From Limnochordaceae bacterium (GTDB lineage Bacteria; Bacillota; Limnochordia; Limnochordales; Geochordaceae), in contig JADBKR010000006.1 of assembly GCA_014896295.1 (NCBI GenBank), positions 124,001-188,000 of the forward strand: a stretch of 64,000 nt of DNA, written 5' to 3'. The notes under the pieces were generated by a model, which saw only the letters and a list, made by a program, of their open reading frames with translations, was not told the DNA's origin and did not search any database. Positions 1-64,000 of the stretch are shown in pieces (the stretch's first letter is position 1; every line of letters starts with the position of its first letter). The position numbers were made by a program, and so were the translations under genes.

Positions 1-334
1 CTCCAAGGAAATCGCTGGTTGGTACCGACCGCGTATTGACCGCTATCACGCTGGCGGGGGCGGACCCGGAAACCCGTTCGGCCTTCAGCGCCGCCGCCTG
101 CTCGGGCGCAAAGCACCCTGCCCGGGTCACCCAGGAGATGGTATCCCCTTGCACCTAACGTTCGGGCGCTTCGGGGCGCGAGGCTATGACACCGACCTAC
201 TCATGGCCCGATGGCGGGGTCGTCGGGGTCGAGGGCCGCGTGGGGGCCATGGCTACCGACTAACGAACCGCCGAGGTCCTCGGTATGGCAGAGCATGAGC
301 ACATCCCTTACACCACCATAAGTCCAGTGCGTCC
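1..334. other. No recognisable gene
   Basis: This stretch lies downstream of the ATPase gene on the minus strand and is cut by the window edge. Frame 3 on the plus strand is open from the edge to about base 155, but its translation resembles nothing I know. No convincing terminator hairpin or promoter is visible. Confidence 0.5.
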
Positions 335-2992
335 CTACACGTTGACCCTTGCTCGGCGAGCCAGGGTGAGCACGCGGGGCCGCGCGCCAGACTCGAGCTT
401 GAAGTTGAGCCCATAGCGGAAAATCTCGGGCATGTAGTACTCGTCCCCTTCGCGCAGTACCACGCCGTTGTCTTCGAGGAGTTTAATGTGCTCCGGGTCG
501 AGTCCGACTCCTTCGCGGGTGAACGGAATTGTCCGCTTGTCGGCACTCAGGGACCGAAGGCGCTCGAAAACAGGCTTGAGAAGCTGGTTTTCAGCCTCGA
601 CCTCTTTGGTTTTCTCGGTGCTGCAATGAGGCAAAGCCCGCCGCAGAGCACCGGGCGTAAGCAGGCGGTCTTTCCAGTGGGAATCCCCGACCGACGCCTC
701 CGCGGCCAGAGCAAGGAGCCTCACCAAGTCCCTTGCCTGGATCTGCTGGCGAAAGTCGGAGAGAGCGGAGATCACCCACTCGGAGGAGCGCGCCTCTTTC
801 GATCGGTCGCTTCCTAGCTTCTTGCCCCATAAAGGTTCCAGCATCTCGGATAGGGTCTTTCGATCGGCTTCGTGAAGCGAATCCACCGTTTGGTTTGCCA
901 GCACCCCCGCCTTCACGGCGATCCAGGCCACGAGCTTCAACGCTTCTTCTTCGTTCCACTTGAGGGCATACGGTTCATATCTAGCCAAGAACTGGGCCGT
1001 GTTTTGGCGCACTGCCGAAAACACCATGTCGCTGCGGATGAACACCAGCAGGCCCACGGGCCGGCCTGGCTGCTGTTCAAGCCATTCCGGGACGTCCTGC
1101 AGCAGACCTCGCAGCGCGGTCTGCTGTGACTGATTCTCGGAAAAGTACTGAAACATATCCTCTAGGCCGTCGATCACCACGAGTAGCCTTTCGCCTCTTT
1201 GCCGGAGGAGCTCGGCCAGAGTTCTCCCGGCGCCGGAAGCCCGGATCTCCACGCCCAGAGCCCACGCCATCATGTCGAGCCACCGTTCCCGCCATTCTCC
1301 TTCGTGGAGATTCTGCTTTAGGGCATCCTCGATTGCATCGCGGACCTGGTGGATCCTCCACGGGTCACCGAAGCCAAGGCTGCGCGCCGCTTGCTCTCGT
1401 GCTTGTTGCACCATCTGCTGGACTTGCTGTTTGAGGCTCTTTGGCTCCACCAATGGGAATATCCACGCGTCAGGACGAACGTCAAGGGCTCCGGCGTCTT
1501 GCACGAACCTCGACCATTGCGCGCGTCGGACGATTTGCAGGAAGGTGTAGGTCTTTCCCGATCCCTTGGCACCGACTACGACAGAGATCGGAAGCTCCCG
1601 ACGGTGGTCGGAGGCAAGCCGTACCAGGGGGATGGTCGCAAGAAATTCGGTGCCCTCTCCCTCTTCAGCGAAGATCAGCTTCCGTGCGAAGGCCCCGAGC
1701 CGGCGACGCTGGTTGTCGAGGTCAGCCCTCTGCGGTAGTTCCATGCGTGGTTCCTTGCGCGCAAGCGGCAGCCACGGTAACAGTTCGCGTAGAGCCTCGT
1801 CCAACCCAGCCCTTCGGATCCGACCGAGGGCCTCGTCCCAGTCGAGCGGGAGCGAGCTTAGCCTGCGGTCAAAAGGAGTGACCACCGTCGGAGGTTGATT
1901 CTCCTCGGTCACGAAACGGGGAGCCGACCGGAGCAACTCCTCTCTGGCCCGATTGAGCAAGCCTCCCTCGGCTTCCTCATCTGTTCCGCGGCTAATAATA
2001 ATAGCGAGCAGGGGCTCCTCTTCGTCGACGGACGGGGCGACGTCGCTGAGCAGGCGCAACACCTGACAGGTGCCGTCCACCGATTGCCCCGCCAGCGACG
2101 TCACGAGAATCCGGTACACCCGGGGGTCCAGCATAAGGCCGGCGGCCAGTTCTGAAAGGCCCGCGCGAAGGTCGATGATCACGGCTGCAGTGCCCAGCGC
2201 ACGGCCGAGCTCGGCGAGGAGTTGGGTCAGTATGAACGGATCCTCGGCGTCCCGCACCAGATGTTCGGGACGGATTTCGAGCGAGGTGAAGCGCTCAACA
2301 GCGCGAAAGGCCGGCAGAACGTAGATGTGCCCGAGCAGCGCGCCCTCCAGCCGTTCGGCGGCCAGGCGCACGGCCGTGCGCCTGGCCGGGTCTGGTTCGC
2401 CGTGCGCAAGAGCAAGGAGGTCGGCCAAGCCGATCGGCGGTTCGGGCAGGCGCTTCTTCAGCATGCGGCTGATACCAGGTGCTTCCAGGTCGGCGTCGAC
2501 GAGCAGTACCTTAGCGCCCGGCGCGGAGTCCGCAAGAGCATCGGCCAACGCCATCGCATGAACGGTCCGCCCGACGCCACCCTTAAACGAGTGCAGGGCT
2601 ATCACGGGCGGGAGCTCCGGCAAGAGCCGGCGAGGCCGCGCCGTCCGGGCGGTAGAGGCCCACAGGACGGCCGGTCTTGTGAAGGAAGGCACGAAACGGG
2701 GGCTGGGAGGGGAATCGCCGGTTTCCTCTACGACGACGGGAAGGGTCCGCCGCTCGTTGCTGAGGCTTTCCAGGATGATGCCGTTGTTGTCGCCGTCGTA
2801 GCGAGGCTCGTACTCGGAAGCCAGCCAGCGGTAAGCGTCCTCCCGGTGCCCGGGGCGTACACCCATGGCGAGCGCGTCCCAGTAAGGTCGTGCCCAGACG
2901 ACCCATTCGGGCCAGCGCTCTTCATGCAAGGCGCGAAGCAAGACCTCCTCCACGTCCACCCACGTGTAAAGGCGAACGTCCTTCGGTATCAT
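335..2992 (-). CDS. ParA-like plus P-loop (STAND-like) double ATPase, 885 aa
   Basis: This large protein appears to join two nucleotide-binding modules. Residues about 130-400 resemble a ParA/MinD-type ATPase: the deviant Walker A is KGGVGRT (about 137-143), followed by VLLVDADLEAPG. A second Walker A, GAKGSGKT, lies near 474-481, with a Walker B-like hydrophobic strand ending in IDGLED further on, as in AAA/STAND NTPases. The C-terminal part is helical and unassigned. I chose ATG 2992 because it overlaps the stop of the upstream HEPN-like gene as ATGA, which implies translational coupling; a longer start at 3022 is possible. KGGVGR-type ParA proteins are known in bacterial conflict systems, so a defence role is plausible. 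Substrate and effector mechanism are not visible in the sequence. Confidence 0.7.
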   Translation of the reverse strand: MIPKDVRLYTWVDVEEVLLRALHEERWPEWVVWARPYWDALAMGVRPGHREDAYRWLASEYEPRYDGDNNGIILESLSNERRTLPVVVEETGDSPPSPRFVPSFTRPAVLWASTARTARPRRLLPELPPVIALHSFKGGVGRTVHAMALADALADSAPGAKVLLVDADLEAPGISRMLKKRLPEPPIGLADLLALAHGEPDPARRTAVRLAAERLEGALLGHIYVLPAFRAVERFTSLEIRPEHLVRDAEDPFILTQLLAELGRALGTAAVIIDLRAGLSELAAGLMLDPRVYRILVTSLAGQSVDGTCQVLRLLSDVAPSVDEEEPLLAIIISRGTDEEAEGGLLNRAREELLRSAPRFVTEENQPPTVVTPFDRRLSSLPLDWDEALGRIRRAGLDEALRELLPWLPLARKEPRMELPQRADLDNQRRRLGAFARKLIFAEEGEGTEFLATIPLVRLASDHRRELPISVVVGAKGSGKTYTFLQIVRRAQWSRFVQDAGALDVRPDAWIFPLVEPKSLKQQVQQMVQQAREQAARSLGFGDPWRIHQVRDAIEDALKQNLHEGEWRERWLDMMAWALGVEIRASGAGRTLAELLRQRGERLLVVIDGLEDMFQYFSENQSQQTALRGLLQDVPEWLEQQPGRPVGLLVFIRSDMVFSAVRQNTAQFLARYEPYALKWNEEEALKLVAWIAVKAGVLANQTVDSLHEADRKTLSEMLEPLWGKKLGSDRSKEARSSEWVISALSDFRQQIQARDLVRLLALAAEASVGDSHWKDRLLTPGALRRALPHCSTEKTKEVEAENQLLKPVFERLRSLSADKRTIPFTREGVGLDPEHIKLLEDNGVVLREGDEYYMPEIFRYGLNFKLESGARPRVLTLARRARVNV

Positions 2993-3396
2993 CGGTACAT
3001 AGCCTCCTGCACCCAAGCGCACACTTTCTGGAGCCAGGACCGCAGGCCTGGTTCATCGTCAGAGTGTATCCGTACTCCGTACCGCCACGCCTCATGCACC
3101 TCCGAGATGCGCAGGGAGTTGTGATCACGGTTCAGCCGGAGCGTCGGAGCGGAGCCGATTCGTGCGCCGACATGCAGCTCCTTCAGCCACAATAAGAGAT
3201 CGTGGCCTCTCTTACTCAAGGCCTCGGGAAACTGATCCGAGGTCGTCTTCTGGTTGCGGCGAAGCCACACCGCCTTCAGACCGCACTCGGCTGCATAATA
3301 GAGTAGGAGGCTGTGCGATTCTGTACTTCCCGAATTCGCTGCCCTGTGGTGGACATGGAAAGCACGCCACAGCTCACCGATACCTGCTCTAAGCAT
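2989..3396 (-). CDS. HEPN-like small protein coupled to the ATPase, 135 aa
   Basis: The protein is helical with features reminiscent of HEPN domains: an amphipathic helix around YYAAECGLKAVWLRR, then RGHDLLLWLKEL, and near the C-terminus an EVHEAWRYGVRI segment. HEPN proteins are often RNases or partners in toxin-antitoxin and anti-phage systems. I cannot confirm the catalytic Arg-x4-6-His motif by eye, so it could be a non-catalytic adaptor. The start at ATG 3396 is chosen because the open frame further upstream is low-complexity. The stop overlaps the ATPase start by ATGA, so the two form a two-gene operon with this gene first. Family assignment is an inference from pattern only. Confidence 0.5.
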   Translation of the reverse strand: MLRAGIGELWRAFHVHHRAANSGSTESHSLLLYYAAECGLKAVWLRRNQKTTSDQFPEALSKRGHDLLLWLKELHVGARIGSAPTLRLNRDHNSLRISEVHEAWRYGVRIHSDDEPGLRSWLQKVCAWVQEAMYR

Positions 3397-3469
3397 GCCT
3401 GGGGCACCCCGAGGACCGGTTTGCGACGACTCGATGGAAAGGCGCAATGGGCTACGACTGCCGCCGACG

Positions 3470-3615
3470 TCTTGAATGTACCAACATGGTACAGCGATGG
3501 CAAGGCGTCCGGCACGGGGTCTGCGACGTGGTATGGTGGGTCTGGTGCTACCTGCCCGCAAGCAGCCTCCGCATACAGCGCATCCACCGCCACCACGTCG
3601 CAGAAGTGACCATGG
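3470..3615 (-). pseudogene. Possible transposase relic
   Basis: On the minus strand a short open stretch reads DVVAVDALYAEA, close to the second catalytic-Asp region of IS4-type DDE transposases. It then loses similarity and has no flanking transposase domains. It lies next to another relic (about 3715-3890), upstream of the HEPN/ATPase pair. No terminal inverted repeats were found. This call rests on one short motif. Confidence 0.25.
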
Positions 3616-3714
3616 CGCTCTGAAATCGGCTGTGTCCTCATCGTTGGCTTTGCCCTGCAAGTGCTGTCGCTGATGGAGCTCGACCGATGGGTGCGCGAGG
3701 GGGCCTTTCGGAAG

Positions 3715-3890
3715 CTCCTGGGCCCGCTACGTCGTGGAATCCCTGCCTGGCATCGGGCCTGCGCTCGCACGGGTGCTCCTGGGCCACTTCGGGACACCCC
3801 AGCGGGTGGTGGCGCCACCCCCACCGAACTCGTGCAGGTGCCCGGCACCGGCCGCACCCTGGTGCAGCGCAGTCACCGCGTCCTGTCGGC
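3715..3890 (+). pseudogene. Frameshifted helix-hairpin-helix relic (ERCC4-nuclease tail-like)
   Basis: The plus strand encodes RYVVESLPGIGPALARVLLG and then FGTPQRVV, a typical helix-hairpin-helix as found at the C-terminus of ERCC4/Hef-type nucleases. The second hairpin, ELVQVPGTGRTLVQR, continues in a different frame after about base 3805. No nuclease domain precedes it, so this is a decayed remnant rather than a working gene. The change of frame is not the single extra base seen elsewhere in the window, which fits genuine decay. The rest of 3397-4258 shows nothing else I can name. Confidence 0.5.
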
Positions 3891-4258
3891 GGGGATGGCC
3901 GCATCTCGGACCACCGCCGACTTGCCGGGCGACGCCGCACCAAGGTAGTCGGCTGGTCGCGACCCCAGGCACGTGCAATCGGACGAACAGCAGAAACTGC
4001 CGTTTTGCGTGGGGCTGCCATGAGGCGGGAACCTCGTGCAACGATCCAGTTCCGGGCAAGCTGCGCCCGTTGCACGTACCAGCATGCCCTGCCCGACCCC
4101 GGCGGCTTCAGGAACGCCCACTCTACCGCCGCCCACCGACCACAGGCCGGTAGGCAATGTGTTACCGGCGATTGCCTGGTAAGGAGGCCTGTTCCACCGC
4201 CACCGCCCGGCCGATATCACTGACTAGAACGGTAGCAAGAGATGGATGGGGGAGCCCT

Positions 4259-5971
4259 GTGCCAACGAGCTACTTCCAGGCTATTCCCACCGTACTTAGC
4301 CAGGTCATTCTGGCGCAACCCACCTCTGTCTTGGATGTAGGGGTAGGGTTTGGCAAGTACGGGGTTCTCCTGCGTGAAGTCTTGGAACTTCCTGTCGGCC
4401 GGTATAACCGCACAATGTGGAAGACTAGGATTGACGGGGTTGAGGCGTTTGCTGATTATGAGAACCCAATCCATCACTTCGCGTACGACCACGTCTATTA
4501 TGGGGACGTAAGGGTTCTGATCGACTCCCTCCCAGAGTATGATGTGGTTCTTCTGATTGACGTGCTTGAGCATTTCACCAAACTCGAAGGCTTAACGCTA
4601 GTTCGGCAGTTGCTGCGTAAAGCACGGCGGTTTGTGCTTATATCGACGCCGTTGTATCCTGATACGCAAGATAGCTACCTAGGGAATCAGTTCGAGGCCC
4701 ACAAGAGTCGCTGGCACACGCTAGATTTCGTTGGTTTCGACTTCACGTACTCTCTTCTTCCCATCGGAGACGGAGGCGCCCAAATAGTCAAAGTATACCC
4801 TTCGGCAGGCGATACGGGGGCCGATGGGAAGGACGAGCTACTATCGACGCGTGACCCAGGAGCGAATGCCCCTCGTTCTCTGAGCCTGGTGTACATACTA
4901 CCCCATCAAAAGCTAACCGGCGGCCTCAAAATGCTGCTTCAGCAAGCAGAAGTGTTGTCAAGACGTGGCCATCAGGTTCGGGTCCTATTGAAGTCCAACG
5001 AAGTCACGTCTGCAGTGCCCCAGTGGGCTACCTTAACCCAGGTTGAACAACACGTAGTACCTCCAGGGCAGTCACTACGTCCGTTTATCGCAAATGCTGA
5101 CGTTATCATGGCTGGATGGGTTGAGCAGCTAGAAGAATTGGCTCGGTACGACATCCCAGTGGTTTACTGGGAACAAGGACATGAATGGCTCTTTGGTGAC
5201 ATGCCGCTGGAATATGAGCCTGCCATCCGGCGGCTGCTGCTTCACAACTATTCTCAGCCAGTGACGCTCCTAGCAGTGTCTCCGATTGTCTCTCAGATAC
5301 TCCAGGCCCGGTACCATCGCAGAGCAGAGGTTGTTCCCAATGGCATTGACGTTGAGTCGTTCTACCCGGGAGCAGGAGACACTGAACCGACCGTGTTGCT
5401 GGTCGGAAACCCGGCGCTTCGTTTCAAGGGATTTGACGTGGCTCTGAGGGCGCTTGATCGGCTGTGGAGGAGCGGTTTTCGCTTCAAGGTTAGGTGGGTT
5501 TGTCAGCAAAGACCACGAGTATATACCTCATTTCCATTGGAGTATGAAGAGAACCCACCCCAGGAGAGGCTTCCGGACATTTACCGCGAGGCCTCCGTGT
5601 TATTGTTCGCGTCCTGGTACGAGGGGTTCGGCATGCCTCCGCTAGAGGCTATGGCATCTGGAGTCCCAGTGGTCACTACGCGGTGTGGGGGCGTTGATTC
5701 CTTTGTCGATCCTGGGAGAAACGCGATCGCCGTGGAACCTGGCGATGTCGAAAACCTTGCGGCCGGTGTAGGTCAGGTGCTTGGGGATAATAGCCTGCGC
5801 TTACGTATGGCAGTAAACGGCCGCCAGACTGCGCAGCGCTTTGCATGGGAGAACGTGGTCCCGCAGCTCGAGGAAGCCCTCTACCGCGTCATCGACAGGC
5901 TCAGTGGCTCCGCCAGATCCTTTTTGCGGGCGATGCCGGCTGAGCCGCCCGCAGCTGACGGTGAGGGATAG
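4259..5971 (+). CDS. Methyltransferase-glycosyltransferase fusion, 570 aa
   Basis: The N-terminal third is a class I SAM-dependent methyltransferase: the glycine-rich loop VLDVGVGFGKYG is near residues 24-35, followed by DVVLLIDVLEHF. The C-terminal half is a GT-B glycosyltransferase of the GT4 type, with VVPNGIDVESFYPG, RFKGFDVALRALD and the nucleotide-sugar motif EGFGMPPLEAMASG near residues 454-467. I chose GTG 4259 because a GGGGGAG ribosome-binding site sits about 5 bases upstream; the open frame extends to 4157. The enzyme probably glycosylates and methylates a surface glycan or protein. The acceptor is unknown, but flagellin and a second glycosyltransferase lie downstream. GC content here is visibly lower than in later genes, suggesting transfer. 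Confidence 0.75.
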   Translation: MPTSYFQAIPTVLSQVILAQPTSVLDVGVGFGKYGVLLREVLELPVGRYNRTMWKTRIDGVEAFADYENPIHHFAYDHVYYGDVRVLIDSLPEYDVVLLIDVLEHFTKLEGLTLVRQLLRKARRFVLISTPLYPDTQDSYLGNQFEAHKSRWHTLDFVGFDFTYSLLPIGDGGAQIVKVYPSAGDTGADGKDELLSTRDPGANAPRSLSLVYILPHQKLTGGLKMLLQQAEVLSRRGHQVRVLLKSNEVTSAVPQWATLTQVEQHVVPPGQSLRPFIANADVIMAGWVEQLEELARYDIPVVYWEQGHEWLFGDMPLEYEPAIRRLLLHNYSQPVTLLAVSPIVSQILQARYHRRAEVVPNGIDVESFYPGAGDTEPTVLLVGNPALRFKGFDVALRALDRLWRSGFRFKVRWVCQQRPRVYTSFPLEYEENPPQERLPDIYREASVLLFASWYEGFGMPPLEAMASGVPVVTTRCGGVDSFVDPGRNAIAVEPGDVENLAAGVGQVLGDNSLRLRMAVNGRQTAQRFAWENVVPQLEEALYRVIDRLSGSARSFLRAMPAEPPAADGEG

Positions 5972-5974
5972 ACT

Positions 5975-6475
5975 GTGATACAACGGAGCTGGCTCCATCG
6001 ATTCGCGGAGAGCCACGTGGCCTTGATCCGGGAATCCTCGGAGAGGGCGGGAGCAGCCTTTGACGAGGCTCTGAAGCTGGCCCTGCAGTGGGCACCAATT
6101 GTTCACTTCTTGTCCGAGACAGGAGAGATCCAGACGTGGCGAGCGCAACCCCTCGTCGAGGCGCCTACCGGTTCATGGGCAAGCATCTATTTGGCGGCTT
6201 CGGGATACTACCGGGAGGCGACGGCGCTCCTACGGAGCGTGATGGATTTGGTACTGTGGGAGTGGATGGTTCGGCGGACGACCAAAGACTCTCTTCGAAA
6301 CGCGCCACTTTTCTTCTCAGAGGCTCAGTTCTCCGGCCCCAGAAGTGAAGATATCCCGAAACTGCTTGAACTTCCTGAAGCGGCCATCTATCGGGCTGCC
6401 ATCGAGTCTGTTCCGCAGTGCATTCACCTCCCGGATAATGGAACCGGGGATTGGGAGGCCAGGGCAGTGTCATGA
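5975..6475 (+). CDS. Hypothetical helical protein, 166 aa
   Basis: GTG 5975 starts four bases after the stop of the fusion glycosyltransferase, so the two are probably co-transcribed. The protein is rich in amphipathic helices, for example YLAASGYYREATALLRSVMD, which resembles the helical core of uncharacterised HEPN-like or DUF5677-like proteins. No catalytic motif, signal peptide or membrane segment is seen. The C-terminus ends abruptly and may be truncated. Function unknown. Confidence 0.5.
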   Translation: MIQRSWLHRFAESHVALIRESSERAGAAFDEALKLALQWAPIVHFLSETGEIQTWRAQPLVEAPTGSWASIYLAASGYYREATALLRSVMDLVLWEWMVRRTTKDSLRNAPLFFSEAQFSGPRSEDIPKLLELPEAAIYRAAIESVPQCIHLPDNGTGDWEARAVS

Positions 6476-6640
6476 CGTGTACTGGGATGGTATCCTGGAG
6501 CCTGTCCAGAAACAGTTCTTCCTGACGTGGCAGGGCCCACCCCAAGGCAGTCCGGAGGAGTGAAGGACGCGGCACGGTGGGTGACCCGCCCATGTCCGGG
6601 AGTCGCCGGGGCTACGCCCGACGAGAACCCGCCGGTCGTT

Positions 6641-7010
6641 TCACACCTTCACCGGCCCGAACGTCAGCGCCCACACGACGTAGCGCTGGATGACCAGGGC
6701 CAGCAGCGGCTCCAGGATGGCGAGCAGCATGTGGGTCGACGCAAACCAAGGGTGCGCGCCCTGTGTGTGCTGCATCCCGGCGATGACCACTGTCATGGGC
6801 CTGGCCTTGGAGTACGTGAGGATGAAGTCAAGGAAAGATTGTTCCACGTGAAGGTGAAGCTGATCTTGGCCCCGCTTGTGAGCGCTGGCGCCACGAGCGG
6901 CAGTGTGACCCGCACGAAGCTCTGAGCGGCGACGCCCCGTCTGCCATGGCCGCCTCCTCGACCTCCACAGACAGCTCCCGGAAGTCGTCTCGCAAGATGA
7001 GCCGCAATCG
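6641..7010 (-). pseudogene. Decayed MalG-type sugar ABC permease
   Basis: The minus strand carries the end of a carbohydrate ABC permease: VEEAAMADGA (the EAA loop that contacts the ATPase), RVTLPLVAPALTSGAK, FLDFILTYSKARPMTVVIAG and the family tail YVVWALTFGPVKV before a stop. These pieces lie in at least two frames and the N-terminal half is missing, so the gene is broken. The flanking stretches 6476-6640 and 7011-7162 show no gene that I recognise. It is a relic of a third MalG-type system besides the two intact ones at 52 and 60 kb. Confidence 0.65.
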
Positions 7011-7162
7011 TGAGTAGCTATCGTCTGGATGTCAGGGTGAGCAGTCTTATGGCTCGATCGCACATCGCTAACGATCGTAGGAGCTGAGTACCCGCTTGCG
7101 GTGAGTGCCCGGCGAAGGTAGAGGAGGAGCCACGTACTGGGCGGTCGCTTGCGGGCACCCCT

Positions 7163-7188
7163 TAAGTGGAAGCACGAACATCCGATAC
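7163..7188 (+). promoter_or_regulatory. Sigma-D (FliA)-like promoter of flagellin
   Basis: TAAG at 7163-7166 and TCCGATAC at 7181-7188 are separated by 14 bases. This is close to the flagellar sigma consensus TAAA-N15-GCCGATAA. It lies about 155 bases upstream of the flagellin start, leaving a long untranslated leader (about 7195-7343). I saw no second good promoter in the leader. Confidence 0.6.
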
Positions 7189-7343
7189 AAAGAGTAGCAT
7201 AGCCGGAAGGAGTGGTCGCGCGGGTTTGGGACTGCCTGGGTACGGCCTGACCGGCCGGGGACCCGTTGGACACTCACGGAGCGGTAGCGTAGGGTTCGAC
7301 CGGCCCGCACGGATGCGGGAAATCACCAAAGGAGTGGTGAGTT

Positions 7344-8153
7344 GTGCGGATCAACCAGAACGTGATGGCCCTGAACGCCTGGCGTAACCTGAACCAGACC
7401 TCGTTCAGCATCTCGAAGTCCCTGGAGCGGCTCTCCTCGGGGCTACGCATCAACAGGGCAGCCGACGACGCAGCCGGCCTGGCGATTTCCGAGAAGATGC
7501 GCGGTCAGATTCGTGGCCTCAACATGGCGGTCAAGAACTCCCAGGACGCCATCTCGCTCATCCAGACTGCTGAGGGAGCTCTGAACGAATCGCACTCCAT
7601 CCTACAGCGCATGCGGGAACTCGCGGTGCAGGCAGCCAGTGACACCAACACCGACGCCGACAGGACCCAACTACAGTCCGAAGTGACTCAGTTGCTCAGT
7701 GAGCTCGATGACATTGCCAACAAGACGCAGTTCAACACGAAGAATCTGCTCAACGGCAGTTTCAATGCCACCTTCCACGTCGGGGCCAACGAGAACGAAG
7801 TGCTGACTCTGGCGATTGCTACCATGACTGCGGGAGGCCTGACGCTTACCGGCCTGAGCATAGGTAGTCAGGCCGGGGCTGAGGCTGCTATCGTTTCGAT
7901 CGACGACGCCATCGAGGCCGTCTCGACAGAGCGATCAAAGCTGGGGGCAGTTCAAAACCGGCTGGATCACAAGATCGCGAACCTCAGCGTGGCTGCTGAG
8001 AACCTGACGGCTGCGGAGTCGCGCATCCGGGATGCCGACATGGCCAAGGAAATGATGAACTTCGTGCGGGATCAGATCCTACTGCAGTCGGGTACCGCGA
8101 TGCTCGCGCAGGCAAACGCGGTACCGCAGTCAGTGCTTCAGTTGCTCGCTTGA
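7344..8153 (+). CDS. fliC: Flagellin, 269 aa
   Basis: This is the flagellar filament subunit, exported by the flagellar type III apparatus. The conserved N-terminal D0/D1 region begins MRINQNVMALNAWRNL and includes SLERLSSGLRINRAADDAAG. The C-terminal D1/D0 region ends with AESRIRDADMAKEMM and MLAQANAVPQSVLQLL. The variable central region is short, giving a compact flagellin compared with the usual 270-500 residues. GTG 7344 follows an AAAGGAG site at about 7328-7334. Neighbours are a glycosyltransferase with TPR repeats, fliD and fliS, so the filament may be glycosylated. Expression is probably controlled by the sigma-D-like promoter upstream. Confidence 0.95.
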   Translation: MRINQNVMALNAWRNLNQTSFSISKSLERLSSGLRINRAADDAAGLAISEKMRGQIRGLNMAVKNSQDAISLIQTAEGALNESHSILQRMRELAVQAASDTNTDADRTQLQSEVTQLLSELDDIANKTQFNTKNLLNGSFNATFHVGANENEVLTLAIATMTAGGLTLTGLSIGSQAGAEAAIVSIDDAIEAVSTERSKLGAVQNRLDHKIANLSVAAENLTAAESRIRDADMAKEMMNFVRDQILLQSGTAMLAQANAVPQSVLQLLA

Positions 8154-8175
8154 TGAGCAGCATCAGCGGCCGAAC

Positions 8176-8205
8176 GGGGAGGGGACGGGGTTCCGGACCC
8201 TCCCC
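8176..8205 (+). terminator. Hairpin after flagellin
   Basis: GGGGAGGG (8176-8183) pairs perfectly with CCCTCCCC (8198-8205) across a 14-base loop, 23 bases after the flagellin stop. The following tract (CTGTTGTCT) is only weakly T-rich, so this may be a partial terminator or mRNA-stabilising hairpin that raises flagellin over the downstream genes. Confidence 0.5.
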
Positions 8206-8254
8206 CTGTTGTCTGGGAGGTACCGCGAGGCCCCAGGCATGACGGGGTGGCAGC

Positions 8255-10378
8255 ATGAGCCAGAACGGCGAGAAGATCTCCGCATGCATCATTGCCCGGG
8301 ACGAGGAGGCCTTCATTGGTGGGTGCTTGAGGAGTCTACAGGGCGCCGTCGACGAGATTCTGGTTATCGACACGGGCTCCAGAGACCGTACACCTGAGAT
8401 TGCCAAAGCGATGGGGGCCCGAGTCATTCATCGCGAATGGCCTGGCGACTTTTCAGTGGCACGGAACTGGTCGCTGGATGCTGCGTCTGGCGAATGGGCG
8501 TTCATCATTGACGCTGACGAAGAGCTGATGCCGGGAGGGGCAGACCTTGTGAGGGCTGCCGCCCGATCCGGACAGGCGGACGGTTACTTGGTCAGTATCC
8601 ACCATTTCCCTGACGACGAGGAGTCCCATCTCGTCTCCCAGAGGCTCGCTCTTTTCCGGCGCGATCCCCGTTCGCGTTTCGAGGGCCGAATCCATGAGCA
8701 GGTAAGCAGCCTCCTTCGAAGAGAGGCCCGGGTACTCTCATCGGGTATTGAAATAGTGCATCGGGGTTACGAGCCTTGGGTCATAGCAGGAAAGCGCAAG
8801 CACGATCGTAACCTGGCTCTGCTACAGGAGGAGATCGCAGCTGCGCCAGAGGAGGCCCGGTGGCATTACTATCTCGGGCAGGAGTACCAGGGGCTCGGCA
8901 GGTTGGAGGAAGCGGCGGCACACTACGAGCGGGCCCTTGAGCTACTCGACGGGCAGCCTGGCCACACTCTCATCGTGCCGGCAGTGCTTCGGCTCCTCCT
9001 GTCATATGCTCGATTGGGACGCTGGGAAGACTTTTTCCGCACTAGCGATCGCTACCGCACAACCTACCCAGACTGCAGCGACCTATACTTCCTGGACGCA
9101 CGGGCATCGATTGGGTTAGGAGATCCCCGTAGGGCCCTATCGATGCTGCTCCAGGCCGTGAGCCGGGGGAATCCGGCCCCGGGGCGATTCCAGATAGTAC
9201 TCCCCGGAACGGGCTCCTATCGCGCGTGGTTCACGGTTGGACAGGTGTTGCAACAGATGGGGCAGCACAGAGAGGCTGTGGCGGCGTACCTGCGGGCTCT
9301 GGAGTCAAAGCCAACATTCCGGAGTGCGGCGAGCGCCCTCACCGCGTTGCTTCTGACCAGCGACCCAGTCGATGACGTGCTCGCTTTCATGCTCGAGCAG
9401 ATCGCGAGTCGCCACCCGGCCACGCTCGTGGCTATCTCTGAGGTTTTATTGAGGGCTGGAGCGTATTCGCAGGCCCTTGATGTACTCGACCAGATCGAGG
9501 ATAGCTACCGTGAGGAACGTGCTTTGCGAAGGGGCATCATCCTAGCAGCCCTGGAGGAGGTCGACGGCGCCCGGACAGAGCTTGGTCAAGCGCTGGATGG
9601 TGAGGCCGTGAAGGATCGGGCAGCGCTGGATGGAGTGCTTGCGGCAGTCAACCTCGGTAACCTCGAGCTGGCGGGGCAGTTCGCGGGGCGGCTCCACCCG
9701 GGCCAGTTTGCCGTAGGTATCCAGGTGTTCGAAGGAATCGACGTAAAGAGAATGACTGGGGCACAGGGTAATGCACCGGGCACGGGGAACGGCTCAGGGA
9801 TTTCGGGCATCTCGGACGTTAGGGAACTCGTCGGTGCAGCATGGCAACTCGTGCACCGAGCCCTGGGGCTCTCGCAATTCCGGGCGACCGATCGGCTCGT
9901 CGAATACGTCGTGCGCCAGGGAGTGTCCCGGTCAGAGGCTGGACTGGCGCTGGGGAAGCTCCTCTTCGCTCATGGCGAGAAGCCAACGGCCGTAGAGCTG
10001 CTGCTCGACGCGGCGAAGCAGGGGGCTGTGGATGCCAAGAGCGCCGCCATCCTTGCACAGGCGGCGCTCGAGCGAGAGGATTGGGACTCAGCGGAAGAGC
10101 TGCTGCGCTATGCGGCCGAGCTCGACAAGGCCGACCATGGGATAGCGGCAGCGCTGGCCTCGCTCCTTGCGGAGCGCGGTCGGGTACGGGAAGCCATCGA
10201 CTTGTTGGACGAGCGCATCGCCCTTCTTCCCTGGGCCGCACGCCTTCGCGAGCAGAGAGACCGGCTCGTCTGCGAGGCTTGCACCCATCGAATCTGTTCA
10301 TGGCGGCAACTAGAAGCGGGAACCAGAACCGGAGGGGGAACCCTCGATGGGCATGAACCCAATCAGCTTCTCGGGTGA
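8255..10378 (+). CDS. GT2 glycosyltransferase with TPR repeats, 707 aa
   Basis: The first ~230 residues form a family 2 glycosyltransferase (GT-A fold): CIIARDEEAFIGGCLRSLQG, then VIDTGSRDRT and the metal-binding DADEEL. The remainder is a long array of TPR-like helical repeats, for example YYLGQEYQGLGRLEEAAAHY and AVAAYLRALESKP. This architecture is common in protein glycosyltransferases, where the TPRs hold the acceptor. The position between flagellin and fliD suggests flagellin O-glycosylation; that is inference. The 3' end overlaps the fliD start by 32 bases, so either the C-terminus is slightly mis-framed or the two are tightly coupled. Confidence 0.8.
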   Translation: MSQNGEKISACIIARDEEAFIGGCLRSLQGAVDEILVIDTGSRDRTPEIAKAMGARVIHREWPGDFSVARNWSLDAASGEWAFIIDADEELMPGGADLVRAAARSGQADGYLVSIHHFPDDEESHLVSQRLALFRRDPRSRFEGRIHEQVSSLLRREARVLSSGIEIVHRGYEPWVIAGKRKHDRNLALLQEEIAAAPEEARWHYYLGQEYQGLGRLEEAAAHYERALELLDGQPGHTLIVPAVLRLLLSYARLGRWEDFFRTSDRYRTTYPDCSDLYFLDARASIGLGDPRRALSMLLQAVSRGNPAPGRFQIVLPGTGSYRAWFTVGQVLQQMGQHREAVAAYLRALESKPTFRSAASALTALLLTSDPVDDVLAFMLEQIASRHPATLVAISEVLLRAGAYSQALDVLDQIEDSYREERALRRGIILAALEEVDGARTELGQALDGEAVKDRAALDGVLAAVNLGNLELAGQFAGRLHPGQFAVGIQVFEGIDVKRMTGAQGNAPGTGNGSGISGISDVRELVGAAWQLVHRALGLSQFRATDRLVEYVVRQGVSRSEAGLALGKLLFAHGEKPTAVELLLDAAKQGAVDAKSAAILAQAALEREDWDSAEELLRYAAELDKADHGIAAALASLLAERGRVREAIDLLDERIALLPWAARLREQRDRLVCEACTHRICSWRQLEAGTRTGGGTLDGHEPNQLLG

Positions 10379-11898
10379 CCGGCTGCGCTTTTTCGGTTTT
10401 GCGTCCGGCCTCGACATCGACGAGATCGTGCAGAAGCTCATGACCGTCGAGCGGATCCCGGTCGACAGGCTGGAGCAGCGACGACAGCTACTGGTCTGGA
10501 CGAAGCAGGATTACTGGGCGATCCGCCGGGGCCTGGACGAGTTACGCAACGCTGTCAGCCCCTTGAAGTACAGCTCGACGTTCGCTGCCAGGAAGGCCAC
10601 CTCGACCAACGAAGCTGTCGCCGTCGCGTCGGTGAGTGCGGGAGCGCCCGAGGGCGTCTATACCGTGAAGGTGACGCAGCTGGCCCAGGGTATCCAGGTG
10701 GCGAGTTCGGGAGCCATTACGAGATCTCCCACAGGTGACCGGACGAGCCTGTGGACCCAGTTCGGCATTGATAGCACTGCAAGCCCGACCATCGATCTGA
10801 CGCTGACGGTGACGGACAGCCAGGGGGTCCAGCACACAAAGACGCTGTCGTTCAGCGCCGCGGCCGGCGACGACATCAACGACGTGGTTGCCGCCATCAA
10901 CAACGCCGGCCTCGGGGTGACGGCGGCGTATGACGCGACCCTGGACCGGCTCTTCCTATCGAGCAAAGAGACCGGCTCGAAGGTGCAACTTACGGTCACG
11001 GACCAGGCGGTCACGCTCTCGGGCGGTGGCACGGCCAACGTGTGGGCTGACCTGTTCAAGCTGCCGACGACGGCGAGCGGGCAGGATGCAGTCTTCGACC
11101 TCAACGGGGCGACGGGGCTCCAGGAACCCACCAACCAGTTCACCATCGCCGGCGTGACGTACGACCTGCGTGGGGTTGGGCACGACCACCATTACGGTGT
11201 CGCAGGACGCCGACGCTGTGGTGGCGAGCATCAAGGCGTGGGTCGACCAGTACAACGCGGCCCTCGGCCAGATCAACCTGGAGGTCTCCGAACGGCGCCT
11301 CTACGACTACCCGCCGTTGACCGACGCCCAGAAGAAAGAGATGACCCCCGACGAGATCAAGGCCTGGGAGGAGAAGGCCCGGCAGGGGTTGCTGCAGGGT
11401 GATGCGCTGCTGGTGCGCATTGGGTCGGAGATGCGCATGGCCGTGACGAGCGCAGTGAACGGGACGGGGTCGACGTATACGACCCTCGCCAGCATCGGCA
11501 TCACGACCGGGGACTGGTTCGAGGGCGGCCTGCTGCACGTCGACGAGGCGAAGCTGCGGCAGGCGCTGGATGCCGACCCTGACGGTGTGGCGGCCCTCTT
11601 CGGAGCGTCCGGGGCGACCACCGACACGCAAGGCGTGGCGGTGCGGCTGGGCAAGGAGCTGGACGACGCCGTCGGCCTCATCCGGGACCGGGCCGGCCTC
11701 GAGGGCATCGAGGTCGACCAGAGCGGGCTCGGCCGCCAGATCGAGCTGCTCGACGACCAGATCCAGCGCTGGGAAGAGCGCCTGGCGACCATCGAGGAGC
11801 GCTACTACCGGCAGTTCACGGTCATGGAACAGGTGCTCGCCCAGCTCGGCAGCCAGGCGACATGGCTTGGGCAGCAGTTCGCTCAAAGTGGCAGATGA
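10347..11898 (+). CDS. fliD: Flagellar hook-associated protein 2 (filament cap), frame broken
   Basis: FliD caps the filament and assists flagellin polymerisation. The N-terminus (FGFASGLDIDEIVQKLMTVE) and the C-terminal region (VRLGKELDDAVGLIRDRAG through YRQFTVMEQVLAQLG) are typical. The two halves are in different frames: the first is open from 10347, the second from about 11170. Removing one G from the GGGG run at 11172-11175 restores a continuous protein of about 517 residues reading DLRGLGTTTITVSQDAD, a normal FliD length. ATG 10347 has a GGAGGGGG site upstream. The stop overlaps the next start as ATGA. The break is either a sequence error or a recent mutation. Confidence 0.85.
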
Positions 11899-12392
11899 AG
11901 GTGACAACGAAAGAAGGCCAGCGGGAGCGCCACCAAGACCCGGCGAGCCGGCCGGGGGAGCGAAGTGTCGCACCCGCAGAGCCCGAAACCCTGGAACCCA
12001 TCCGCCAGATGGAATCGCTGCTGCGGGCGGCCGAGCAGATGGAGGCCGAACTCGCCAAGCTGCAGCCCGACCTCGACCTGCTGGAGCGGCTGATGGCGGA
12101 ACGGAGCGAAGCACAGCGGAGGGTAGCGCACTGGTTCGAGCGGCGCAGGCAAGCCGGCACGGATGAGCGGCGTGCAGATGGCCGGGACGCGCTCGAGGAA
12201 AAGATGGCCGCACTTGCCCGAGCTGTGCTGGAGTGCGACCGCCGCACCGCCGAACGGGCTACGGCATTGCGGCGGCAGGCGCTGGAGGGCCTTCGGGAGG
12301 TCAAGGGGCGCCGGGGAGCTGCCGATGCCTATCGGCGGGCGGTGATCGAGCCTGCCCGGCAAGACGGGGCCTTCTTCGACGGGCAGATTTGA
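11895..12392 (+). CDS. FliT-like helical flagellar chaperone candidate, 165 aa
   Basis: ATG 11895 overlaps the fliD stop (ATGA). The product is almost wholly alpha-helical and highly charged, with heptad-like stretches such as LLRAAEQMEAELAKLQPDLD. It sits between fliD and fliS, where a FliD export chaperone (FliT) or FlgN-like protein is often encoded. Sequence similarity to FliT is not evident by eye, so the assignment rests on position, size and helicity. Confidence 0.5.
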   Translation: MKVTTKEGQRERHQDPASRPGERSVAPAEPETLEPIRQMESLLRAAEQMEAELAKLQPDLDLLERLMAERSEAQRRVAHWFERRRQAGTDERRADGRDALEEKMAALARAVLECDRRTAERATALRRQALEGLREVKGRRGAADAYRRAVIEPARQDGAFFDGQI

Positions 12393-12422
12393 GCCGCACA
12401 GGCCACACGGGAGGCGGACGAG

Positions 12423-12845
12423 TTGGGCTACCAGCAGCAGGTGTTGGGGACGTACCGCAAACAGCAGGTCGAGACGGCCACGCCGGGGCAGCTCATCGTG
12501 ATGCTGTACGACGCGGGCATCCGCAACTGCAAGGCGGCGCAGGAGGCCATCGAGCGCAAGGACCGTGACGCCTCGGCGCGCCACCTGCTCAAGGCCCAGG
12601 ACATCGTGGCCGAGCTGATGTCGTCGCTCAACGTGGAGGCGGGCGGCGAGCTGGGAGCCAAGCTGTTGCGGCTCTACGAGTACATGTACCGGCGTCTCGT
12701 GCACGCCAACGTCCGCAAGGACGCCCAGGCTGCCAAGGAGGTCGAGAGCCTGCTGGCCGGCCTCCGGGACGCGTGGGCGCAGGCGGCCGCCGCCACGCCG
12801 GCCCCGGCTCAGGCCGCCGGGACTGGCACGGGCCCGACTGCCTGA
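12423..12845 (+). CDS. fliS: Flagellin export chaperone FliS, 140 aa
   Basis: FliS binds the flagellin C-terminus in the cytoplasm and prevents early polymerisation. The N-terminus YRKQQVETATPGQLIVMLYD is the FliS hallmark, and the four-helix pattern continues with LMSSLNVEAGGELGAKLLRL and LYEYMYRRLVHAN. TTG 12423 follows GGGAGGCGG. The C-terminal 20 residues are an Ala/Pro/Gly tail. The gene belongs to the fliD-fliT-like-fliS run. Confidence 0.9.
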   Translation: MGYQQQVLGTYRKQQVETATPGQLIVMLYDAGIRNCKAAQEAIERKDRDASARHLLKAQDIVAELMSSLNVEAGGELGAKLLRLYEYMYRRLVHANVRKDAQAAKEVESLLAGLRDAWAQAAAATPAPAQAAGTGTGPTA

Positions 12846-12937
12846 ACCGTGCTTCGGGCACGCGAAGAGGCGCCCGGGCGTGCAGGTTCGCATGCCGCGT
12901 CCGGCCAATCCCTCGTTCCCGAGGGGGAGAGGCTGGC

Positions 12938-13516
12938 TTGGCTCGCCGCACGATCCGGGCTACTACCGAGGATCTCTGCCGGGCGCTGCAGGGCCCTATC
13001 CACATCCGGGAGCTGGTGCGACGGGTGGTGGAGGCCCTCGGCATCGAAGCGCGCAAGACCACAGAGGCGTCCGTGCGGGAAGCCGTGGGGCGCCTGCGGT
13101 TCATGGTGCGAAGCGGGACGGGCACGTACGCACCGGCCCGCGTGGTACTGGAGGGCAAGGCTTTTCGCCTGAGGCCGCCCCGCGGGGGTTGGGGCTGCGT
13201 GCTGCCCCTCTGGCGGCTCGAACCGTTCGCGACCGCCCTCGAAAACGCCGGAGTGGTCGACCCGCAGGGGCGGCCGCTGCCGCGCACGCTGCCCCAGGCC
13301 GATGCCGACGCCCTCGAACGGCAGATCGATGCCGAGGTGCGCAGGCAAGCGGCGGAGATCATGGACTTCTTCCTGGCGTACGCCGCCCGGCGTGGCGATG
13401 GCAGCGGGCAAGGCCAGGGCGACCGGGACGGCGGCGGACCGGCGGGTATGGCGAGGGCGACCGGCATCCCGGTGAGGGCGGCCGACGTGCCGGTGCGCTC
13501 GCCCGTGCCGACCTGA
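12938..13516 (+). CDS. Hypothetical protein with winged-helix-like N-terminus, 192 aa
   Basis: I do not recognise the family. TTG 12938 is preferred because GAGGGGGAGAGG precedes it. Residues about 10-60 (LCRALQGPIHIRELVRRVVE through VREAVGRLRFMV) look like a helix-turn-helix or winged helix. A central region follows, then a Gly/Asp-rich tail. It lies 90 bases after fliS and may belong to the flagellar run. The following 70 bases are open in another frame, so the C-terminus may be mis-framed. Confidence 0.4.
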   Translation: MARRTIRATTEDLCRALQGPIHIRELVRRVVEALGIEARKTTEASVREAVGRLRFMVRSGTGTYAPARVVLEGKAFRLRPPRGGWGCVLPLWRLEPFATALENAGVVDPQGRPLPRTLPQADADALERQIDAEVRRQAAEIMDFFLAYAARRGDGSGQGQGDRDGGGPAGMARATGIPVRAADVPVRSPVPT

Positions 13517-13589
13517 GGCAGCTGCTCGAGCGCCTCCTCCGGGACGTCGGCGAAGAGCGGAGGGGCTCCACCTCCAGACGACGGCGGCC

Positions 13590-14006
13590 ATGGCGCCGTA
13601 CCGGCTTCCGGGCGAGTGGGACGAGCGGGCCGACCTCATCGTGCGCTACGAGGCGCGTGCGCACGTGCTACGCGTCACTCCCGAAAGCCCTGAAGAACGG
13701 GACGAAGAGCGGATCCGCGCAGAAGACCGGCGCCTGTGCGACTTCGTCGTGTCGCAGTTGCGCCGGGGTTGTAGCTCCCTGCTGGACGAACTCCTCCTGC
13801 AGGCCTACGCACAGCTTCCGGGTTTCGGGACGTACCCGGGTTCGCCGGCTGACGAGGCCGTGAGCCGTGACCCGCGCATCCGGCTGATCGGCGGGGTGGC
13901 GAGGGCGGCGAGCTCTGGCGTGGCAGCTACCCCGGCGTCCTGCAGCGCCACCGGTCGGTCGCGCTGGCGGATGACGTGGCCTTGCTCGCCCGGGTCGACA
14001 GGATGA
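13590..14006 (+). CDS. Hypothetical ORF, possibly the 5' part of the next one
   Basis: The first ~100 residues look protein-like (LPGEWDERADLIVRYEARAH, RRLCDFVVSQLRRGCSSLLD). The last ~40 residues are composed of low-complexity Ser/Thr/Arg typical of an out-of-frame tail. In the next frame the reading continues as GSYPGVLQRHRSVALADDVA into the ORF at 13976, so the two are probably one gene with a break near 13900. Function unknown. Confidence 0.4.
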   Translation: MAPYRLPGEWDERADLIVRYEARAHVLRVTPESPEERDEERIRAEDRRLCDFVVSQLRRGCSSLLDELLLQAYAQLPGFGTYPGSPADEAVSRDPRIRLIGGVARAASSGVAATPASCSATGRSRWRMTWPCSPGSTG

Positions 14007-14719
14007 TGGCCGAGTCGGCTTCGGCCGAGCGAGCGGCCGGGCGGTTGCGACGGCTGGAGCTGCGGCGCACGCTGGCGGCCCGCATCCAGCGGCACCTCCG
14101 GCAACTGGCCGTCGACCTCGAGGAGGCGCAGGACGCGCTGGGCATGGACGAGACCTGGCGGGAGGCCGAGGCCGGCGCCTACGCGCGAGCGGGCGCCGGC
14201 ACCTATGCCCGGGGCAAGGCGGGGCGGGTCTCCCACGAGGAGGGCCGGCTTGCTGCCGGCGGGCCCGGGCTCTCCCACGACGGTGCCCGGCCTTCTGACG
14301 AGGCGCTGCTCGCCCGGTGGGACCTGCACCTGCAGCAGCAGGGGCTCGGGGAGCGGGTCCGCACGCGCAAGCTCCAACACATCGAGACGCTGCGCACGTA
14401 CCTGGTTTCGGGACAGGACCTGCCGCCGGCCGGGCTGCTCGACGCGACCGGGGGCTATCTGGCGGCGTTCTTCTTCTGGACGTACGTGCGCCGCTATCCC
14501 TCGAGCCCGTCGGATGCGGAGACGTTCACCCTGGACGTGCGGGACTTCTACCGGTGGCTCGCGCAGGAGGGTCTGGTGACGGACGACCGGTGGGCCGAAC
14601 TCCCGTACCGGCTACGGCACCACGTGGGCGAACGCATCCGCCTCTACACGGCCATCGACCCCGACGACCCGGAGGCGGACGAACTCACCGAGATGCTCTT
14701 CCTGAGCGGTGCGCTGTAG
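13976..14719 (+). CDS. Hypothetical helical protein, 247 aa
   Basis: The N-terminal half is a charged coiled-coil-like region (AAGRLRRLELRRTLAARIQR). The C-terminal ~120 residues form a compact domain with FFFWTYVRRYPSS and LDVRDFYRWLAQEGLV. The last piece loosely recalls the SAM-like core-binding domain of tyrosine recombinases, but no catalytic domain follows. Similarity is too weak for a functional call. It ends 5 bases before a strong hairpin. Confidence 0.4.
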   Translation: MALLARVDRMMAESASAERAAGRLRRLELRRTLAARIQRHLRQLAVDLEEAQDALGMDETWREAEAGAYARAGAGTYARGKAGRVSHEEGRLAAGGPGLSHDGARPSDEALLARWDLHLQQQGLGERVRTRKLQHIETLRTYLVSGQDLPPAGLLDATGGYLAAFFFWTYVRRYPSSPSDAETFTLDVRDFYRWLAQEGLVTDDRWAELPYRLRHHVGERIRLYTAIDPDDPEADELTEMLFLSGAL

Positions 14720-14723
14720 GGGC

Positions 14724-14764
14724 GGGGCACGTGCCCCGGCCGCGGGCGGCGTCCGGCGCCGCCC
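14724..14764. terminator. Twin hairpins between convergent genes
   Basis: GGGGCAC/GTGCCCC (14724-14737) is a perfect palindrome. GGGCGGCG (14744-14751) pairs with CGCCGCCC (14757-14764) around a 5-base loop. They fill the space between the plus-strand hypothetical gene (stop 14719) and the minus-strand DinB-fold gene (stop 14765), so they could end transcription from both sides. No T-tract follows. Confidence 0.5.
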
Positions 14765-15250
14765 TCAACCGAGCAGCCGCGGCTTGCCCAGCAGTGCCCG
14801 CAGGGTCATGAGCTTCCCGTGATGATAGCCCCGGTGGTAGAGCATGAAGACGAGCCCCTCGCCCACCGTGCGGTACGCGCCCGACGGCGAGACGGCCGGG
14901 CGGTCGAGGTCGCCCCCGGCCAGGCGCAGCAGCCGGTCGTGCGCCTCCTGGAAAAGCCGCAGCACGTCCTCTTTGGGCGGCAACTCCCCATCTCCCGTCG
15001 AACCCCTCGCGAACAAGGCCGCGTAACCCTCCGGCAACGCCACCGCCTCACCCGCCCGGGCGGCCAGGTTGGCGTCGCTCACTGCCACGTGCCCGACCTG
15101 CCACAGGGCCGGCGCCAGGCCCTGGGGGCGGGCGCGGAGTTCGGCGTCGCTCAAACCGGCGAGGGCCTCCCGGATCCGCTCCGCGGTCATGTCGAGCAAG
15201 GACGGAAGATACGCACGCGCCGAGGCCGCGTCCGGTCTGTTTTCATCCAT
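14765..15250 (-). CDS. DinB-superfamily (YfiT/DfsB-like) protein, 161 aa
   Basis: This four-helix-bundle protein has the spaced histidines expected of DinB-fold metal sites: LWQVGHVAVSDANLAAR near residues 50-65 and MLYHRGYHHGKLMTLRALLG near 136-155. Members include thiol-dependent transferases and enzymes with unknown substrates. ATG 15250 is preceded on its strand by GGAGGG. The gene is monocistronic, divergent from the SAM-adenosyltransferase-like gene. The specific reaction cannot be told. Confidence 0.75.
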   Translation of the reverse strand: MDENRPDAASARAYLPSLLDMTAERIREALAGLSDAELRARPQGLAPALWQVGHVAVSDANLAARAGEAVALPEGYAALFARGSTGDGELPPKEDVLRLFQEAHDRLLRLAGGDLDRPAVSPSGAYRTVGEGLVFMLYHRGYHHGKLMTLRALLGKPRLLG

Positions 15251-15424
15251 GGGGATACCATCCCTCCGCAACAGGAGTCGCCGCGGTGTCGCCGATGGGG
15301 TTCGCCTCGCAGGGCGGGCTCCCTTCGCAGGGAATGCATGGAAGACGTCGTATGGCCTCCGCAGTGCAACGAGCCGAGCAGCGGAGCTGCGCAATGCAGA
15401 ACCGGACAGGAGGTCTGGCAGTCC

Positions 15425-16420
15425 ATGAACCGGTGGGTCAGGAGGCCTTCGGCCGCGCCGGCGCTGGCAGTGGCCATGGCAACCGTCGTGGCGGCAGTCG
15501 CGTGGGGGCTGGCAGGAGTCACGGGGGTGCCGTGGGCGACGCCGGGGGTACCGGTGCTGGCGCCGGCGGCGCGGGCGGCCGAGGCAGGCGGCCAGGAGCG
15601 CTTCACTCCCAACGGCGTCGTCGCCCTGATGACCGACTACGGTGAGCGGGACTTCTACGTCGGCGCCATCAAGGGCGTGGCGCTCGAGACCTTCCCGGAC
15701 GTGAAGCTCGTCGACATCACGCACCAGGTCCAACCGTACAACATCCACGAGGGCGCCGTGACGCTGTGGCTTGCGGCGAGGGAGTTCCCGGCGGGGACGG
15801 TCTTCGTGGGCGTGGTCGATCCGGGCGTCGGCACCGAGCGGCGGCCGATCGTCGTGGAGACTCGCAACGGGCACGTGTACGTGGGGCCGGACAACGGGCT
15901 GTTCACGCTGGTGATGCAGGAGTTCGGGGTCAAGAGCGTGCGGCACATCATCAACCGGAGCTACATGCGGCCGGGGCCGGTGTCGTACTCGTTCCACGGG
16001 CGGGACATCTTCACCCCGGTGGCGGCGCATCTGGCGGCGGGATGGCCCGTCGAGGCGGTGGGCCCGGAGATCGGCGACTACGTGCGGCTGGCCGTCGAAC
16101 CGGCGCAACAGACGGAAGAGGCGCTGACGGGACAGATCATTTTCATCGACCAGTACGGCAACCTCCAGGCCAACATCACCGGCGAGATGGTGCGGCGGTG
16201 GGGGCTGCAGATAGGGGACGAGCTGGTCGTGCAGGTGGGCAACACGGCCATCCCGTCGGTGTGGGTGCACACGTACGGCGACGTGCCCGAGGGCGAGGAT
16301 TTGGTCTTCCTGGCGAGCACCGACCTGGTGGAGATTGCGGTCAACATGGGCAGCGCCAAGGAGCGGTTCGGGGCGAGCCTGGGGGCGAAGGTGACCATCA
16401 CGCGGCGGTCCGGGCCGTGA
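15425..16420 (+). CDS. Exported SAM hydroxide adenosyltransferase-family protein (DUF62), 331 aa
   Basis: The core matches the SAM_adeno_trans/DUF62 family: ALMTDYGERDFYVGAIKGVA with the conserved Asp, then DVKLVDITHQVQPYNIHEGA, VGVVDPGVGTERRPIVVE, GPDNGLFTLVMQ and IFIDQYGNLQANI. Known members cleave SAM with hydroxide to adenosine and methionine, or act as halogenases. ATG 15425 has ACAGGAGG upstream. Unusually, ~45 residues before the core form a Sec-type signal or anchor: basic MNRWVRR, a hydrophobic stretch and an Ala-rich AAARAAEA region. Outside the cell SAM would be scarce, so the physiological substrate is unclear. Confidence 0.85.
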   Translation: MNRWVRRPSAAPALAVAMATVVAAVAWGLAGVTGVPWATPGVPVLAPAARAAEAGGQERFTPNGVVALMTDYGERDFYVGAIKGVALETFPDVKLVDITHQVQPYNIHEGAVTLWLAAREFPAGTVFVGVVDPGVGTERRPIVVETRNGHVYVGPDNGLFTLVMQEFGVKSVRHIINRSYMRPGPVSYSFHGRDIFTPVAAHLAAGWPVEAVGPEIGDYVRLAVEPAQQTEEALTGQIIFIDQYGNLQANITGEMVRRWGLQIGDELVVQVGNTAIPSVWVHTYGDVPEGEDLVFLASTDLVEIAVNMGSAKERFGASLGAKVTITRRSGP

Positions 16421-16475
16421 CGCGCCGGCCAGGGGCCGTGAGCGGGCAGGGGCGGCGGGCATGACGTCGCCGGGC

Positions 16476-18652
16476 TCAGGGGAGGGGGCGCACGTCCACC
16501 CACGTGCTCTGGTAGGTGGCGCCCTCTCCCATGTCGGCCATCCGATCCGCGGTCAGCACGTTGAGGGGGCCGCCCGAAAGATAGGCTCGGGTGGCCCTCG
16601 TCCCTTCCACGACCACGAGCCCCGGCTGCGTATCCCCGGTGACCCGGGCTCGCAGCCCGACGTGGCCGCGCTCGTTGAAGACGATGACCGGCTGGCCGTC
16701 GGCGATGCCCCGGGCGCGGGCATCCTCGGGATGCAGCAGGCACACCGGAGCGCCGGCCCGCCGCCTGAGCGTGGCCACCGCCTCGAACCCGGTATGGCTC
16801 ATGACGGCCCCCGGCGCCGTGAGCAGCCGCAGGGGATAGGGAGCTTCGGCGGCGCCTGCGGGGCGGCCGGGATGGTCGCCGGCGCCGTTGGCTTGGGCGC
16901 CCGTATCACCGGCGGGGCGGGTGGCCGTGCCGTTGCGCGGTGGGCCCGTGTCGGCCATGAAGTCGGGAGGCGGTACGAAAGAGATCCTGCCCGAGGCGGT
17001 GCGCCAGCGGCCGGGGCCGCCCGTCGGCGGGACTTTGACCGGTTGGCCCGAGAGCACGCGCTCGACGAGCTCCTCGGGCTGGCCGGCCAGGAGCGCCCGC
17101 ACGTGGCCGGCCACGTCTCGCCGGAAGACCTCGTCGTCGAGGCCGAAGCGGGCCGCGAGCTGCCGGACGACCCAGGCGTTGGAGCGCGACTCGCCGACCG
17201 GCGGGATGACCGGGCGGGCGTATTGGATGTAGAGGTGGCCGTAGCTGCGGTAGACGTCCTCGCTTTCCATGGAGGTCGTCGCCGGCAGCACGAGGTCGGC
17301 CAGGGCCGCCGTGTCGGTCATGAAGCTGTCGTGCACGACCACGAAGAGATCCTCCCGCTCGAGCCCCCGGCGCACCCGGCCGGCGTCGGGGCACGTGACG
17401 GCCGGGTTGTTGGCCATGATGAGCAGGGCCTTGACGGGAGGGTCGTCCCACTCGGTGAGCGCCCGCCCGAGCTGGGTGTGGCTGACCCGGCGGACGGGCC
17501 GTCGCAGCAGGTCCGGCCGGCGCAGCGCCTCGTAATCCAGCGCGAACGCGTACGAGCTCTCGAGGTAAGCGCCGGCGACGGGGTGGCCGTCCGAGCCGGT
17601 GCGGGCCCAGGCGCCCAGCACGGCCGGCAAAACGGCGACAGCCCGCACGGCGGCGCCCCCGTACAGCGTGCGCCCCAGCGCCGCCCCGATCCGGATGAAA
17701 GGCGCCCGCGCCCCGGCCAGTAGGCTGGGCGAGCCGTTCGACGTCGGGGGCGGGGACGCCGGTGAGTTGGGCGACCCGCTCGGGCGGGTAGTGGGGGAGC
17801 ACGTCCTCGGCCCAGCGCCGCCACCCCTCGGCTTCCCGTTCCAGGAAGGCGACGTCGGCCCGCCCCTCCCGGAACAGCACGTTGGCCACGCCCAGCGCCA
17901 GCGCGCCGTCGGTCGCCACCCGCACCGGGATCCACCAGTCGGCCCGCTGCGCCGTGCGGTTGCGGTAGGGGGCGATGACGACGAGCCGGGCGCCCCGGGA
18001 GCGTGCCCGTTCGATGAAGGGCCACAGGTGCACGTTGGACGTGAGCGGATCGGCGCCCCACGCCACGATGAGGTCGGCGCCGGCGGCCCGTTCCGGGTCG
18101 AGGGGGGAGACGGGCCCGTAGGTGGCTTCCCAGGCGGCTTCGGCGGTGGTGTCGCAGACCGTGCCGACGTGGACCTGGCTCGTGCCGAGGGCGTGAAACA
18201 GGGCCCGGGGCAGGTTGCGGCTCACCAGGCCCATGTTGCCGCTGTAGCGCGTAGGCGAGGATGGCCTCGGGGCCCCAGCGGGCGCGGACGGCCTGCCAGC
18301 GCTCGGCGATGGCGTCGAGGGCCTCCGGCCACGAGACGGGCTCCCAGCGGCCGCTCCCCTTGGGGCCGGCGCGGCGCAGGGGGGTGGGGATGCGCTCGGG
18401 GGAATGAACCCGCTCGGGGTAGCGGTTGACCTTGGCGCACAAGAAGCCACCCGTGAACGGGTGCGCCGGGTCGCCGGCCACCTTGACGAGCCGCCCGTCC
18501 TGCACGGTCGCCAGGATCGAACACTGGTCGGGGCAGTCGTGCGGGCACACGGTGCGCACGACGGCGCCGGCGGCAGGTGCGGAGCCGGCGGCCGCGGCCG
18601 AGACGGCGGCGGAGGCCGGAGCCGAAGGAGACGAGCCCGGTACGCCTGGCAT
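16476..18652 (-). CDS. Molybdopterin (bis-MGD) oxidoreductase with N-terminal 4Fe-4S site, two frame breaks
   Basis: The N-terminus holds a 4Fe-4S binding pattern, CPHDCPDQCSI and later GFLCAKVNRYPERV. Next come the Mo-cofactor domains (YSGNMGLVSRNL, LIVAWGADPLTSN, LLIMANNPAVTCPD) and the C-terminal dinucleotide-binding domain (TAPGAVMSHTGF, YLSGGPLNVLTADRM). The reading frame changes near 18250 and near 17700; at each, one base too many is present, and the reconstructed protein is about 725 residues, normal for the family. ATG 18652 follows AGGAGG and overlaps the upstream GNAT stop by one base. No electron-transfer or membrane subunit lies next to it. The substrate is unknown; mobA at 45 kb would supply its cofactor. 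Confidence 0.75.
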
Positions 18653-19605
18653 CAGCACTTCCTCCTGTGGCGGATGGGCTTCGCCGCGGCGGTGGGGGTT
18701 CCTTGCGGGGCGCGACCCCCTGGCGGGGCGGGGTGGGGCGGGGCAGGGCGGCCTTCCGTCGCTGCCGTCAGGGAAGCGGCTTCCAGAAGGTGGCCATGCG
18801 GCGAGGCGCGGGAGCGCCGTCGGCGCTGCGGGAGCCGGGCAGGGCGGGCGCACCGGCGTGGCCAGCCGGCTCGCCGTACGCCGGCTCCCCGTACTTGCGT
18901 GAACGGACGGCTGTCGTACAGCCTCCAGCCGAGCCGCTCGAAGAGGGCGGCCGAACGCCGGCTCTCGCCGATGGCGATTTGCCCGTACATCCCCCGGATC
19001 CGCCCGAGGCGGGCCACCTCGAGTGCCCTGACCTCCATCGCCTGCACCAGGGCGAGCCCCGCCCCGGCGGCCCGCCAGGCCGGCAAGATGTTGAAATGGA
19101 AGTGGCCGCAACCGGGCGGTGCCTGGGGCACTTCCCGCCAGGAGCGCCCGATGAGCCATCCGAGGAACCGCAGCTGCCGGGCGCCCGGGGCGGGGGCGGG
19201 AACGCCGCGGAGGCGCTCGCCCAAGGCGTGCACCAGCACGCGGACGAGGACCGCGAGCAGCCGCACCGCCATGCCGGGGGCCGTGCGCAGGCGGTGGCGG
19301 CGAAAGCGGGCCGGGTCGAGGCACGCCGTGAGGTAGCCGACGACGCGAGGCCGCTCCCGGTCCGAAGCGGGCTCCATCGCCTCGACGACCCAGGTGGAGG
19401 CGGGTTCGGCGTCCGTGTAGTAGGCGGTGAGGAAGTCGGCGAAGAGCTCGGGGTCGGGGAAGCGCTCTGCCACGCTGCTCCCCGCCCACGCGGTCTGGAT
19501 GCAGATGGCCCGGACGGCGGCCCGGTCGGACGGGAGGTAGGGGCGCACGCGCCAGGCCGGCCTCCCCTCGAGCCGCCCCGAGCGGTGGGCGGGCTCCGCC
19601 GTCAA
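18652..19605 (-). CDS. GNAT-like N-acetyltransferase, 317 aa
   Basis: The protein begins with RVRPYLPSDRAAVRAICIQT and has a GNAT core ending FNILPAWRAAGAGLALVQAM, the acetyl-CoA-binding region, and a conserved C-terminal SAALFERLGWRLYDSR. TTG 19605 overlaps the preceding glycosyltransferase stop. The last ~70 residues are low-complexity Pro/Arg/Ala and may not be part of the fold. It probably acetylates a sugar or small molecule made by the two adjacent glycosyltransferase genes; acceptor unknown. Confidence 0.65.
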   Translation of the reverse strand: MTAEPAHRSGRLEGRPAWRVRPYLPSDRAAVRAICIQTAWAGSSVAERFPDPELFADFLTAYYTDAEPASTWVVEAMEPASDRERPRVVGYLTACLDPARFRRHRLRTAPGMAVRLLAVLVRVLVHALGERLRGVPAPAPGARQLRFLGWLIGRSWREVPQAPPGCGHFHFNILPAWRAAGAGLALVQAMEVRALEVARLGRIRGMYGQIAIGESRRSAALFERLGWRLYDSRPFTQVRGAGVRRAGWPRRCARPARLPQRRRRSRASPHGHLLEAASLTAATEGRPAPPHPAPPGGRAPQGTPTAAAKPIRHRRKC

Positions 19606-20816
19606 CGCAGGGCCGGGCGGCGCCGCGCCGCCAGCACATCCGCGTAGAGGGCCATCAGGCGGCGAAAGGTGCGTTCCCACGAAAAGCGTCCCTCCACGAA
19701 GGCCCGGGCCGAGCGCCCCCTGGCCGCCAGTTCCGACGGTTGCCGTGCCAGCGCCGTCACGGCGGCCGCCAGAGCGGCAGGCGTGGCCGACGGCACGAGC
19801 CGCCCCGACCGGGGATCGACCACCTCGGGCAGCGCCCCGCTCGCAGGCGCCACCACCGGCAGCCCGCTCGCCTGCGCCTCCAGGGGCGCCAGCCCGAACG
19901 TCTCGCTCTCGGAAGCGGTCACGAACACATCGGCGCTCGCGTAGGCCGTGCGCAGGGCCGGGCCCTCCAGGTGCCCGAGCAACCCCACGTTGGGCGGCGC
20001 CGCACGCTGAAGCTGCGCCCGCAGCGGCCCGTCGCCCACGATCCAGACGGCGAACCTCCCGGGTTGCGCCCGTTCCAGCTCGGCGGCGAGTTCGACGAGC
20101 CGGACGGCTCCTTTCTCGGGCGAGAGGCGCCCCACGTACAGGACGACGACCCGGCCGGCACCGTTCGCCGGCGTGCCCGCCACCAGGTGCGCCGCCCGCC
20201 ACTCGGCGGACCGGTGCCGGGGGTGGAAGTCCTCGGTGTCGACGCCGAGCGGGATGACCGTGCAGCCGGCCGGCGGGACGGCCCCATGCCGGGAAAGCTC
20301 GGTCGCCATCGCGGCCGAAGGCGCCGCCAGGCGGTCGAGCGGGCGGTACACCCGGCGCAGGTAATGCCAGGCGGCCTCGCTCGCCGCCCGGTCGACCGTG
20401 CCGCCGCGGGCGAGGCCCAGCATCCCGATGAGCGGCTCGAGGTGGGCCTGGGGCACGTGCGCGTGGTAGAACCCCACCACGGGCGCCCCCAACTGGTGGC
20501 CCGCCGCGGTGGCCACGCTCGGCAACAGGTAGGGGCTGCCGAGTTCGATGACGGACGGGCGCAGGCGCCGCAGCAGGGCCAGCACCGCCCGGGTGCGCAC
20601 GAGCACCCGGTAGGGGGCGGCCCCCGGCACCACCGGCGACCAGAGGGTCACGAGCAGCGAACGCTCCAGGCGCCGGATGCCGTCCCGGGCGCCAGGAGCG
20701 ATGATGGCGTGCCGCCATCCCGCCGCTTCGAGGTGGCGCCCCTTGTAGCGCAGGTAGGTGCGCACCCCACCGCTTCGGGCGTGCAGGAAGTGGGTGAGGT
20801 CAACGACCAAGGGCAC
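19602..20816 (-). CDS. GT4-family glycosyltransferase, 404 aa
   Basis: This is a complete GT-B enzyme. The N-terminal acceptor domain starts VVDLTHFLHARSGGVRTYLR. The C-terminal donor domain has VIPLGVDTEDFHPRH, VLYVGRLSPEKGAVRLVELA and the E-x7-E motif SESETFGLAPLEAQASGLPV. It probably transfers a hexose to a lipid or polysaccharide precursor at the inner face of the membrane. It sits between a PHP-glycosyltransferase fusion (6 bases upstream) and a GNAT gene, all on the minus strand, so they form an envelope-glycan operon. Confidence 0.85.
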   Translation of the reverse strand: MPLVVDLTHFLHARSGGVRTYLRYKGRHLEAAGWRHAIIAPGARDGIRRLERSLLVTLWSPVVPGAAPYRVLVRTRAVLALLRRLRPSVIELGSPYLLPSVATAAGHQLGAPVVGFYHAHVPQAHLEPLIGMLGLARGGTVDRAASEAAWHYLRRVYRPLDRLAAPSAAMATELSRHGAVPPAGCTVIPLGVDTEDFHPRHRSAEWRAAHLVAGTPANGAGRVVVLYVGRLSPEKGAVRLVELAAELERAQPGRFAVWIVGDGPLRAQLQRAAPPNVGLLGHLEGPALRTAYASADVFVTASESETFGLAPLEAQASGLPVVAPASGALPEVVDPRSGRLVPSATPAALAAAVTALARQPSELAARGRSARAFVEGRFSWERTFRRLMALYADVLAARRRPALR

Positions 20817-20822
20817 CGGAGG

Positions 20823-23702
20823 TCACCGCCGCGACCGGCCCGAGGCGGCGCGCGCCCGACTCCGTCGCGGCAGCGGCGCGCACCCCTGCCGGCGCCGTCC
20901 CGTTGCCTGCACCCGGCGCCGTCCACGGGCGCCCGCCGCCGCGGGCGCCCCGTGGACGGCGACGGCCCTGTCGGATCTCGCCGTCCCGGCAGGAACGGCC
21001 CCATGCTCGGCAGGAGCGGGACGCCGCGCCCGTTCGGCCGGCAGCCGGGCCGCCTGCGCGATGGACCGCCACATCTCTTCGAGGCCCGCGTCCACCGGGC
21101 GCCGCTCGGCTTCCGCCCTGGCCCGGGCACCCATGGCCTGCAGCAGTTCCGGCCGCGCCAGGAGCATCTCCAGGCATCCCAGCGCCTCCGTGACCCATCG
21201 CTCCGCCGGCAGCACCCACCCGGTCTGCCCGTCCACGACCTGCTCCTGGGGCCCGCCCCGGTCGGTCACGAGGCACGGCAGCCCCGACGCCATCGCCTCC
21301 AGCACCACGTTGCCGAAGGTGTCGGTCACGCTCGGGAACGCAAACACCGCCGCCGACGCGTACGCCGCCGCCAGCTGCGCCCCCGTCAGCGGCCCGGTGA
21401 AGCGCACGTTGGGCGGCGCCCGCCGCTCCAGCTCCTCCCGGTACGGCCCCTCGCCGACCAGCACCACCACGGGAAAGACGCCGAGCGCCCGCAGCGACGC
21501 GCTGGCCCCGAGGCCCGCCGCCAGGCTCAGCAAAGCGTCGAGGTTCTTCTCTTTGGAGATGCGGCCCACGTACAGGACGACGGGATGGGCCGGCCCTTCG
21601 GGCACTCCCCGCCTGGCCCAAAACCCTGGTACCCGGTGGCGCGGGTGGAAGGCCTCCGTGTCCACCCCCCGGCGAAACACCACGAGCCGCTGCCCGCCGG
21701 TCTCGGCGTCGATACCGTGGGCCAGCAGGTGCTCCGCCACGGCCCTGGATGGCACCAGGATGCGGTCCGCCTCTCCGTAGAACCACCGCATGGCCCGCCA
21801 GGCGAGCTGCGCCAGCTCGGGGCTGCCGGTCAGGGCCTCGGCGTACTCGGGCAGGTGCGTGTGATACGCCGCCGTGAACGGGCGCCCCAGCATGCGGGCG
21901 GCTGCCAGGGCGGCCAGTCCCACGGGCCCGGGCGTGGCGGCGTGGATCACGTCGAACGAGGAGGCCAGCTGCAGCACCTGAGTCATCGAGGGCACGTGCA
22001 GGATGAGCGCCGGATAGCCGGGCAGCGGCATGCGGGCGATGGTGCGAAGCGGCCGTACCCGGGCGGCGGCTTGTTGCGTGAGGCGGCGGCGGTCGACGTC
22101 GGCGCCGAGCACGGTGAGGTCGTGCCCCGTGCGGGCGGCCCACCCGGCGAGGCGAAGCGAGGTGAGGCTCACGCCGTTGATCTCGTCAAGGGTGTCCACG
22201 AAGTAGCCGACGGACGAGCCGCCTGTCGGCAGCGGGGCCAGTTCGTGCGAGGCCCCTGGGTCTGCCTCCATGACGGCGGCGGCCAGGTGGGCCGCCGCCC
22301 GCTCGTCCTTGCGCTGCTGGGCGATGGTCATCCAGAGGGGGAGCATCATCCCGTGCGCCGTGAGCGCCGCCCTCAGGATGGCCGCATCCTGGAGAACGGC
22401 CTGGACGCCGCCCCGGGCGAGCCGCTTCGCCGCCAGGGCGACGGTCCGGGAGAACCACCAATCGGCGGCCCGCAGGACCGCCGCCGAGACGACCGGATGG
22501 CCGGCGTGGCGCCCCGGAGAGCCCGTGCGCCCCGACCGGCTCAGCCGTGTCCAAACGCCCGCCGGCCGGGCGGCCGGTGTGGCCGGGGTGGAGCCGGGCG
22601 GCGTCAGCCAGCCGTCTAACACCACACCCAGCCGCCCGAGACCGCCGGGAAGCATGCCACGCTCTTTGAGCACCTGGTAGCCGACGCTGTAGACCGCCCG
22701 GGGAAGGGCCACGTCGTCACCCTTCATCCCGCCCGGGCGTACCCGCCCCTGGCGCAGCGCCTCGAGAAACTCGTCGACCGTACGCGCTCCGTCCGCCTCG
22801 GTGTACGAGAGGCCGATGGTCAGCCCGCTGTGGTCGTCGGACCCGCCGGTCAGGCAGATGGAAGGCGCGGGCGGCACGGGAAGGTCGTGCCGCTCGGCCA
22901 GCATGGCGAGGTGATCGCCCTCGTTGGCCCACCGCACGAGCCACTCCGTGGCGGCGTGCAGGCGCGGGGTGTGGGCGGCGTCGGCGGCCGCCCAGGCGTG
23001 GAAGAGGAGCAAGAGGCGTTCGACGTGCCACGACGAGAGCTGGGGGCCCACGGGGGCGAGGGGGTGGGCGAGGTAGTGGGCGATGCGGCGTTGGCGGAGG
23101 AGGGCGACCAGCTCGTAGAGGTCGTGGCGGGCTTGTTGGATGCGTTCGTGATCGTGCGGGGTCAGGCCCAGGGCCACGACGTGCACCGGGCAGCCGTCCT
23201 CGGGAAACCGGGCGGTGATCTCCTCGCCCACCACGAAGCCGGGCAGGTGGGCCAGGGTCAGCGCGCCGTCGATGGTGTCATGGTCGGTGATGGTGACGCC
23301 GTGCATGCCGCGGGCCCTGGCGACCCGGTAGACCCGTTCGGGGGGCGTGGGGCACTCCGGCATGCGCAGCGCCTGCATCAGCCAGTGAGACGGGACCGAG
23401 GAGGCGGTCGAGTGGCAGTGGGTGTCCATCCGGAAAGGCCCTCGGGGGACGGGCACCCGAGAGGCCGGCTCGGCATCACCGGGGGCGGGCCTCTCAGGGG
23501 TCACCTGCCCTCGAGCACTGTCCGGGCGAAGCGCATAGCGATACACCGCGGCCGCCATCCTCTCCGCGGAGGCCCGCCCGGTGGCCGGTTTGCCGTCGCT
23601 CCACGCGAAGGCCCACCATGGCTGAGCTTCCACGGGGCATCGTGCGCCCGCGGTGTAACGAGCCTGGTGCCGGGCCGTATCGAACGGGTAAAGCTCCTGC
23701 AA
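20823..23702 (-). CDS. PHP-domain/GT4 glycosyltransferase fusion, 959 aa
   Basis: Residues about 90-330 form a PHP phosphoesterase-like domain with metal-binding motifs MDTHCHSTASS, ITDHDTIDGALTL, YLAHPLAPVG and GGSDDHSGL. From about residue 490 a complete GT4 glycosyltransferase follows: YFVDTLDEINGVSLTSLR, AAYHTHLPEYAEAL, VVFRRGVDTEAFHPRH, VLYVGRISKEKNLDAL and TDTFGNVVLEAMASGLP. A tail rich in Pro/Arg/Ala ends the protein. The TTG start at 23702 is the one used by the open frame; ATG at the PHP core is an alternative. The linkage of a hydrolase with a transferase suggests coupled processing of a glycan intermediate, unproven. Confidence 0.8.
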   Translation of the reverse strand: MQELYPFDTARHQARYTAGARCPVEAQPWWAFAWSDGKPATGRASAERMAAAVYRYALRPDSARGQVTPERPAPGDAEPASRVPVPRGPFRMDTHCHSTASSVPSHWLMQALRMPECPTPPERVYRVARARGMHGVTITDHDTIDGALTLAHLPGFVVGEEITARFPEDGCPVHVVALGLTPHDHERIQQARHDLYELVALLRQRRIAHYLAHPLAPVGPQLSSWHVERLLLLFHAWAAADAAHTPRLHAATEWLVRWANEGDHLAMLAERHDLPVPPAPSICLTGGSDDHSGLTIGLSYTEADGARTVDEFLEALRQGRVRPGGMKGDDVALPRAVYSVGYQVLKERGMLPGGLGRLGVVLDGWLTPPGSTPATPAARPAGVWTRLSRSGRTGSPGRHAGHPVVSAAVLRAADWWFSRTVALAAKRLARGGVQAVLQDAAILRAALTAHGMMLPLWMTIAQQRKDERAAAHLAAAVMEADPGASHELAPLPTGGSSVGYFVDTLDEINGVSLTSLRLAGWAARTGHDLTVLGADVDRRRLTQQAAARVRPLRTIARMPLPGYPALILHVPSMTQVLQLASSFDVIHAATPGPVGLAALAAARMLGRPFTAAYHTHLPEYAEALTGSPELAQLAWRAMRWFYGEADRILVPSRAVAEHLLAHGIDAETGGQRLVVFRRGVDTEAFHPRHRVPGFWARRGVPEGPAHPVVLYVGRISKEKNLDALLSLAAGLGASASLRALGVFPVVVLVGEGPYREELERRAPPNVRFTGPLTGAQLAAAYASAAVFAFPSVTDTFGNVVLEAMASGLPCLVTDRGGPQEQVVDGQTGWVLPAERWVTEALGCLEMLLARPELLQAMGARARAEAERRPVDAGLEEMWRSIAQAARLPAERARRPAPAEHGAVPAGTARSDRAVAVHGAPAAAGARGRRRVQATGRRRQGCAPLPRRSRARAASGRSRR

Positions 23703-23765
23703 CGCCTGCCTATGGACGGCCGCCCTCTGGTGCCGGAGCGCCCGCGCCTCGCCTGCGCCGGCCGT

Positions 23766-24336
23766 CTACTTCACCAGCACGGCCAGTGCCACGGCGAGAG
23801 CGGCCACGCCGGTGGCGATCCAGAGCCGGGTGTCGAGCGAGCGCACCTGCGCCTGCAGGCGGGCAGCCTCGGCCTCTTTCTCCTCCAGCGAGCGCGCCAG
23901 GGTCGCGAGCTGCTGCTCGAGCGCCGCCATCCTGGACTGGCTCGACTCCAAGGAGATCCGGAAGTCGCCGGCCATCCGGGTGATGCGGGCGTCGAGCGAG
24001 CCGAGCGGCCCCTCGAGCTTGGCCGGCAAGACCTGATCCAGCCGGGCGTCGAGCCGCGAGTCGATGCGGCCGTCGATGAACTGGGCGAACAGCTGCCCGA
24101 TGCGATCCCACGTCTCCTGCGAGGCGGCGTTGCCGCCCGGCGGGGCGTTGTCCGCGGACAGCGGCGGAGCCGTCGTGGCGCCGGGTTGAGGCGCCGCAGA
24201 CGGCTCCTGCGCGCCGGCCGCGGCCCCCTGCGAGCGCCAGGGCGAGCGGCAACCAGGCCAGGGCGCGCCACCACCGGGATGGAGACCAGGACCGGGCCCG
24301 GGCTCGACGCCGGCAACGAGCCGGGAGGACCTCCAT
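23766..24336 (-). CDS. Exported coiled-coil protein with C-terminal membrane anchor, frame broken
   Basis: ATG 24336 with a GAGGAGG site starts a basic signal peptide whose hydrophobic core is ALAWLPLALALAG. Translation then needs the next frame, which reads GAAAGAQEPSAAPQPG, followed by a helical region (WDRIGQLFAQFIDGRIDSRL, ARSLEEKEAEAARLQAQVRS) and a final membrane segment, IATGVAALAVALAVLV. The switch falls in the five-G run read on the minus strand (plus-strand CCCCC at 24224-24228); one G fewer gives a good signal-peptidase site. Function unknown; it may be an extracytoplasmic scaffold. Confidence 0.55.
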
Positions 24337-24415
24337 GCCGCTTGCCTCCTCGAAAGGGAAGGAGCTGGGAGCCACCTCGGATGCTTCGCCGGCAGACGCC
24401 GCTGCCCCTGCGGGC

Positions 24416-25012
24416 TCAGCTTCCCCACACGAAGCTCAGCACGAAGAGGGCCGCCACGGCCCAAAGCGCCGGGTGCACCTCCCGGGGGCGCCCGGTGAGG
24501 AGCTTGATGACGACGTACGTGATGAAGCCGTAGCCGATCCCCCTGGCGATGCTGTAGGTGAGCGGGATGGTCAACAACGTGATGAAGGCCGGGAAGGCTT
24601 CGTCGTACCGCTCGAAGTGGATCTCCCTTACCACGGTCCCGAGCATCAAGAACCCTACGACCACCAGCGCCGCCGCGGTCGCCTGCGGCGGCACGACCAC
24701 CAGTACCGGGGCGAAGAAGATGGCCAGGAAGAAGAGGACCGCGGTCACCACCGACGAGAGGCCCGTTCTGCCGCCCTCGGCCACGCCGGCGGCGCTCTCC
24801 ACGTAGGTCGTCACCGAGCTGGCGCCGGCCAGCCCGCCCGTCACCGCCGCCAGCGAGTCGACCAGCAGCACCCGGCGGATGCCCGGCAACCGCCCCTCCC
24901 GGTCGAGCAGCCCTCCCTCGCCGGCCACGGCCACCACCGTGCCCATGGTGTCGAAGAAGTCCGTGCGAACGCTTCCAGCAGTTCCGCACGCAGCGCAAGA
25001 TCTGCGGAAAAC
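24416..25012 (-). pseudogene. 5'-truncated purine permease (AzgA-like, NCS2)
   Basis: The surviving 176-200 residues are the C-terminal half of an AzgA-type guanine/hypoxanthine permease: TDFFDTMGTVVAVAGEGGLL, SSVTTYVESAAGVAEGGRTG, then five hydrophobic segments ending HPALWAVAALFVLSFVWG. Family members are about 430-500 residues, so the N-terminal half is absent. The similarity fades near 25012, where the DNA abruptly becomes AT-rich. The protein would not fold as a transporter. Confidence 0.75.
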
Positions 25013-25871
25013 TAATGATGCCCATAGTTCCTTTTCTTGCTTCTGTACTCTTACGTTTCCAGTTTAACCTGCAAGCAGAAAAGATGAGAGAGTGAACACT
25101 AAAGGCGCAAGTGCTTGTGTTAAGCTCATTGAATGTATAAAACTTGATCCAATGTGAACAGAACTGAACGTGACACTTAATAGCGTAACGCTTGCGCACC
25201 AATCACCTATTGATCCCTGCTTGACTCGCGCTGTCTTTGGCAACGTGGAAAAGAAAGTTTCCCCGATGCTTCAGTTGATACGCTTGAGGTGCCAGATGAG
25301 CAAAACCATATGCAGACTCTCGCTTCCTGTAATGTTATCAAAACAATAGGTGTCGCTGAGAGGCAAGCCTCACGAAGATTAGACTCGTATGAAGCCATCT
25401 TCGTATGCGAGATTTTACCATTTATTCTCCATGAAGGCTGTAATGTGCTTGAGCGCCCATATGCTCAGTGTTTTCAAGTATGGCTTAAATACCCCATGTA
25501 GTTAGTACAAGATTTTGGTAATACTTCTGTGGAACAAAGTATACCACTGGGCTCTTTTGTAATGGAAGAATGATCCTTCCTAGCTGCTCCAGGATGTGTG
25601 AGTATGGTATTAGCAAGACATGAAAACTGTCATGCAGCTGTAGACACTCCAATCTCTGTATGGTCGTGGCATTCCTGTAAAAGTGGAAGCAGTGTTTTGA
25701 GGAAGCTCACAAATAACTCAATCCTGAGACAAGGCGGTCGATCTGAGGAAGCAGCACCCCTGTCTGTGCAAATAATTGGGAAGAACACTCTCAACCAATG
25801 CAAGAAGTGTTGATCGTAAGACGTTTGAAGAAGAACTTCCAGTAAACGAAAAGGGAAGCGACGGACACAAG
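25005..25871. other. AT-rich island of foreign origin
   Basis: The base composition drops sharply from very GC-rich to roughly 40-45 percent GC for ~870 bases, then returns just as abruptly. Open frames are short, the longest being about 70 codons (25289-25501 plus; 25598-25813 plus; 25207-25398 minus), and none resembles a transposase or phage gene. No inverted terminal repeats or target duplication is visible. The island joins two truncated genes. It could be an insertion with loss of flanking DNA, a deletion scar, or a chimeric assembly. Confidence 0.8.
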
Positions 25872-27005
25872 TCAAAACTTCGACTCCACTTCCCACCCGA
25901 GCTCCCCGGCGAGCCGGACGTAGGCGTCGTCCCGATCGTGCACCACGATGATCACGTGCCCTCCCGGCCGCACGGAGCCGGCCACGTTGGCGAAGACGTC
26001 GGCGATCCCTCGGTAATACTCGGCGAGCAGGCGCCGCCGCCCGCCGGCGCCGTTGGGCCGGCCGATCTCCCGCTCCTGGAGCCCGGGCAGCCCCAGGAGT
26101 TCGTAGGCGTAGCGGTGCTGCTCGTGATAGTCGATGAGCCCCGGGTACGGCGGCGACGTGACGACGGTGTCGCACGGCGGGAACCGCACGTCCCGGGCGT
26201 CCCCCCACACCACCTCCACGGGCGCCTGCGTGCGCACGGCGGCGAACGCCTCGATGCGGCGCAGCGTGTCCGCCGTGTAACGGCGCAGAAAGGCAAGCGC
26301 CTGCGTCGTCGGGCTGCAGATCCGGTGATGCTTGCGGCAGTAATAAGGCGTCGTCTGCGGCTCGGCCGGGAAGTCGAGCTCGAAGTGGGTGGTCAGGCGC
26401 GCGGAGCGGGCAGCCCGGGACAGCACGAGCTTGAGCACGTCCTGGTAGCGGTAGAGGGGAATGAAGGAACGGTACGTGAGCAGCTCCGTCAGCGCCTGCG
26501 GCGCATACCACCGCCGCAGGTACGCCGAACCCCGCGCCGGCACCTCCGGCTTCCCGTCGCCGGCCCCGTCGAGGCCGCCGACCGCTGCGCTCTTCTTGAA
26601 GAGCTCGAACTCCGTGCGGGCCAGGACGTCGTGCATCTCCCGGCGGAGCAGGGCGAGGTCGTAGCGGGCGGTCTTGACCCTGGCCAGCAGGCAGTTGAAC
26701 GCCGACACGTCGCACCCCATGGCACGAAAACCGAGCCGGTTGGCCTCCACCAGGGTCGTGCCGGAGCCGGCGAACGGGTCGACCACCGACTCCCGGGCGT
26801 ACTTGCGCAAGAAGATCTCCACCAGCTGCGGGATGAACTTGCCCAGGTACGGGTGCAGGCCGTGCACGTGGCGGGTACGCTCGTGCTGGGGGAGATCCTG
26901 CTCCCGCCAGTTGAGGTCGAGCTGGGACAGGTCGGTGTCCGGCCCCACCGCTTCGAACGCGGTGAAGGGTGCGTGCTCTCCGTAGAGTTCCTGCTGCTTG
27001 CGCAA
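25872..27005 (-). CDS. DNA methyltransferase (TSPPY type), 3'-truncated, 377 aa
   Basis: This resembles an amino-methylating N4/N6 DNA methyltransferase. Motif I is VDPFAGSGTTLVEANRLG near residue 65 and motif IV is VVTSPPYPGLIDYHEQH near residue 290. A variable region between them (residues ~100-280) should carry target recognition. TTG 27005 is chosen because AGGAGG lies about 5 bases upstream. The coding sequence stops at the edge of the AT-rich island, just after HVIIVVHDRDD, so a C-terminal strand and tail are probably missing. No partner nuclease is adjacent; it could also act on RNA. Activity is uncertain. Confidence 0.7.
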   Translation of the reverse strand: MRKQQELYGEHAPFTAFEAVGPDTDLSQLDLNWREQDLPQHERTRHVHGLHPYLGKFIPQLVEIFLRKYARESVVDPFAGSGTTLVEANRLGFRAMGCDVSAFNCLLARVKTARYDLALLRREMHDVLARTEFELFKKSAAVGGLDGAGDGKPEVPARGSAYLRRWYAPQALTELLTYRSFIPLYRYQDVLKLVLSRAARSARLTTHFELDFPAEPQTTPYYCRKHHRICSPTTQALAFLRRYTADTLRRIEAFAAVRTQAPVEVVWGDARDVRFPPCDTVVTSPPYPGLIDYHEQHRYAYELLGLPGLQEREIGRPNGAGGRRRLLAEYYRGIADVFANVAGSVRPGGHVIIVVHDRDDAYVRLAGELGWEVESKF

Positions 27006-27187
27006 TGGGCGGCCTCCTGCGCGTGCCCGGTCGCTGGCGCGTTCCTCGCTGCCGGCGGCGATCCCTCGTGCATGAGGATCCCACAGAACACCATTGGTTG
27101 CAAGGCGACACCCTCCTGCACCGGAGATGCGCTTCTGCACCACGCTTCGAGCAGGAACCCAGGGTGCGACGCCGAATGCTGAAATGC

Positions 27188-27205
27188 TATGTAAAGGGTT
27201 ACATA
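27188..27205. promoter_or_regulatory. Perfect 7-bp dyad upstream of the LacI gene
   Basis: TATGTAA at 27188-27194 and TTACATA at 27199-27205 are exact inverted repeats separated by AGGG, 77 bases upstream of the LacI-type start. It is A/T-rich in a GC-rich setting. It may be an autoregulatory operator for the ribose-type operon or a site for another dimeric repressor. Confidence 0.5.
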
Positions 27206-27281
27206 CTCTTTCATATCGGGGCGCCCGGGGCGGAGCGCCCGGCATGCGAGCGACAAGGCGGGGAGGGGCGTACAGGAGCCC

Positions 27282-28379
27282 GTGGCGACGCTCCAGGACA
27301 TAGCGCGGCGGGCCAACGTGTCGGTGGCCACCGTTTCACGGGCGCTCAACCAGTCCGGGTACGTGCGGCCCGAGGTGCGGGAGCGGGTACTGCAAATCGC
27401 CCGGGAGCTCTCCTACGTCCCCAACCATCTGGCGCGGGGGCTGGCCCGCCGGCGCACGGACCTGGTGCTCCTGCTGGTGCCCGACGTGACCAATCCCTTC
27501 TTCGCGGCAGTTGCCCGGGGCGTCGAGGACGTCCTGGCGGGGCACGGCCTGCAGCTCGTGGTCGGCAACACCGACGACAACCATTACAAGGAACGGACCT
27601 ACCTCCAGCGCGCGCTCGGCCGCGGAGTGGACGGCGTCATCGCCGTGGCGGCAAGCAGCGATTCGCCCGACACGGCCCATTTCCGCCAGCTACAGGTGCC
27701 GCTCGTGCTCGTCGACCGGGCCTGCGAAGAGGTCGAGGCGGACCTGGTGGTGGCCAACAACGAGAGCGGCGCCTACCACGCGACCCGCCACCTGCTCTCC
27801 CTGGGACACCAGCGCGTGGCGACCATCACGGGCCCTCTCCGCCTCAAGACCGCCCGAGACAGGCTGGCCGGCTTTCAGCGAGCGGTGAGGGAGTGGCGGC
27901 TGGCGGGCGACCAGGTGGCGGTGGTCGAGGGCGACTTCCGCGAGGACGGAGGGTACCGGGCCGCACGCAAGCTGCTCGACGGTCCCGTGCGCCCCAGCGC
28001 GGTGTTCGCCGCCAACGACCTGATGGCCCTCGGCGCGATGGCTGCCTTTGAAGAAGTGGGAGTGGCGGTGCCGTCCGGCATCGCGGTCGCCGGTTACGAC
28101 GACATCCCGTACGCGGTGAGGGTGCGCCCCAAACTCACCACCGTGGCCCAGCCCAAGTACGAAATGGGGGCGGCGGCCGCCGAGCTCTTGCTGCGGCGCC
28201 TGGCGGACCCGTTGCTTCCCCCGCAGCGCGTCTGGCTCGAGCCCCGGCTGGTCGTCCGGGAGTCTTCCGTCGTGCGCTCGATCACGGGCCAGGTGGTCCC
28301 ACCGCCCGAGATCCCGGCGCCCGGACCGGTCGGCGCCCCAGACGGCGAACCTCGCGGGCGAGGACGGCAGGTGCCATGA
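27282..28379 (+). CDS. LacI-family transcriptional regulator, 365 aa
   Basis: The N-terminus is a classic LacI helix-turn-helix, DIARRANVSVATVSRALNQ (residues 5-23), followed by the hinge helix and a periplasmic-binding-type effector domain with LLLVPDVTNPFFAAVARGVE and AVFAANDLMALGAMAAFEEV. GTG 27282 starts it. The last 40 residues are Pro/Gly-rich. The stop overlaps the rbsA-type ATPase start as ATGA, so the regulator is the first gene of the ribose-type ABC operon and probably responds to its substrate. Confidence 0.85.
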   Translation: MATLQDIARRANVSVATVSRALNQSGYVRPEVRERVLQIARELSYVPNHLARGLARRRTDLVLLLVPDVTNPFFAAVARGVEDVLAGHGLQLVVGNTDDNHYKERTYLQRALGRGVDGVIAVAASSDSPDTAHFRQLQVPLVLVDRACEEVEADLVVANNESGAYHATRHLLSLGHQRVATITGPLRLKTARDRLAGFQRAVREWRLAGDQVAVVEGDFREDGGYRAARKLLDGPVRPSAVFAANDLMALGAMAAFEEVGVAVPSGIAVAGYDDIPYAVRVRPKLTTVAQPKYEMGAAAAELLLRRLADPLLPPQRVWLEPRLVVRESSVVRSITGQVVPPPEIPAPGPVGAPDGEPRGRGRQVP

Positions 28380-29917
28380 AGGAGGTCGCACGGCGGGAGG
28401 CCGCCGGAACGCCGCTCATCGAGATGCAGCGGGTCAGCAAAGCCTTCCCCGGCGTGCAAGCGCTCGACGAGGTGGACTTCGCCGTCCGGGCAGGGGAAGT
28501 CCATGCCCTGGTCGGCGAGAACGGGGCCGGCAAGAGCACCCTGGTCAAGATCTTGACCGGGGTCTACCCGATGGATGCGGGCCGCATCCTGGTGCGCGGC
28601 CGGCGTGCCGAGATCAGGAGCCCCCTCGACGCCCAGCGGCTCGGCGTACGGGTGATTCACCAGGAGTTTACCCTCGTCAACGATCTGAGCGTGGCCGAAA
28701 ACATCTTCCTCGACGTGCTCGCGCTGGGGGTGCTCGGCCGGGCTCCCCGGCGCTGGATGGAGCAGCAAGCCCGCGCCGTGCTCTCACGGCTCGGTCTCGA
28801 CCTCGACCCCTCCACGCCGGTCGGCGAGCTCACCGTCGCGGAGCAGCAGATCGTCGAGATCGCCCGGGCCGTTTCCCGGGAGGCCGCCGTCATCGTCATG
28901 GACGAGCCGACCGCGGCGCTCACCGAGTCCGAAGTGGAGCGGCTGTTGGGTATCATCCGGGGCCTGCGGAGCCAGGGCGTGGCCATCGTGTACATTTCGC
29001 ACAAGCTCGACGAGGTACTGGCCGTTGCCGACCGGGTCACCGTGCTTCGCGACGGCCGGTTGGTGGGGGTGCGCGACGCGGGTGGGCTCACCCGGGCCGA
29101 GCTCGTTCGCATGATGGTGGGCCGGCCCGTCGAGCAGATGTTCGCGCGCCGGCACCGCCCGTCCGGCGACGTCGTCTTCGAAGCCCAGGGCATCACGGTC
29201 CCCGGCCGGGTCTACGATGCGTCGTTCACGGTGCGCCGGGGCGAGGTCGTCGGTATCACCGGGCTCATGGGAGCCGGGCAGGGATGGCTCGTGCGGGCCG
29301 TGTTCGGGGCCGTCCCGGTGACGGCGGGCCAGCTGCGGCTCGGCGGCCGGCCGGTGGCCATCCGTTCCCCGGTGGACGCCGTGAGGGCCGGCATCGGCCT
29401 GCTCACCGAGAACCGGAAGGAAGAAGGCCTGGTACTGAGCCAGCCCGTGGTCGCCAACGTCAGCCTCGCTTCGCTCGACGGGCTTTCCCGGCTCGGGTGG
29501 CTCGACCAGCGCCGGGAACGGCGGATCGCCGCCGAGTACGTTCGCCGGCTGACCATCCGCACGCCCTCCCTCTCGCAGGAGGTGGCCTACCTGAGCGGCG
29601 GTAACCAGCAGAAGGTCGTCCTGGCGAAATGGCTCGCCACGGAGCCGGAAGTGGTGGTGATGGCCGAACCCACCCGGGGCATCGACGTGGGCGCCAAGGC
29701 CGAGATCTACCGCCTCATCGACGAGCTCGCCTGCCAGGGCAAGGCCGTGGTGCTGGTCTCGAGCGAACTCCCCGAAATCCTCAACCTGACCGACCGGGTC
29801 TACGTCATGTACGCGGGCCGCATCCAGGCCGAGCTCCCCACCGCGTCGGCCACGGCCGAGCTCATCACCCACTACGCGACGGGAGGTGGAGCACCTGGCA
29901 CGACGAGATGGCCTTGA
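28376..29917 (+). CDS. rbsA: Ribose-type sugar ABC ATPase (RbsA family), 513 aa
   Basis: Two fused ABC domains energise uptake of a monosaccharide. The first has Walker A GENGAGKST, the Q-loop region and VMDEPTAALTESE. The second has the usual degenerate P-loop GLMGAGQGW and the signature LSGGNQQKVVLAKWL followed by VMAEPTRGIDVG. YISHKLDEVL follows the first Walker B. Length is normal. It overlaps the regulator upstream and the permease downstream. Confidence 0.9.
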   Translation: MKEVARREAAGTPLIEMQRVSKAFPGVQALDEVDFAVRAGEVHALVGENGAGKSTLVKILTGVYPMDAGRILVRGRRAEIRSPLDAQRLGVRVIHQEFTLVNDLSVAENIFLDVLALGVLGRAPRRWMEQQARAVLSRLGLDLDPSTPVGELTVAEQQIVEIARAVSREAAVIVMDEPTAALTESEVERLLGIIRGLRSQGVAIVYISHKLDEVLAVADRVTVLRDGRLVGVRDAGGLTRAELVRMMVGRPVEQMFARRHRPSGDVVFEAQGITVPGRVYDASFTVRRGEVVGITGLMGAGQGWLVRAVFGAVPVTAGQLRLGGRPVAIRSPVDAVRAGIGLLTENRKEEGLVLSQPVVANVSLASLDGLSRLGWLDQRRERRIAAEYVRRLTIRTPSLSQEVAYLSGGNQQKVVLAKWLATEPEVVVMAEPTRGIDVGAKAEIYRLIDELACQGKAVVLVSSELPEILNLTDRVYVMYAGRIQAELPTASATAELITHYATGGGAPGTTRWP

Positions 29918-30944
29918 TAGCCGGGCCTTGATGCACTGGATTCGCCGGTTCGGTATGGTACTGGTCCTCGCCGCGCTGGCCGTGGCGCTGGCGCTCATGA
30001 GCGACCGGTTCCTGACGCCGGCCAACTTGCTCAACGTGACACGCCAGGTGACGGTCAACGCCATCCTCGCCGCCGGCATGACCCTGGTCATCCTCTCGGG
30101 AGGCATCGATCTGTCCGTGGGTGCCGTGGCCGCCATCGCCGGGGCGGTCGGGGCCGGGCTCATGGCCGCCGGCTGGGGATGGCCGGCCGGCGTACTCGTG
30201 GCCCTTGCCGTGGGGGCCTGCTTCGGGGTGCTCAACGGGGTCTTCGTGGCGTTCGCCGGCCTGCCGCCGTTCATCGTGACGCTGGCGTCCATGGCCCTGG
30301 CGCGGGGCCTCACCATGGTGTACACGGGCGGGCGGCCCATCGGCGTGCAGGATATGGGGTTCGTCTGGTTCGGCCATGGATACGTGGGACCCATCCCTGT
30401 CCCGGTCATGTTGATGATCGGGGTCTACGTGCTGGGATACCTGATGCTCACCCGGATGAAGCTGGGCCGCCTCGTCTACGCCGTGGGAGGCAACGAGACG
30501 GCCTGCCGCATGGCCGGCATCCGGGTGGAACAGGTGAAGGTCGCGGTCTACGCGCTGAGCGGCATGACGTCGGGGCTGGCGGCGGTGATCCTGACCGCGC
30601 GGCTCGTCTCCGCACAACCCACGGCCGGCTTCGGGTACGAACTCGACGCCATCGCGGCGGTGATCCTGGGCGGCACCAGCCTGGCGGGCGGGAGGGGCAG
30701 CATCGGGGGAACCGTCATCGGGGCCTTCATCATCGGCATCCTGGGCAACGGGCTCAACCTGCTCAACGTCTCTCCGTTCTACCAGGACGTCGCCAAGGGC
30801 GTCGTGATCCTGCTCGCGGTGCTCCTCGACCGGGTGCTCCACGCCGGCGGTAGGACGGTGAGGACGGGACCGGCCGGACGGTTGTCGGCGGCAGTGCCTG
30901 CCGCTGCCCGAACGGCGCCCGGCACGAAGGGAGGAGGGAGGTGA
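29886..30944 (+). CDS. rbsC: Ribose-type sugar ABC permease (RbsC family), 352 aa
   Basis: About ten hydrophobic segments and the conserved MTLVILSGGIDLSVGAVAAI and LDAIAAVILGGTSLAGGRG regions identify a BPD_transp_2 permease. The open frame starts at GTG 29886, overlapping rbsA by 32 bases; ATG 29931 is an alternative without a clear ribosome-binding site. The C-terminal 30 residues are a basic, Ala-rich tail. It forms the membrane channel for the RbsA ATPase. Confidence 0.9.
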   Translation: MEHLARRDGLDSRALMHWIRRFGMVLVLAALAVALALMSDRFLTPANLLNVTRQVTVNAILAAGMTLVILSGGIDLSVGAVAAIAGAVGAGLMAAGWGWPAGVLVALAVGACFGVLNGVFVAFAGLPPFIVTLASMALARGLTMVYTGGRPIGVQDMGFVWFGHGYVGPIPVPVMLMIGVYVLGYLMLTRMKLGRLVYAVGGNETACRMAGIRVEQVKVAVYALSGMTSGLAAVILTARLVSAQPTAGFGYELDAIAAVILGGTSLAGGRGSIGGTVIGAFIIGILGNGLNLLNVSPFYQDVAKGVVILLAVLLDRVLHAGGRTVRTGPAGRLSAAVPAAARTAPGTKGGGR

Positions 30945-31085
30945 CGGATGGCGCAGCGAGCGGGGAGGGGAGGGCTCGGGAGGGACAGGACGTGAAGGTG
31001 CTCGAGGCACGACGGGATGCGAGGATGGGTTGCGGGGCCCGGGAGCGAGTTTGGCGGAATGCCCACCGGAAGGAGTGACGGCGGG

Positions 31086-31982
31086 ATGCGCAGGCGCTGG
31101 ATGATCGGGCTGTTATTGGTGGCGCTGGTCGTGATGGCATCGACCGGAGTGTCGGCCAGGACGTACACGTTGGGACTGTCCATCTCGACGCTCAACAACC
31201 CGTTCTTCGTCGACCTGAAGGAGGGCGCCGAGTCCAAGGCGGCGGCCTTGGGGGTGCGCCTCGTCGTGCTGGACGCGCAAAACGACCCGAGCCGGCAGCT
31301 GTCCGGCATCGAGGATCTGATCGCGCAGAAGGTCGACGCGCTCCTGATCAACCCGACGGACTCGTCGGCCATCGTGCCCGCGGTCCTGGCTGCCAACCGT
31401 GCCGGGATCCCGGTGCTGACCGTGGACCGCGGCGCCGATGGCGGGAAGGTCGTCTCCCACATCGCTTCGGACAACGTCGCGGGCGGCCGGATGGCAGGCC
31501 AACTCATCGTGCAGATCCTCGGCGGTCGCGGCAAGGTCGTGGAGCTGGTCGGCATTCCGGGCACGTCGGCGGCCCGGGATCGGGGCGCCGGGTTCAACGA
31601 GGTGGTCAAGAAGCATCCGGGGATCGAAGTGGTGGCGCAGCAGGAGGCTGGGTTCGACAGGGCCCGGGGCCTGACCGTCATGGAGAACATCCTGCAGGCG
31701 CAGCCGCGCATCGATGCCGTTTTCGCCCACAACGACGAGATGGCGCTGGGAGCCATCACGGCCATCGAGGCGGCGGGCCGGGCGAAGGAGATCAAGGTCG
31801 TGGGGTTCGACGCCACGGCCGACGCCGTCAAGGCCGTACAGGACGGGCGGATGCTGGCGACCATCGCCCAAAAGCCCCGCTTGATGGGCGAACTGGCCGT
31901 CGAGACGGCCACTCGGCTGCTCAAGGGCGAGAAGGTCGACGCGTACATCCCCGTCCCGTTGGAACTGGTCACGAAGCGCTAG
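31086..31982 (+). CDS. rbsB: Ribose-type sugar-binding protein (RbsB family), 298 aa
   Basis: A signal peptide (RRRWMIGLLLVALVVMA) precedes a binding domain that starts TYTLGLSISTLNNPFFVDLK and contains ALLINPTDSSAI and DAVFAHNDEMALGAI, the RbsB hallmark. There is no lipobox cysteine. ATG 31086 has AAGGAG upstream. A gap of ~140 bases separates it from rbsC, possibly an mRNA-processing site. No rbsD or ribokinase gene is nearby, so the true sugar is unproven. Confidence 0.9.
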   Translation: MRRRWMIGLLLVALVVMASTGVSARTYTLGLSISTLNNPFFVDLKEGAESKAAALGVRLVVLDAQNDPSRQLSGIEDLIAQKVDALLINPTDSSAIVPAVLAANRAGIPVLTVDRGADGGKVVSHIASDNVAGGRMAGQLIVQILGGRGKVVELVGIPGTSAARDRGAGFNEVVKKHPGIEVVAQQEAGFDRARGLTVMENILQAQPRIDAVFAHNDEMALGAITAIEAAGRAKEIKVVGFDATADAVKAVQDGRMLATIAQKPRLMGELAVETATRLLKGEKVDAYIPVPLELVTKR

Positions 31983-32038
31983 GCGCGGCCCCGCACCCGT
32001 AAAGGCCCTTCCCTTTTCTGGGGCGCAGGGAGTCGCCG

Positions 32039-32083
32039 GCCGGCCGGACCGGAGCGCAGGGCTTCGTCCGGCCGGCTCGTTTC
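32039..32083 (+). terminator. Terminator after the ribose-type operon
   Basis: GCCGGCCGGAC (32039-32049) pairs perfectly with GTCCGGCCGGC (32066-32076) around a 16-base loop, and TCGTTTC follows. It lies 57 bases after the rbsB stop and before the glycerophosphodiesterase gene. Confidence 0.7.
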
Positions 32084-32173
32084 GGGAAGGGGAGGCGCGG
32101 GGCGTGCGGCGAATGCCCTGGCGGAGGGCATCGAGGCCCTGAGCGACGAGAAGGATCGGAGTGGTCGAGAGCG

Positions 32174-32908
32174 ATGCCGCAGCGCCCGCTGATACTGGCC
32201 CACCGGGGGTTTTCCGCCCGCGCCCCCGAGAATACCCTGGTCGCCTTTCGGATGGCTCTCGAGGCCGGGGCGGACGGCATCGAGCTGGACGTCCAGCTGT
32301 CCCGGGACGGGGTGCCGGTGGTCATTCACGACGAGCGCGTCGACCGCACGACCGACGGCAAGGGTTGGGTCAAGGACTTCACGCTGGACCAGCTGCGGGC
32401 CTTCGATGCCGGAGGGTGGTTCGGGGAGGCTTTCGCCGGCGAGCGCATCCCCACCCTCGACGAGGTGCTGGAGGTGGCCGGGCCGGGCAGCCGGCTGATC
32501 AACGTGGAGTTGAAGAGCGGGCTGGTGCAGTACCCGGGTCTCGAGCACAAGGTGATCGCGGCCCTGGAGCGGGCGGGCGCGCTGGAAAAGAGCGTGCTCT
32601 CCTCGTTCAACCACTTCTCGCTGCGAACGGTCAAGGCGCTGCGGCCACAGGCGCGCACCGGCGTGCTCTACATGGAGGGGCTGGTCGACCCGTGGGCGTA
32701 CGCCCGGCTGGTGCCCGCGGACGCCATCCACCCGCCCCGCTACGCGGTGCTGCCGGAGCTGGTGGAGGGCGCCCACCGGGCCGGCGTGGCCGTGCACGTG
32801 TGGACGGTGGACGAGCGGGCGGAGCTTCGCCGCATGGCGGATTGGGGCGTCGACGCCATCATCACCAACCGGCCGGACGAGGCGCTGGCGGTCGTCGGCG
32901 CGACTTGA
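32174..32908 (+). CDS. Glycerophosphodiester phosphodiesterase, 244 aa
   Basis: The TIM-barrel GDPD motifs are present: LAHRGFSARAPENTLVAF (catalytic His/Arg and Glu-Asn), GADGIELDVQLSRDG (metal Glu and Asp), VVIHDERVDRTTDG (second catalytic His) and INVELK. It hydrolyses glycerophosphodiesters to glycerol 3-phosphate and an alcohol. No signal peptide is seen, so it is cytoplasmic. It begins ~190 bases after the ribose operon and 25 bases before the transporter gene, suggesting they are co-transcribed. Confidence 0.9.
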   Translation: MPQRPLILAHRGFSARAPENTLVAFRMALEAGADGIELDVQLSRDGVPVVIHDERVDRTTDGKGWVKDFTLDQLRAFDAGGWFGEAFAGERIPTLDEVLEVAGPGSRLINVELKSGLVQYPGLEHKVIAALERAGALEKSVLSSFNHFSLRTVKALRPQARTGVLYMEGLVDPWAYARLVPADAIHPPRYAVLPELVEGAHRAGVAVHVWTVDERAELRRMADWGVDAIITNRPDEALAVVGAT

Positions 32909-32932
32909 GCGGCAGGAGGCGACCTTGCGAGC

Positions 32933-34303
32933 GTGCCTCGACCGGCGCGAGGCGACCTGGCAACGGTGAAACGAGGTGCGGCTTTGAGGCTCGACTACGG
33001 CAAGACCTTCATCCTGGGGCTCGGCTTCTTCGTCATCACGCTGGCCTGGTCCGTCTACAACTCCTACGTCCCCATCTTCCTCGGCGACCTGTTCGCGACG
33101 GTCCCGTACCGCACGACCCTCGTGGGTATCCTGATGACCCTCGACAACGTGGCGGCGGTGACGCTGCAGCCCTACTTCGGCGCTCTCAGCGACCGCACCT
33201 GGACCCGGCTGGGCCGGCGGATGCCGTTCCTGGTCGCAGGGGTGCCGGTGGCCGCGGCTTTCTTCGCGCTGATTCCCGAGGCGCGTCATGCGGTGTTACC
33301 CATGGTCGCGGCGCTGATCGTCATGAATCTGGCCATGGCCGCTTTCCGGGCGCCGACCGTGGCGTTGATGCCCGACGTCACGCCGTCGCCGCTTCGCAGC
33401 CAGGCCAACGGGGTCATCAACTTCATGGGCGGGGCCGGCGGCATCGTGGCCTACTTCGGCCTGTCGCACCTGTACCGGGTAAGCCCGGGCCTGCCCTTCC
33501 AGGCCACGTCCGTGCTCATGCTGCTGGCGCTCGTCGCGCTGCTGCTTTGGGTGCGTGAGCCGAGGCCGGGCGAGGGGGCCTCGGGCGGGCGAGCGAGCCA
33601 GGGCGCAGCGGTCGCGCGAGGGAGCCAAGGCGTGCCCGTTGCCCGCGATCGGGCGCCCGTACCGCGGGGAGGGGTGCTGGCCGCGGTGGCCGAGATCTGG
33701 AGGGATCCGGATCGCAGCGCGCTGCGGCTGCTGCTGGCCATCTTCTTCTGGTTCGTCGGGTGGAGCGGGGTGGAGGCGCTCTTTACCCTCTACGCGGTGG
33801 GGCGGTGGGGGATGGACCCCGCCAGGGCTTCGTTCGTGCTCGGCTTTTTCGCCGTGGCGTTCGTGATCTTCGCCATCCCGAGCGGGTACCTCGGCGGGGT
33901 ATTGGGGCGCCGACGCACCATTTCGGTAGGGCTTGGGGGGCTCGCCCTGTCGCTTCTTTCGCTGAGCGTCGTCGGGCCGGGCGCCGGGGTGATGGCGGCG
34001 CTGGCGGCCGGCGGCATGTGCTGGGCCCTGGTCAACATCCACTCCTACCCGATGGTCGTCGACATGGCAGCCGGTGACAGGGTCGGTGCGTACACGGGCC
34101 TCTACTACTTCTTCTCCACGGCCGCCGCCATCGTGGCGCCGCCGGCCTTCGGCCTCTTCATGGACGTGCTGGGGCGGGGCGCCCTCTTCCCGTCGGCCGT
34201 CGCCAGCCTGGCCGTGGCGCTGGCGCTCATGCAAGGGGTGCACAGGGGCGACGTGCCCGGGCCGGCGGGGGCCGCTGCACGGCAGGCGAGGCAGGCAGCC
34301 TGA
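32933..34303 (+). CDS. Major facilitator transporter, sugar-type (GPH/SLC45-like), 456 aa
   Basis: About twelve hydrophobic segments with the MFS-type loop LSDRTWTRLGRRMPFLVAGV after TM2/3 place this in the glycoside-type facilitator group. The central cytoplasmic loop (about residues 205-245) is unusually Arg/Ala-rich. GTG 32933 is the longest start; TTG 32984 with GAGGTG upstream would remove 17 residues and is equally plausible. The substrate is unknown; the adjacent GDPD gene hints at a glycoside or glycerophosphodiester. Confidence 0.75.
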   Translation: MPRPARGDLATVKRGAALRLDYGKTFILGLGFFVITLAWSVYNSYVPIFLGDLFATVPYRTTLVGILMTLDNVAAVTLQPYFGALSDRTWTRLGRRMPFLVAGVPVAAAFFALIPEARHAVLPMVAALIVMNLAMAAFRAPTVALMPDVTPSPLRSQANGVINFMGGAGGIVAYFGLSHLYRVSPGLPFQATSVLMLLALVALLLWVREPRPGEGASGGRASQGAAVARGSQGVPVARDRAPVPRGGVLAAVAEIWRDPDRSALRLLLAIFFWFVGWSGVEALFTLYAVGRWGMDPARASFVLGFFAVAFVIFAIPSGYLGGVLGRRRTISVGLGGLALSLLSLSVVGPGAGVMAALAAGGMCWALVNIHSYPMVVDMAAGDRVGAYTGLYYFFSTAAAIVAPPAFGLFMDVLGRGALFPSAVASLAVALALMQGVHRGDVPGPAGAAARQARQAA

Positions 34304-34399
34304 CGGCCGGTCGTCCGGGAAGAGCCAGACGGTATGGAGAAAGAGGCAGGCGAGGCGGCTTGCCTTCCCAGGTTCTTCCCGGTGGCAGCCTTCCCTGCC

Positions 34400-34429
34400 T
34401 TGACAGGCGCGCGATACCATCATTAGAAT
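34400..34429 (+). promoter_or_regulatory. Strong sigma-70-type promoter for the Rieske/PQQ operon
   Basis: A perfect -35 hexamer TTGACA (34400-34405) and TAGAAT (34424-34429, five of six matches to TATAAT) are spaced by 18 bases. It lies ~55 bases before the Rieske start. This is the best canonical promoter in the window. Confidence 0.75.
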
Positions 34430-34483
34430 GGTGCCAACCTACCTGACCCTCTCGTCACGGCTTCGGAGAGGGGGCACCACACC

Positions 34484-35050
34484 ATGAGGGTATGCGCCGG
34501 GCGTCCTTGTAGCCGCCGGGAGCTGCTTCAGGCGGCGGCCGCGGGGGCCACCCTGCTCGTGGCCGGCCCCGCCGGAGCGCAATCGGGAGCGCGGCCGGCC
34601 CCGGGCGACCTCCTCGTTGCCGCAGGCGCCGAAGCAGGCGACCATTCGAAAGCGCTTACCATCGAGGATCTCTCCGTCGATCAGGCTGTCTTGGCGTATC
34701 CCATGGATCCAGGATCCGGTACGGTGAAGAAGGATCGGGCCGCCCTGATCGTGCTGGTGCGCCTGCAACCGGACGCCATCGACCCTGCCATCCGCCCCCG
34801 GGCCGCCGGTGGAATCCTGGGTTACTCGGCCCTGTGCACCCACATGGCGTGCATCGTCGACCAGTACACCGCGTTCGGCTCCGGGCAAAAAGAGCTGCGG
34901 TGTCGCTGTCATGGGAGCGTGTACGACCCCCGTCGAGGGGCGGTCGTACTGGACGGTCCGGCCCCCCGCCCGCTACCTGCCATCCCGCTTGCCGTGCGTG
35001 CCGGCAAACTCGTCGTTGCAGGAGACTTCACGGGCAAGGTGGGTCCGTAG
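34484..35050 (+). CDS. Tat-exported Rieske [2Fe-2S] protein, 188 aa
   Basis: The N-terminus has a twin-arginine signal, SRRELLQAAAAGATLLVAG. The C-terminal half is a Rieske domain: box I CTHMAC (Cys118, His120, disulfide Cys123) and box II CRCHGSVYD (Cys140, His143, disulfide Cys142), followed by a Gly/Pro-loop, LDGPAPRPLPAIPL. It resembles the small subunits of arsenite-oxidase-like or quinol-oxidising complexes. It is the first gene of the locus ahead of the PQQ dehydrogenase, with no cytochrome c nearby, so it could accept electrons from PQQH2. That role is inference. Length is normal for a soluble Rieske protein. Confidence 0.9.
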   Translation: MRVCAGRPCSRRELLQAAAAGATLLVAGPAGAQSGARPAPGDLLVAAGAEAGDHSKALTIEDLSVDQAVLAYPMDPGSGTVKKDRAALIVLVRLQPDAIDPAIRPRAAGGILGYSALCTHMACIVDQYTAFGSGQKELRCRCHGSVYDPRRGAVVLDGPAPRPLPAIPLAVRAGKLVVAGDFTGKVGP

Positions 35051-35117
35051 CGGGCGAGACGCGGCCGGACGGAAGGGAAAGGGGGACGGCGAGGGCAGGC
35101 ACAGGGAGTTGGACCGT

Positions 35118-35133
35118 TTGCAAGCGATTGCAC
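35118..35133. promoter_or_regulatory. cre/LacI-type operator upstream of the PQQ dehydrogenase
   Basis: TTGCAAGCGATTGCAC matches 15 of 16 positions of the CcpA cre pattern WTGNAANCGNWWNCAW; its core GCAAGCGATTGC (35120-35131) is nearly palindromic. It lies 93 bases before the dehydrogenase start, between the Rieske gene and the dehydrogenase. A CcpA or LacI-family repressor could bind and tie expression to carbon supply. A related core occurs at 49865. Confidence 0.55.
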
Positions 35134-35225
35134 ATGGCGATCGCGCATGGGTGCTGTTGGAGGCACACGGCGCGTGGGCCGGGTAAGCCGCCGCAGCCGC
35201 CACGCAGAACGGGGGTAGCAGCGGG

Positions 35226-36941
35226 ATGAAAGGCTCGACGAAAGCGATGAGGCTCTGGGCGTTCATGGCCGCCTGTCTCGTTGTCGCCTTGGCCTCCGTC
35301 GTCCAGGCGGGGCCGGCGTACACGCCGGTGACGGATCAGATGCTCGTGAAGCCCCCTGCCGGCGACTGGCTCATGTTCCGGGGTTCGTACAACGGCTGGG
35401 GCTACAGCCCGCTCCAGCAGATCGACACGAGCAACGTCAAGGAGTTGGTGCCCGTCTGGACCTTCTCCACGGGGGTGACCGAAGGGCATGAAGCGCCTCC
35501 GATCGTCCACGACGGGATCATGTTCGTCACCACGCCGTACAACCGCCTGTATGCCCTCGACGCCAAGACCGGGGATCTGCTCTGGAAGTACGAGCGCCAG
35601 CTGCCGGAGGACGTCTTCCCCCTCGTCTGTTGCGACGTGGTCAACCGGGGTGTGGCGCTTTACGGCGACAAGGTGTACATGGGCACCCTCGACAGCCATC
35701 TGATCGCGTTCGACGCCCGTACGGGCAAGACCGTCTGGGACCGGACCGTCGGAGACTACAAGGTCGGCGAAATCATCACGTCGCCGCCGCTGGTGGTGAA
35801 GGGCAAGGTCATCACCGGCGTCCACGGCGGGGAGTTTGGGGTGCGGGGCTTCCTGCAAGCCTTCGACGCCGAGACCGGCCGCAGTCTCTGGAAGACGTAC
35901 ACCACCCCGGGGCCCGGTGAGCCGGGCCACGACACCTGGAGCGGTGACGCGTGGATGCACGGGGGCGCAGCACCGTGGTACGTCGGCACCTACGATCCCG
36001 AGCTCGACGTGGTGTACTGGGGGACGAGCAATGCCAGCCCCTGGTTGGGTGAGGCCCGTCCCGGGGACAACCTGTATACCGCATCGGCGCTGGCGCTGGA
36101 TCCCGACACGGGGAAGATCCGCTACCACTTCCAGTACACCCCTCATGACGTGTGGGACTACGACGGCGTGAACGAGCTCGTCCTGGCAGATCTCACCGTC
36201 GATGGCCGCAAGGTTCGCGCCGCCCTCCACGCCAACCGCAACGGCTACTACTACGTCCTCGATCGGACGGACCTGCAATTCGTCAAGGCGATGCCTTTCG
36301 TGCACGTCAGTGCCGTTCGCAGCGTGGATCCCAAGACCGGCCGGCCCCAGTACGACCCCCAGGCCACCCCGGCCCTCGGCAAGCAGGTATCGGCCTGCCC
36401 CGGATTCCTGGGTGGCAAGAACTGGAGCCCCATGGCCTACAATCCCCAGACCGGCTTGCTGTACATCCCCAGCAACGAGTGGTGTATGGACATCAAGGGG
36501 ATCCAGGTCAGCTACCTGGCCGGTCAACCGTACGTCGGCGCCGAATTCGAGATGAAGCCGGTGCCCCAGCTCGACCACATCGGCAAGCTGCAGGCCGTCG
36601 ATCCGGCCACGGGCCGCCAGGTCTGGTCGCAGCGCTTCCAGATCCCCATCTGGGGCGGCGTGCTCACCACCGCGGGCGGGCTGACCTTCTACGGCACGCC
36701 GGACCGCTACTTCCGGGCGTACGATGCCAAGACGGGGAAGGTCCTGTGGCAGTTTCGGACCAACTCCGGCGTCGTAGGCGTCCCGTCCACCTTTGAAGTG
36801 GACGGCGTGCAATACGTGGCGGTGCAGTCAGGATGGGGCGGCGCCGTCCCGCTGTGGGGAGGTCCGATCGTCCAGCGGGTGCGCGACGTCCCCAAGGGCG
36901 GCGTGATCTGGGTCTTTGCGCTGAGGGACAAGGTCCGGTGA
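35226..36941 (+). CDS. PQQ-dependent alcohol dehydrogenase, lanthanide-type (XoxF/ExaF-like), 571 aa
   Basis: A Sec signal (AFMAACLVVALASVVQA) exports an eight-bladed-propeller quinoprotein. Tryptophan-docking repeats are visible (LYALDAKTGDLLWKYERQ, DARTGKTVWDRTV, DAETGRSLWKTY). The vicinal Cys135-Cys136 of PQQ dehydrogenases is in FPLVCCDVV. Metal ligands are Glu203 (GGEFGVRG) and Asn269 (GTSNASPW), with catalytic Asp311 in WDYDGVN. Asp313, two residues after, is the extra aspartate that marks lanthanide-dependent enzymes; calcium enzymes have Ala there. The enzyme oxidises an alcohol in the extracytoplasmic space. There is no fused cytochrome. It is followed by MoxJ-like and ABC genes. Substrate specificity cannot be read from the sequence. 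Confidence 0.9.
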   Translation: MKGSTKAMRLWAFMAACLVVALASVVQAGPAYTPVTDQMLVKPPAGDWLMFRGSYNGWGYSPLQQIDTSNVKELVPVWTFSTGVTEGHEAPPIVHDGIMFVTTPYNRLYALDAKTGDLLWKYERQLPEDVFPLVCCDVVNRGVALYGDKVYMGTLDSHLIAFDARTGKTVWDRTVGDYKVGEIITSPPLVVKGKVITGVHGGEFGVRGFLQAFDAETGRSLWKTYTTPGPGEPGHDTWSGDAWMHGGAAPWYVGTYDPELDVVYWGTSNASPWLGEARPGDNLYTASALALDPDTGKIRYHFQYTPHDVWDYDGVNELVLADLTVDGRKVRAALHANRNGYYYVLDRTDLQFVKAMPFVHVSAVRSVDPKTGRPQYDPQATPALGKQVSACPGFLGGKNWSPMAYNPQTGLLYIPSNEWCMDIKGIQVSYLAGQPYVGAEFEMKPVPQLDHIGKLQAVDPATGRQVWSQRFQIPIWGGVLTTAGGLTFYGTPDRYFRAYDAKTGKVLWQFRTNSGVVGVPSTFEVDGVQYVAVQSGWGGAVPLWGGPIVQRVRDVPKGGVIWVFALRDKVR

Positions 36942-37021
36942 GTCCCTGCCGGGGCGAGCAAGGCCGGTCGGCTCCGAGTCCGGGTCGACCCGGCCTGCTC
37001 GCCCGCACGAGGAGGCAACCC

Positions 37022-37936
37022 ATGCGTCGAGCCCCTTGGGCCTCACGGTGGCGGCCCGTTGCAGCCGGAGCACTGGCAGTCTGGCTGCTCATGGGCACAT
37101 GGCCGGCCGTATCCGCGGCGACCCCGGCGCCGCCTTATCCCCAAGGCTGGACCAGGGTGGAGGGCAACCGGCTCACCTTCTGCATCTCGGCCCAACAACC
37201 ACTCTTCGACCTCGAGGAGAGCATCGCCCGAGCCATCGCCCTCGCCATGGGCGCCAACCCGGATATCTACGTCTACCACGCGAGCGCCCGGCAAGGCCCC
37301 GCGATGGTCATCCAGCGGCAGGAGTACGTCATCCTCTTGACCGACTACTGTGACGTGTTCATGGGGCTGCCGCGAAGCGTCAACGCCACGTTCGACTACC
37401 CGGCGGACGAGCAGCAGCTCTCCACGCGCCCGTACTACACGACCCAGTTCGTGCTGGTATCCCGCCATCCCCACGTCTCTCGCCTGTCGGATCTCCCTGC
37501 CCGGGAGCCGGTGGGTCTGGAGACGGCCAGCTTACCGTCCTTGTTCTTGAGCGTGATGCGCCCTGCACTGCCGCAAAGGCAGTACCCCGGCATGGTGGGG
37601 AGCGAGGCCCTGCTGGACGCGCTGGAGCGTGGCGAAGTGAAGACCGCCGTCGTCTGGGCGCCGGCGCTCTTCCAGCGCTGGCCAAGCCCGGAGTCCGTGG
37701 GGCTTCACGTGCATCCGATTCAAGAGCTTCCCAACATGGAGTGGTTGGTGGTGGGAGGGATCCGGCGCGACCGGACCGGCCTTCGTACCCAGATCGACGC
37801 GGCCATCCTGCGCCTGCTGCAGTCCGGCACGATCAAGGCAATCCTCGAGCAGCACGGCCTGCCACCGGCCTTCTTCCGCCCTGCGCCCCTTCGCTACACC
37901 CCCGTCGAGGGAGACGCGGCCGAGCATGGGAGTTGA
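37022..37936 (+). CDS. MoxJ/XoxJ-like periplasmic binding protein, 304 aa
   Basis: A signal peptide (ALAVWLLMGTWPAVSAA) leads a binding-protein fold resembling MoxJ of methanol oxidation: LTFCISAQQPLFD, LLTDYCDVFMGLPRSV, STRPYYTTQFVLVSRHPHVS. MoxJ homologues are thought to aid PQQ or metal loading or maturation of quinoprotein dehydrogenases. ATG 37022 follows AGGAGG and begins 80 bases after the dehydrogenase. Its end overlaps the ATPase start by 11 bases. I believe the MoxJ/quinoprotein-associated families are the closest; confirmation needs a profile search. Confidence 0.8.
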   Translation: MRRAPWASRWRPVAAGALAVWLLMGTWPAVSAATPAPPYPQGWTRVEGNRLTFCISAQQPLFDLEESIARAIALAMGANPDIYVYHASARQGPAMVIQRQEYVILLTDYCDVFMGLPRSVNATFDYPADEQQLSTRPYYTTQFVLVSRHPHVSRLSDLPAREPVGLETASLPSLFLSVMRPALPQRQYPGMVGSEALLDALERGEVKTAVVWAPALFQRWPSPESVGLHVHPIQELPNMEWLVVGGIRRDRTGLRTQIDAAILRLLQSGTIKAILEQHGLPPAFFRPAPLRYTPVEGDAAEHGS

Positions 37937-38918
37937 GCGAGCGGCGGCGGTAGAGGCGCGCGAGCTCCGCTACCGTTACGAGGGCGGCGTGGAGGCCCTT
38001 CGCGGCGTCAGCCTCCGGGTGCCGGCGGGGCAGTTGTTTGCCCTGCTCGGTCCCAACGGCGCCGGGAAGACCACCCTCGTGCACATTCTCTGCACCCTCA
38101 TCCCGCCCGTTGGCGGCGACGCCCGCGTCGCCGGGTACAGCGTGACCGAGGAGCCGGGCCGGGTGCGACGGCAGCTGGGCCTGGTCTTTCAGGAACCCAG
38201 CCTGGACGAGCGGCTGACCGTCTGGGAGAACCTGGACTTCCATGCCCGCATCTACGGTGTGCCCCACCGGGAAGCGGCCCGCCGCATCAACGAACTCCTG
38301 GAACTGGTGGAACTCTCCACGTGGCGCCACGTGCCGGCGCGGCAGCTGTCCCGGGGGATGAAGCGCCGGCTCGAGGTGGCCCGCGCCATGGTCCACAGGC
38401 CGTCGATCCTGGTCCTGGACGAACCCACGGTGGGGCTGGACGTGCCCACCCGGACCCGGCTGTGGCAATACCTTGACCGGCTGCGCCGGCACGAGGGCGT
38501 CACGCTCTTTCTCACCACCCATTCCATGGATGAGGCCGAGGCGGCGGAGCAGGTGGTGATCCTCGACGAAGGGAGGGCCGTGGCACAGGGAGCCCCGGAC
38601 GAACTGCGCCGCCTCGCCGGAGGCGATACGGTGATGCTCCGGGTGGACGAGGAGGGAGAAGAGGAGATCAAGGCCAGGTGGAGCGCCCACCTGGTCTCCG
38701 ATGGCGAGTGGCTGACCTTGAAGGTAGATCGGGCCGAGCGCTTCTTCGAGAGCTTCATGCCGCAGTACGGCGGGCGGGTCAAGTGGGTGGAAGTCCGGCG
38801 CCCCAGCCTGGAGTCCGTCTTCATGACGCTCACCGGCAAGCGCCTGCGAGACGACCTGGTCGACCCGAGGGAGGTACTCCTCGCCTTCGGCCGGCGGGGC
38901 GGGGAGCATACGCGATGA
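37926..38918 (+). CDS. ABC-2 type ATPase, quinoprotein-associated, 330 aa
   Basis: A single ABC domain: Walker A GPNGAGKTT (about residues 40-48), Q-loop FQEPSLDERLTVWENLDFH, signature LSRGMKRRLEVARAM, Walker B ILVLDEPTVGLD and the switch FLTTHSMDEAE. The C-terminal ~90 residues form an ABC-2 export-type tail. It overlaps the MoxJ-like gene and, by ATGA, the permease. Similar ATPases are known beside PQQ alcohol dehydrogenases in proteobacteria. It could export an unknown product or act in PQQ or metal traffic. Confidence 0.85.
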   Translation: MGVERAAAVEARELRYRYEGGVEALRGVSLRVPAGQLFALLGPNGAGKTTLVHILCTLIPPVGGDARVAGYSVTEEPGRVRRQLGLVFQEPSLDERLTVWENLDFHARIYGVPHREAARRINELLELVELSTWRHVPARQLSRGMKRRLEVARAMVHRPSILVLDEPTVGLDVPTRTRLWQYLDRLRRHEGVTLFLTTHSMDEAEAAEQVVILDEGRAVAQGAPDELRRLAGGDTVMLRVDEEGEEEIKARWSAHLVSDGEWLTLKVDRAERFFESFMPQYGGRVKWVEVRRPSLESVFMTLTGKRLRDDLVDPREVLLAFGRRGGEHTR

Positions 38919-39712
38919 CAGACCTCGGCACGGTCTACGCCATCTGGCTGCGGGAGCTCAAGCACAGCCTGCGCGACACCGGGCAGCTCACGGGAGCGTT
39001 CTTGCGGCCCATTTTGTGGGTGATGATCTTCGGGATCGGGCTCACGCCCTATTTTCGCGGGGGGTTCACCGAGGCCACGTTCGTGGTGCCCTTTACTTAC
39101 GCGCAGTTCATCTTCCCCGCCGTGGCCGTTCTCAACGTCATGTACGCCTCGGTGCAGTCGGGGGTCTCCATGATCTGGGACAGAGAGTTCGGCTTTTTCC
39201 GGGAGATCCTGGCCTCGCCGGCGCCGCGCCCCGCGGTCTTCGCCGGCAAGCTCCTGGGAGGCGCGACCGTCGCCACGCTACAGGGCAGTCTCATCCTGAT
39301 CCTCGCCCCTGCTGCCGACGTGCCGCTGTCGTGGCACCAGACCCTGGCGGCGCTGGGCCTTCTGGCCGTGGTGGCGCTGGCGTTCACGAGCCTGGCCATG
39401 GCGATCGCGTCCCGCATGGTGAGCTTCCAGGGCTTCGGGGTATTTGCCAATGCCCTCATCTTGCCCGCCTACTTCCTCGCCAGCTCCATCTTTCCGCTGG
39501 ATCCCTCCCTCTCCGTCGAGCAGCAGATCCTCGTGTTCCCTCCCTGGATGGTGTTCGCCGTGCGGGTCAACCCCGTCACGTACCTCATCGACGCGCTCCG
39601 CATGGTGAGCATCCGCTACACCCAATTCGACCCGCGCCTGGATCTGGCGGTAGCCGGGACCCTGCCCGCGGTGCTCATGCTCGTCGCTTACCGGGAGTTC
39701 AACCGGCGATGA
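38915..39712 (+). CDS. ABC-2 type permease, 265 aa
   Basis: Six hydrophobic segments in an ABC-2 membrane arrangement, with VYAIWLRELKHSLRDTGQLT at the start and REFGFFREILASPAPRPAVF in the central loop. ATG 38915 overlaps the ATPase stop (ATGA), and its own stop overlaps the next gene likewise. With the ATPase it makes an exporter-type pair, unusual for genes lying between two binding proteins. Confidence 0.85.
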   Translation: MTDLGTVYAIWLRELKHSLRDTGQLTGAFLRPILWVMIFGIGLTPYFRGGFTEATFVVPFTYAQFIFPAVAVLNVMYASVQSGVSMIWDREFGFFREILASPAPRPAVFAGKLLGGATVATLQGSLILILAPAADVPLSWHQTLAALGLLAVVALAFTSLAMAIASRMVSFQGFGVFANALILPAYFLASSIFPLDPSLSVEQQILVFPPWMVFAVRVNPVTYLIDALRMVSIRYTQFDPRLDLAVAGTLPAVLMLVAYREFNRR

Positions 39713-40521
39713 AGCCGAGGGCAAGCAGCCACCTGGCCGTCTGGGCCGTGGGCCTGGCGGCGCTGTTCGGCCTGCGCTACCTGCCGCCCGACACGTCGCT
39801 CGACCGGGTCCAGCGGAGCGGTACCCTGACGGTGTGCCATCCTGCGTCGCTGCCCCCGTACGTCACGTACCATCCCGACGAGGCCCGGGCTGACGGCCTG
39901 GAGGCGGAGCGGGTCATGGGCATCGCCAGGGCGCTCGGCGTGAGGGTCCAGTGGAACCCCCAGGTCAACTGGTACGTCACGAGAGACCCGACCGCGTGGG
40001 GGATCCGCAAAGGTTCTTGTGACGTCTTGGCCGGCGGGATTGCCGCCACCGACGCCTCCCGTGGGCTCCTGGTGCTTTCCAAGCCGTACCTGCGAGTCTC
40101 GTGGGCCATGATCGCTCGGCGAGCGCCCCGCGAGGGGGATCGCGTCGCCCTGTGGGTGCCCTACCTGGGGCTCGACCGCGTCCGGATGCGGGCCACCGAG
40201 CTGCTCACGGCCCGTGGCTTCCAACCCCATTTTCCGGGGTCGGCCGAGCAAGCCGCACGAGCGCTGGCCGGGCACGAGGTGGTCGCGCTCCTCACCGACG
40301 AGCCGACGGCTCGGTGGGTAGCGCAGCAGCTGGCCGGTCACGTCCCGCTGGTCGTCGCGCCGGAGCCGGCGCTAGGGACCTTTCAACTGGCCCTGGGATT
40401 CTGGAAGGGCGACGTGACCCTCGAGCGGGCGGTCAACCGGGCGCTGGAGTCGGCCCTCGGCCAGGCGGGAGAGGAGACGCCCGGCGATGCCGGCGGCCAA
40501 TTCGGCAGCGCCCCCCAATGA
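39709..40521 (+). CDS. Second quinoprotein-associated binding protein, 270 aa
   Basis: A short anchor-like N-terminus (HLAVWAVGLAALFGLRYL) precedes a type-II binding fold: LTVCHPASLPPYVTY, GSCDVLAGGIAATDASRG and LLTDEPTARWVAQQLAG. The pattern is like amino-acid/MoxJ-type binding proteins and unlike a typical sugar-binding protein. ATG 39709 overlaps the permease stop. The last 50 codons overlap a convergent minus-strand gene, so the C-terminus may be overextended on one of the two. Confidence 0.7.
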   Translation: MKPRASSHLAVWAVGLAALFGLRYLPPDTSLDRVQRSGTLTVCHPASLPPYVTYHPDEARADGLEAERVMGIARALGVRVQWNPQVNWYVTRDPTAWGIRKGSCDVLAGGIAATDASRGLLVLSKPYLRVSWAMIARRAPREGDRVALWVPYLGLDRVRMRATELLTARGFQPHFPGSAEQAARALAGHEVVALLTDEPTARWVAQQLAGHVPLVVAPEPALGTFQLALGFWKGDVTLERAVNRALESALGQAGEETPGDAGGQFGSAPQ

Positions 40522-41112
40522 CCCGAGCAGCACCAGGTAGGCGAGCAGGTGGGGCAGGCTCCAAAAGAGGAAGAAGAACCGTACTTGGGCCGCCAGTCCC
40601 GAAGCCCGGCCCATTCCCTCGGCCAAGAACGCGGCCAGCGTCGCCAGGCGCAGCCCGCGCCGTACGCCCGCTCCGGCGGCATGAGCCGGCGCCAGAGGAC
40701 GCATCGCCCAAGCGATGTGGGGCGCGGCGACCAGCGCACCGGCCCAGATTGCGGCAGTCCCGGTCAATCCGGCCAGCAGGTTGAGCAGCAGGAGCACGGC
40801 AAACCACGGTGCCGCCAGGGCCGCCAGGAGCCACGGGGTGAGCCATCCTTCGGCCCGCCGGTTGACCCTCATGAGCGCGCCCGCGCCGGCTCCCAGGGCC
40901 AGGGCCAGTGCCGCCGTTTCACCGAGTCGCAGCGCGCTGGCCTCGAAGTGAGTGGCCAGGATGGGCCCCTCCGCGGCCACCCAGGCGCCGGCGGTCCCCA
41001 GTGCCTGCACATGCTGTAAAGCTGCGGCAACGGCCAGCACCATACCGGCGACAGCCGCTACGGTGGCCCGGGAGAGCCTCCTCGGGTCTCTCGGCAAGCT
41101 GGTCCGAGCCAT
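40372..41112 (-). CDS. Membrane protein, ABC permease-like, 246 aa
   Basis: This gene converges on the quinoprotein-associated operon. After MARTSLPRDPRRLSR there are about six hydrophobic segments (TVAAVAGMVLAVAAAL, LGETAALALALGAGAGALM, LAAPWFAVLLLLNLLAGL, IWAGALVAAPHIAWAMRPLA). The layout and EAA-like AAFLAEGMGRASG loop are similar to nitrate/taurine-type ABC permeases. ATG 41112 follows GGGAGGAGGGGAG. It ends with a basic tail overlapping the preceding gene by 150 bases. Without an ATPase or binding protein beside it, its role is uncertain; it may use the neighbouring MoxJ-like proteins. Confidence 0.5.
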   Translation of the reverse strand: MARTSLPRDPRRLSRATVAAVAGMVLAVAAALQHVQALGTAGAWVAAEGPILATHFEASALRLGETAALALALGAGAGALMRVNRRAEGWLTPWLLAALAAPWFAVLLLLNLLAGLTGTAAIWAGALVAAPHIAWAMRPLAPAHAAGAGVRRGLRLATLAAFLAEGMGRASGLAAQVRFFFLFWSLPHLLAYLVLLGSLGGAAELAAGIAGRLLSRLAEGRLQRPVDRPLEGHVALPESQGQLKGP

Positions 41113-41235
41113 GCCACTCCCCTCCTCCCGGATGGCTCCCGCCCTGCTCGGGGCGCAGGCCCCGGTAGGCGTGCGGCTACGCCACGAGCGGGCCCGGTCC
41201 TTCACGGGTGGCGGCCGGCCCGTGGGCCGGGGCGC

Positions 41236-41264
41236 TTGATCGGAGTTCCCGCTCCCCGTACAAT
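41236..41264 (+). promoter_or_regulatory. Promoter of the TRAP-SDR operon
   Basis: TTGATC (41236-41241) and TACAAT (41259-41264) are 17 bases apart, matching four and five of six consensus positions. They lie ~90 bases before the DctP-type start and lead a run of four genes. Confidence 0.6.
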
Positions 41265-41354
41265 GGGTCTCAACCGCTCACGGTAATCGGTACCACATTT
41301 AGCGCTCGTGCGGTAGAGCGGGGGTCCGACGCGGGAAGGCAGGGAGGCGGGCTC

Positions 41355-42419
41355 ATGGGACGATGGCGCGGGGCACGGGACGAGGACGGCAGCCGGCGCA
41401 GGGCCGCGCGGTGGGTGCACGCCGGCGTGGCGCTGCTGGGCTTCGCGTGGCTGCTGGCTGCGGGTGTGGCCCCAAGACCGCAGGCGCAGGCAGCGGGAGC
41501 TCCCGTGGTGCTCAAGCTGGGGCACGTGGTGCCCACGGGCCACCCGTATCACTTCGGCGCGACGCAGTTTGCCCGCCTCGTCGGCGAGCGAACCGGCGGG
41601 CGGGTACGTATCGACGTCTACCCGGCCGGGCAGCTCGGGCCGGGCGAGCGCGAAGAGGTCGAAGCGCTGCAGCTCGGCGGCATCGATCTGGTGGTGACGG
41701 GAACGGCCGTCCTCTCCAACTTCCTCCCCGACTTCGGGGTGATGGACCTGCCGTTTCTTTTCCGGGACTACCGCCACGTCGACGCCGTCCTGGACGGCCC
41801 GGTCGGTCGCCGGCTCCTCGACCGGCTCAACGGCGCCGACCTCCACATCACCGGGCTTGCGCTCTGGGAGCAAGGCTTCCGTTACCTCACGAACAGCCGG
41901 CGCCCCATCCTGTCGCCGGCCGACGTGCGGGGCCTCAAGATCCGGGTTCAGGAGAACCCCATCCACGTGGACAGCTTCAACGCGCTGGGCGCGAGCGCCA
42001 CCCCCATGGCGTGGGGGGAAGTGTACACGGCGCTGCAGCAGCACGTCATCGACGGGCAGGAAAACCCCATCCCCGTCCTCACCAGCGCCCGGCTGTACGA
42101 AGTGCAGAAGTACCTGGCGATGACCGGCCATTTCTACGCGCCGGCCATCCTCCTCATCAACACGGATCGGTTTCGCTCGCTCCCGGCCGACGTGCAGCAG
42201 ATCCTGGTCGACACCGCGAGGGAAGTGTCCAGGTCCGAGCGGCAGGAGGCCCGCCGCATGGAGGCCCAGCAGGTCGAAGAGCTCAAGCAACTCGGGATGC
42301 AGGTGACCACCCCCGACAAAGAAGCGTTTCGCAGGGCGATGCAGGGGGTCTACGACAAGTACCGGGCCCGCTTCGGCAGCTTGATCGACGAGATCCAGAA
42401 GGCGGGCGCCGGGTCATGA
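41355..42419 (+). CDS. dctP: TRAP transporter substrate-binding protein (DctP family), 354 aa
   Basis: A signal peptide (VHAGVALLGFAWLLAAGVA) leads a DctP fold: LKLGHVVPTGHPYHFGATQF, PAGQLGPGEREEVEALQLGG, GLKIRVQENPIHVDSF and YEVQKYLAMTGHFYAPAIL. The usual arginine that salt-bridges a carboxylate sits in GLKIRVQE, so the ligand is probably a sugar acid or other carboxylate. ATG 41355 has GGGAGGCGG upstream. Its stop overlaps dctQ. Confidence 0.9.
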   Translation: MGRWRGARDEDGSRRRAARWVHAGVALLGFAWLLAAGVAPRPQAQAAGAPVVLKLGHVVPTGHPYHFGATQFARLVGERTGGRVRIDVYPAGQLGPGEREEVEALQLGGIDLVVTGTAVLSNFLPDFGVMDLPFLFRDYRHVDAVLDGPVGRRLLDRLNGADLHITGLALWEQGFRYLTNSRRPILSPADVRGLKIRVQENPIHVDSFNALGASATPMAWGEVYTALQQHVIDGQENPIPVLTSARLYEVQKYLAMTGHFYAPAILLINTDRFRSLPADVQQILVDTAREVSRSERQEARRMEAQQVEELKQLGMQVTTPDKEAFRRAMQGVYDKYRARFGSLIDEIQKAGAGS

Positions 42420-43039
42420 GCGGGCAGCCCGGCATGGGCGAGGCATCGGCCGTTGCGACGGCCTCGTCCGCCCGTCCGGCCGGCGCGGTGCTCGCCGCCG
42501 TCGCCCGGGGCGTGGAGGTCGCAAGCCGGTGGCTGGACCTGGGCTCCGTGGTAGTGGCGGCGGGCCTCACGGCCGTGATGGCCGGGGCGCTCATCCTGCA
42601 GGTGGCGTTCCGTTTCGCCATCCAAAGCCCGCTGTCGTGGTCGGAGGAGCTCGCGCGCTACTGCTTCGTCTGGGTGGGTTCGCTGGGGGCGGCTGCCGGG
42701 GTGCGCCGCGAGCTCCACCCGGGTCTCGACCTCGTCGTGGGAAGGCTGCCGGGCCGGGCCAGGGCGGCGACGGGCACCGTCGCCCTCGCGCTGGTCGCAC
42801 TGTTTGCCGCCACCGTTGCGGTGGCGGGATGGAGGCTGGCCGCGTTCAACATGCGCCAGCGCTCGCCGGCCATCGGCTTGCCGATGGGCTATCCGTACGC
42901 GGCCGTGCCCGCCGGAGCCGGGCTCATGGCGCTCCACGCCGCGGCGCTGCTGGCCGCTCGGATGACACGGAGCGAGGAGACCGGCCGGGCCGGGCAGGTC
43001 GAGGCGCCGGCCGCCGGGAGCCCGGAGGCTGTGTCGTGA
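42416..43039 (+). CDS. dctQ: TRAP transporter small permease (DctQ family), 207 aa
   Basis: Four hydrophobic segments in the DctQ pattern: VVVAAGLTAVMAGALILQV, the conserved ALSWSEELARY-like SPLSWSEELARYCFVWVGSL, ATGTVALALVALFAATVAVA and PMGYPYAAVPAGAGLMALHA. ATG 42416 overlaps the dctP stop (ATGA), so translation is coupled. It is the small membrane subunit of the sodium-dependent TRAP system. Confidence 0.85.
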   Translation: MSGQPGMGEASAVATASSARPAGAVLAAVARGVEVASRWLDLGSVVVAAGLTAVMAGALILQVAFRFAIQSPLSWSEELARYCFVWVGSLGAAAGVRRELHPGLDLVVGRLPGRARAATGTVALALVALFAATVAVAGWRLAAFNMRQRSPAIGLPMGYPYAAVPAGAGLMALHAAALLAARMTRSEETGRAGQVEAPAAGSPEAVS

Positions 43040-43052
43040 GCGGAGCCAGGCC

Positions 43053-44330
43053 ATGAGCGGGACGGCAGGGGTCGTCGCCCTCGTCCTGCTGCTCGCCGGG
43101 CTCCCGATCCCGTTCGTCATCGGGCTGGCGGCACTGGCGGGGCTGCAAGCGGGAGGGCTTCCGCTGGCGCTCGCCGTGCAGCGCATGTTCGCGGCGCAGG
43201 ACTCGTTTCAGTTGATGGCCATCCCCCTCTTCATCCTGGCAGGCGCGCTGATGAACGCCGGGGGTTTGAGCGAGCGGCTCGTGGCGCTCGCCGAGGCGCT
43301 GGTGGGCCGGCTGCGGGGAGGGCTCAACCACGTCAACATCCTCTCCAACGTCTTCTTCTCGGGCATCTCGGGGTCGGCCGCCGCGGACGCATCGGCCGTC
43401 GGATCGATCCTCATCCCCGCCATGGAGCGGGCAGGGTACCGCCGGGAGCTGGCTGCCGCGGTGACGGCGGCGGCTTCGCTCATCGGTCCCATCGTCCCGC
43501 CCAGCATCCCGATGATCCTCTACGGCGTGCAGGCCGAGGTCTCCATCGCCCGGCTCTTCCTGGCCGGGGCGGTGCCGGGGCTGCTGCTGGCGGCGGCCCA
43601 GATGGCGACGGCCGCGTGGGTGGCCCGCCGGGAAGGGCTCGTGGCCGGGCGCAAGGGCAACCTTGCCGAGATCCTGCGGGCGCTTCGGGGGGCGATCTGG
43701 GCCGCTTTCATGCCCGTCTTGATCCTCGGCGGCATCCTCGGAGGGGTGTTCACGCCGACGGAGGCGGCGGCCGCAGCGGTGGCCTGGGCGCTGCTGGTTG
43801 GGGCCTTCGTCCACCGGGAGCTGACCCTGGCCCGGATCGGGCGAGCGCTGGCGGAAGCCGCGCTTACGACCGGCATCGTCATGCTGATGCTGGCCACGAC
43901 CGAGATCCTGGCGTGGATCCTGGCCCGGGACCAGATCCCGCAGAGGCTGGCCATGGCGGTCGCGGGCATGGACGTGCCCCCGTGGCTGGTGCTGCTGCTC
44001 GTCAACGTGGCGCTCCTGATCGTCGGCATCCCCCTGGAGCCGGCGCCGGCGCTGGTGCTGCTCGTGCCCGTGCTCATGCCGCTCGTGCAACGGATCGGGG
44101 TGGATCCGGTGCATTTCGGGGTCATCATGGTGCTCAACCTGGTCATCGGCCTCGTCACGCCGCCCGTGGGAGCGTCCATCTTCGTCGTGTCGGCCATCAG
44201 CCGGGTGCCGCTCGGGTCGATGGCGAAGGCCATGGTACCGTTCCTGGTGGCGTCGCTGGTGGTGCTCCTGCTGGTCACGTACGTGCCGGCGCTGTCGCTG
44301 TGGCTGCCGTCGCTCGCCCGAGGGGGCTGA
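43053..44330 (+). CDS. dctM: TRAP transporter large permease (DctM family), 425 aa
   Basis: About twelve hydrophobic segments with the DctM signatures IPLFILAGALMNAGG, FFSGISGSAAADASAVGSIL, LIGPIVPPSIPMILYG and LVIGLVTPPVGASIFVVSAI. Length is typical. It completes the DctPQM set, and the SDR gene follows 17 bases later in the same operon. Confidence 0.9.
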   Translation: MSGTAGVVALVLLLAGLPIPFVIGLAALAGLQAGGLPLALAVQRMFAAQDSFQLMAIPLFILAGALMNAGGLSERLVALAEALVGRLRGGLNHVNILSNVFFSGISGSAAADASAVGSILIPAMERAGYRRELAAAVTAAASLIGPIVPPSIPMILYGVQAEVSIARLFLAGAVPGLLLAAAQMATAAWVARREGLVAGRKGNLAEILRALRGAIWAAFMPVLILGGILGGVFTPTEAAAAAVAWALLVGAFVHRELTLARIGRALAEAALTTGIVMLMLATTEILAWILARDQIPQRLAMAVAGMDVPPWLVLLLVNVALLIVGIPLEPAPALVLLVPVLMPLVQRIGVDPVHFGVIMVLNLVIGLVTPPVGASIFVVSAISRVPLGSMAKAMVPFLVASLVVLLLVTYVPALSLWLPSLARGG

Positions 44331-44347
44331 AAGGAGAGAGGGGGCCC

Positions 44348-45127
44348 GTGGCGACCTATCGCGGCAGTGGTGGACGCCTGGACGGCAAGGTGGCGCTCAT
44401 CACGGGGGCGGCCTCGGGGATGGGAGAAGCCGCCGCCCGGCTGTTCGCCGGGGAAGGGGCGGCCGTCGTCGCCTGCGACGTGCAGCCGGGCGGGGAGAGC
44501 GTAGCCGAGGCGATCCGCGGCGCCGGGGGCAAGGCGCTTTTCGTGCGGGTCGACGTGATGCAGCCGGAGGCGGTGGAGGAAGCCGTTCACCGGGCGTTGG
44601 AGCAGTGGGGCACCCTGGACGCGGTGGTGCACTTCGCCGGGACGGCCATGCCCGGCACTCCGCTCGAGTCGATCAGCGACGAGACGTGGCGGCGCGTCAT
44701 CGACGTCAACCTTACCGGCACCTTCTACGTGTGCCGGGCGGTGGTGCCCGTCATGAAAGCCCGGCGCCGCGGGAGCATCGTCAACGTCGCCTCCATCGCC
44801 GGGGTGCGTGCGAGGCCGGGGCTGAGCGCGTACTGCGCCGCCAAGGGCGGGGTGATCATGCTCACGCGGTCGCTGGCCCTGGAGCTCGCCCCGTTCGGCG
44901 TGCGGGTCAACGCCTTGCTGCCGGGGCCCACCGACACGCCCATGCTGCCGCAGTTCGTACCGGGGCTCCCTCCACAGGAAGGGCGCCAGCGGTTCGTCGA
45001 GAGCGTGCCGCTCGGGCGGCTGGCCCAGCCGGACGAGATCGCCCGGGCCGCGCTGTTTCTGGCGAGCGACGACGCCTCCTTCGTCACGGGCGAATGCCTC
45101 GGCGTCGACGGGGGCCGGGGGATCTGA
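44348..45127 (+). CDS. Short-chain dehydrogenase/reductase, 259 aa
   Basis: A classical SDR: cofactor motif VALITGAASGMGEAAARLF (TGxxxGxG), acidic cofactor residue in VVACDVQPG favouring NAD, NNAG-equivalent DAVVHFAGTAM, the Ser in VNVASIAGVRAR and catalytic YCAAKGG (Tyr-x3-Lys). The C-terminus DASFVTGECLGVDGGRGI is the usual dimer motif. GTG 44348 has AAAGGAGAGAG upstream. It probably oxidises the product of the TRAP-imported carboxylate or polyol; substrate unknown. Confidence 0.85.
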   Translation: MATYRGSGGRLDGKVALITGAASGMGEAAARLFAGEGAAVVACDVQPGGESVAEAIRGAGGKALFVRVDVMQPEAVEEAVHRALEQWGTLDAVVHFAGTAMPGTPLESISDETWRRVIDVNLTGTFYVCRAVVPVMKARRRGSIVNVASIAGVRARPGLSAYCAAKGGVIMLTRSLALELAPFGVRVNALLPGPTDTPMLPQFVPGLPPQEGRQRFVESVPLGRLAQPDEIARAALFLASDDASFVTGECLGVDGGRGI

Positions 45128-45179
45128 CGAGCGCCACCGGACCCCTCTGCGGCACGCGCCGCATCGGTGGGTGCCCGCC

Positions 45180-45791
45180 TCACCCCATCCGGCGGGCCTG
45201 CTCCAGCGCCTGCGGGGTGTTGACGTTGAAAAAGAGGCGCTGCGGGTCGCCAAAGGCCCGGATGTCCGCTTCCGCAACCGTCACGACCTGCAGGCCCGCC
45301 AGCAGCGCCCGCAGGCTGGCGCCACGGCCGGACAGGAGGAGCTGCTCTGCCCGTGCGGCGACCGGGCCGGCGTAGGCGGCGTGCAGCACCTCGAGGCGCC
45401 CGGCCCACTCGGGCACCGCGACGTCGGCCTTCGACGCGGCGGCACGCTCCACCAGGAAGCGGGCGAAAGGCGCCTCCACGAACGGCTGGTCGCAGGAGAC
45501 GACGAAGTGGTAGCCCGGCCCTGCGGCGGCGAGCCCTGCGTGTAGCCCGCTCAACGGCCCCTGCCCCTCGTGGACGTCCGCCACGAGCTCGACGCCCGGG
45601 ATGCCCTGCAGCGCCTCGGCCAGCGGTCGGAAACGAGCGGCCGGTGCCACGGCCAGGAGCCGGCCCGAGAGCGGCGCCAGGCGCGCGGCGATTCGCCGGA
45701 CGAGGGGCTCTCCGTGAAAGTCGACGAGCGCCTTGTCGGTGCCCATCCGGCGGCTCTGCCCGCCGGCCAGCAAGATGACCGCAGGTGCCAT
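45180..45791 (-). CDS. mobA: Molybdenum cofactor guanylyltransferase, 203 aa
   Basis: The N-terminus ILLAGGQSRRMGTDKALVDF is the MobA GTP-binding signature. HGEPLVRR, VADVHEGQGPLSGLHAGLAA, FVVSCDQPFV and FFNVNTPQALEQ follow, all typical. It makes the guanine dinucleotide form of the molybdenum cofactor, needed by the bis-MGD oxidoreductase at 16.5-18.7 kb. The start is ATG 45791 (or 45806); neither has a clear ribosome-binding site, so a leaderless transcript is possible. The gene is divergent from the phosphorylase. Confidence 0.85.
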   Translation of the reverse strand: MAPAVILLAGGQSRRMGTDKALVDFHGEPLVRRIAARLAPLSGRLLAVAPAARFRPLAEALQGIPGVELVADVHEGQGPLSGLHAGLAAAGPGYHFVVSCDQPFVEAPFARFLVERAAASKADVAVPEWAGRLEVLHAAYAGPVAARAEQLLLSGRGASLRALLAGLQVVTVAEADIRAFGDPQRLFFNVNTPQALEQARRMG

Positions 45792-45890
45792 GACGCCATT
45801 GTACATCTGTAGATCGAGGCGCTGGATGCCGGCTGGCGCGCGCTGCGGCCGATGCGCTGCCTGACACGGCGGGCCTCGTACGCCTGTGCC

Positions 45891-45919
45891 TTGCCGCCTC
45901 GGCGCTCGGCCGGTAAACT
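45891..45919 (+). promoter_or_regulatory. Possible promoter for the phosphorylase gene
   Basis: TTGCCG (45891-45896) and TAAACT (45914-45919) are 17 bases apart, each matching four of six consensus bases. They lie 86 bases before the phosphorylase start, in the mobA-phosphorylase divergent region. Confidence 0.4.
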
Positions 45920-46004
45920 GGCGGCGGGAAGGCCCGGCCACCGCCGGCGACCCCCACGGATGACGAGCGCAGCGGCCGCAAATCCTGGGAAGGGTGACGG
46001 CACG

Positions 46005-47642
46005 ATGGCGGAGGCGAGACCGCCCCGGGTCGCGTACCTTTGCATGGAGTACGGGCTGGACGAGCGCTTGCCCCTGTATGCGGGCGGGCTCGGCATCCTC
46101 GCCGGCGACCTCTTGAAAGCGGCCCACGACGTGGGCTTCCCGATGGTCGGCGTCGGCATCCTGTGGCGGCAGGGGTACGTCGAGCAGCAGATCGACGCCG
46201 GGGGCCGGGTGGTGGACGCCTACCCGCGCCATGACGCCATCAAGGAGCACCTCGAGGAGACCGGGGTCGAAGTGACGGTCGCCATCCGCGGACGGCCCGT
46301 CCGCGTCAAGGTGTGGCGCCTTCCCGAAGACCAGCCTGCGGGCAGCCCTCCCCACGCGCCCCTGTTGCTGCTCGACACCAACGTGCCGGCCAACGCGGAC
46401 CGCTGGATCACGGGGCAGCTGTACGGGTGGTTCGCCGAGGAGCGCGTCGCCCAGGAGATGGTGCTGGGCATCGGCGGGGTGCGGGCGCTGCAGGCCCTGG
46501 GGCTCGAGCCCGAGATCTACCACTTCAACGAGGGCCACGCGGTGCTCGCCGGGATCGAGCTCATCCGCCAGGGCATGGAGAAGGGCATGACCTTCGAGCA
46601 GGCGTGGCAGGCGGCCCGCCGGCGCATCGTCTTCACCACCCACACGCCCGTCAAGGAGGGCAACGAGGAACACCCGCTGGCGCTGCTCGAGTACATGGGG
46701 GCGTTCAACGGGCTCAACCGGCGGCAGATGATCCGTATCGGGGGCGACCCGTTCCACATGACGGTGGCCGCGCTGCGGCTCTCCCGGGCGGCTAACGGCG
46801 TCTCGGAGCTCCACGGGCGCACGGCCCGCCAGATGTGGGCCGACGTGACGGGGGCGCCGCCCATCCAGGCCATCACCAACGGGGTACACGTGCCGACGTG
46901 GCAGGACCCCCGCATGGCCCGGGCGTATGCGGCCGGCGACGACCTGTGGCCCGTCCACCAGACGCTCAAACGGGAGCTCCTCGCGTGGGTGAAGCGCCGC
47001 ACCGGCGTGCAGCTCGCGGAGGATCGCCTGCTGCTGGGCTTCACCCGGCGGGCGGCTCCGTACAAGCGGGCCACCTTGATTTTCCAGGAACCGGAGCGAA
47101 TCGGGCCGTACCTCGAATCCGGGCGCATCCAGATCCTCTTCTCGGGCAAGGCCCACCCCCTCGACGATCGGGGTAAGGAGATCGTGGAAACCCTGGTGGG
47201 CATGGCGCGGCGGTTCCCGAAGAGCGTGGTCTTCGTGCCCGATTACGACATGGAGGTGGCCCGCATGGTCACCCGGGGCGCCGACGTGTGGCTCAACAAC
47301 CCCCGGCGCCCCCTCGAGGCGTGCGGCACCTCCGGCATGAAGGCCGCCATCAACGGCGTGCTCAACTTCAGCGTGCTCGACGGCTGGTGGCCGGAGGCTT
47401 TCCGCGAGGGCGAGAACGGCTGGCAGATCGGCGACGGCTACGAGGGCCCCGCCGCCGACGCACACGACGCGGTGTCGCTGTACGAGACCTTGCTCGGCGA
47501 CATCCTTCCCGCTTACGAACAAGACCGCTCCCGCTGGACGCAGATGATGCGCCAGAGCATCGCCGACGTCATGGAACGCTTCTCGGCCGAGCGGGTGCTC
47601 GACCGCTACGATCAGGAGATGTACGGAGCGGCTCGAGGGTGA
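46005..47642 (+). CDS. Alpha-glucan (glycogen/maltodextrin) phosphorylase, 545 aa
   Basis: A short-form GT35 enzyme. Motifs include YGLDERLPLYAGGLGILAGD, HFNEGHAVLAGIELI, the pyridoxal-phosphate region LEACGTSGMKAAINGVLNFS and RRAAPYKRATLIF. It cleaves alpha-1,4-glucan with phosphate to glucose 1-phosphate. The usual enzyme is longer (700-850 residues); this compact type is found in bacteria and archaea. ATG 46005 follows AAGGGTGA. In the cell it would act on glucan or oligosaccharides brought in by the MalEFG systems downstream. Confidence 0.9.
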   Translation: MAEARPPRVAYLCMEYGLDERLPLYAGGLGILAGDLLKAAHDVGFPMVGVGILWRQGYVEQQIDAGGRVVDAYPRHDAIKEHLEETGVEVTVAIRGRPVRVKVWRLPEDQPAGSPPHAPLLLLDTNVPANADRWITGQLYGWFAEERVAQEMVLGIGGVRALQALGLEPEIYHFNEGHAVLAGIELIRQGMEKGMTFEQAWQAARRRIVFTTHTPVKEGNEEHPLALLEYMGAFNGLNRRQMIRIGGDPFHMTVAALRLSRAANGVSELHGRTARQMWADVTGAPPIQAITNGVHVPTWQDPRMARAYAAGDDLWPVHQTLKRELLAWVKRRTGVQLAEDRLLLGFTRRAAPYKRATLIFQEPERIGPYLESGRIQILFSGKAHPLDDRGKEIVETLVGMARRFPKSVVFVPDYDMEVARMVTRGADVWLNNPRRPLEACGTSGMKAAINGVLNFSVLDGWWPEAFREGENGWQIGDGYEGPAADAHDAVSLYETLLGDILPAYEQDRSRWTQMMRQSIADVMERFSAERVLDRYDQEMYGAARG

Positions 47643-47657
47643 GGCGGTGAGGCAGGG

Positions 47658-48587
47658 GTGGCGCGGGCCATTGTCAGCGCCAGCCGGCGGACGGACATCC
47701 CGGCCTTTTACGCCCGGTGGTGGATGGAGCGGGTGCGGGCCGGGTGGGTGGAGTGGGTGCACCCGTTCGGCGGGGGAGTGCGACGGGCGTCGCTCCGGCC
47801 CGAGGACGTGCTGGCCATCGTCTTTTGGACCCGGCACCCCGGGCCGCTGATGCCGTACCTGCACGAGCTCGAAGGGCGGGGCTACCGCTTTTATTTCCAC
47901 TTCACCGTCAACGGCTATCCCCGGGCCATCGAGCCGCACAGCCCGCCGGCGGACGCCGCGGTGCGTGCCCTTCGGGCGCTCGCCGATCGCATCGGGCCGG
48001 AGCGGGTGCTGTGGCGCTACGACCCCATCGTGGTCGGGAAGCTCGGCGGGCACAGCCTCGACGCCGGCTATCACCTGAGGCAGTTCGAGGCTCTGGCCCG
48101 GCGGCTCGCGGGGGCCACCCGGCGGTGCACCGTTTCGTTCGTGAGCCTGTACGCCAAGACCGCGAGGCGCCTCGGGCAGGTCATGCCGGGCTCGATCCCC
48201 GGCTGGCCGGCACAACGCAGGCGAGAGCTGGCGGCCGACCTGGCCGCGATCGCGCGGGCGTACGGGATGAGCCTTCAGGCGTGCTGCGACGATGCCCTGG
48301 TGGGAGCGGGGAGGGGCGAGGCCAGGGTCGCGAAGGCCCGCTGCGTCGACCCGGAGCTCGTCGCGGCGCTTCGTCCGGGCGAAGAGCTGCACCTCGAAGC
48401 CGGGGCCCAGCCGGGCGCAATGCGGGTGCGCGCGGTCGGTGGACGTCGGCGCCTACGACACGTGCCTGTTTGGATGCGCGTACTGTTACGCCACGCGAAG
48501 CCAGGCCGCGGCGCTCGCCCGCTTCCGCGCGCACCGGCCGGCGGATACCATGCTGGCGAGGCCCGCCGCAAGCCGCGGGCCTCGTAG
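47658..48587 (+). CDS. DUF1848 protein, frame broken near the C-terminus
   Basis: The N-terminus ARAIVSASRRTDIPAFYARW, IVFWTRHPGPLMPYL and the YDPIVVG segment are diagnostic for DUF1848, a family related to radical-SAM/spore-photolyase proteins. The family's cysteine-rich C-terminus is present, but in the next frame: SVDVGAYDTCLFGCAYCYAT, with three cysteines, after about base 48435. Deleting one base there joins them. In that frame no stop occurs before the next gene, so a fused protein with the thioredoxin-like ORF is formally possible. Function is unknown. Confidence 0.7.
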   Translation: MARAIVSASRRTDIPAFYARWWMERVRAGWVEWVHPFGGGVRRASLRPEDVLAIVFWTRHPGPLMPYLHELEGRGYRFYFHFTVNGYPRAIEPHSPPADAAVRALRALADRIGPERVLWRYDPIVVGKLGGHSLDAGYHLRQFEALARRLAGATRRCTVSFVSLYAKTARRLGQVMPGSIPGWPAQRRRELAADLAAIARAYGMSLQACCDDALVGAGRGEARVAKARCVDPELVAALRPGEELHLEAGAQPGAMRVRAVGGRRRLRHVPVWMRVLLRHAKPGRGARPLPRAPAGGYHAGEARRKPRAS

Positions 48588-48636
48588 CCGGCCGGCCCGG
48601 AGCGGGAGCGGGCCGTCGAACAGGAGGGGGCGCGCT

Positions 48637-48963
48637 TTGCGCATCGAGTTCTTGTACTGGGAAGAGTGCCCCTCGCACGACGAGGCGCTGCGACGCCTCC
48701 GGGAGGTGCTCGCCGAGGAGGATGTCCGCGACCCGGTGGAGATCATCCGGGTCGACACCGACGAGCAGGCGGAGGCCCTCCGCTTCCCAGGGTCGCCGAC
48801 CATCCGCTTCGACGGGGTCGACATCCAGCCGGAAGGGGCGGAGCGTGCGGGCAGCGCGCTCACCTGCCGCGCCTACCGCGTGGACGGCCGCATCTCGCCC
48901 CTGCCCACCAAAGGCATGATCCGCGAGGCGCTGCGCCGGGCACGGCAAGAGCGGCGGGCCTGA
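48637..48963 (+). CDS. Thioredoxin-fold (DF-family-like) small protein, 108 aa
   Basis: The protein starts RIEFLYWEECPSHDEALRRL, with the CxxH-like CPSH in place of the redox CxxC, and continues with a thioredoxin-like GSPTIRFDGVDIQPEG (the cis-Pro region). TTG 48637 follows AGGAGGGGG. Similar short proteins, sometimes selenoproteins, accompany mercury or thiol chemistry. The upstream DUF1848 frame runs into it without a stop. Function unknown. Confidence 0.6.
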   Translation: MRIEFLYWEECPSHDEALRRLREVLAEEDVRDPVEIIRVDTDEQAEALRFPGSPTIRFDGVDIQPEGAERAGSALTCRAYRVDGRISPLPTKGMIREALRRARQERRA

Positions 48964-49027
48964 GCACGCAGCGGGAGCAGGCGAGGAAGGGCAGACGGAG
49001 CGACAGCAGGAAGGAGCCTGATCGATC

Positions 49028-49564
49028 GTGGCAAGCCTGAAGCTCGGCGAGAGCCTCATCCCCTTCGAACTGCAGGGCGTCGACGGGCGCAAGCACTCCA
49101 CGGCCTCGTACCAGGACAAGCCGGTGCTCGCGGTCATCTTCTGGTGCAACCATTGCCCGTACGTGCAGGCATGGGAAGATCGGGTGCTGCAGCTGCAGCG
49201 ACGGTACGCGGGGCAGGGCGTGCAGTTGCTGCTCGTGAGCGCCAACGACCCCAAGCAGTATCCGGACGACGACTTCCCGGCCATGCAGCGGCGCGCGCAG
49301 GAAAAGCAGTACCCGGCTCCCTACCTGTGGGACGAGACCCAGCAGGTGGCCAGGGCGTACGGGGCGAGCCGCACGCCGGAGGTTTTCCTCTTCGATCGGG
49401 AGCGGCGGCTGCGCTACCACGGGCGCCCCGACGACAACTACGAGGACCCGGCGGCGGTGCGCCACCACTACCTGCGAGACGCCATCGAGGCGCTGCTCGC
49501 CGGGCGGGAGCCGGCGGTGGGCGAGACCGAGCCGCAGGGCTGCACCATCAAGTGGCGCCGGTGA
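49028..49564 (+). CDS. Thioredoxin-fold protein of AhpC/TSA type, 178 aa
   Basis: The motif VIFWCNHCPYVQAWEDRVLQ (CxxC type with CPY) and EVFLFDRERRLRYHGRPDDN identify a thioredoxin-like disulfide oxidoreductase/peroxiredoxin of the family that often has WCNHCPYV. No signal peptide is present, so it is cytoplasmic. GTG 49028 lies 64 bases after the DF-like gene. Confidence 0.75.
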   Translation: MASLKLGESLIPFELQGVDGRKHSTASYQDKPVLAVIFWCNHCPYVQAWEDRVLQLQRRYAGQGVQLLLVSANDPKQYPDDDFPAMQRRAQEKQYPAPYLWDETQQVARAYGASRTPEVFLFDRERRLRYHGRPDDNYEDPAAVRHHYLRDAIEALLAGREPAVGETEPQGCTIKWRR

Positions 49565-49935
49565 CCAGCGCTTCCTGAAACCGGTCCACGCAAGCAGGAG
49601 TTGGATGGTGCGGGGTCGAATCCGGGCTGTGCAAACGATGGCTCAAGAAATCGCTCCGGCCGGCGGTCCTGGTGGGGAGTTTGCACCAGGAGTCCGCCCG
49701 AGCCAGATGCCCTGCCCACCGTGAGCGCGTGCAGGCGCGCTGGCGCGGGATGCCGGCAGGCAGGCGCAGAGCGCCCGGCGAGGCCCGGACTGTTAGGCCC
49801 GGCGCCCGGTCGAGGGCGACCCCGTGCGCGCGGATGGGCCCGGGAGGAAGTAAGGAGGCCGTGAGCAAGCGTTTGCGCTAACCCCGGCCCGTACGGGACA
49901 GGGCGCGTAAACGAGGGAAAGGAACGGGGTGGGCA
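49565..49935. other. Intergenic region before the first maltose-type operon
   Basis: This 370-base region has no convincing gene. It holds the LacI-type core at 49865-49876 and a purine-rich GGGAGGAAGTAAGGAGG at about 49840-49858, which resembles a ribosome-binding site without a following long frame. A GGGTCGAATCC string at about 49613 recalls a tRNA T-arm, but no cloverleaf can be drawn. Confidence 0.5.
49865..49876. promoter_or_regulatory. LacI-type operator core before the first MalE-type gene
   Basis: GCAAGCGTTTGC is an imperfect palindrome of the LacI-family type (GCAA-N4-TTGC with central CG), 60 bases before the MalE start. It differs at one base from the core upstream of the PQQ dehydrogenase (GCAAGCGATTGC). 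A shared regulator, such as a CcpA-like LacI protein, could bind both. Confidence 0.55.
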
Positions 49936-51156
49936 ATGGCGATGACGCGGAAGCTGGCAGTGCTGTTGGCGCTGGTCCTCGTGGGCTTGCTGGCAGGGTC
50001 GGCACTGGCCGCCGATACGATCACCCTCTGGACCAAAGAGGACGTCCCGGTCCTTCCGGAGATCGAGCGGTTGGCCAGGGAGTTCTCGGCAAAGACCGGC
50101 ATCCAGGTGAAGGTCGTCAACTACGGCGTCGAGGACCTCCGGCAAAACTTCCAAGCGGCCGCCCTGGCCGGGAGCGGCCCGGACGTGCTCTGGACGGTCA
50201 ACGACCACATCGGCGTCTTCGCAACGGCGGGCCTGATCAAGCCCATCCGGGACGTGTACGGCAGCACCTCGGTGCTTTCCAGGTTCGTCAAGCCGGGCAT
50301 CGAGGCGCAGCAGTTCGACGGCAAGGACTGGGGGATCCCGATCTCGGTCGGCAACCATCTCATGCTGATTTACAACAAGAAAATGGTACCCAAGCCGCCC
50401 CAGACGACCGATGAGCTCATCGCCCTGGGCAAGAAGCTGACCAAAGACACCAACGGAGACGGAAAGCCCGATGTCTACGGCCTCGTCTACAACCTCAACG
50501 AGCCGTTCTGGTTGGCGCCGTGGCTGGGTGGGTTCGGCGGATGGCCGCTCGACGGCACCACGCCGACCCTCGGCACGAAGGCGACCGCGGAGGCGCTGCA
50601 GTTCCTGCACGACCTCAAGTTCGTCCACAAGATCGTCCCGACCGAGGCCGACTACAACACGGCCGACGCCATGTTCCGCGAGGGCAAGGCGGCCATGTTG
50701 ATCAACGGCGACTGGTCCCTCGGCGCCTACAAGGACTTCGGCGTCGCCCGCATCCCGAAGGTCTCCTCGACCGGGCTGTGGCCGAGCCCGATGACCTCGG
50801 GCGTCTACTTCCTGTTCCCCGAGTACCTGTCGGGCAAGAAGCTCGAGGACGTGAAGAAGCTGGTGGACTTCTTCATCAGCCCGGAAAACCAGGTGTTCTT
50901 CGCGACCAAGTTCCAGCGGCTTCCGTCGGTGGCCGCCGTATTGAAGGATCCCAAGATCGCCAACGACCCCATCTTGAAGGGTTCATCCGACCAGATGGTG
51001 GTTGGCAAGCCGATGCCGACGGTGCCCGAGATGCGCTGCGCATGGGACGCCATGCGGCCCAATCTCGAGGCCGTCATGGCAGGCCAGATGAAGCCCGAGG
51101 ATGCCGCAGCCGCCATGCAGCAGGCTGCCGAGCAGTGCGTGGCAACTCTCCAGTAG
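49936..51156 (+). CDS. Maltose-type sugar-binding protein, 406 aa
   Basis: A signal peptide with AGSALAADTI precedes a family-1 extracellular binding domain: TITLWTKEDVPVLPEIERLA, LAGSGPDVLWTVNDHIG, DGKDWGIPISVGNHLMLIYN and GKAAMLINGDWSLGAYK. There is no lipobox cysteine, so it would be free in the periplasm-equivalent space or anchored otherwise. ATG 49936. It is followed by its own MalF and MalG-type permeases and by the secreted GH57 enzyme, indicating alpha-glucan oligosaccharide uptake. Confidence 0.9.
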   Translation: MAMTRKLAVLLALVLVGLLAGSALAADTITLWTKEDVPVLPEIERLAREFSAKTGIQVKVVNYGVEDLRQNFQAAALAGSGPDVLWTVNDHIGVFATAGLIKPIRDVYGSTSVLSRFVKPGIEAQQFDGKDWGIPISVGNHLMLIYNKKMVPKPPQTTDELIALGKKLTKDTNGDGKPDVYGLVYNLNEPFWLAPWLGGFGGWPLDGTTPTLGTKATAEALQFLHDLKFVHKIVPTEADYNTADAMFREGKAAMLINGDWSLGAYKDFGVARIPKVSSTGLWPSPMTSGVYFLFPEYLSGKKLEDVKKLVDFFISPENQVFFATKFQRLPSVAAVLKDPKIANDPILKGSSDQMVVGKPMPTVPEMRCAWDAMRPNLEAVMAGQMKPEDAAAAMQQAAEQCVATLQ

Positions 51157-51244
51157 CGGGAGGGGCCGCAGCGACCAGTCTGTCGGGCGGCGGGAAGGGC
51201 CACGCGTCCCGCCGCCCGGCCCCGCGAGGAAGAGGCGCATCGCC

Positions 51245-52246
51245 ATGTTCGGACGGGCACCGGGGGAAATCCTGAGGCTCATCGTCGTCCTGGGCGCCGG
51301 GCTCGCCGTCCTGGAAGGAGCGGTCTGGCTGCTGGCCGGGCGGTTGGCCCGAGGCCGGTACCGGGTGCTGCTCATGCTCGTCATGCCGGCCCTGGTCGGT
51401 ACATTGGCGTTCATCATCTACCCGTTCGTCTATGAGGTTTATATCGCCTTCTCCAACATGAGCCTGCGGCACTTCCGGGAGTTTGACGCAAGCCTGGCCA
51501 TCGGCCTTGAAAACCTCGTCCGGGTCTTCACGCAGCCCGTGCTGCAGCGGGCGACGTTTTTCGAGCTCCTGGGGCGCACTGTCGTCTGGACCGGGGTCAA
51601 TGTCTTCTTCCACGTGGCCGGTGGGTTGGGCCTGGCGGTGCTCCTCAACCGGCCCATGCGGGGACGCAACCTGTACCGTACGCTGCTCGTCCTGCCATGG
51701 GCGATCCCGCAGGTCGTGGCGGTGCTGGCGTGGCGCAACGAGTTCAACTACCAGTACGGTTTCGTCAATGCGCTGCTCAGGACGGTGGGGCTTCCCCCCA
51801 TCTCGTGGCTGAGCGACCCGTTCTGGGCATTCGTGGCCATGATCTGGACCAACGTGTGGCTCGGCATCCCGTTCATGATGACCATCTTCCTGGGCGGGCT
51901 GCAGGCCATCCCGGGTGATCTGTACGATGCCGCGGACATCGATGGGGCGACGGGGTGGCAGAAGTTCAGGCGGGTCGTCATCCCGCTGCTCCAGCCCGTC
52001 ATGACTCCCGCGGTGATCCTGGGCGTCGTCTGGACGTTCAACAACTTCAGCGTGGTCTACCTGTTCAACCAGGGGGCCCCGGTCGAGTCGACACACATCC
52101 TGGTGACGGCCCTCTACCGTGCCGCCTTCGACTTCTACCGGTATGGGTTCGGGGCGATGTACGCGCTGGTGTTGTTCGTATTCCTGCTGCTCTTCTCGGT
52201 GATCTACGTCCGGATGACCGGGGTGCTGGGGAGCGTGACCCGGTAA
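51245..52246 (+). CDS. Maltose-type ABC permease (MalF-like), 333 aa
   Basis: An eight-to-nine-segment permease with MLVMPALVGTLAFIIYPFVY at the N-terminus and the EAA loop YDAADIDGATGWQKFRRVVI. It transports sugar with the adjacent binding protein. ATG 51245 lies ~11 bases after GAGGAAGAGG. The stop overlaps the next gene (TAATG). The ATPase subunit is not in the locus, so it must use a shared MsmX/MalK-like ATPase encoded elsewhere. Confidence 0.85.
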   Translation: MFGRAPGEILRLIVVLGAGLAVLEGAVWLLAGRLARGRYRVLLMLVMPALVGTLAFIIYPFVYEVYIAFSNMSLRHFREFDASLAIGLENLVRVFTQPVLQRATFFELLGRTVVWTGVNVFFHVAGGLGLAVLLNRPMRGRNLYRTLLVLPWAIPQVVAVLAWRNEFNYQYGFVNALLRTVGLPPISWLSDPFWAFVAMIWTNVWLGIPFMMTIFLGGLQAIPGDLYDAADIDGATGWQKFRRVVIPLLQPVMTPAVILGVVWTFNNFSVVYLFNQGAPVESTHILVTALYRAAFDFYRYGFGAMYALVLFVFLLLFSVIYVRMTGVLGSVTR

Positions 52247-53151
52247 TGGGACGATCCGTGACACACGCGGCGGTGGCAACGGCCCGGACGCCCGGGCTGA
52301 GGCGCTACTTCACGGCCACCCGCGGGGACAGCCCTGCCAAACGGCTCGGCATCCACCTCATCCTGATCCTCAGCTGCGCCGTGTCGGTCTACCCGTTCCT
52401 GCGGGTGATCGGCACCTCGCTGCGCCCGGGCAACCTGGCGCTCTCGACGAGCCTGGCCATCCTGCCGGCTGAGCCGACGTGGCAGCACTACGCCGACATG
52501 CTGTTGAAGGAGCCTTTCCTCTTGTGGCTGTGGAACAGCCTGTGGATTGCTTTCGGTACCACGCTGATCGGGCTGGTGCTGGCGGCGCCGGCCGCGTACG
52601 CGTTCAGCCGGTGGGAATTCCCCGGGCGCCGGCCGGGACTGGTCTTCCTGCTGGCCACCAATATGATTCCAGCCGGGATGCTGCTGATTCCCATCTATAT
52701 CGTGGTGGTGCGGCTGGGGCTGCTCAACTCGTACGTCGGGGTGGTGCTCGCCTACGCGGTGACGGCCCTGCCTTTCAGCATCTGGGTCCTGAAGGGCTGG
52801 TTCGACACGGTGCCGTACGAACTCGATCAGGCGGCCCGTATCGACGGGGCGTCCGACCTGGTCGCGTTCTGGCGCGTCATCCTGCCGCTCAGCCTTCCGG
52901 CGCTGGCCGTGAGCGGGCTGTTCAACTTCATGACGGCCTGGAACGAGTACATCGTGGCGCGCGTCATCGTGCAGCAGCCGGACCTCTTCACATGGACCAT
53001 CGGGGTGCAAAGGCTGCAAGGGGCGTTCAACACCCAATGGGGAGCCTTCAGTGCGGCGAGCGTCCTGGTATCGATCCCGGTCATGATCGTGTTTTTCTAC
53101 TCGTCGCGGTGGCTGGTGTCGGGACTCACGCTGGGAAGCGTCAAGGGTTGA
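52246..53151 (+). CDS. Maltose-type ABC permease (MalG-like), 301 aa
   Basis: A six-segment permease ending in the family tail SSRWLVSGLTLGSVKG. The EAA loop is LDQAARIDGASDLVAFWRVI. ATG 52246 shares bases with the MalF-type stop, so the pair is translationally coupled. The secreted GH57 gene starts 44 bases later. Confidence 0.85.
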   Translation: MGRSVTHAAVATARTPGLRRYFTATRGDSPAKRLGIHLILILSCAVSVYPFLRVIGTSLRPGNLALSTSLAILPAEPTWQHYADMLLKEPFLLWLWNSLWIAFGTTLIGLVLAAPAAYAFSRWEFPGRRPGLVFLLATNMIPAGMLLIPIYIVVVRLGLLNSYVGVVLAYAVTALPFSIWVLKGWFDTVPYELDQAARIDGASDLVAFWRVILPLSLPALAVSGLFNFMTAWNEYIVARVIVQQPDLFTWTIGVQRLQGAFNTQWGAFSAASVLVSIPVMIVFFYSSRWLVSGLTLGSVKG

Positions 53152-53194
53152 GCAGCGACGGCACCCGGGGCCCGAGGGCGGGGGCGGGGACGAG

Positions 53195-56100
53195 GTGGCG
53201 CTGGCGATCCGGTTAAGCAGGCGAACCGGGGCGGCGGTGCTCGCGGGCGTGACAGCGGCGATCGGCCTGGCCGGTGCGCTGGGGATGCCGGCCGCAGCAC
53301 AGGAGAGCGGGACGAGCGGCAAGCCGCTCTACGTGGCGCTCGTCTGGCACATGCACCAGCCGTACTACAAGGATCCCGCCCGGGGCGTCTACATGCTCCC
53401 GTGGGTGCGGATGCACGCGGTCAAGGATTATTACGACATGGCCGCGATGCTGCGGGAGTTTCCGCAGATGCGGGCGACGTTCAACCTCGTGCCGTCGCTG
53501 TTGTTGCAGCTGGACGACTACGTGCGAAACGGGGCCAAGGACCTCTACCAGATCGTGACCGAAAAGCCGGCAGCGGAGCTGACCGCCCAAGAGAAGGCGT
53601 TCATCCTGCGGCGTTTCTTCGATGCCAACCACGACCACATCATTCGGCGCTACCCCCGCTACTGGGAGCTCCTCCAGAAGCGAGGGACGACGGGATCCGA
53701 CGCCGAGATCCAGGCGGCGATGGAGCGCTTTGTTGAGCAGGATTACCGGGACCTGCAGGTGTGGTTCAACCTGGCCTGGATCGACGTGGACCTCGTCCGG
53801 ACGGATCCGCAGCTTTCGGCCCTCGTGGCGAAAGGGCGCGACTTCACCGAGGCCGACAAGCGGGCGGTGCTCGACGAGCACCTCGCGATCATGCGGGACG
53901 TGGTGGGCGTCTACCGGGACCTGATGGCAAGCGGCCAGATCGAGGTGACCACCACGCCGTTTTACCATCCGATCCTGCCGCTCGTCCTCAACACCGACTC
54001 TGCCCGGATCGCGAGCCCCTCCATCCAGCTACCCCGGCACCGCTACGCCCAGCCGGGCGACGTGGAGGCTCAGCTCCAGGCGGCCGTCGAGTCGTACCGC
54101 CGGCACTTCGGGCGTGACCCCGAGGGGCTGTGGCCGCCGGAGCAGGCCGTGGGGCAGGACATGGTCACCTTCGTCGCTTCCGCCGGCTTTCGGTGGATGG
54201 TCTCGAGCGAGGGCGTCCTGGAAAAGTCGCTCGGCATCCAGCTGCGGGGCTCTGCCCGGGAGATGGTGCGGCCGGCCGACCTCTACCAGCCCTATTGGGT
54301 GAGCGCCGGAGGGCGGCGGGTGGCCGTGTTCTTCCGGGACATCGTCCTGTCGGACAAGATCGGGTTCGCCTACTCGGGTATGCCGGCCCGGCAAGCCGTG
54401 GACGACTTCGTCGCGTACTTGCACGAGATGCAGCGAGTCCTGGCACAGGCGCCGGGCGACCACGTGGTCACGGTGGCGCTGGACGGGGAGAACGCGTGGG
54501 AGTGGTACGAAAACGACGGGAAGGACTTTCTGAGGGGCCTTTACGGGGCGCTCGCCACCGATCCGCGTGCTACGGCCGGTGACGGTATCGGGCTACTTGA
54601 AGGATCACCCGCCTACCCGGACGATCCAGCGCCTGTGGACGGGCTCCTGGATCGGCGACAACCTGGAGACCTGGATCGGAGAGGAAGAGGAAAACCGCGC
54701 CTGGGAGTACCTCTACGCGGCTCGCACCGCCATGGTGCGCTACGAGGCGCTGCATGACGGCGAACCGGGCTTCGACGAACGGATGAGCGCTGCGCGCCAG
54801 GAGCTGTACGCGGCGGAGGGCAGCGATTGGTTCTGGTGGTACGGTGCGGACCAGGACTCGGGCAACGACGCGGGCTTCGACGAGCTCTTCCGCACGCACC
54901 TGCGCAACGTCTACGCGGCGCTCGGCGAGCCGGTGCCGGACTACCTGGCCCTTCCGATCATCCCGAGAGCGCCCGCTCGTCCGGAGGCCCAGGCGACGGG
55001 TCGCATCCGCGTGAAGGTGGACGGCGACGCCGGCTCCGAGGAGTGGGCGCAGGCGCTGCGCTTCCGGGCGGCTCGCCCTGAGCCGGGCCAGGCGCTGCCG
55101 CTGGTAGACGGGCTGTACGTCGGCGCCGATGCCGTCAAACTCTACCTGCGGGCCGATCTCAACGTGAAGGCCGGGCAGCTGGGGCAGGCGGGGATCGTCC
55201 TGCGCTTCTACCTGTCCAACCCACGCCAGCCGGCGCTCAACGCGCTGCCCCGGGAGAGCCCGGCCGGGGAGCAGCCCGCGGCGCTCGGGTTCGGTCTTGC
55301 CGAGGAAGTGACGATCGACCTGACGACCTTCCCGGTCCGGGCAAGCATGGCCCGGGCCGCCGGAGCCGGCCGGTGGGAAGAGGGCGAGGCGCTGCCGGAG
55401 GGGACCGTGGCGGTGGGCCTCGGCAAGGGCGGGCGGACCGTCGTCGTGGAGGCCGGGATACCGTTCGACGTGCTGGACCTGCATCCGGCCGAGGCGGCCA
55501 ACCTGGCCCTGGTCGCCGCCCGGCGCGGCGAGACGGCTGCCGTCCTGCCTGCGGGCGGGCCCGTCCGCATCCAGGTGCCGGAAGTCATCAAAGGCGAGCT
55601 GATCTTCGAGCGTGAGGACCCCGAGGGCGACGATTATGGTCCCGGTAGCTACGTCTACCCGGGCAACGCCGTCTTCGCACCGGGCGTCTTCGACCTGCGC
55701 AAGTTCCAGGTGTTCGAGGAAGGTAACGACGTGGTCTTCAAGGTGACGCTGGGGGGCCCCATCGACAACGTATGGGGTTCGCCCGTCGGCCTCAGCGTGC
55801 AGACCGTCGACATCTACATCGACACGGATCACCGAGCGGGGTCGGGGAAGGTGGAAGCGCTGGGCGGGCGCCGGGTGCGCTTCGCCCCCGAGTCGGCATG
55901 GGAGTACGCCATCTGGGTGGAGGGGTGGCAGCAGCGCATCTTCACGGCCGACGGCAAAACGCACGGCGCCTGCACCGGCTGACGCAGAGAACGCGCAGCT
56001 GCGGGTGAGCGTCGACTCGGCCGAGCGGTCCGTCACCGTCCGGGTGCCCAAGGCGGTCATCGGCGAGCCGCAGCCCACCTGGGGGTACCAGGTGTTCATC

Positions 56101-56319
56101 CTCGGCCAGGAGGGGTATCCCGAGGCGGACAGCCTGCGGGTGCGCGAGGTGAAGGCCAACCGGGCCGAATGGCGCTTCGGCGGCGGCGACGACGGGACGT
56201 ACGACCCCAACGTCATCGACCTGCTGGCGCCGGACGGCACGACTCAGCAGGCGATCCTCGGCACGTACGGCGTCCGGGAGAAGCGCCTGGCGGTCGTCCC
56301 CATGGTTTACGGACGCTGA
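53195..56319 (+). CDS. Secreted GH57 glycosidase with C-terminal binding region, two frame breaks
   Basis: A signal peptide (VLAGVTAAIGLAGALGMPAAA) precedes a GH57 catalytic domain: ALVWHMHQPYYKD (motif 1), RHFGRDPEGLWPPEQAVGQD (nucleophile region) and VALDGENAWEWYENDG (acid/base region), as in amylopullulanases and 4-alpha-glucanotransferases. After about residue 570 a glucodextranase-C/DOMON-like beta-rich part follows (LIFEREDPEGDDYGPGSYVY). One extra base at ~54567 and one in AAAA at 55956-55959 break the frame; the intact protein would be ~1040 residues. It likely hydrolyses starch or glycogen outside the cell and feeds the adjacent transporters. Confidence 0.85.
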
Positions 56320-56346
56320 CGCGGGGCGGAGCGTGACGCAACGGCG

Positions 56347-57393
56347 ATGGCAAGCGTGAACGGCGGTGGGCGCAGGGTCACCCTGCGGGAGGTGGCGAGG
56401 GCCGCCCGGGTGTCACCCTCGACGGTGTCCCGGGCGCTGGCGGGCAACCCCCGCATTAGCGCCGCGACCCGGGCCCGGGTGCAGGAGGCCATGGAGCGCC
56501 TGGGTTACCATCCCAACGCCATCGCCCGCAGCCTGGTGACCCGCTCGTCACGCACGCTTGGCGTCGTGCTGTACCGTCCGGCCGACCAGGCCTTCTCGCA
56601 TCCCTTCTTTGCCGAGGCGCTGCGAGGGGTGGCCCGGGTCGCGCAGGCCGAGGGTTACAGCCTGCTCGTCACCACCGCCGACACGTACGAGGCGGAGGCC
56701 GAGCAGTGCCTCGCCATGCTGCGCGAACGCCGTGCGGACGGGGCCGTCTTGCTCGCATCCCGCAACCCCGATCCCCTCATCGACGAACTGGTGCGCCAGC
56801 GGTTCCCGTTCGTGGTGCTGGGCCGCGTCGACGCCAACCTGGCCGTGTACTGGGTCAACAACGACAACGTCCAGGCCGCGGCTCTGGCCGTGGGGTACCT
56901 GGCGGAGCTCGGTCACCGCCGCATCGGCCTCATCGGCGGGCGGCGGGAACTGACCGTGACCCAGGACCGGCTCGAGGGGTTCCGTCTGACGCTCCAGGAA
57001 CTGGGACTCGAGGTGCGGGCGGAGTGGATGCAGTTCGGGGAGTTCAGCTGGGAGGAGGGGTATCGGAGCGGCCGCACGCTTCTGCAATCGCACGATCGCC
57101 CCACGGCCATCGTGGCCATGGACGACGTCCTGGCTGCGGGAGCCATGCGAGCTGCCAGGGAGCTGGATTTGCGCGTCCCGGAGGACGTCTCCGTCATCGG
57201 CTTCAACGACGATCCGATGGCCCAATTGTTGAGCCCGCCGCTCACCACCGTGCGGATCCCGGCCCGGGAGCTGGGCGAGGCGGCTGCGCGCCAGCTCATC
57301 GAACGCCTCAGCGGGAGGCTGCCGCCCGTGCGTCACGTCATCCTGCCGGTGCAGCTGGTGGTGCGGGGTTCGACGGGTCCGGCGGGCCGATGA
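56347..57393 (+). CDS. LacI-family transcriptional regulator, 348 aa
   Basis: The helix-turn-helix is TLREVARAARVSPSTVSRAL (residues ~11-30), then the LacI hinge and an effector domain containing TAIVAMDDVLAAGAMRAARE and VIGFNDDPMAQLLSPPLTTV. ATG 56347 follows the GH57 gene by 27 bases. It lies between the two MalEFG systems and is the most likely local regulator of alpha-glucan genes. Confidence 0.9.
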   Translation: MASVNGGGRRVTLREVARAARVSPSTVSRALAGNPRISAATRARVQEAMERLGYHPNAIARSLVTRSSRTLGVVLYRPADQAFSHPFFAEALRGVARVAQAEGYSLLVTTADTYEAEAEQCLAMLRERRADGAVLLASRNPDPLIDELVRQRFPFVVLGRVDANLAVYWVNNDNVQAAALAVGYLAELGHRRIGLIGGRRELTVTQDRLEGFRLTLQELGLEVRAEWMQFGEFSWEEGYRSGRTLLQSHDRPTAIVAMDDVLAAGAMRAARELDLRVPEDVSVIGFNDDPMAQLLSPPLTTVRIPARELGEAAARQLIERLSGRLPPVRHVILPVQLVVRGSTGPAGR

Positions 57394-57459
57394 ACGCAAG
57401 GCGTCGGAAGAAGGAAGAAGGCCGGGAACGGGAGAGCGCAGGCTCGACGATGGAAGGAG

Positions 57460-58687
57460 ATGGATTGGCCCGATGCGACGCGTAATCGCGGGTTGGTGCT
57501 GGCTACCGTGGTGGCGGTGGCCGTGGTGACGGCGGCCGCCGCAGGAGCGCTGGCGGCCGCGGACAAGCTCGTGATCTGGGCGAGCGAGGCGCAGGTATCC
57601 GCCCTGCTCCCCATGGCCCAGCAGTTCGAGAAGGAGTACGGGATCAAGGTCGAAGTGACCGAGATGGGCTTCGGAGACATCCGATCCAACTTCAGCGTGT
57701 CGGCGCCGACGGGCGAGGGTCCGGACCTCATCGTGGGCGCGCACGACTGGGTGGGGGAGTTCGCTCGAAACGGCCTGCGTGGAGCCCATCGAGATGAGCG
57801 CCGCACAACGAGACGCCTTCACGCCGGTGGCGCTGCAGGGTTTCACGTACGGTGGTAAGCTGTACGGCGTGCCGTACGCCATCGAGGCGGTCGCGCTCAT
57901 CTACAACAAGGCGCTGGTCCCGACGCCTCCCAAGACGTTCGACGAGCTCCTGACCGTCGCCCGCAAGCTCACCGACCGCAACAAGAAACGCTACGGGTTC
58001 CTGTACCCCAACAACGACGCGTACCACAGCTTCCCGCTGCTGTCGGCCAACGGTGGGTACATCTTCAAGTTCACCGGGCAGGGCTTCGACCCGAAGGACG
58101 TCGGGCTCGACAACGAAGGCGCCATCGCCGGCGCGCGGCTCATCCAGAGGCTGGCCGTCGAGGGGCTCGTCCCGAAGGGGACGGACTACCAGACCATGGA
58201 GGGGCTGTTCCTCCAGGGCCAGGTCGGCATGATCATGACCGGCCCGTGGGAGATCGACAACGTCAAGAAGGCCGGCATCAAGTACGGCGTGGCCAAGATC
58301 CCGACCTTCAACGGGCGCGTGGCCCGGCCGTTCGTGGGAGCCCAGGGGTTCATGGTCAACAAGTTCAGCCCCAACAAGATCCTGGCGATGGAGTTCCTGC
58401 AGAAGTTCATCATGACCAAGGAAGGCCAGCTGGCCATCTGGAAGGTGGATCCTCGCATCCCGGCGCTCAAGGCGGCGTTCCAGGAGGTCGCTTCCAACGC
58501 TGACGTCGCCGCTTTCGGCGCCAGCGCCGCGGACGGCATCCCGATGCCCAACATTCCCGAGATGGCGGCCGTGTGGGGCGCCTTGCAGGACAAGCTGACC
58601 TTGATCGTGAACGGCGAACAGGACCCGGCTTCGGCGATGAAGGACGCGGCCCGGCAAATCCGCGACACCATCGCGCAGGCCAAGTGA
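57460..58687 (+). CDS. Second maltose-type binding protein, frame broken
   Basis: The first part (57460-57780) gives a hydrophobic signal, LVLATVVAVAVVTAAAAGAL, and the start of a MalE-type domain, DKLVIWASEAQVSALLPMAQ and GEGPDLIVGAHDWVGEFARN. The rest is in the next frame: LYGVPYAIEAVALIYNKALV, NNDAYHSFPLLSANGGYIF and MTGPWEIDNVKKAGIKYG. One extra base in CCTGCGT near 57775 separates them. The joined protein is ~408 residues, normal for MalE. Its start is uncertain: GGAAGGAG lies immediately before ATG 57460. Confidence 0.8.
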
Positions 58688-58805
58688 CGTGAGTTGAGGT
58701 AAGCCATCCGGAGCGGGGAAGGGCCGCCGGCCGCCCGGGCAGCCCCGGGCCCGGCGGCCCCGGGTCCGCGATCCGACGGGGATGAGGGGCTTGAGAACAG
58801 GAGCG

Positions 58806-60386
58806 ATGACGCCGGCCGCGCGGGCACCACGGGGCGGGCCGGCCCTTGCGGGCGCGCTATGGCTGAAGGTGCTCGGCCTGGGCGCTCTGGATGCCCTGGG
58901 GGCATGGGCGGCGGCGCGCCTTTGGGCCGATGGGCGGGTGTGGCCGGCGGTCGCCATGGTGGTAGGGCTCGTGGCGACCACGTGGATCTTCACCAGCCCG
59001 CGGGCCTACCCGATGCGCTACATCTGGCCGGGCTTCGTCTTCTTCGCGCTGCTGGTGATCTACCCCATCGGCTACACGGTGGCGGTGGCCTTCACCGACT
59101 ACGGTACCGGCCACATGCTGAGCAAGGATCAGGTCATCCGGCAGTTCGAGACCATGACCTACGAGCCGGAAGACGCCTCCCGCTTCCGGTTCGCCGCCTT
59201 CCAGGCACCGGGAGGCACGCTGACGCTCGTGATGGAGGAGGGCCCGGGCCGGTGGGCTGTCTTGGAGGAAGGCAAGGTACGACCGGCTGACCCGGCGGCC
59301 GACGGCCTGGTCGACGAGGATGGCGACGGGCTGCCCGACCGCATGGGGTCCCGGCAGGCGCTGCCGGTGGCCCAGCTCGCCCGGAGGTTGGCCGAGCTCC
59401 GGCAGATGCGGTGGGAGTGGGGAGACCGGATCCTGCGGATGATGAGCCTGCGGGAGCTCGGCGAGGCGCGCCACGCTTACCGGTACGACCCGGCCTCGGA
59501 TACGCTGACCGATACGCGGACGGGCACCACCTACCGGCCCGTCGAGGGGTACTTCACCGGCGAGGACGGCCAGCGGCTGGAGCCGGGGTTCGTTACCTAC
59601 GTCGGGCTGGACAACTTCGTGCGGATGGTGACCGACCCGGCCATCTCCCGGCCGTTCTTGCGGGTGTTCGTCTGGACCTTCGCATGGGCGGCCCTCACGG
59701 TGCTCTTCCAGTTCAGCGCCGGGCTAGGGCTGGCCGTGCTGCTCAACGACCCCCGGCTCAAGTTGCGCAACTTCTACCGCAGCGTGTTGATCCTCCCCTA
59801 CTCGGTCCCGGCCTTCATCTCGGCGCTCATGTGGGTGGGGCTGCTCAACACTGAGGTCGGCGTGATCAACGACTTCGTCCGCGCGCTGGGGGCAGGGCCC
59901 ATTCCGTGGCTCCAGAACCCCTTCTGGGCCCGGGTGGCGCTGTTCCTGGTCAATTTGTGGCTGGGGTACCCGTACATGATGATCATCACGCTGGGGGCGC
60001 TGCAAAGCATCCCGTCGGAGCTTTACGAGGCGGCCCTGGTGGACGGCGCCCGGCCGTGGGACGTCATCCGGAGCGTCACCCTGCCGCTCTTGATGATCGC
60101 CGTCTCGCCGCTGCTCGTGGGCTCGTTTGCCTTCAACTTCAACAACTTCAACGTCATCTTCCTCGTGACGGGTGGGGGGCCGCCCATGGTGGGGGCCCAG
60201 ACCCCGGCCGGGCACACGGACATCTTGATCTCTTACACTTACCGGCTGGCCTTCCAGGGCGGGCAGGGCACGCAGTTCGGGTTCGCCTCGGCAATCTCCA
60301 TCGTGATCTTCCTCGTGGTGGCCATCTTGAGCGCCATCAACTTCCGGATGACGGGCGTGTTCGAGAAGATGAGCGAGAATGTATAG
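58806..60386 (+). CDS. MalF-type permease with long extracytoplasmic domain and EF-hand-like loop, 526 aa
   Basis: It is larger than the 300-residue norm because a long loop (~residues 95-260) is inserted between the first membrane segments and the permease core, as in E. coli MalF P2. The loop contains DEDGDGLPDR, which resembles a calcium-binding EF-hand/dockerin loop. The permease core has FVWTFAWAALTVLFQFSAGL and the EAA loop YEAALVDGARPWDVIRSVTL. ATG 58806 has ACAGGAG upstream; an in-frame ATG at 58782 is an alternative. It overlaps the MalG-type gene by 8 bases. Confidence 0.85.
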   Translation: MTPAARAPRGGPALAGALWLKVLGLGALDALGAWAAARLWADGRVWPAVAMVVGLVATTWIFTSPRAYPMRYIWPGFVFFALLVIYPIGYTVAVAFTDYGTGHMLSKDQVIRQFETMTYEPEDASRFRFAAFQAPGGTLTLVMEEGPGRWAVLEEGKVRPADPAADGLVDEDGDGLPDRMGSRQALPVAQLARRLAELRQMRWEWGDRILRMMSLRELGEARHAYRYDPASDTLTDTRTGTTYRPVEGYFTGEDGQRLEPGFVTYVGLDNFVRMVTDPAISRPFLRVFVWTFAWAALTVLFQFSAGLGLAVLLNDPRLKLRNFYRSVLILPYSVPAFISALMWVGLLNTEVGVINDFVRALGAGPIPWLQNPFWARVALFLVNLWLGYPYMMIITLGALQSIPSELYEAALVDGARPWDVIRSVTLPLLMIAVSPLLVGSFAFNFNNFNVIFLVTGGGPPMVGAQTPAGHTDILISYTYRLAFQGGQGTQFGFASAISIVIFLVVAILSAINFRMTGVFEKMSENV

Positions 60387-61236
60387 CCGCTACGGATGGG
60401 CGGGCCAGCTGTGGCGCCAGGCCCTCGTGTGGCTCGCGATCGGGTTTGCGCTCTTCCCGGTGGCGTGGATCGTCTCCGCCTCCTTGAACCCTGCCGACAC
60501 CCTGGTCGGGCAGCGGCTCATTCCTCCCAACCCCACGCTGGAACACTACCGGGAGCTCTTCACCAACCCCGCGCACCCCTTCGGGTTGTGGCTGTGGAAC
60601 AGCATCAAGGTCTCCGGGATCTCCGCCGTCCTGACGGTGGCCATGGCCGCACTGGCGGCGTACGCGTTCTCCCGGTTCCGCTTCCGCGGGCGCCGGACGG
60701 GGCTGCTGGCACTGCTCATCGTGCAGATGTTCCCGCAGATGCTGGCCATGGTGGCCATCTACCTCATGCTGCTCGCCATCGGGCAATACGTGCCGTCGCT
60801 CGGGATCAACACCCACGGTGGCCTCATCCTGGTCTACCTGGGCGGGGCGCTCGGGTTCAACACCTATCTGATGAAAGGGTACTTCGACACCATCCCCCAC
60901 TCGCTGGAGGAGTCGGCCATGATGGACGGTGCCTCCGCCTTCCAGGCGTTCTTGCACATCATCCTGCCCCTGGCGAGACCGGTACTGGCCGTCATCTTCC
61001 TGCTCGCCTTCATCGGCACGTACTCGGACTTCCTGCTGGCGAGCATCCTGCTCAAGGAGCGGACGGCGCTCACGTTTGCCGTGGGGTTGCGCATCTTCAT
61101 CTCGGGGCAATACTCCACCCGGTGGGGCGTGTTCGCCGCGGCGTCGATCGTCGGGGCCCTGCCGATCTCCGTCATCTTCTACCTGCTGCGCAACCAGTTC
61201 GTATCGGGGTTGACCCAGGGTGCCGTCAAAGCGTGA
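60379..61236 (+). CDS. MalG-type ABC permease, 285 aa
   Basis: Six hydrophobic segments with IHTSP-like PVAWIVSASLNPADTLVG, AYAFSRFRFRGRRTGLLALL, the EAA loop LEESAMMDGASAFQAFLHII and the tail YLLRNQFVSGLTQGAVKA. ATG 60379 overlaps the preceding permease. The GH13 gene starts 31 bases later. Confidence 0.9.
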   Translation: MYSRYGWAGQLWRQALVWLAIGFALFPVAWIVSASLNPADTLVGQRLIPPNPTLEHYRELFTNPAHPFGLWLWNSIKVSGISAVLTVAMAALAAYAFSRFRFRGRRTGLLALLIVQMFPQMLAMVAIYLMLLAIGQYVPSLGINTHGGLILVYLGGALGFNTYLMKGYFDTIPHSLEESAMMDGASAFQAFLHIILPLARPVLAVIFLLAFIGTYSDFLLASILLKERTALTFAVGLRIFISGQYSTRWGVFAAASIVGALPISVIFYLLRNQFVSGLTQGAVKA

Positions 61237-61266
61237 AGTCCGGGTGCGGGGCGGCGGTGAGGAGCC

Positions 61267-63170
61267 GTGAGCGTGGACGACCTCGTCTTTGACCACCGGG
61301 CCGAGTGGCCCATGGTGGCTTTCGCAGACGACGGCGGGAAGCGCCTGCGCGTCGTGGCCCGCATCTCCCGGGGCGGTGCTCGGGATGGTGGGCGTGTGGT
61401 TCGCGGAGCGCTACCGCGGGGAGCCGCACGTGCCTGCGGGCGAGCAGGCGGGGGAGGCGCAGGTGCTGTGCCGGCTCGCCGGGCGGGATCGGCAGTGGGA
61501 CTACTGGGAGGCGGAGCTCTCCGTGCCGACGGGGCGCTACAAGTACCTCTTCTGGATCGTCCCCACCGGGCAAACCGGCCGCGCCGGGCTCGTGTGGGCG
61601 GGCGACCATAGCGACCTCGGCGCTTGCCCGGAGGAGCTCTGGCCGTTCGAGGTGCCCCACCGCCTGGCCGTCGAAGCCCCGTCGGTGCCGGAATGGGCGC
61701 GGGGCGCGTTTTTCTACCAAATCTTCGTCGACCGTTTCCACAACGGCGATCCGGGCAACGACCCGCCCGGCACCCTCCCGTGGCCGGCACCGGGGGACGC
61801 CCACCGCGCGGCGGTGCCCCGGGGACTGCACCACTTCTACGGGGGCGACCTCGCTGGGGTGGCGGAGAAGCTGCCTTACCTGGCGTCGCTGGGCGTCGAC
61901 GCGGTCTACCTCACACCCATCTTTCGCTCGCCGTCCAACCACAAGTACGACACGGAAGACTACCTGGCGGTCGATCCGGCTTTCGGCGACGCCGGAACGT
62001 TGCGGGAGATGGTGGACCGGGCCCACCGGCTCGGGATCCGGGTGGTGCTCGACCTCGTCTTCAACCACTCGGGCGACCGGTTCTTCGCCTTTCGCGACGT
62101 GGTCGAGAAGGGCGAGGCCTCGCCGTACCGGGAGTGGTTTTTCGTGAGGCGCTACCCCGTGACCGCTTCGCCGCCGTCGTACGAGACCTTCGCCACAGAC
62201 GTCGCCAGCATGCCCAAGCTCAACACGGCCCACCCGGAGGTACGCCGTTACCTGGTCGACGTCGCCCTGCACTGGATGCGCCACGCCGGGGTCGACGGCT
62301 TCCGGCTCGACGTGGCCAACGAGGTGTCGCCCCTCCTGTGGCGCGACCTGCGAGCCGCAGCACGGGCAGAGCGGCCTGACGTCTTGCTCATCGGGGAGAT
62401 CTTCCACCAGGCCACGCCGTGGCTCCGGGGCGACCAGTGGGACAGCGCGATGAACTACCCGTGGCGCCGGGCCGTCGTCGAATTCTTCGCCACGGGCCGG
62501 ACGGCGCCGTCGCGACTCTGGGAACGCCTCGAGACCCTGCGCTTCGGCACGGCGCCGCCCGTCACCGAGGCCATGGTCAACCTCCTCGGAAGCCACGACA
62601 CGCCGCGCTTTTTGCGCCTGGCGGGGGGCGAAACGTGGCGCCTGGAGCTTGCGACGCTCTTTCAGTTCGCCTATCCCGGCGTGGCCCAGGTCTATTACGG
62701 CGACGAGGTGGCCATGGACGGAGGAGACGACCCGGACTGCCGGCGGCCCATGGAGTGGTCGCCGGGGCCCGAAGGTCTCAGGGTGCTGGAGCTGGTGCGG
62801 GCCCTGGGGCAGTGGAGGCGGACGTACCCGTGCCTCAAGACCGGCGGAGTGCGGCTGGCCCTGCTGGACGACGTGGCCTCAGGTCCTGGCGTTCTGGCGG
62901 GATGCGCCGGCGCCCGGCGCGGATCGGCGGCAGGTCGGGGCGGCGCCCCCTGAGGCGGTCCGGGCTTCCTGCCTGGTCGTGATCAACCGGGGGCGCTTCT
63001 CCTATGAGATGCCCGCCGGATCCGTCCTGCCGCCTGGCCACCGGGTCGCGGCGAGCCTGACCGCCGGCGCTGCCGCTGCGCCCTCGGCATCCGGCCTTGC
63101 CGCGGCCGGGGGCGAGAGGCTCCTCGTCGGCCCCCGCAGCGGGCTGCTCCTGGCGATCCTACCCGGCTGA
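61267..63170 (+). CDS. Cytoplasmic GH13 alpha-glucan hydrolase (neopullulanase/cyclomaltodextrinase-like), two frame breaks
   Basis: The N-terminus is a beta-sandwich-like region with a frame change at CCC 61367-61369. The catalytic barrel holds VDRFHNGDPGND, LVFNHSGDRF, GFRLDVANEV (nucleophile Asp), LLIGEIFHQAT (acid/base Glu) and LLGSHDTPRFLRL (third Asp). Near 62880 a second extra base moves the C-terminal beta domain (FWRDAPAPGADRR to GPRSGLLLAILPG) into another frame. The intact protein would be ~633 residues, typical of GH13_20. No signal peptide, so it acts on imported maltodextrins or cyclodextrins. Confidence 0.85.
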
Positions 63171-63196
63171 CCCGCTCACCATGAGAGGCTTATACT
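63167..63196 (+). promoter_or_regulatory. Weak promoter before yggS
   Basis: TATACT (63191-63196, five of six) has only a poor -35, CTGACC (63167-63172), 18 bases upstream. It lies 88 bases before the yggS start and overlaps the end of the GH13 gene. Confidence 0.3.
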
Positions 63197-63284
63197 GAGG
63201 CAGGGCTGCGACGGTGCCGCCCGCCGCACGAGCGGCCGGCGGCCGAGGCCAGGCCCGTCCCACGAAGGGAGCCGCTTGTGCACG

Positions 63285-64000
63285 ATGGCCGATCCGCTGC
63301 AAGATACCTCCGTGGCGCACCGCCTGGCGGCCGTCCGCGCAAGTATCGAGACTGCCGCCCGAAGAGCCGGGCGAGACCCTGCTGCCGTCCGGCTGGTCGC
63401 CGTCACCAAGGGCGTGCAGGTGGCCCGCATCCGGGAGGCCGTCGCGGCGGGACAGCGCATCTTCGGAGAAAACCGGGTGCAGGAGCTGGTGCCGAAGACG
63501 CAGGAACTGGCGGGGGAGGCAGTCGTCAGCTGGCACATGATCGGCCACCTGCAGCGCAACAAGGTACGCCACGTGGTGCCGGTGATTGCGATGCTCCATT
63601 CCCTCGACCGCCTGGAGCTCGCCACCGAGCTCGACCGGCAGCTGCAGCGCATCGGGCGGCGGCTTGCGGTGCTCGTCGAGGTCAACACCTCCGGCGAGCC
63701 GACGAAGTACGGCGTGGCCCCGGAAGAGGCGGCGGAGCTCGTCCGGGAGGCGGCGAAGCTGCCGTCCCTGGAGGTCAGCGGGCTGATGACCATCGGCCCC
63801 CACACTACCGACCAGGAGGCGGTACGGCGGGCCTTTCGCCTCTTGAGGCAGCTGCGGGACCGCATCCGTGAGGAAGGGGCGGCCGGGCCGTCTTTCGGGG
63901 AACTTTCCATGGGCATGTCCTCCGACTTCCCCATCGCCGTGGAAGAAGGCGCCACGCTGGTGCGCGTCGGTACCGCCATTTTCGGGCCGAGGGTTCCTTG
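63285..64000 (+). CDS. yggS: YggS/PROSC-type pyridoxal phosphate homeostasis protein, 3'-partial
   Basis: The protein reads RLVAVTKGVQVARIREAVAA (PLP lysine in AVTK), IFGENRVQELVPKTQEL, WHMIGHLQRNKVRHV, LVEVNTSGEPTKYGVAPEE, SGLMTIGPHTTDQEAVRRAF and SMGMSSDFPIAVEEGATLVR, the standard order of the YggS family. It binds PLP and balances its pools. ATG 63285 is chosen; the window ends at VGTAIFGPRVP, close to the natural C-terminus, so it is nearly complete. In Bacillota it often precedes the sepF/yggT cell-division genes. Confidence 0.9.
   Translation, partial: MADPLQDTSVAHRLAAVRASIETAARRAGRDPAAVRLVAVTKGVQVARIREAVAAGQRIFGENRVQELVPKTQELAGEAVVSWHMIGHLQRNKVRHVVPVIAMLHSLDRLELATELDRQLQRIGRRLAVLVEVNTSGEPTKYGVAPEEAAELVREAAKLPSLEVSGLMTIGPHTTDQEAVRRAFRLLRQLRDRIREEGAAGPSFGELSMGMSSDFPIAVEEGATLVRVGTAIFGPRVP

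Follow-up and report, generated by a model that had tools for sequence, protein, structure and literature searches.

Background

ABC-2 units with binding proteins are already known from quinoprotein gene clusters. PedA1A2BC of Pseudomonas putida (PMC6839425) and LutABEF of Methylorubrum extorquens (PMC7391723) each combine an ABC-2 pair with periplasmic proteins in a PQQ-dehydrogenase cluster, and both are needed for lanthanide-dependent growth. A role in cofactor insertion has been proposed for XoxJ and MxaJ, and the same review of the ped cluster notes that the transporter to which PedG belongs still awaits identification (PMC12997753). A further system that is considered here is NosDFY, an ABC unit with a periplasmic partner that acts in copper-site maturation of nitrous oxide reductase, a periplasmic beta-propeller enzyme (PMC11573801). 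The route by which PQQ and lanthanides enter periplasmic dehydrogenases is an open question, on which the cassette described below touches.

Organization of the gene cluster

The window, a stretch of 64,000 nucleotides from a Limnochordaceae bacterium (contig JADBKR010000006.1), carries six consecutive genes on the plus strand. These encode a Rieske [2Fe-2S] protein (34484-35050; PF00355), a PQQ-dependent alcohol dehydrogenase with a lanthanide-type metal site (35226-36941), a divergent periplasmic protein of the MxaJ/XoxJ/PedG type (SBP1, 37022-37936), an ABC-2 ATPase (37926-38918), an ABC-2 permease (38915-39712) and a family-3 binding protein (SBP2, 39709-40521). The Rieske and dehydrogenase genes are located directly upstream of SBP1, and the four genes from SBP1 to SBP2 overlap by 11, 4 and 4 bases, all on the same strand. 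A first-pass annotation of this DNA had described these four genes as tightly coupled and assigned them to a MoxJ-like protein, an ABC-2 ATPase, an ABC-2 permease and a second binding protein. The overlaps are found in the sequence and all families hold, the MoxJ-type match of SBP1 being weak. Its puzzle of binding proteins encoded beside an ABC-2 system has a precedent in PedA1A2BC and LutABEF.

A consensus scan found one promoter-like site (TTGACA-18-TAGAAT, 34400-34429, plus strand, 11 of 12 consensus matches) upstream of the Rieske gene and no other in front of the six genes, which therefore probably form a single transcription unit that starts with the Rieske gene.

Dehydrogenase, Rieske protein and PQQ synthesis

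The dehydrogenase scores 713.7 bits against TIGR03075, the methanol/ethanol family with a cut-off of 480 bits. Among solved structures, the nearest in sequence are 6zcv and 6zcw, annotated as quinoprotein ethanol dehydrogenase, which we take to be PedH, a lanthanide enzyme from P. putida. Equivalents of all four metal ligands are present, namely the lanthanide-marking Asp together with Glu, Asn and Asp, as are the vicinal cysteines. By family score and ligand set, the enzyme belongs at the sequence level to the PedH/XoxF kind and probably needs a rare-earth metal. PQQ itself can be made by this organism: its genome encodes PqqE (496 bits) in an apparent pqqD-E-B-C run, with B, C and D assigned by eye.

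The Rieske protein (best PDB matches 3fou/1nyk, 3e-34) is 42% identical to its counterpart at the same place in a Deinococcus cluster and may be the electron acceptor of the dehydrogenase. In the window and in Deinococcus (L133:3861-4436), the gene before the dehydrogenase encodes a Rieske protein, and a cytochrome c gene is found in several other clusters. The second available genome of the same species, G190, contains a further, Ped-like quinoprotein cluster, in which one protein joins a XoxJ-like domain to a cytochrome c domain (L055:10552-11850). The assembly of the window has a single TIGR03075 match, so the second dehydrogenase of G190 is either absent from it or was missed by the assembly.

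The two binding proteins

The best PDB match of the SBP1 profile is MxaJ (9ism_B, 1.9e-6), with XoxJ weaker. SBP1 thus shares profile homology with XoxJ, MxaJ and PedG, its gene lies 3' of and adjoining the dehydrogenase gene, and its two cysteines, invariant across the alignment, correspond to a pair common to these proteins. In contrast to them, SBP1 is linked by translational coupling to ABC-2 genes and stays far below the curated NCBIfam cut-offs (TIGR03870, 43.9 of 212 bits; TIGR03871, 32.3 of 258 bits, 2e-11). Because of these scores, SBP1 is, as judged by profile comparison, a divergent MxaJ/XoxJ relative and not a formal family member. In two relatives, G215 and G302, a XoxJ-like domain is fused to a PQQ_ABC_bind domain of the PedA1 type (L057:6752-8812 and L058:6814-8943, both minus strand), which connects XoxJ-like proteins with ABC-2 systems.

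SBP2 matches PF00497 (SBP_bac_3, 4e-9) and is homologous to the family of SBP1 (3e-10); its nearest PDB sequences are amino-acid-type binding proteins. Its N-terminus is a hydrophobic stretch, after which comes a conserved LPPDTSL motif, and it is therefore predicted to be membrane-tethered. Two cysteines are invariant across the alignment, and the protein is conserved in a Limnochordia relative, Deinococcus and Paracoccus. AlphaFold models from single sequences (mean pLDDT 36 for SBP1 and 42 for SBP2) were too poor for a fold search.

ABC-2 ATPase and permease

Walker A, signature and Walker B motifs are intact in the ATPase, an ABC_tran/DrrA-like protein, and the permease matches PF01061 (ABC2_membrane). 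Profile searches with the quinoprotein-associated ABC families, as suggested by the first-pass annotation, returned matches, all of them below the cut-offs: the ATPase reaches 232 of 302 bits for TIGR03864 and the permease 99 of 241 bits for TIGR03861. Ped-type proteins of the same order likewise remain below these two cut-offs. The DrrAB models score 289 of 312 bits (TIGR01188) and 152 of 223 bits (TIGR01247), again under the cut-offs. Scans of the eight proteins encoded at 34484-42416 detected no PedA1-type (TIGR03863) or PedA2-type (TIGR03866) partner. A scan of the genome contigs with the ATPase returned mostly generic ATPases, and the best two loci, L002 and L003, had no quinoprotein among their ORFs, read by eye.

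In a phylogeny that includes further ABC-2 permeases, 15 SBP2-linked permeases form one clade (support 100/98), within which the window pairs with Deinococcus (100/97). Its sister group (98/94) comprises four permeases from the same order; their clusters carry genes for PQQ_ABC_bind domains and, in two cases, also for PQQ_ABC_repeats proteins, i.e. a set of the Ped/Lut type. Canonical proteobacterial PedC forms a separate clade that is weakly placed nearby.

The window thus resembles PedA1A2BC and LutABEF in its ABC-2 pair with periplasmic proteins in a PQQ-dehydrogenase cluster and, unlike 13 other SBP2-type clusters, also in its link to a lanthanide-type quinoprotein with all four ligands. 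It differs in that its binding protein belongs to family 3, not to PQQ_ABC_bind, and in the lack of a PQQ_ABC_repeats beta-propeller protein. What is new in this variant of the Ped/Lut kind is the other kind of binding protein, the absence of a beta-propeller partner, the separate permease clade and the coupling to a XoxJ-like protein. No paper describing this ABC-2/SBP2 variant, nor one joining Limnochordia with methanol dehydrogenase or XoxF, was found in the literature searched.

Conservation of the gene set

In G307, a genome from another family of the order, the genes occur in the same order (dehydrogenase-SBP1-ATPase-permease-SBP2). The same order, including the Rieske gene, is found on plasmid pDAETH-2 of Deinococcus aetherius (the dehydrogenase is 58% and the permease 62% identical to that of the window), and plasmid pAMI5 of Paracoccus aminophilus carries the same parts rearranged. 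As it is seen again in other families and phyla, the arrangement is not a chance one. Matches to the SBP2 profile above 175 bits occur in 7 of 296 genomes of the family of Rubellimicrobium and in 6 of 397 genomes of the family of Enterovirga, both alphaproteobacterial families being named here after the organisms of the loci used as centres. The permeases of both families are 56-72% identical to that of G307, which suggests that the set was spread by gene transfer.

The ABC-2 permease and SBP2 occur together in all of 24 loci compared, including the window. Dehydrogenase, SBP1, ABC-2 pair and SBP2 are all visible in 15 of the 24, over three phyla. Of the other nine, two break off at a contig edge after SBP1, the dehydrogenase of L161 is located about 10 kb off (L206), L202 has a dehydrogenase and lacks SBP1, L198, L200 and L204 lie on short contigs, and in L201 and L203 there is no quinoprotein within about 7-9 kb of the ABC-2/SBP2 unit. 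The partner dehydrogenase of Deinococcus has the full lanthanide-type ligand set of the window. Most partner dehydrogenases, those of 13 other SBP2-type clusters, lack two of the four metal ligands, the equivalents of Glu172 and Asn256, as well as the vicinal cysteines.

At L200:120-4488 and L201:6533-10320, the ABC-2/SBP2 unit lies between a TctC-like binding protein on its upstream side and a luciferase-like oxidoreductase on its downstream side, with no quinoprotein seen. At L202:12259-19460 and L203:1209-7065, the unit adjoins large membrane proteins and, in L202, VWA, DUF58 and MoxR-like AAA genes. Genes of these kinds also occur in mxa clusters.

In L134, L157, L161 and L163, the ABC-2/SBP2 genes are interleaved with those of a PqqT-type (PQQ-binding) importer; the binding protein of this NitT/TauT-type importer in the relatives matches 9b1u/9b1v (4e-45). 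PqqE above the cut-off is absent from G307 and from six of the seven Rhodobacteraceae carriers, draft genomes in which genes may be missing. In bacteria that lack PqqE, the ABC-2/SBP2 unit is thereby connected with PQQ importers of the PqqT type. A PQQ-fold dehydrogenase without PqqE above the cut-off was seen for L059, L155 and L159-L163, in some cases with an adjacent PqqT-type importer.

Possible functions of the cassette

The explanation preferred here, tentatively and as somewhat less than an even bet, is that the cassette serves the quinoprotein, with the ABC-2 pair and SBP2 handling its cofactor (PQQ and/or metal) for insertion or recycling. It is favoured because the most constant partner of the unit is a PQQ-fold dehydrogenase with a XoxJ-like protein, and the recurrence of the set beside quinoproteins in distant bacteria hints at a role in supplying or inserting the cofactor of the enzyme. 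The dehydrogenase would work in the periplasm. SBP1, following the role proposed for its homologues, would bind the enzyme before its maturation and so allow PQQ and metal to enter it, and ATPase, permease and SBP2 would form an ATP-driven inner-membrane unit for PQQ, metal or a PQQ-metal complex. An insertion role is suggested by the proposals for XoxJ and MxaJ together with the fusions in G215 and G302. The operon coupling, the 15 complete loci, the sister relationship of the permeases, the nearness of SBP1 to MxaJ and the interleaved importer genes also speak for cofactor handling, as does the importance of the related Ped and Lut systems for lanthanide-dependent quinoprotein growth (PMC6839425, PMC7391723). 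The amino-acid-type sequence of SBP2, the loci L201 and L203 without a nearby quinoprotein and the TctC-like protein of L200/L201 speak against it. Of the lanthanide or PQQ shuttle proposed in the first-pass annotation, the link to a PQQ enzyme stands, with a quinoprotein directly upstream of SBP1 here and the link kept in most relatives; we infer that the cofactor is the cargo and that SBP2 serves the ABC-2 transporter.

A narrower role, import of Ln3+ or a lanthanide chelate into the cytoplasm with SBP2 replacing PedA1/LutA, is doubtful; such import is the function ascribed to PedA1A2BC and LutABEF. It draws on the permeases being sister to Ped/Lut-like permeases of the order, on what has been published for Ped and Lut (PMC6839425, PMC7391723) and on the full ligand sets of the window and Deinococcus dehydrogenases. 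To judge from these ligand sets, a lanthanide-only role would fit those two and not the 13 ligand-poor partner dehydrogenases, beside which the ABC-2/SBP2 unit is nevertheless kept; no PedA1 or PedA2 homologue is found among the genes of the cluster either. The wide variation of the partner dehydrogenases beside a constant unit also argues against uptake or removal of an alcohol-derived acid or toxic intermediate. Such a substrate or product transporter would agree with the likeness of SBP2 to amino-acid-type proteins, with the L200/L201 unit and with the DrrA/DrrB models outscoring the Ped models, but the last point says little because Ped-type proteins of the same order show the same preference, and we regard this function as unlikely. 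Export of cytoplasmic PQQ to the periplasm, where it would be handed to SBP2 and SBP1, appears very improbable. ABC-2 systems usually export, the genome of the window can make PQQ and the PQQ export route is open, a different ABC protein having been proposed for it (PMC7391723); simple export fits poorly because most carriers tested have no PqqE above the cut-off and would have nothing to export unless a PqqT-type system had imported PQQ beforehand.

By analogy with NosDFY, the ABC-2 pair and a membrane-tethered SBP2 could also be an ATP-driven machine for quinoprotein assembly and not a plain transporter, which we consider distinctly unlikely. The ABC-2 pair would then drive SBP2 and SBP1 in charging the apo-dehydrogenase with PQQ and metal. 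By sequence, SBP2 is of the binding-protein type, which NosD is not. If true, this would be a maturation system not described before, distributed by gene transfer and present also in bacteria that cannot make PQQ.

The translational coupling of a PedG/XoxJ-like protein to an ABC-2 unit in the window, in an arrangement seen again across three phyla and also on the plasmid of a cultured methylotroph, makes the question of how PQQ and lanthanides reach and enter periplasmic dehydrogenases directly testable.

Convergent reading frame

An ORF on the minus strand (40372-41205, start perhaps at 41112) converges on the operon and overlaps SBP2 by exactly 150 bases (40372-40521), the length given in the first-pass annotation, which had proposed to resequence this overlap. 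In G190, 98% identical in this region, the layout is the same, the ORF is intact and the overlap shows neither substitution nor gap; as it is unchanged there, a sequencing artefact is very unlikely. By codon score, the SBP2 frame is preferred as far as about 40500 and the minus-strand frame across most of the interval 40500-41000, which together with homology rules out a chance ORF.

No match to NCBIfam or Pfam was obtained for this ORF. It aligns to the profile of the NitT/TauT-type permease that is encoded near quinoproteins in relatives (hhalign, 98% probability, 1.7e-13), with about 29 columns around the ATPase-coupling loop missing. The gene is therefore permease-like, as had been suggested, and homologous to the permease of a PqqT-type importer, which strengthens the earlier hint at PQQ, but it lies outside the operon. 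In contrast to the importers of the relatives, where a PqqT-like protein is present, it has no adjacent PqqT-like protein or ATPase. Outside the overlap, seven non-synonymous and six synonymous changes separate it from G190, pointing to at most mild constraint.

Beyond the convergent gene, a TRAP-type transporter is encoded on the plus strand (41358-44330; DctP by Pfam, membrane ORFs by eye). In Deinococcus, a gene also converges on the end of SBP2 and slightly overlaps it (L133:9669-11294); it encodes an FAD-dependent oxidoreductase, not a permease.
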